DNA from: Desulfobacteraceae bacterium
Lineage (GTDB): Bacteria; Desulfobacterota; Desulfobacteria; Desulfobacterales; Desulfobacteraceae
Length of the DNA: 5,733 bases
Assembly: GCA_003354055.1 (NCBI GenBank)
Contig: PIVQ01000493.1
Span: 1-5,733 of the forward strand
Direction of reading: 5' to 3'
Of this stretch, positions 1-5,733 are shown piece after piece. Position numbers and translations under genes: made by a program. The notes beneath the pieces were generated by a model. It worked only from the letters and a program-made list of their open reading frames with translations, was not told the DNA's origin and made no database searches. Position 1 is the stretch's first letter. The number at the start of each line of letters is the position of its first letter.

Positions 1-965
1 CTGGCAATGACACAAAAGTTACGTCCTTGTTCAGAGAAGCTGAACAAATTTTTGAATAGATTCAGGAACAAATGCTTTAACTGGAGTTCTTTACCACTGA
101 TGGTATTAAATCCTTTGGATAAAAAATTTTGAAATTCAATCTTGATATTGTTATCCTTTGCATTCTGCCGTATCAGCACCAGGGTATCTTTGATAATGGT
201 GTCAATCTCAAGTAGCTCGTATTCATCTGATGAATTATGGGTAAATTCACGGAGACGTTCTATAATCTCCTTACAACGGTATACCTCATTATTAATAATG
301 TTCAGATATTCCCAAAAAGATTTGAAAGTCGTGTCTGCCTGGTCAATATCCATTTTTTTCAGACGTTTGAGAAGGCCTTCCGAAAATCCTGCAATAGATG
401 TCAAAGGATTGTTAATTTCATGGGCAATGCCGCTTGCCAGGAATCCCACGGATGCCATCCTGTGGGCCTGCATCAGTTTGAATTCATATTCTTTTCTGCC
501 GGTTACATCCCGCATGATCAAAAGAATTTCATCAACCTTGCCGAGTTGATTCTGGATAGGGGATATGGTCCATTCAAAATATCGCCCCGCAAGCATCCCA
601 TGCTTAAAAAATCTTTCTCCATGCAGTGTTTCTTGTGTTTTTAGAATTTTCAGGGCCGGGCAGTTTCGGCAGACCTCTTCTTTTTGATGAAAAATATGAT
701 AACATTTGCCCTCTCTTCCTGAAATTCCGGGAAACATTTGCTTTTGTATATGATTGGCATAGACAATGTTAAGATCCCTGTCCAGAATCGTCATTCCGCT
801 GTCCATGCTGTTAAATACAGCCTCAAGCCGGTTATGACGACGGGCCAGTTTCAGGTTGAGGCTTTCAAGTTCCTTGATTTTTGAACGCACCTGTTTGAAA
901 TGACCGATTTTTGAATGACCAAGCCCCTTGAAATCAGGCTCAGGCGAAGTTTCGTTAGTCTTCAT
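1..965 (-). CDS. PAS-domain sensor histidine kinase, 3' end cut by window edge
   Basis: This is the N-terminal 321 residues of a two-component sensor kinase, read without a stop from ATG 965-963 to the window edge. Residues 23-47 look like a short coiled coil. A PAS domain follows at about 48-158, ending in the usual DVTGRK linker. HisKA follows, with the H-box GIAHEINNPLTSI and phospho-accepting His182. The start of the ATPase domain is visible at about 291-321, where the N-box NLFKN (302-306) supplies the likely Mg-binding Asn306. The rest of the ATPase lies outside the window. No membrane segment is visible, so it is probably cytosolic. The PAS core holds three cysteines, C88-x10-C99-x2-C102-Pro, a pattern seen in many PAS kinases of anaerobic deltaproteobacteria that may bind metal or sense redox (inference). 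The start lies 8 nt after the ADH stop, which suggests co-transcription. No response regulator is visible; the ligand is unknown. Confidence 0.9.
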   Translation of the reverse strand, partial: MKTNETSPEPDFKGLGHSKIGHFKQVRSKIKELESLNLKLARRHNRLEAVFNSMDSGMTILDRDLNIVYANHIQKQMFPGISGREGKCYHIFHQKEEVCRNCPALKILKTQETLHGERFFKHGMLAGRYFEWTISPIQNQLGKVDEILLIMRDVTGRKEYEFKLMQAHRMASVGFLASGIAHEINNPLTSIAGFSEGLLKRLKKMDIDQADTTFKSFWEYLNIINNEVYRCKEIIERLREFTHNSSDEYELLEIDTIIKDTLVLIRQNAKDNNIKIEFQNFLSKGFNTISGKELQLKHLFLNLFKNLFSFSEQGRNFCVIA

Positions 966-973
966 TTCTATTT

Positions 974-2134
974 TTACCAGACCTCCTTGTACATGGCTTC
1001 AAGTTCTTTTGTTGAATAGGAACACGGGTTGGTCTGCATACAGATATCATCCTGTGCCATTTCCGCCATGGTCGGAATATCTTTGATATCCGCACCCAAC
1101 TTGGAAAGATGTGTTGGGATTTGCAAGTCCTCTATGAGTTTTTTTACCATTTCCGGTGTATGCAAAGCTGCCTCTTCAAACTTCATTCCTTTTAATTCAA
1201 GGCCCATTGCCCTGGCGATATAGACATATTTCGGCATGGCGGAACTTAAGTTCTGATCCAGTACAACAGGCAGGATCACTGAATTGATAAGGCCGTGATG
1301 GAGATCATACAACCCTCCCGGAGGATGAGCCAGGGCATGGGCAGCCCCCAGGATGGCATTGGAAAAGGCCATGCCGGCCTCAAGAGAGGCTATGGCCATT
1401 CCCTCCAGGGCAGTGATATCTTTTGTTTTGGATGCATTAACCAGGTGCTGGGCCACAAGTTCGATGGCATGAATGGCGTGGGGATCCGTCATGGGCCAGG
1501 AAAGGGAGGAGACATAGGCTTCTATGGCATGGGTCAGGGCGTCCATACCGGTGGCGGCAATCATTTCAGTGGACAGGGTTGTTAAAAGTTCGGGATCAAT
1601 CAGGGATATATCCGGCATGACGGCACGGCTTAAGACACTCATTTTCATTTTTTCCTTGAGATCCAGAAAAACGGCAAACTGGCTGATATCTGCTCCGGTC
1701 CCAGCGGTTGTGGGAACGCAGATCAACGGGGGAATAGGGTGGTGAACCAGGTTGCATCCCACATATTCATGCACAGTGCCATGATTTGTTGCCAGGATGG
1801 CAATTCCTTTGGCCACATCAATTGAACTTCCGCCGCCTATAGCAACAATCACGTCACAATCTTTTTTCCGATAAAGCCCTATTCCCTGATCCACCTGAAA
1901 ATCACGCGGGTTTGTGACGACATTGTCATAGAGAACATAGCTTAATCTTTCCTGGCTTAAATATTTTAGGCATTTGTCAACCCATCCTGCCTCGATAATT
2001 CCAGGATCTGTTACGACAAGAACCTTTTCTCCGCCCAGGCGTGCAGCACACTGTCCTATTTTGGAAAGGGAGCCCCGGCCAAAGATAATTTCCGGAATAT
2101 CAAATTTTAAAATGTTATCATCCTGATTCAGCAT
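974..2134 (-). CDS. Iron-containing (group III) alcohol dehydrogenase
   Basis: This 386-residue protein has the full length typical of the Fe-ADH family (FucO, 1,3-propanediol and methanol dehydrogenases), cytosolic NAD(P)-dependent enzymes that interconvert alcohols and aldehydes. The N-terminal dinucleotide-binding half holds the GGGS motif at 100-103 (AIGGGSSIDVAKG) and the PTTAGTG loop at 141-147. The metal site is complete by alignment to the FucO pattern: Asp198 and His202 in GMDALTHAIEAY, then His266 and His280 with the expected 14-residue spacing. His270 matches the conserved His next to the active site. The segment after it reads HPPGG where many members have HPLG. The ATG at 2134 is the first start after an in-frame TAA; only a weak GA-rich ribosome site precedes it. 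The gene lies 90 nt after an MftF-like gene. Since mycobacterial NDMA-dependent methanol dehydrogenase is an Fe-ADH tied to mycofactocin, this enzyme may use that cofactor (inference). The alcohol substrate cannot be read from the sequence. Confidence 0.95.
   Translation of the reverse strand: MLNQDDNILKFDIPEIIFGRGSLSKIGQCAARLGGEKVLVVTDPGIIEAGWVDKCLKYLSQERLSYVLYDNVVTNPRDFQVDQGIGLYRKKDCDVIVAIGGGSSIDVAKGIAILATNHGTVHEYVGCNLVHHPIPPLICVPTTAGTGADISQFAVFLDLKEKMKMSVLSRAVMPDISLIDPELLTTLSTEMIAATGMDALTHAIEAYVSSLSWPMTDPHAIHAIELVAQHLVNASKTKDITALEGMAIASLEAGMAFSNAILGAAHALAHPPGGLYDLHHGLINSVILPVVLDQNLSSAMPKYVYIARAMGLELKGMKFEEAALHTPEMVKKLIEDLQIPTHLSKLGADIKDIPTMAEMAQDDICMQTNPCSYSTKELEAMYKEVW
981..988 (-). promoter_or_regulatory. 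Shine-Dalgarno for the histidine kinase, inside the ADH gene
   Basis: The minus strand reads AAGGAGGT, a perfect anti-16S match, inside the last codons of the ADH gene (Lys-Glu-Val). It lies 15 nt before the kinase ATG at 965, which is longer than the usual 5-10 nt. No ATG, GTG or TTG lies in frame nearer to it, so the ATG at 965 remains the best start. The placement suggests the kinase is translated on the same message as the ADH. Confidence 0.6.
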
Positions 2135-2224
2135 AGTTGCCCACTCATCTTATATTTTCAAATGTCAGTAATTATTAAAACTTAAACCTTTAGAGAGAAT
2201 ATATCAATTTTAATCTTTTCAGCT

Positions 2225-3724
2225 TCACCCCCTGTCCCGTCTGCATACAATTATAGGTAAAACAGGATTTGCATTTCCATGTTGAAAACATCCCCACAGC
2301 ACCCCTGCCTGATAGGAAATCTGTTCTAAGGAAAAGAAAAAAAGAAATGATATGGGATTCATGCGGGTCTTTTTTAAGAAATATTCTGCAACACCTGCTG
2401 TCAGGTGCATACAAATAATAATGCCGAAAAACGTTGGAAATATGGGCCAAACGAGTAGGCCGGGTATAAGATAATAGCGGGATACAAAACTTGTACAATG
2501 ATATAAAAAAGACAGATAGCTACGGGTAACAGCATTTAAGACAGCAAAAAAACTGATGGGCAGCTTCATTTTATACAGCTTTGTTTTTCGGTTCACTATG
2601 TCTGATACAAAGATACCTGCACATACAATAAAGGGTATACTGCTTTTAAAACCTAAGGATAAGAGCAAAAGCATCCAGAAAAATAACTCATGGGGCGGGA
2701 GGAACAGCTTTTTTATCCTGTCGGGATGGAGTTTTTGCAGCAAAGGTTCAGAAGTCCCATAATCAAACCGCCTGGCGCAGAATGGCAGAGGATCATTTCT
2801 GTGTTTGTGGAAAATCCGGCCGATCGGCCTGTATTCCAGTATGCCATTGCTGTCCTGCAGCCTCCAGCAAAAATCTACATCCTCGCCCACATGAAGTTCT
2901 TCTTTCAGACCACCCAGTTTAAGGTACAGGTCGCGCCTGACAAGAATATTGCAAAAGGGCACGTAAAAAAAGTGCTCTTTTTTATTTGAGCGTTTAAACC
3001 AGGACCCGATTTTTAGCGAGGACTTGACTTTTTCATATTGATCAAGCCTTTTTTCATTATAATATGAATCCACGAGCCCCCCCAGAGCACCCAGGGAATC
3101 ATCCCGGAATGCCGGGACAAGTTCCCGAAGCCAGGAAGGATCGGCTAGACAATCAGAATCTATAAACGCCAGGATGTCACCTTTTGCCGCCCTGGCGGCC
3201 CGATTCCGGCAGAACGAGACCTGGCTGTGTTCTGTAAGGGCGATGAGTCTGACATTGGGAAAGCGTTTTATCATCTCAGGTGTGGTATCATCTGAAGCGT
3301 CGTCCACGACAATAACCTCGGTTTTTTCTTCCGGGTAGTCCAGTTCTTTAAGGGAGGTAAGGCAGGCAGATATGTCTTTGGGTCTGTTTCTTACGGGTAT
3401 GATAATGGAGACAAAAGGCAGGTCTTCGTCCGGTATAAAGGGAACACCTCTTAGTTCTAAGAATCCTTTACGCGTAAGGTCGTTGAGAAAAAATTCAACC
3501 TGTTGCAGACTGATTTCAGGAAGCTTTTGCGCAATATGGTCCAGGGACAAATATTCTAATGATACGAAACAATTTAGAACAGGCTTCCAGAAACGGTCGA
3601 TATAGACTGCTTTAAGAGGATAAGACAGGATCAGTACAGGCCGATCATCAGGCAAAAGTTTAACCTGCACCGATGATCTCATCCTGTACGCAAGATGTGT
3701 ATCAGATGTTTTTTTGCGATTCAA
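2225..3724 (-). CDS. mftF: Mycofactocin-type family 2 glycosyltransferase (MftF-like)
   Basis: This 499-residue protein has the MftF architecture. Residues about 13-92 form a small winged-helix-like domain resembling PqqD/RRE peptide-binding domains. A GT-A family 2 domain follows at about 103-330: VSIIIPVRNRP (105-115), the nucleotide-sugar aspartates VVDDASDD (139-146), the DxD motif D189-S-D191, and the catalytic GEDVDFCWRL (280-289). HKHR and ARRFDYGTS (317-325) resemble the MftF signature. The C-terminal part has hydrophobic segments at about 343-376 and 415-440, so it is probably membrane-associated. It ends with MNPISF...ISYQAGVLWG (455-478), which resembles the MftF tail. In mycobacteria MftF adds a glucose chain to the peptide-derived redox cofactor mycofactocin. 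The start is TTG, fixed by an upstream in-frame TAA and a well-spaced AAGGAG, and it overlaps etfB by 23 nt. The precursor mftA and maturases mftB-E are not in this window. A different GT2 role is possible, but the combination of three regions favours MftF. Confidence 0.83.
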   Translation of the reverse strand: MNRKKTSDTHLAYRMRSSVQVKLLPDDRPVLILSYPLKAVYIDRFWKPVLNCFVSLEYLSLDHIAQKLPEISLQQVEFFLNDLTRKGFLELRGVPFIPDEDLPFVSIIIPVRNRPKDISACLTSLKELDYPEEKTEVIVVDDASDDTTPEMIKRFPNVRLIALTEHSQVSFCRNRAARAAKGDILAFIDSDCLADPSWLRELVPAFRDDSLGALGGLVDSYYNEKRLDQYEKVKSSLKIGSWFKRSNKKEHFFYVPFCNILVRRDLYLKLGGLKEELHVGEDVDFCWRLQDSNGILEYRPIGRIFHKHRNDPLPFCARRFDYGTSEPLLQKLHPDRIKKLFLPPHELFFWMLLLLSLGFKSSIPFIVCAGIFVSDIVNRKTKLYKMKLPISFFAVLNAVTRSYLSFLYHCTSFVSRYYLIPGLLVWPIFPTFFGIIICMHLTAGVAEYFLKKTRMNPISFLFFFSLEQISYQAGVLWGCFQHGNANPVLPIIVCRRDRG

Positions 3725-4595
3725 TAAACTTGTTCTCCTTTAAAAAATTAATAATTCCTTCAACCTGTGATTCTGTGCTGCCGGTCAGTATTTCGCCTTT
3801 TTTCTCAACCGTGCTTCCGGCCAACAGTTGGAGAACACGGTCATAAGAATTCAGAGCGCTGTCAGGTGTCTGGATAATTCTGGGTCGTGGGATCGGTTGA
3901 AAGATATCCTGGCAAATAATTTTTGGAGCAATTGTCTTAGCACTGATATCCGGGATATCCGGACTGCGGATGTCGTAGGCATCGGCCTGTTTTCTTTTTT
4001 CAATGGTCGGCAGGCGGAGTTCGGCGCCTAAATCAACACTGAATACAGCAGGAAGGGCGCATTCGATAAACTCCCTGACTCCTTTTCCTGCACTCCTTTG
4101 CACCTTAACCATATTACTTTCTTTATCAAATGAAAGGTCAATGATGGCCGATACAAACGGTAGATTAAGCTGCTGTGCCACAAGCGCCCCTACCTGGCCG
4201 CTTGCCCTGTCCATGGATTCTTTTCCGCAAAGGATCAGGTCGGCATTAAGTGATTTTGCAGCTTGTGAGATCAGGTCGGCCTTAACCCAGGGATCAGGTT
4301 GAGAAAAAGGATCAGGGTCTTTGTGCCCGTTGAAATCTATCTGGTAAAGATGATCCGGTCCGGTTGCCAGGCAACGTCGGAGTTGATCCTCTGAAATCAT
4401 GTCTCCCAGGGTCAGAAGATTGATTTCAGTGTTCCCGACTATGTCCTTCAGACGCAAAGCAATCTCTGTGGCTGCCTCGTCGTAAGGGTTTACCCGGAAT
4501 ATGGAATCTTCAGGATTGACATACTTTGTGTCGGGATCATTACCGGTTCTGGTATATGTATAACTTATCTGTTTTGCACAAACGATGATTTTCAT
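3702..4595 (-). CDS. etfB: Electron transfer flavoprotein beta subunit (EtfB/FixA family)
   Basis: The 297-residue protein is an EtfB homologue. EtfB pairs with EtfA to form a soluble FAD carrier between dehydrogenases and a membrane quinone oxidoreductase. Family hallmarks are the N-terminal MKIIVCAKQI strand, NPYDEAATEIALRLKD (36-51), the nucleotide loop ILCGKESMDRASGQVGALVA (121-140), the VQRSAGKGVREFIE segment (165-178) and the LPAVFSVD strand before an arginine/lysine-rich recognition-loop region (192-204). The loop has DRASGQVG where canonical EtfB has DGDTAQVG, so the AMP or second-FAD site may differ. It is longer than the usual 250-265 residues, mostly through a C-terminal extension (about 225-297). 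ATG at 4595 follows AAGAGG with 5-nt spacing. It lies between an EMO-type oxidoreductase and mftF; no etfA is adjacent on the downstream side, so etfA is presumably upstream of the window or elsewhere. Whether this ETF bifurcates electrons cannot be decided here. Confidence 0.92.
   Translation of the reverse strand: MKIIVCAKQISYTYTRTGNDPDTKYVNPEDSIFRVNPYDEAATEIALRLKDIVGNTEINLLTLGDMISEDQLRRCLATGPDHLYQIDFNGHKDPDPFSQPDPWVKADLISQAAKSLNADLILCGKESMDRASGQVGALVAQQLNLPFVSAIIDLSFDKESNMVKVQRSAGKGVREFIECALPAVFSVDLGAELRLPTIEKRKQADAYDIRSPDIPDISAKTIAPKIICQDIFQPIPRPRIIQTPDSALNSYDRVLQLLAGSTVEKKGEILTGSTESQVEGIINFLKENKFIESQKNI
3735..3740 (-). promoter_or_regulatory. Shine-Dalgarno that fixes the TTG start of mftF
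   Basis: The minus strand reads AAGGAG within the last codons of etfB (Lys-Glu), 10 nt before TTG at 3724-3722. In the mftF frame a TAA stop directly precedes this site, and the next ATG is codon 15. The TTG is therefore the only start that explains both the site and the conserved N-terminal domain. The arrangement implies translational coupling to etfB. Confidence 0.75.
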
Positions 4596-4607
4596 TTTAT
4601 CCTCTTA

Positions 4608-4714
4608 CTAAGGATCGGCTCCAAAATTACTTGATCTTTTGTTTTCAAAATACCCAGTCTTTTAAGGGTTTTTGGAAACAATTTAGATCAAGTTATTTTG
4701 TAACGATTCCTAAG
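4608..4714. repeat. Long imperfect palindrome filling the EMO-etfB intergenic gap
   Basis: Arms at 4622-4637 (CAAAATTACTTGATCT) and 4685-4700 (AGATCAAGTTATTTTG) pair at 15 of 16 positions. Inside them, 4639-4650 pairs with 4670-4681 over 12 positions with one G-T wobble, and CCC 4653-4655 pairs with GGG 4666-4668 around a 10-nt loop. Outside, CTAAGGATCG (4608-4617) pairs imperfectly with 4704-4714. The whole gap can thus fold into one hairpin. It ends 2 nt from the etfB ribosome site and begins 8 nt after the Fe-S gene stop. No T-run follows on the minus strand, so it does not look like an intrinsic terminator. It could be an mRNA-processing or stabilising hairpin, a regulatory leader, or a MITE-like palindromic element. 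Confidence 0.75.
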
Positions 4715-4722
4715 GTTTCAGG

Positions 4723-5733
4723 TTATTTTATCGCATCTGCAACAATGTCAATAATATCGGTTACCTCCGGTGTCTTTTCTCTCTCCAGAGATTTTACCCC
4801 GTCATCCAGCATTACCAGGCAATAGGGGCAGGATGTCCCGATGATATCGATATCTGCATCTGCTATCTCTTCAGCCCGAATCAGGTTGATGTTTTGCCCA
4901 ATGTTCTCATGAAGCCACATTCTTCCGCCGCCGCCACCGCAGCAAAATCCTTTTTCTTTATTTCGTGAAAGTTCCTTTGGCCGGGTTCCGGAAACCGCTT
5001 TACAGATGTCTCTGGGGGGCCCGTATACGTCATTATACCGCCCAAGGTAGCAGGCATCGTGAACCGCTATTTTTTTGGCAACAGGATAGGTTAATGTGAT
5101 CTTCTTCTCGTTGACCAGATCCATAACAAACTGTGTTGCATGAACCACAGGGATATTGCAGCCCAGTTCAGGATATTCATTTTTCAGGGTATTGAGGCAA
5201 TGGGGACAGAGGGTAACGATTTTTTTTATCTGATAGTGTTTAAACTTATCGATATTCTGTCTTGCAAGATTCTGGTACAGGGTCTCCTCCCCAAGTCTTC
5301 TGGCCGGGTCTCCGCAGCAGACTTCCTCCTGTGCCAATATGCCGAAACTGATATTTGCTGCTTTCAGGATTTTAACGAATGCCTGTGCGGTTTCTTTATT
5401 CCGGGGATGGAAAGCACCTGAGCAGCCGACCCAGAACAGAATCTCGGCATCTTTTACATCCCCAATTTCAGGAATATCCCGGTTCATGGCCCAGTCTGCA
5501 CGATGAGCTGCTCCTTTACCCTGGACATCACCGTAAAGTTCAAGGTCACGGATCATGGGGCGTGCCTCGGCCGGCATATCTCCCTTACCCATTACCTGGT
5601 AACGCCGCATGTCCACAATTTTGTCCATTGCTTCAACAAACACAGGACAGTGTTCTACACAGGCCATGCAAGTGGTGCAGGCCCAGATTTCGTCACCGGT
5701 TATGGTGTCTTCAAGAAGAGACTGCGCTGAAGG
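4723..5733 (-). CDS. EMO-type Fe-S oxidoreductase (ETF:quinone oxidoreductase), C-terminal part
   Basis: The C-terminal 336 residues are visible; the open frame continues past the right edge. The fragment opens near ITGDEIWACTTCMACVEHCP, a [4Fe-4S] ferredoxin motif (C19, C22, C25, C29 of the visible part), followed by DKIVDMRRYQVM, typical of EMO proteins. Two CCG domains follow. The first has C104, C139-C140-G, C176-x2-C179; the second C228, C264-C265-G, C302-x2-C305. These spacings match the HdrB/HdrD pattern that binds non-cubane [4Fe-4S] clusters. The tail FCCGGGGGRMW is usual in this family. Complete members also have an N-terminal NarI-like membrane domain and a further Cys cluster, expected off-window. 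Family knowledge suggests it takes electrons from an ETF and passes them to menaquinone, consistent with etfB directly downstream. The ATG at 5667 lies inside the Fe-S motif and cannot be the true start. A heterodisulfide-reductase-like or lactate/glycolate-oxidase-like partner is a less likely alternative. Confidence 0.9.
   Translation of the reverse strand, partial: PSAQSLLEDTITGDEIWACTTCMACVEHCPVFVEAMDKIVDMRRYQVMGKGDMPAEARPMIRDLELYGDVQGKGAAHRADWAMNRDIPEIGDVKDAEILFWVGCSGAFHPRNKETAQAFVKILKAANISFGILAQEEVCCGDPARRLGEETLYQNLARQNIDKFKHYQIKKIVTLCPHCLNTLKNEYPELGCNIPVVHATQFVMDLVNEKKITLTYPVAKKIAVHDACYLGRYNDVYGPPRDICKAVSGTRPKELSRNKEKGFCCGGGGGRMWLHENIGQNINLIRAEEIADADIDIIGTSCPYCLVMLDDGVKSLEREKTPEVTDIIDIVADAIK

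Follow-up and report, generated by a model that had tools for sequence, protein, structure and literature searches.

An mftF-etfB locus of a probable sulfate reducer and its possible ETF/EMO outlet for mycofactocin electrons

The mycofactocin system of mycobacteria (MftA-G, Mdo/Mno) has to deliver the electrons of its reduced cofactor to the respiratory chain, and the reoxidation of mycofactocinol through MftG has been shown for these bacteria (PMC11778925). The anaerobes Geobacter uraniireducens, Pelotomaculum and Desulfotomaculum also harbour clusters of mftA, mftB, mftC and mftF, together with Fe-ADHs that bear a hot spot in the NAD loop; the term ETF is absent from the main text of the corresponding report (Haft 2011, PMC3023750). 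A link between ETFs and mycofactocin has already been noticed, as the curated NCBIfam models mft_etfB (TIGR04503) and mft_etfA (NF038209) attest. Finally, EtfD of M. smegmatis (9ojn) unites CCG domains, a ferredoxin part and membrane haem (PMC13083937), and the ErcA family (NF041833) comprises regulatory relatives of Fe-ADHs. The EMO form of a mycofactocin outlet was not found in the open-licence literature searched, where, among the matches listed, no title or abstract opening tied mycofactocin to ETF, EMO or larB. Anaerobes that possess the cofactor genes without a recognisable MftG need another reoxidation route.

Here we describe a stretch of 5,733 nucleotides (the window), which probably stems from a sulfate-reducing bacterium of the Desulfobacterales type and carries five genes, all on the minus strand (Table 1). 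The original prediction of an MftF-like glycosyltransferase gene overlapping etfB, with an EMO-type Fe-S protein and an Fe-ADH nearby on one strand, was confirmed by the gene calls; its coordinates began at 2225, yet its text named the Fe-ADH, a real gene lying outside that span. The overlap of etfB and mftF amounts to 23 nt, provided that the TTG start of mftF is correct, and recurs in the related locus L001, where the order etfB-mftF-FeADH-HK-RR is identical. We propose, with a probability of about two in three, that the locus belongs to an anaerobic mycofactocin system in which ETF and EMO reoxidise the reduced cofactor and deliver its electrons to menaquinone, with a multihaem cytochrome as a possible branch.

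Table 1. Genes and sequence motifs of the window
Feature	Positions	Strand	Remarks
PAS sensor histidine kinase	3..965	-	HisKA + PAS_4; C-terminus cut by window end
Fe-ADH family protein	974..2134	-	PF00465/PF25137
Loop VTNPRDFQV	1892..1918	-	over NAD site of Fe-ADH, at published mycofactocin-linked hot spot
mftF glycosyltransferase	2225..3724	-	TIGR03965, 313.2 bits
etfB	3702..4595	-	PF01012, 89.1 bits
EMO/EtfD-type Fe-S protein, C-terminal part	4723..5733	-	Pfam CCG x2, 9ojn_A match; 336 C-terminal residues with ferredoxin cysteines and two CCG domains; 5' end cut by window, membrane N-terminal part outside
CPHCLNT	5188..5208	-	His at EtfD His583 (D2 cluster ligand)
CCGDPARR	5296..5319	-	second Cys at M. 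smegmatis EtfD Thr539
CTTCMACVEHC	5647..5679	-	aligned with EtfD Cys412/415/418/422 (ligands of clusters D3, D4)

The glycosyltransferase surpasses the MftF cut-off of 280 bits over profile positions 42-465 of 467, and its closest counterparts, in the relatives G002 and G001, are 81% and 76% identical to it; in Desulfonema limicola, MftF is 71% and the Fe-ADH 78% identical to the window proteins. Membership of the MftF clade had been proposed as a check, and in a tree of 63 MftF rows and five other GT2 rows the window protein is placed among the MftF rows: it groups with L002, L001, L004 and L003 (support 99/92) inside a 26-row group, and the fork uniting all 63 rows has a support of just 80/68. 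A single MftF is encoded in every one of the 25 relative genomes, whose selection relied on an MftF match, and in none of 14 controls. MftC exceeded its cut-off in 17/25 relatives and 0/14 controls, with sub-cut-off matches in all genomes; the eight relatives without MftC over the cut-off include G002, the owner of the closest MftF. In G001, mftA, mftB and mftC are present on a contig other than that of mftF, the variant MftA (NF040489: 45.0, cut-off 30) having an Ile-Tyr core and MftB scoring 51.8 with TIGR03967 (cut-off 33). Of the 17 mftC loci, 14 are flanked by an mftA ending in [IV]DGICG[IV]Y, and in G025 such a gene lies farther away; near mftC of G024 and G017 it was not seen, the G017 locus lying at a contig edge. 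While a regex for the mycofactocin precursor matched neither the window nor the mftF loci L001-L017, several of these genomes keep the precursor gene in a separate locus. In L107, mft, OYE, etf, EMO and mftF genes form one collinear run. The predicted anaerobic mycofactocin module is backed by mftC and mftA in relatives, with the lack of MftC over the cut-off in eight of 25, G002 among them, as the counterpoint.

Like the mycobacterial system, the relatives combine mftA, mftB, mftC and mftF with mycofactocin-coupled dehydrogenases nearby, e.g., an SDR above the cut-off of 385 in L100 (537.6) and below it in L107 (358.5). Unlike that system, none of the 25 relative genomes encodes MftD, MftE or MftG over the cut-off, and ETF together with EMO or FixCX is found instead. 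For MftE, the near miss is a creatininase of G014 (170.4, cut-off 172), encoded on a different contig from the mft operon. The MftG search with TIGR03970 was run without a true-MftG genome as positive control, as were those with NF038210 and TIGR04542 (0/43 genomes each); an additional MftG search gave 0/20 genomes. The top-scoring GMC proteins in G005 and G007 were rejected as MftG: with 332 and 305 they stay below 387, and they exceed the cut-off of BetA (choline dehydrogenase) instead; the GMC proteins of G001 and G008 were compared with MftG piecewise.

MftF was found in 19 of 395 genomes of an even sample of the relative's phylum, and in 17 of these 19 etfB adjoins mftF or lies one gene off (four with one gene between); the exceptions are G402 and G167, the latter with a contig that begins within mftF. 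The etfB-mftF neighbourhood is therefore no chance arrangement. This conservation speaks against an ordinary ETF/EMO pair of acyl-CoA oxidation that came to lie beside mftF by chance or rearrangement, a reading we consider barely credible, even though EtfD works in mycobacterial beta-oxidation (PMC13083937) and the window EtfB falls short of the mft_etfB cut-off. Moreover, acyl-CoA dehydrogenase is absent among those recurrent neighbour families that were named (part of all neighbours).

Judged by its sequence, the etfB product is the beta subunit of the mycofactocin-linked type of ETF, though it stays under the curated mft_etfB cut-off (84.1 of 200 bits), as does EtfB in all 19 genomes searched; EtfA of L107 likewise scores 138.7 with mft_etfA (cut-off 240). 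In 33 of 38 etfA rows, the first annotated upstream neighbour of etfA is OYE, OYE_2 exceeds its cut-off in 27/41 genomes and 0/14 controls, and 19 loci, among which L014 and L107 represent one region, have mftC, OYE and etfA in this order on one strand. This order also suits another division of labour, in which OYE, ETF and EMO serve mycofactocin making as an anaerobic stand-in for the oxidative deamination by MftD, and the cofactor is reoxidised elsewhere. In aerobes, the MftD reaction uses O2, and since the relatives lack MftD and MftE over the cut-off (0/25 each), other enzymes are needed for those steps. Nevertheless, such a role appears unlikely: a reaction required at catalytic level would hardly call for a respiratory complex equipped with a multihaem cytochrome, and the lar-type mft loci L022, L023, L034 and L036 contain neither OYE nor ETF. 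The genomes of these four loci have no OYE_2 over the cut-off (best 476-502 of 793), and the two tested, G022 and G023, no MftD either. Biosynthesis and reoxidation could also be served by OYE and ETF together.

A bifurcating, FixABCX-like group 2 ETF, which would split electrons between menaquinone and ferredoxin, was an appealing candidate for two reasons: FixC and FixX lie within the operon of many relatives, and the best solved relatives are of the bifurcating type (6fah and 4kpu for EtfB; 5ol2, 6fah, 4kpu and 7koe for EtfA). It was dropped as highly improbable on the evidence of the group-2 motifs (PMC10734219, where EtfA denotes the beta subunit, 7koe_A). RxGV is present in the N-terminal region of 1/48 EtfB rows and GxxSPTxV in 0/48, the window EtfB having neither, and RPxFGG appears in 0/38 EtfA rows (looser form: 2/38); both row sets count L014, although it repeats L107. 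By contrast, the solved bifurcating-type proteins do show such motifs, i.e., REGV (6fah), RDGV (4kpu) and RPAFGG (5ol2, 6fah). Given midpoint potentials of -255 mV for PMFT (PMC7491314) and -74 mV for menaquinone (PMC10734219), the transfer is downhill and requires no bifurcation.

The assignment of the truncated Fe-S protein as an EMO-type oxidoreductase held up, given its match to the solved EtfD (9ojn_A, E=2.2e-85), its CCG domains and its conserved ligand cysteines. Along with both CCG domains, the window contains four of the eight D3/D4 cysteines, and the other four are found in L003, in the part missing from the window. The haem b histidines His78 and His241 of EtfD align with His72 and His215 of L003, again in a region outside the window. 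The window EMO shares the His583-type D2 site with EtfD and differs from it by the Cys at the Thr539 position, which makes a fuller D1 cluster possible; the setting among mycofactocin genes and, in relatives, a multihaem cytochrome also differs. Five membrane segments are predicted by hydropathy for the EMO relatives (624-647 aa), with four in L009. The slot between etfA and etfB is occupied by FixC and FixX in 22 and by the multihaem cytochrome and EMO in 11 of 33 loci, a count that leaves out L014 (repeats L107), L042 (etfA on the opposite strand) and L045 (etfB not in sight); two unrelated ETF:quinone oxidoreductases swap in one operon slot. Seven CXXCH motifs are present in 15 of 17 cytochrome rows, among which L014 is still counted. 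The original prediction was silent on the exchange with FixC/FixX, the cytochrome beside EMO, the lack of MftD, MftE and MftG over the cut-off, and the existing NCBIfam models for mycofactocin EtfA and EtfB.

According to the preferred reading, reoxidation through ETF and EMO, the window would represent the glycosylation-and-outlet part of the system. MftF would glycosylate mycofactocin derived from mftA, mftB and mftC elsewhere in the genome, genes that are seen in relatives. Mycofactocin-coupled dehydrogenases (the SDR of linked loci, possibly the Fe-ADH) would yield mycofactocinol, the electrons of which may pass to the ETF directly or via the OYE-type flavoenzymes encoded before etfA. The EtfD-type EMO, whose ligands are conserved, would then conduct them to menaquinone by way of its Fe-S clusters and haem b, and the multihaem c-type cytochrome might provide a periplasmic branch. 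ETF and EMO would thereby stand in for MftG. Of the original prediction, ETF plus EMO as the likely outlet is supported, with the sub-cut-off score of the window EtfB weighing against it. If correct, sulfate reducers and syntrophs would gain a way to feed alcohol electrons into the quinone pool without free NADH, and the conserved slot with its exchanging oxidoreductases renders this answer to the reoxidation problem testable.

The original prediction further assigned the Fe-ADH to the supply of alcohol electrons. In line with this role, the metal-binding Asp/His motifs are intact in an alignment with solved Fe-ADHs, and the loop over the NAD site fits the mycofactocin-linked hot spot, which reads TSNPKDYEVH in Dtox_4270 (Haft 2011, PMC3023750). 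The residue before NP is T, S or G in 19/19 readable Fe-ADH rows near mft genes (L101 repeats L005, and L104 is cut at the loop), and P in all five solved NAD(P)-dependent enzymes compared. NPKD alone was discarded as a mycofactocin mark, as 3bfj carries NPKD too; the difference is confined to the residue before NP. Against the NDMA-dependent methanol dehydrogenase model TIGR04266 the protein scores 182.8 bits (cut-off 625), and among the curated models ErcA fits it best (464 bits, cut-off 550). It shares with ErcA the adjacent kinase and differs from it by the sub-cut-off score and the mycofactocin setting. The Fe-ADH/HK/RR cassette is kept together in six loci (L001, L016, L023, L101, L103 and L104), the kinases of which are 54-80% identical to that of the window. 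The chances are even, in our view, that the Fe-ADH, in the manner of ErcA, senses alcohols or aldehydes together with the kinase and response regulator instead of supplying the pathway as a dehydrogenase. Sigma-54-like sites precede the first DUF362 gene in 5/8 scanned DUF362 loci (in total, a weak excess of 22 sites against 14.7 expected) and are lacking in the window. The metal motifs and the loop argue for catalysis, which can coexist with sensing in an Fe-ADH.

In relatives, larE, larB, larC and a gene for a DUF362 protein sit with mftABC, and the tie to nickel-pincer nucleotide (NPN) chemistry is the boldest lead of this analysis. We regard it as a long shot that the window serves a mycofactocin variant whose core is Ile-Tyr in place of Val-Tyr, whose synthesis proceeds without O2 and which is tied to NPN chemistry. 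In this reading, the DUF362 protein could accept the mycofactocinol hydride on a nickel-pincer cofactor and pass it on as electrons, and ETF-EMO would be another outlet or one lying downstream. If true, the DUF362 protein would be a net-redox NPN enzyme acting on the alpha-hydroxyamide mycofactocinol. Its likeness to LarA emerged from the predicted fold; a DUF362 profile retrieved ferredoxin-type matches and no LarA among the best 60 of 148 PDB matches. Ferredoxin-type cysteines and a LarA-type signature, H-x9-K-x15-H, are further features of the protein. Eight rows first taken as long Fe-ADHs turned out to be LarA homologues and were left out of the Fe-ADH loop count.

The five genes of the window all lie on the minus strand (see table). 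With one 5,733-base contig listed for its Fe-ADH in a protein search, the window probably represents a complete contig. Its glycosyltransferase reaches 313.2 bits against TIGR03965 (cut-off 280), and a Desulfonema limicola (Desulfobacterales) homologue, 71% identical, is named a mycofactocin glycosyltransferase at its source, as are other homologues. A maximum-likelihood tree built from 68 rows (63 MftF and five other GT2 proteins) places it with the proteins of the relatives' loci L002 and L001 (support 100/100), then with those of L003 and L004 (99/92), on a branch within a 26-row group; the fork joining all 63 MftF rows has a support of only 80/68. Exactly one MftF over the cut-off is found in each of 25 relative genomes, which had been picked via an MftF match, and none in 14 control genomes.

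Coordinates of genes in the window and in relatives' loci
Feature	Sequence	Position	Strand	Remarks
PAS histidine kinase	window	3-965	minus	cut by window end
Fe-ADH	window	974-2134	minus	
mftF	window	2225-3724	minus	
etfB	window	3702-4595	minus	
CCG Fe-S protein, C-terminal part	window	4723-5733	minus	cut by window end
Extra radical SAM gene beside mftF	L003	6747-7901		also L005, L011-L013, L015-L020, L030, others
larE/larB/larC beside mft genes	L100	16915-19865		also L022, L023, L034, L036, L101, L102, L104, L140, L141, L142, L144, L150, L153
DUF362 protein near mftABC, LarA-type H-x9-K-x15-H signature	L023	2975-4468		also L036, L099, L100, L101, L102, L104, L144
LarA homologue near mft genes				L025, L028, L031, L032, L038, L043 (Chloroflexota); L010, L019 (Desulfobacterota)
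mftA core ending Ile-Tyr (GIY)				L022, L023, L034, L036, L099, L100, L101, L102, L104, L144

MftC scores above its cut-off in 17 of the 25 relatives and not over it in G002, G003, G007, G012, G013, G015, G016 and G019, whose loci are titled MAG; the MftF closest to that of the window (81%) belongs to G002. For 14 of the 17 mftC loci, the fetched flanks include an mftA ending in [IV]DGICG[IV]Y; this gene lies farther from mftC than the fetched flank in G025 and was not seen near mftC in G024 and G017. Contig C182 (locus L099) of G001, the genome from which L001 comes, carries mftA, mftB and mftC together, its MftA scoring as the variant type (45.0, cut-off 30) and its MftB at 51.8 (cut-off 33). 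A single 35-kb contig of G005 bears mftC (3803-4777) and mftF (24293-25717), the latter preceded by a gene for an old-yellow-type flavoenzyme (OYE), etfA, a multihaem c-type cytochrome gene (cytC), the gene for the EtfD-type ETF:menaquinone oxidoreductase (EMO) and etfB. Locus L107 shows one continuous run of mftA-mftB-mftC-OYE-OYE-etfA-cytC-EMO-etfB-SDR-mftF. Many loci have, next to mftF, one or two additional radical SAM genes that are not mftC.

Loci were annotated with our own profiles, built from those same loci. In 33 loci (L014, a repeat of L107, being excluded), etfA and etfB share a strand and lie within 9 kb. The interval between the two genes holds FixC and FixX in 22 of these and the cytochrome and EMO in 11, and in none of the 33 does it hold both sets or neither. 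FixC/X and EtfD are ETF:quinone oxidoreductases without kinship to each other (for EtfD versus ETF-QO: PMC13083937, in part), and their swap within one slot thus speaks for the job of that slot. Seven CXXCH motifs occur in 15 of 17 cytochrome rows (six in L010, five in L045), and in 33 of 38 etfA rows the first annotated gene on the upstream side codes for OYE. Mycofactocin clusters of anaerobes and ETF models associated with mycofactocin are already known; the literature searched yielded no mention of the form with EMO and a multihaem cytochrome, or of its swap with FixCX.

The EMO piece in the window aligns with Mycobacterium smegmatis EtfD (9ojn_A, E=2.2e-85), where Cys412, 415, 418 and 422 all face cysteines and His583 a histidine. 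In EtfD, the first cluster is a linear [3Fe-4S] owing to Thr539 (PMC13083937, in part); since this position is a cysteine in the window, a full, Hdr-like first cluster is possible there. The full-length EMO of L003 retains the other four cysteines and both haem histidines.

Gene content, gene order, family assignments and ligand conservation are read directly from these loci; all electron-transfer steps of the proposed route are inferred. With midpoint potentials of -255 mV for premycofactocin (PMC7491314, in part) and -74 mV for menaquinone (PMC10734219, in part), electrons can go downhill via ETF and EMO; the ETF lacks the motifs of group-2 bifurcation (as given by PMC10734219, in part). In M. 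smegmatis, mycofactocin oxidation is tied to respiration by MftG (PMC11778925, in part), a task that ETF with EMO or FixCX would take over here. MftD, MftE and MftG each exceed their cut-offs in none of the 25 relatives, the closest near-miss being an MftE-like creatininase of G014 (170.4 against 172), and two more MftG models had no match over their cut-offs in 43 genomes, sets without any true-MftG genome and hence without a positive control.

The mftA core ends in Ile-Tyr (GIY) in 10 of 35 loci and in Val-Tyr (GVY) in 25, and NCBIfam includes a "variant-type mycofactocin precursor" model. None of the 10 GIY loci includes OYE, whereas 23 of the 25 GVY loci do (p = 3.6e-7 by Fisher test, uncorrected for kinship or locus length). 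All ten GIY loci contain larB/C/E and/or DUF362 genes; among the 25 GVY loci, lar genes occur in four and a weak match to DUF362 in one. Five genomes (G001, G004, G005, G006, G009) combine a GIY mftABC with an mftF next to etfB. The GIY core predicts a chemically different mycofactocin: judging from the Val-Tyr chemistry of mycofactocin (PMC7491314, in part), the cofactor of the window organism would be one carbon larger if its core is Ile-Tyr. Genome G072 (L144, L145, L191) has two mycofactocin systems, one of the GIY lar type with its own mftC and mftF, the other of the GVY OYE-etf-EMO type with mftC, its second mftF being on a separate contig.

Genes for nickel-pincer nucleotide biosynthesis (larE, larB, larC) adjoin mycofactocin genes in 14 of 72 mft loci, a tie of which no mention was found in the literature searched. 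The L023 DUF362 protein has a predicted LarA fold and conserved ferredoxin-type cysteines, and such proteins near mftABC are possibly redox-active nickel-pincer enzymes. Other lineages likewise have homologues of LarA (lactate-racemase family) at distances of 2 to 6,484 bases from their mft genes, and the link between mycofactocin and the nickel pincer is therefore not limited to one clade.

The Fe-ADH of the window has an intact metal site, and its top curated model is the Fe-ADH-like regulator ErcA (NF041833), with a score under the cut-off. The loop over its NAD site is similar to the hot spot that Haft 2011 (PMC3023750, in part) reported for Fe-ADHs. Near mft genes, T, S or G precedes NP in every one of the 19 Fe-ADH rows that could be read, against P in the five solved enzymes compared; among 120 homologues listed of 515, 118 match the search pattern, every one with T, S or G. 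Together with a histidine kinase (54-80% identical to that of the window) and a response regulator, the Fe-ADH recurs in L001, L016, L023, L101, L103 and L104, and its role may be catalytic, sensory or both. Sigma-54-like sites (two mismatches or fewer) lie upstream of the first DUF362 gene in L099, L101, L102, L144 and L036, a weak indication that would agree with a sigma-54-type regulator of the Fe-ADH, kinase and response regulator cassette being in control.
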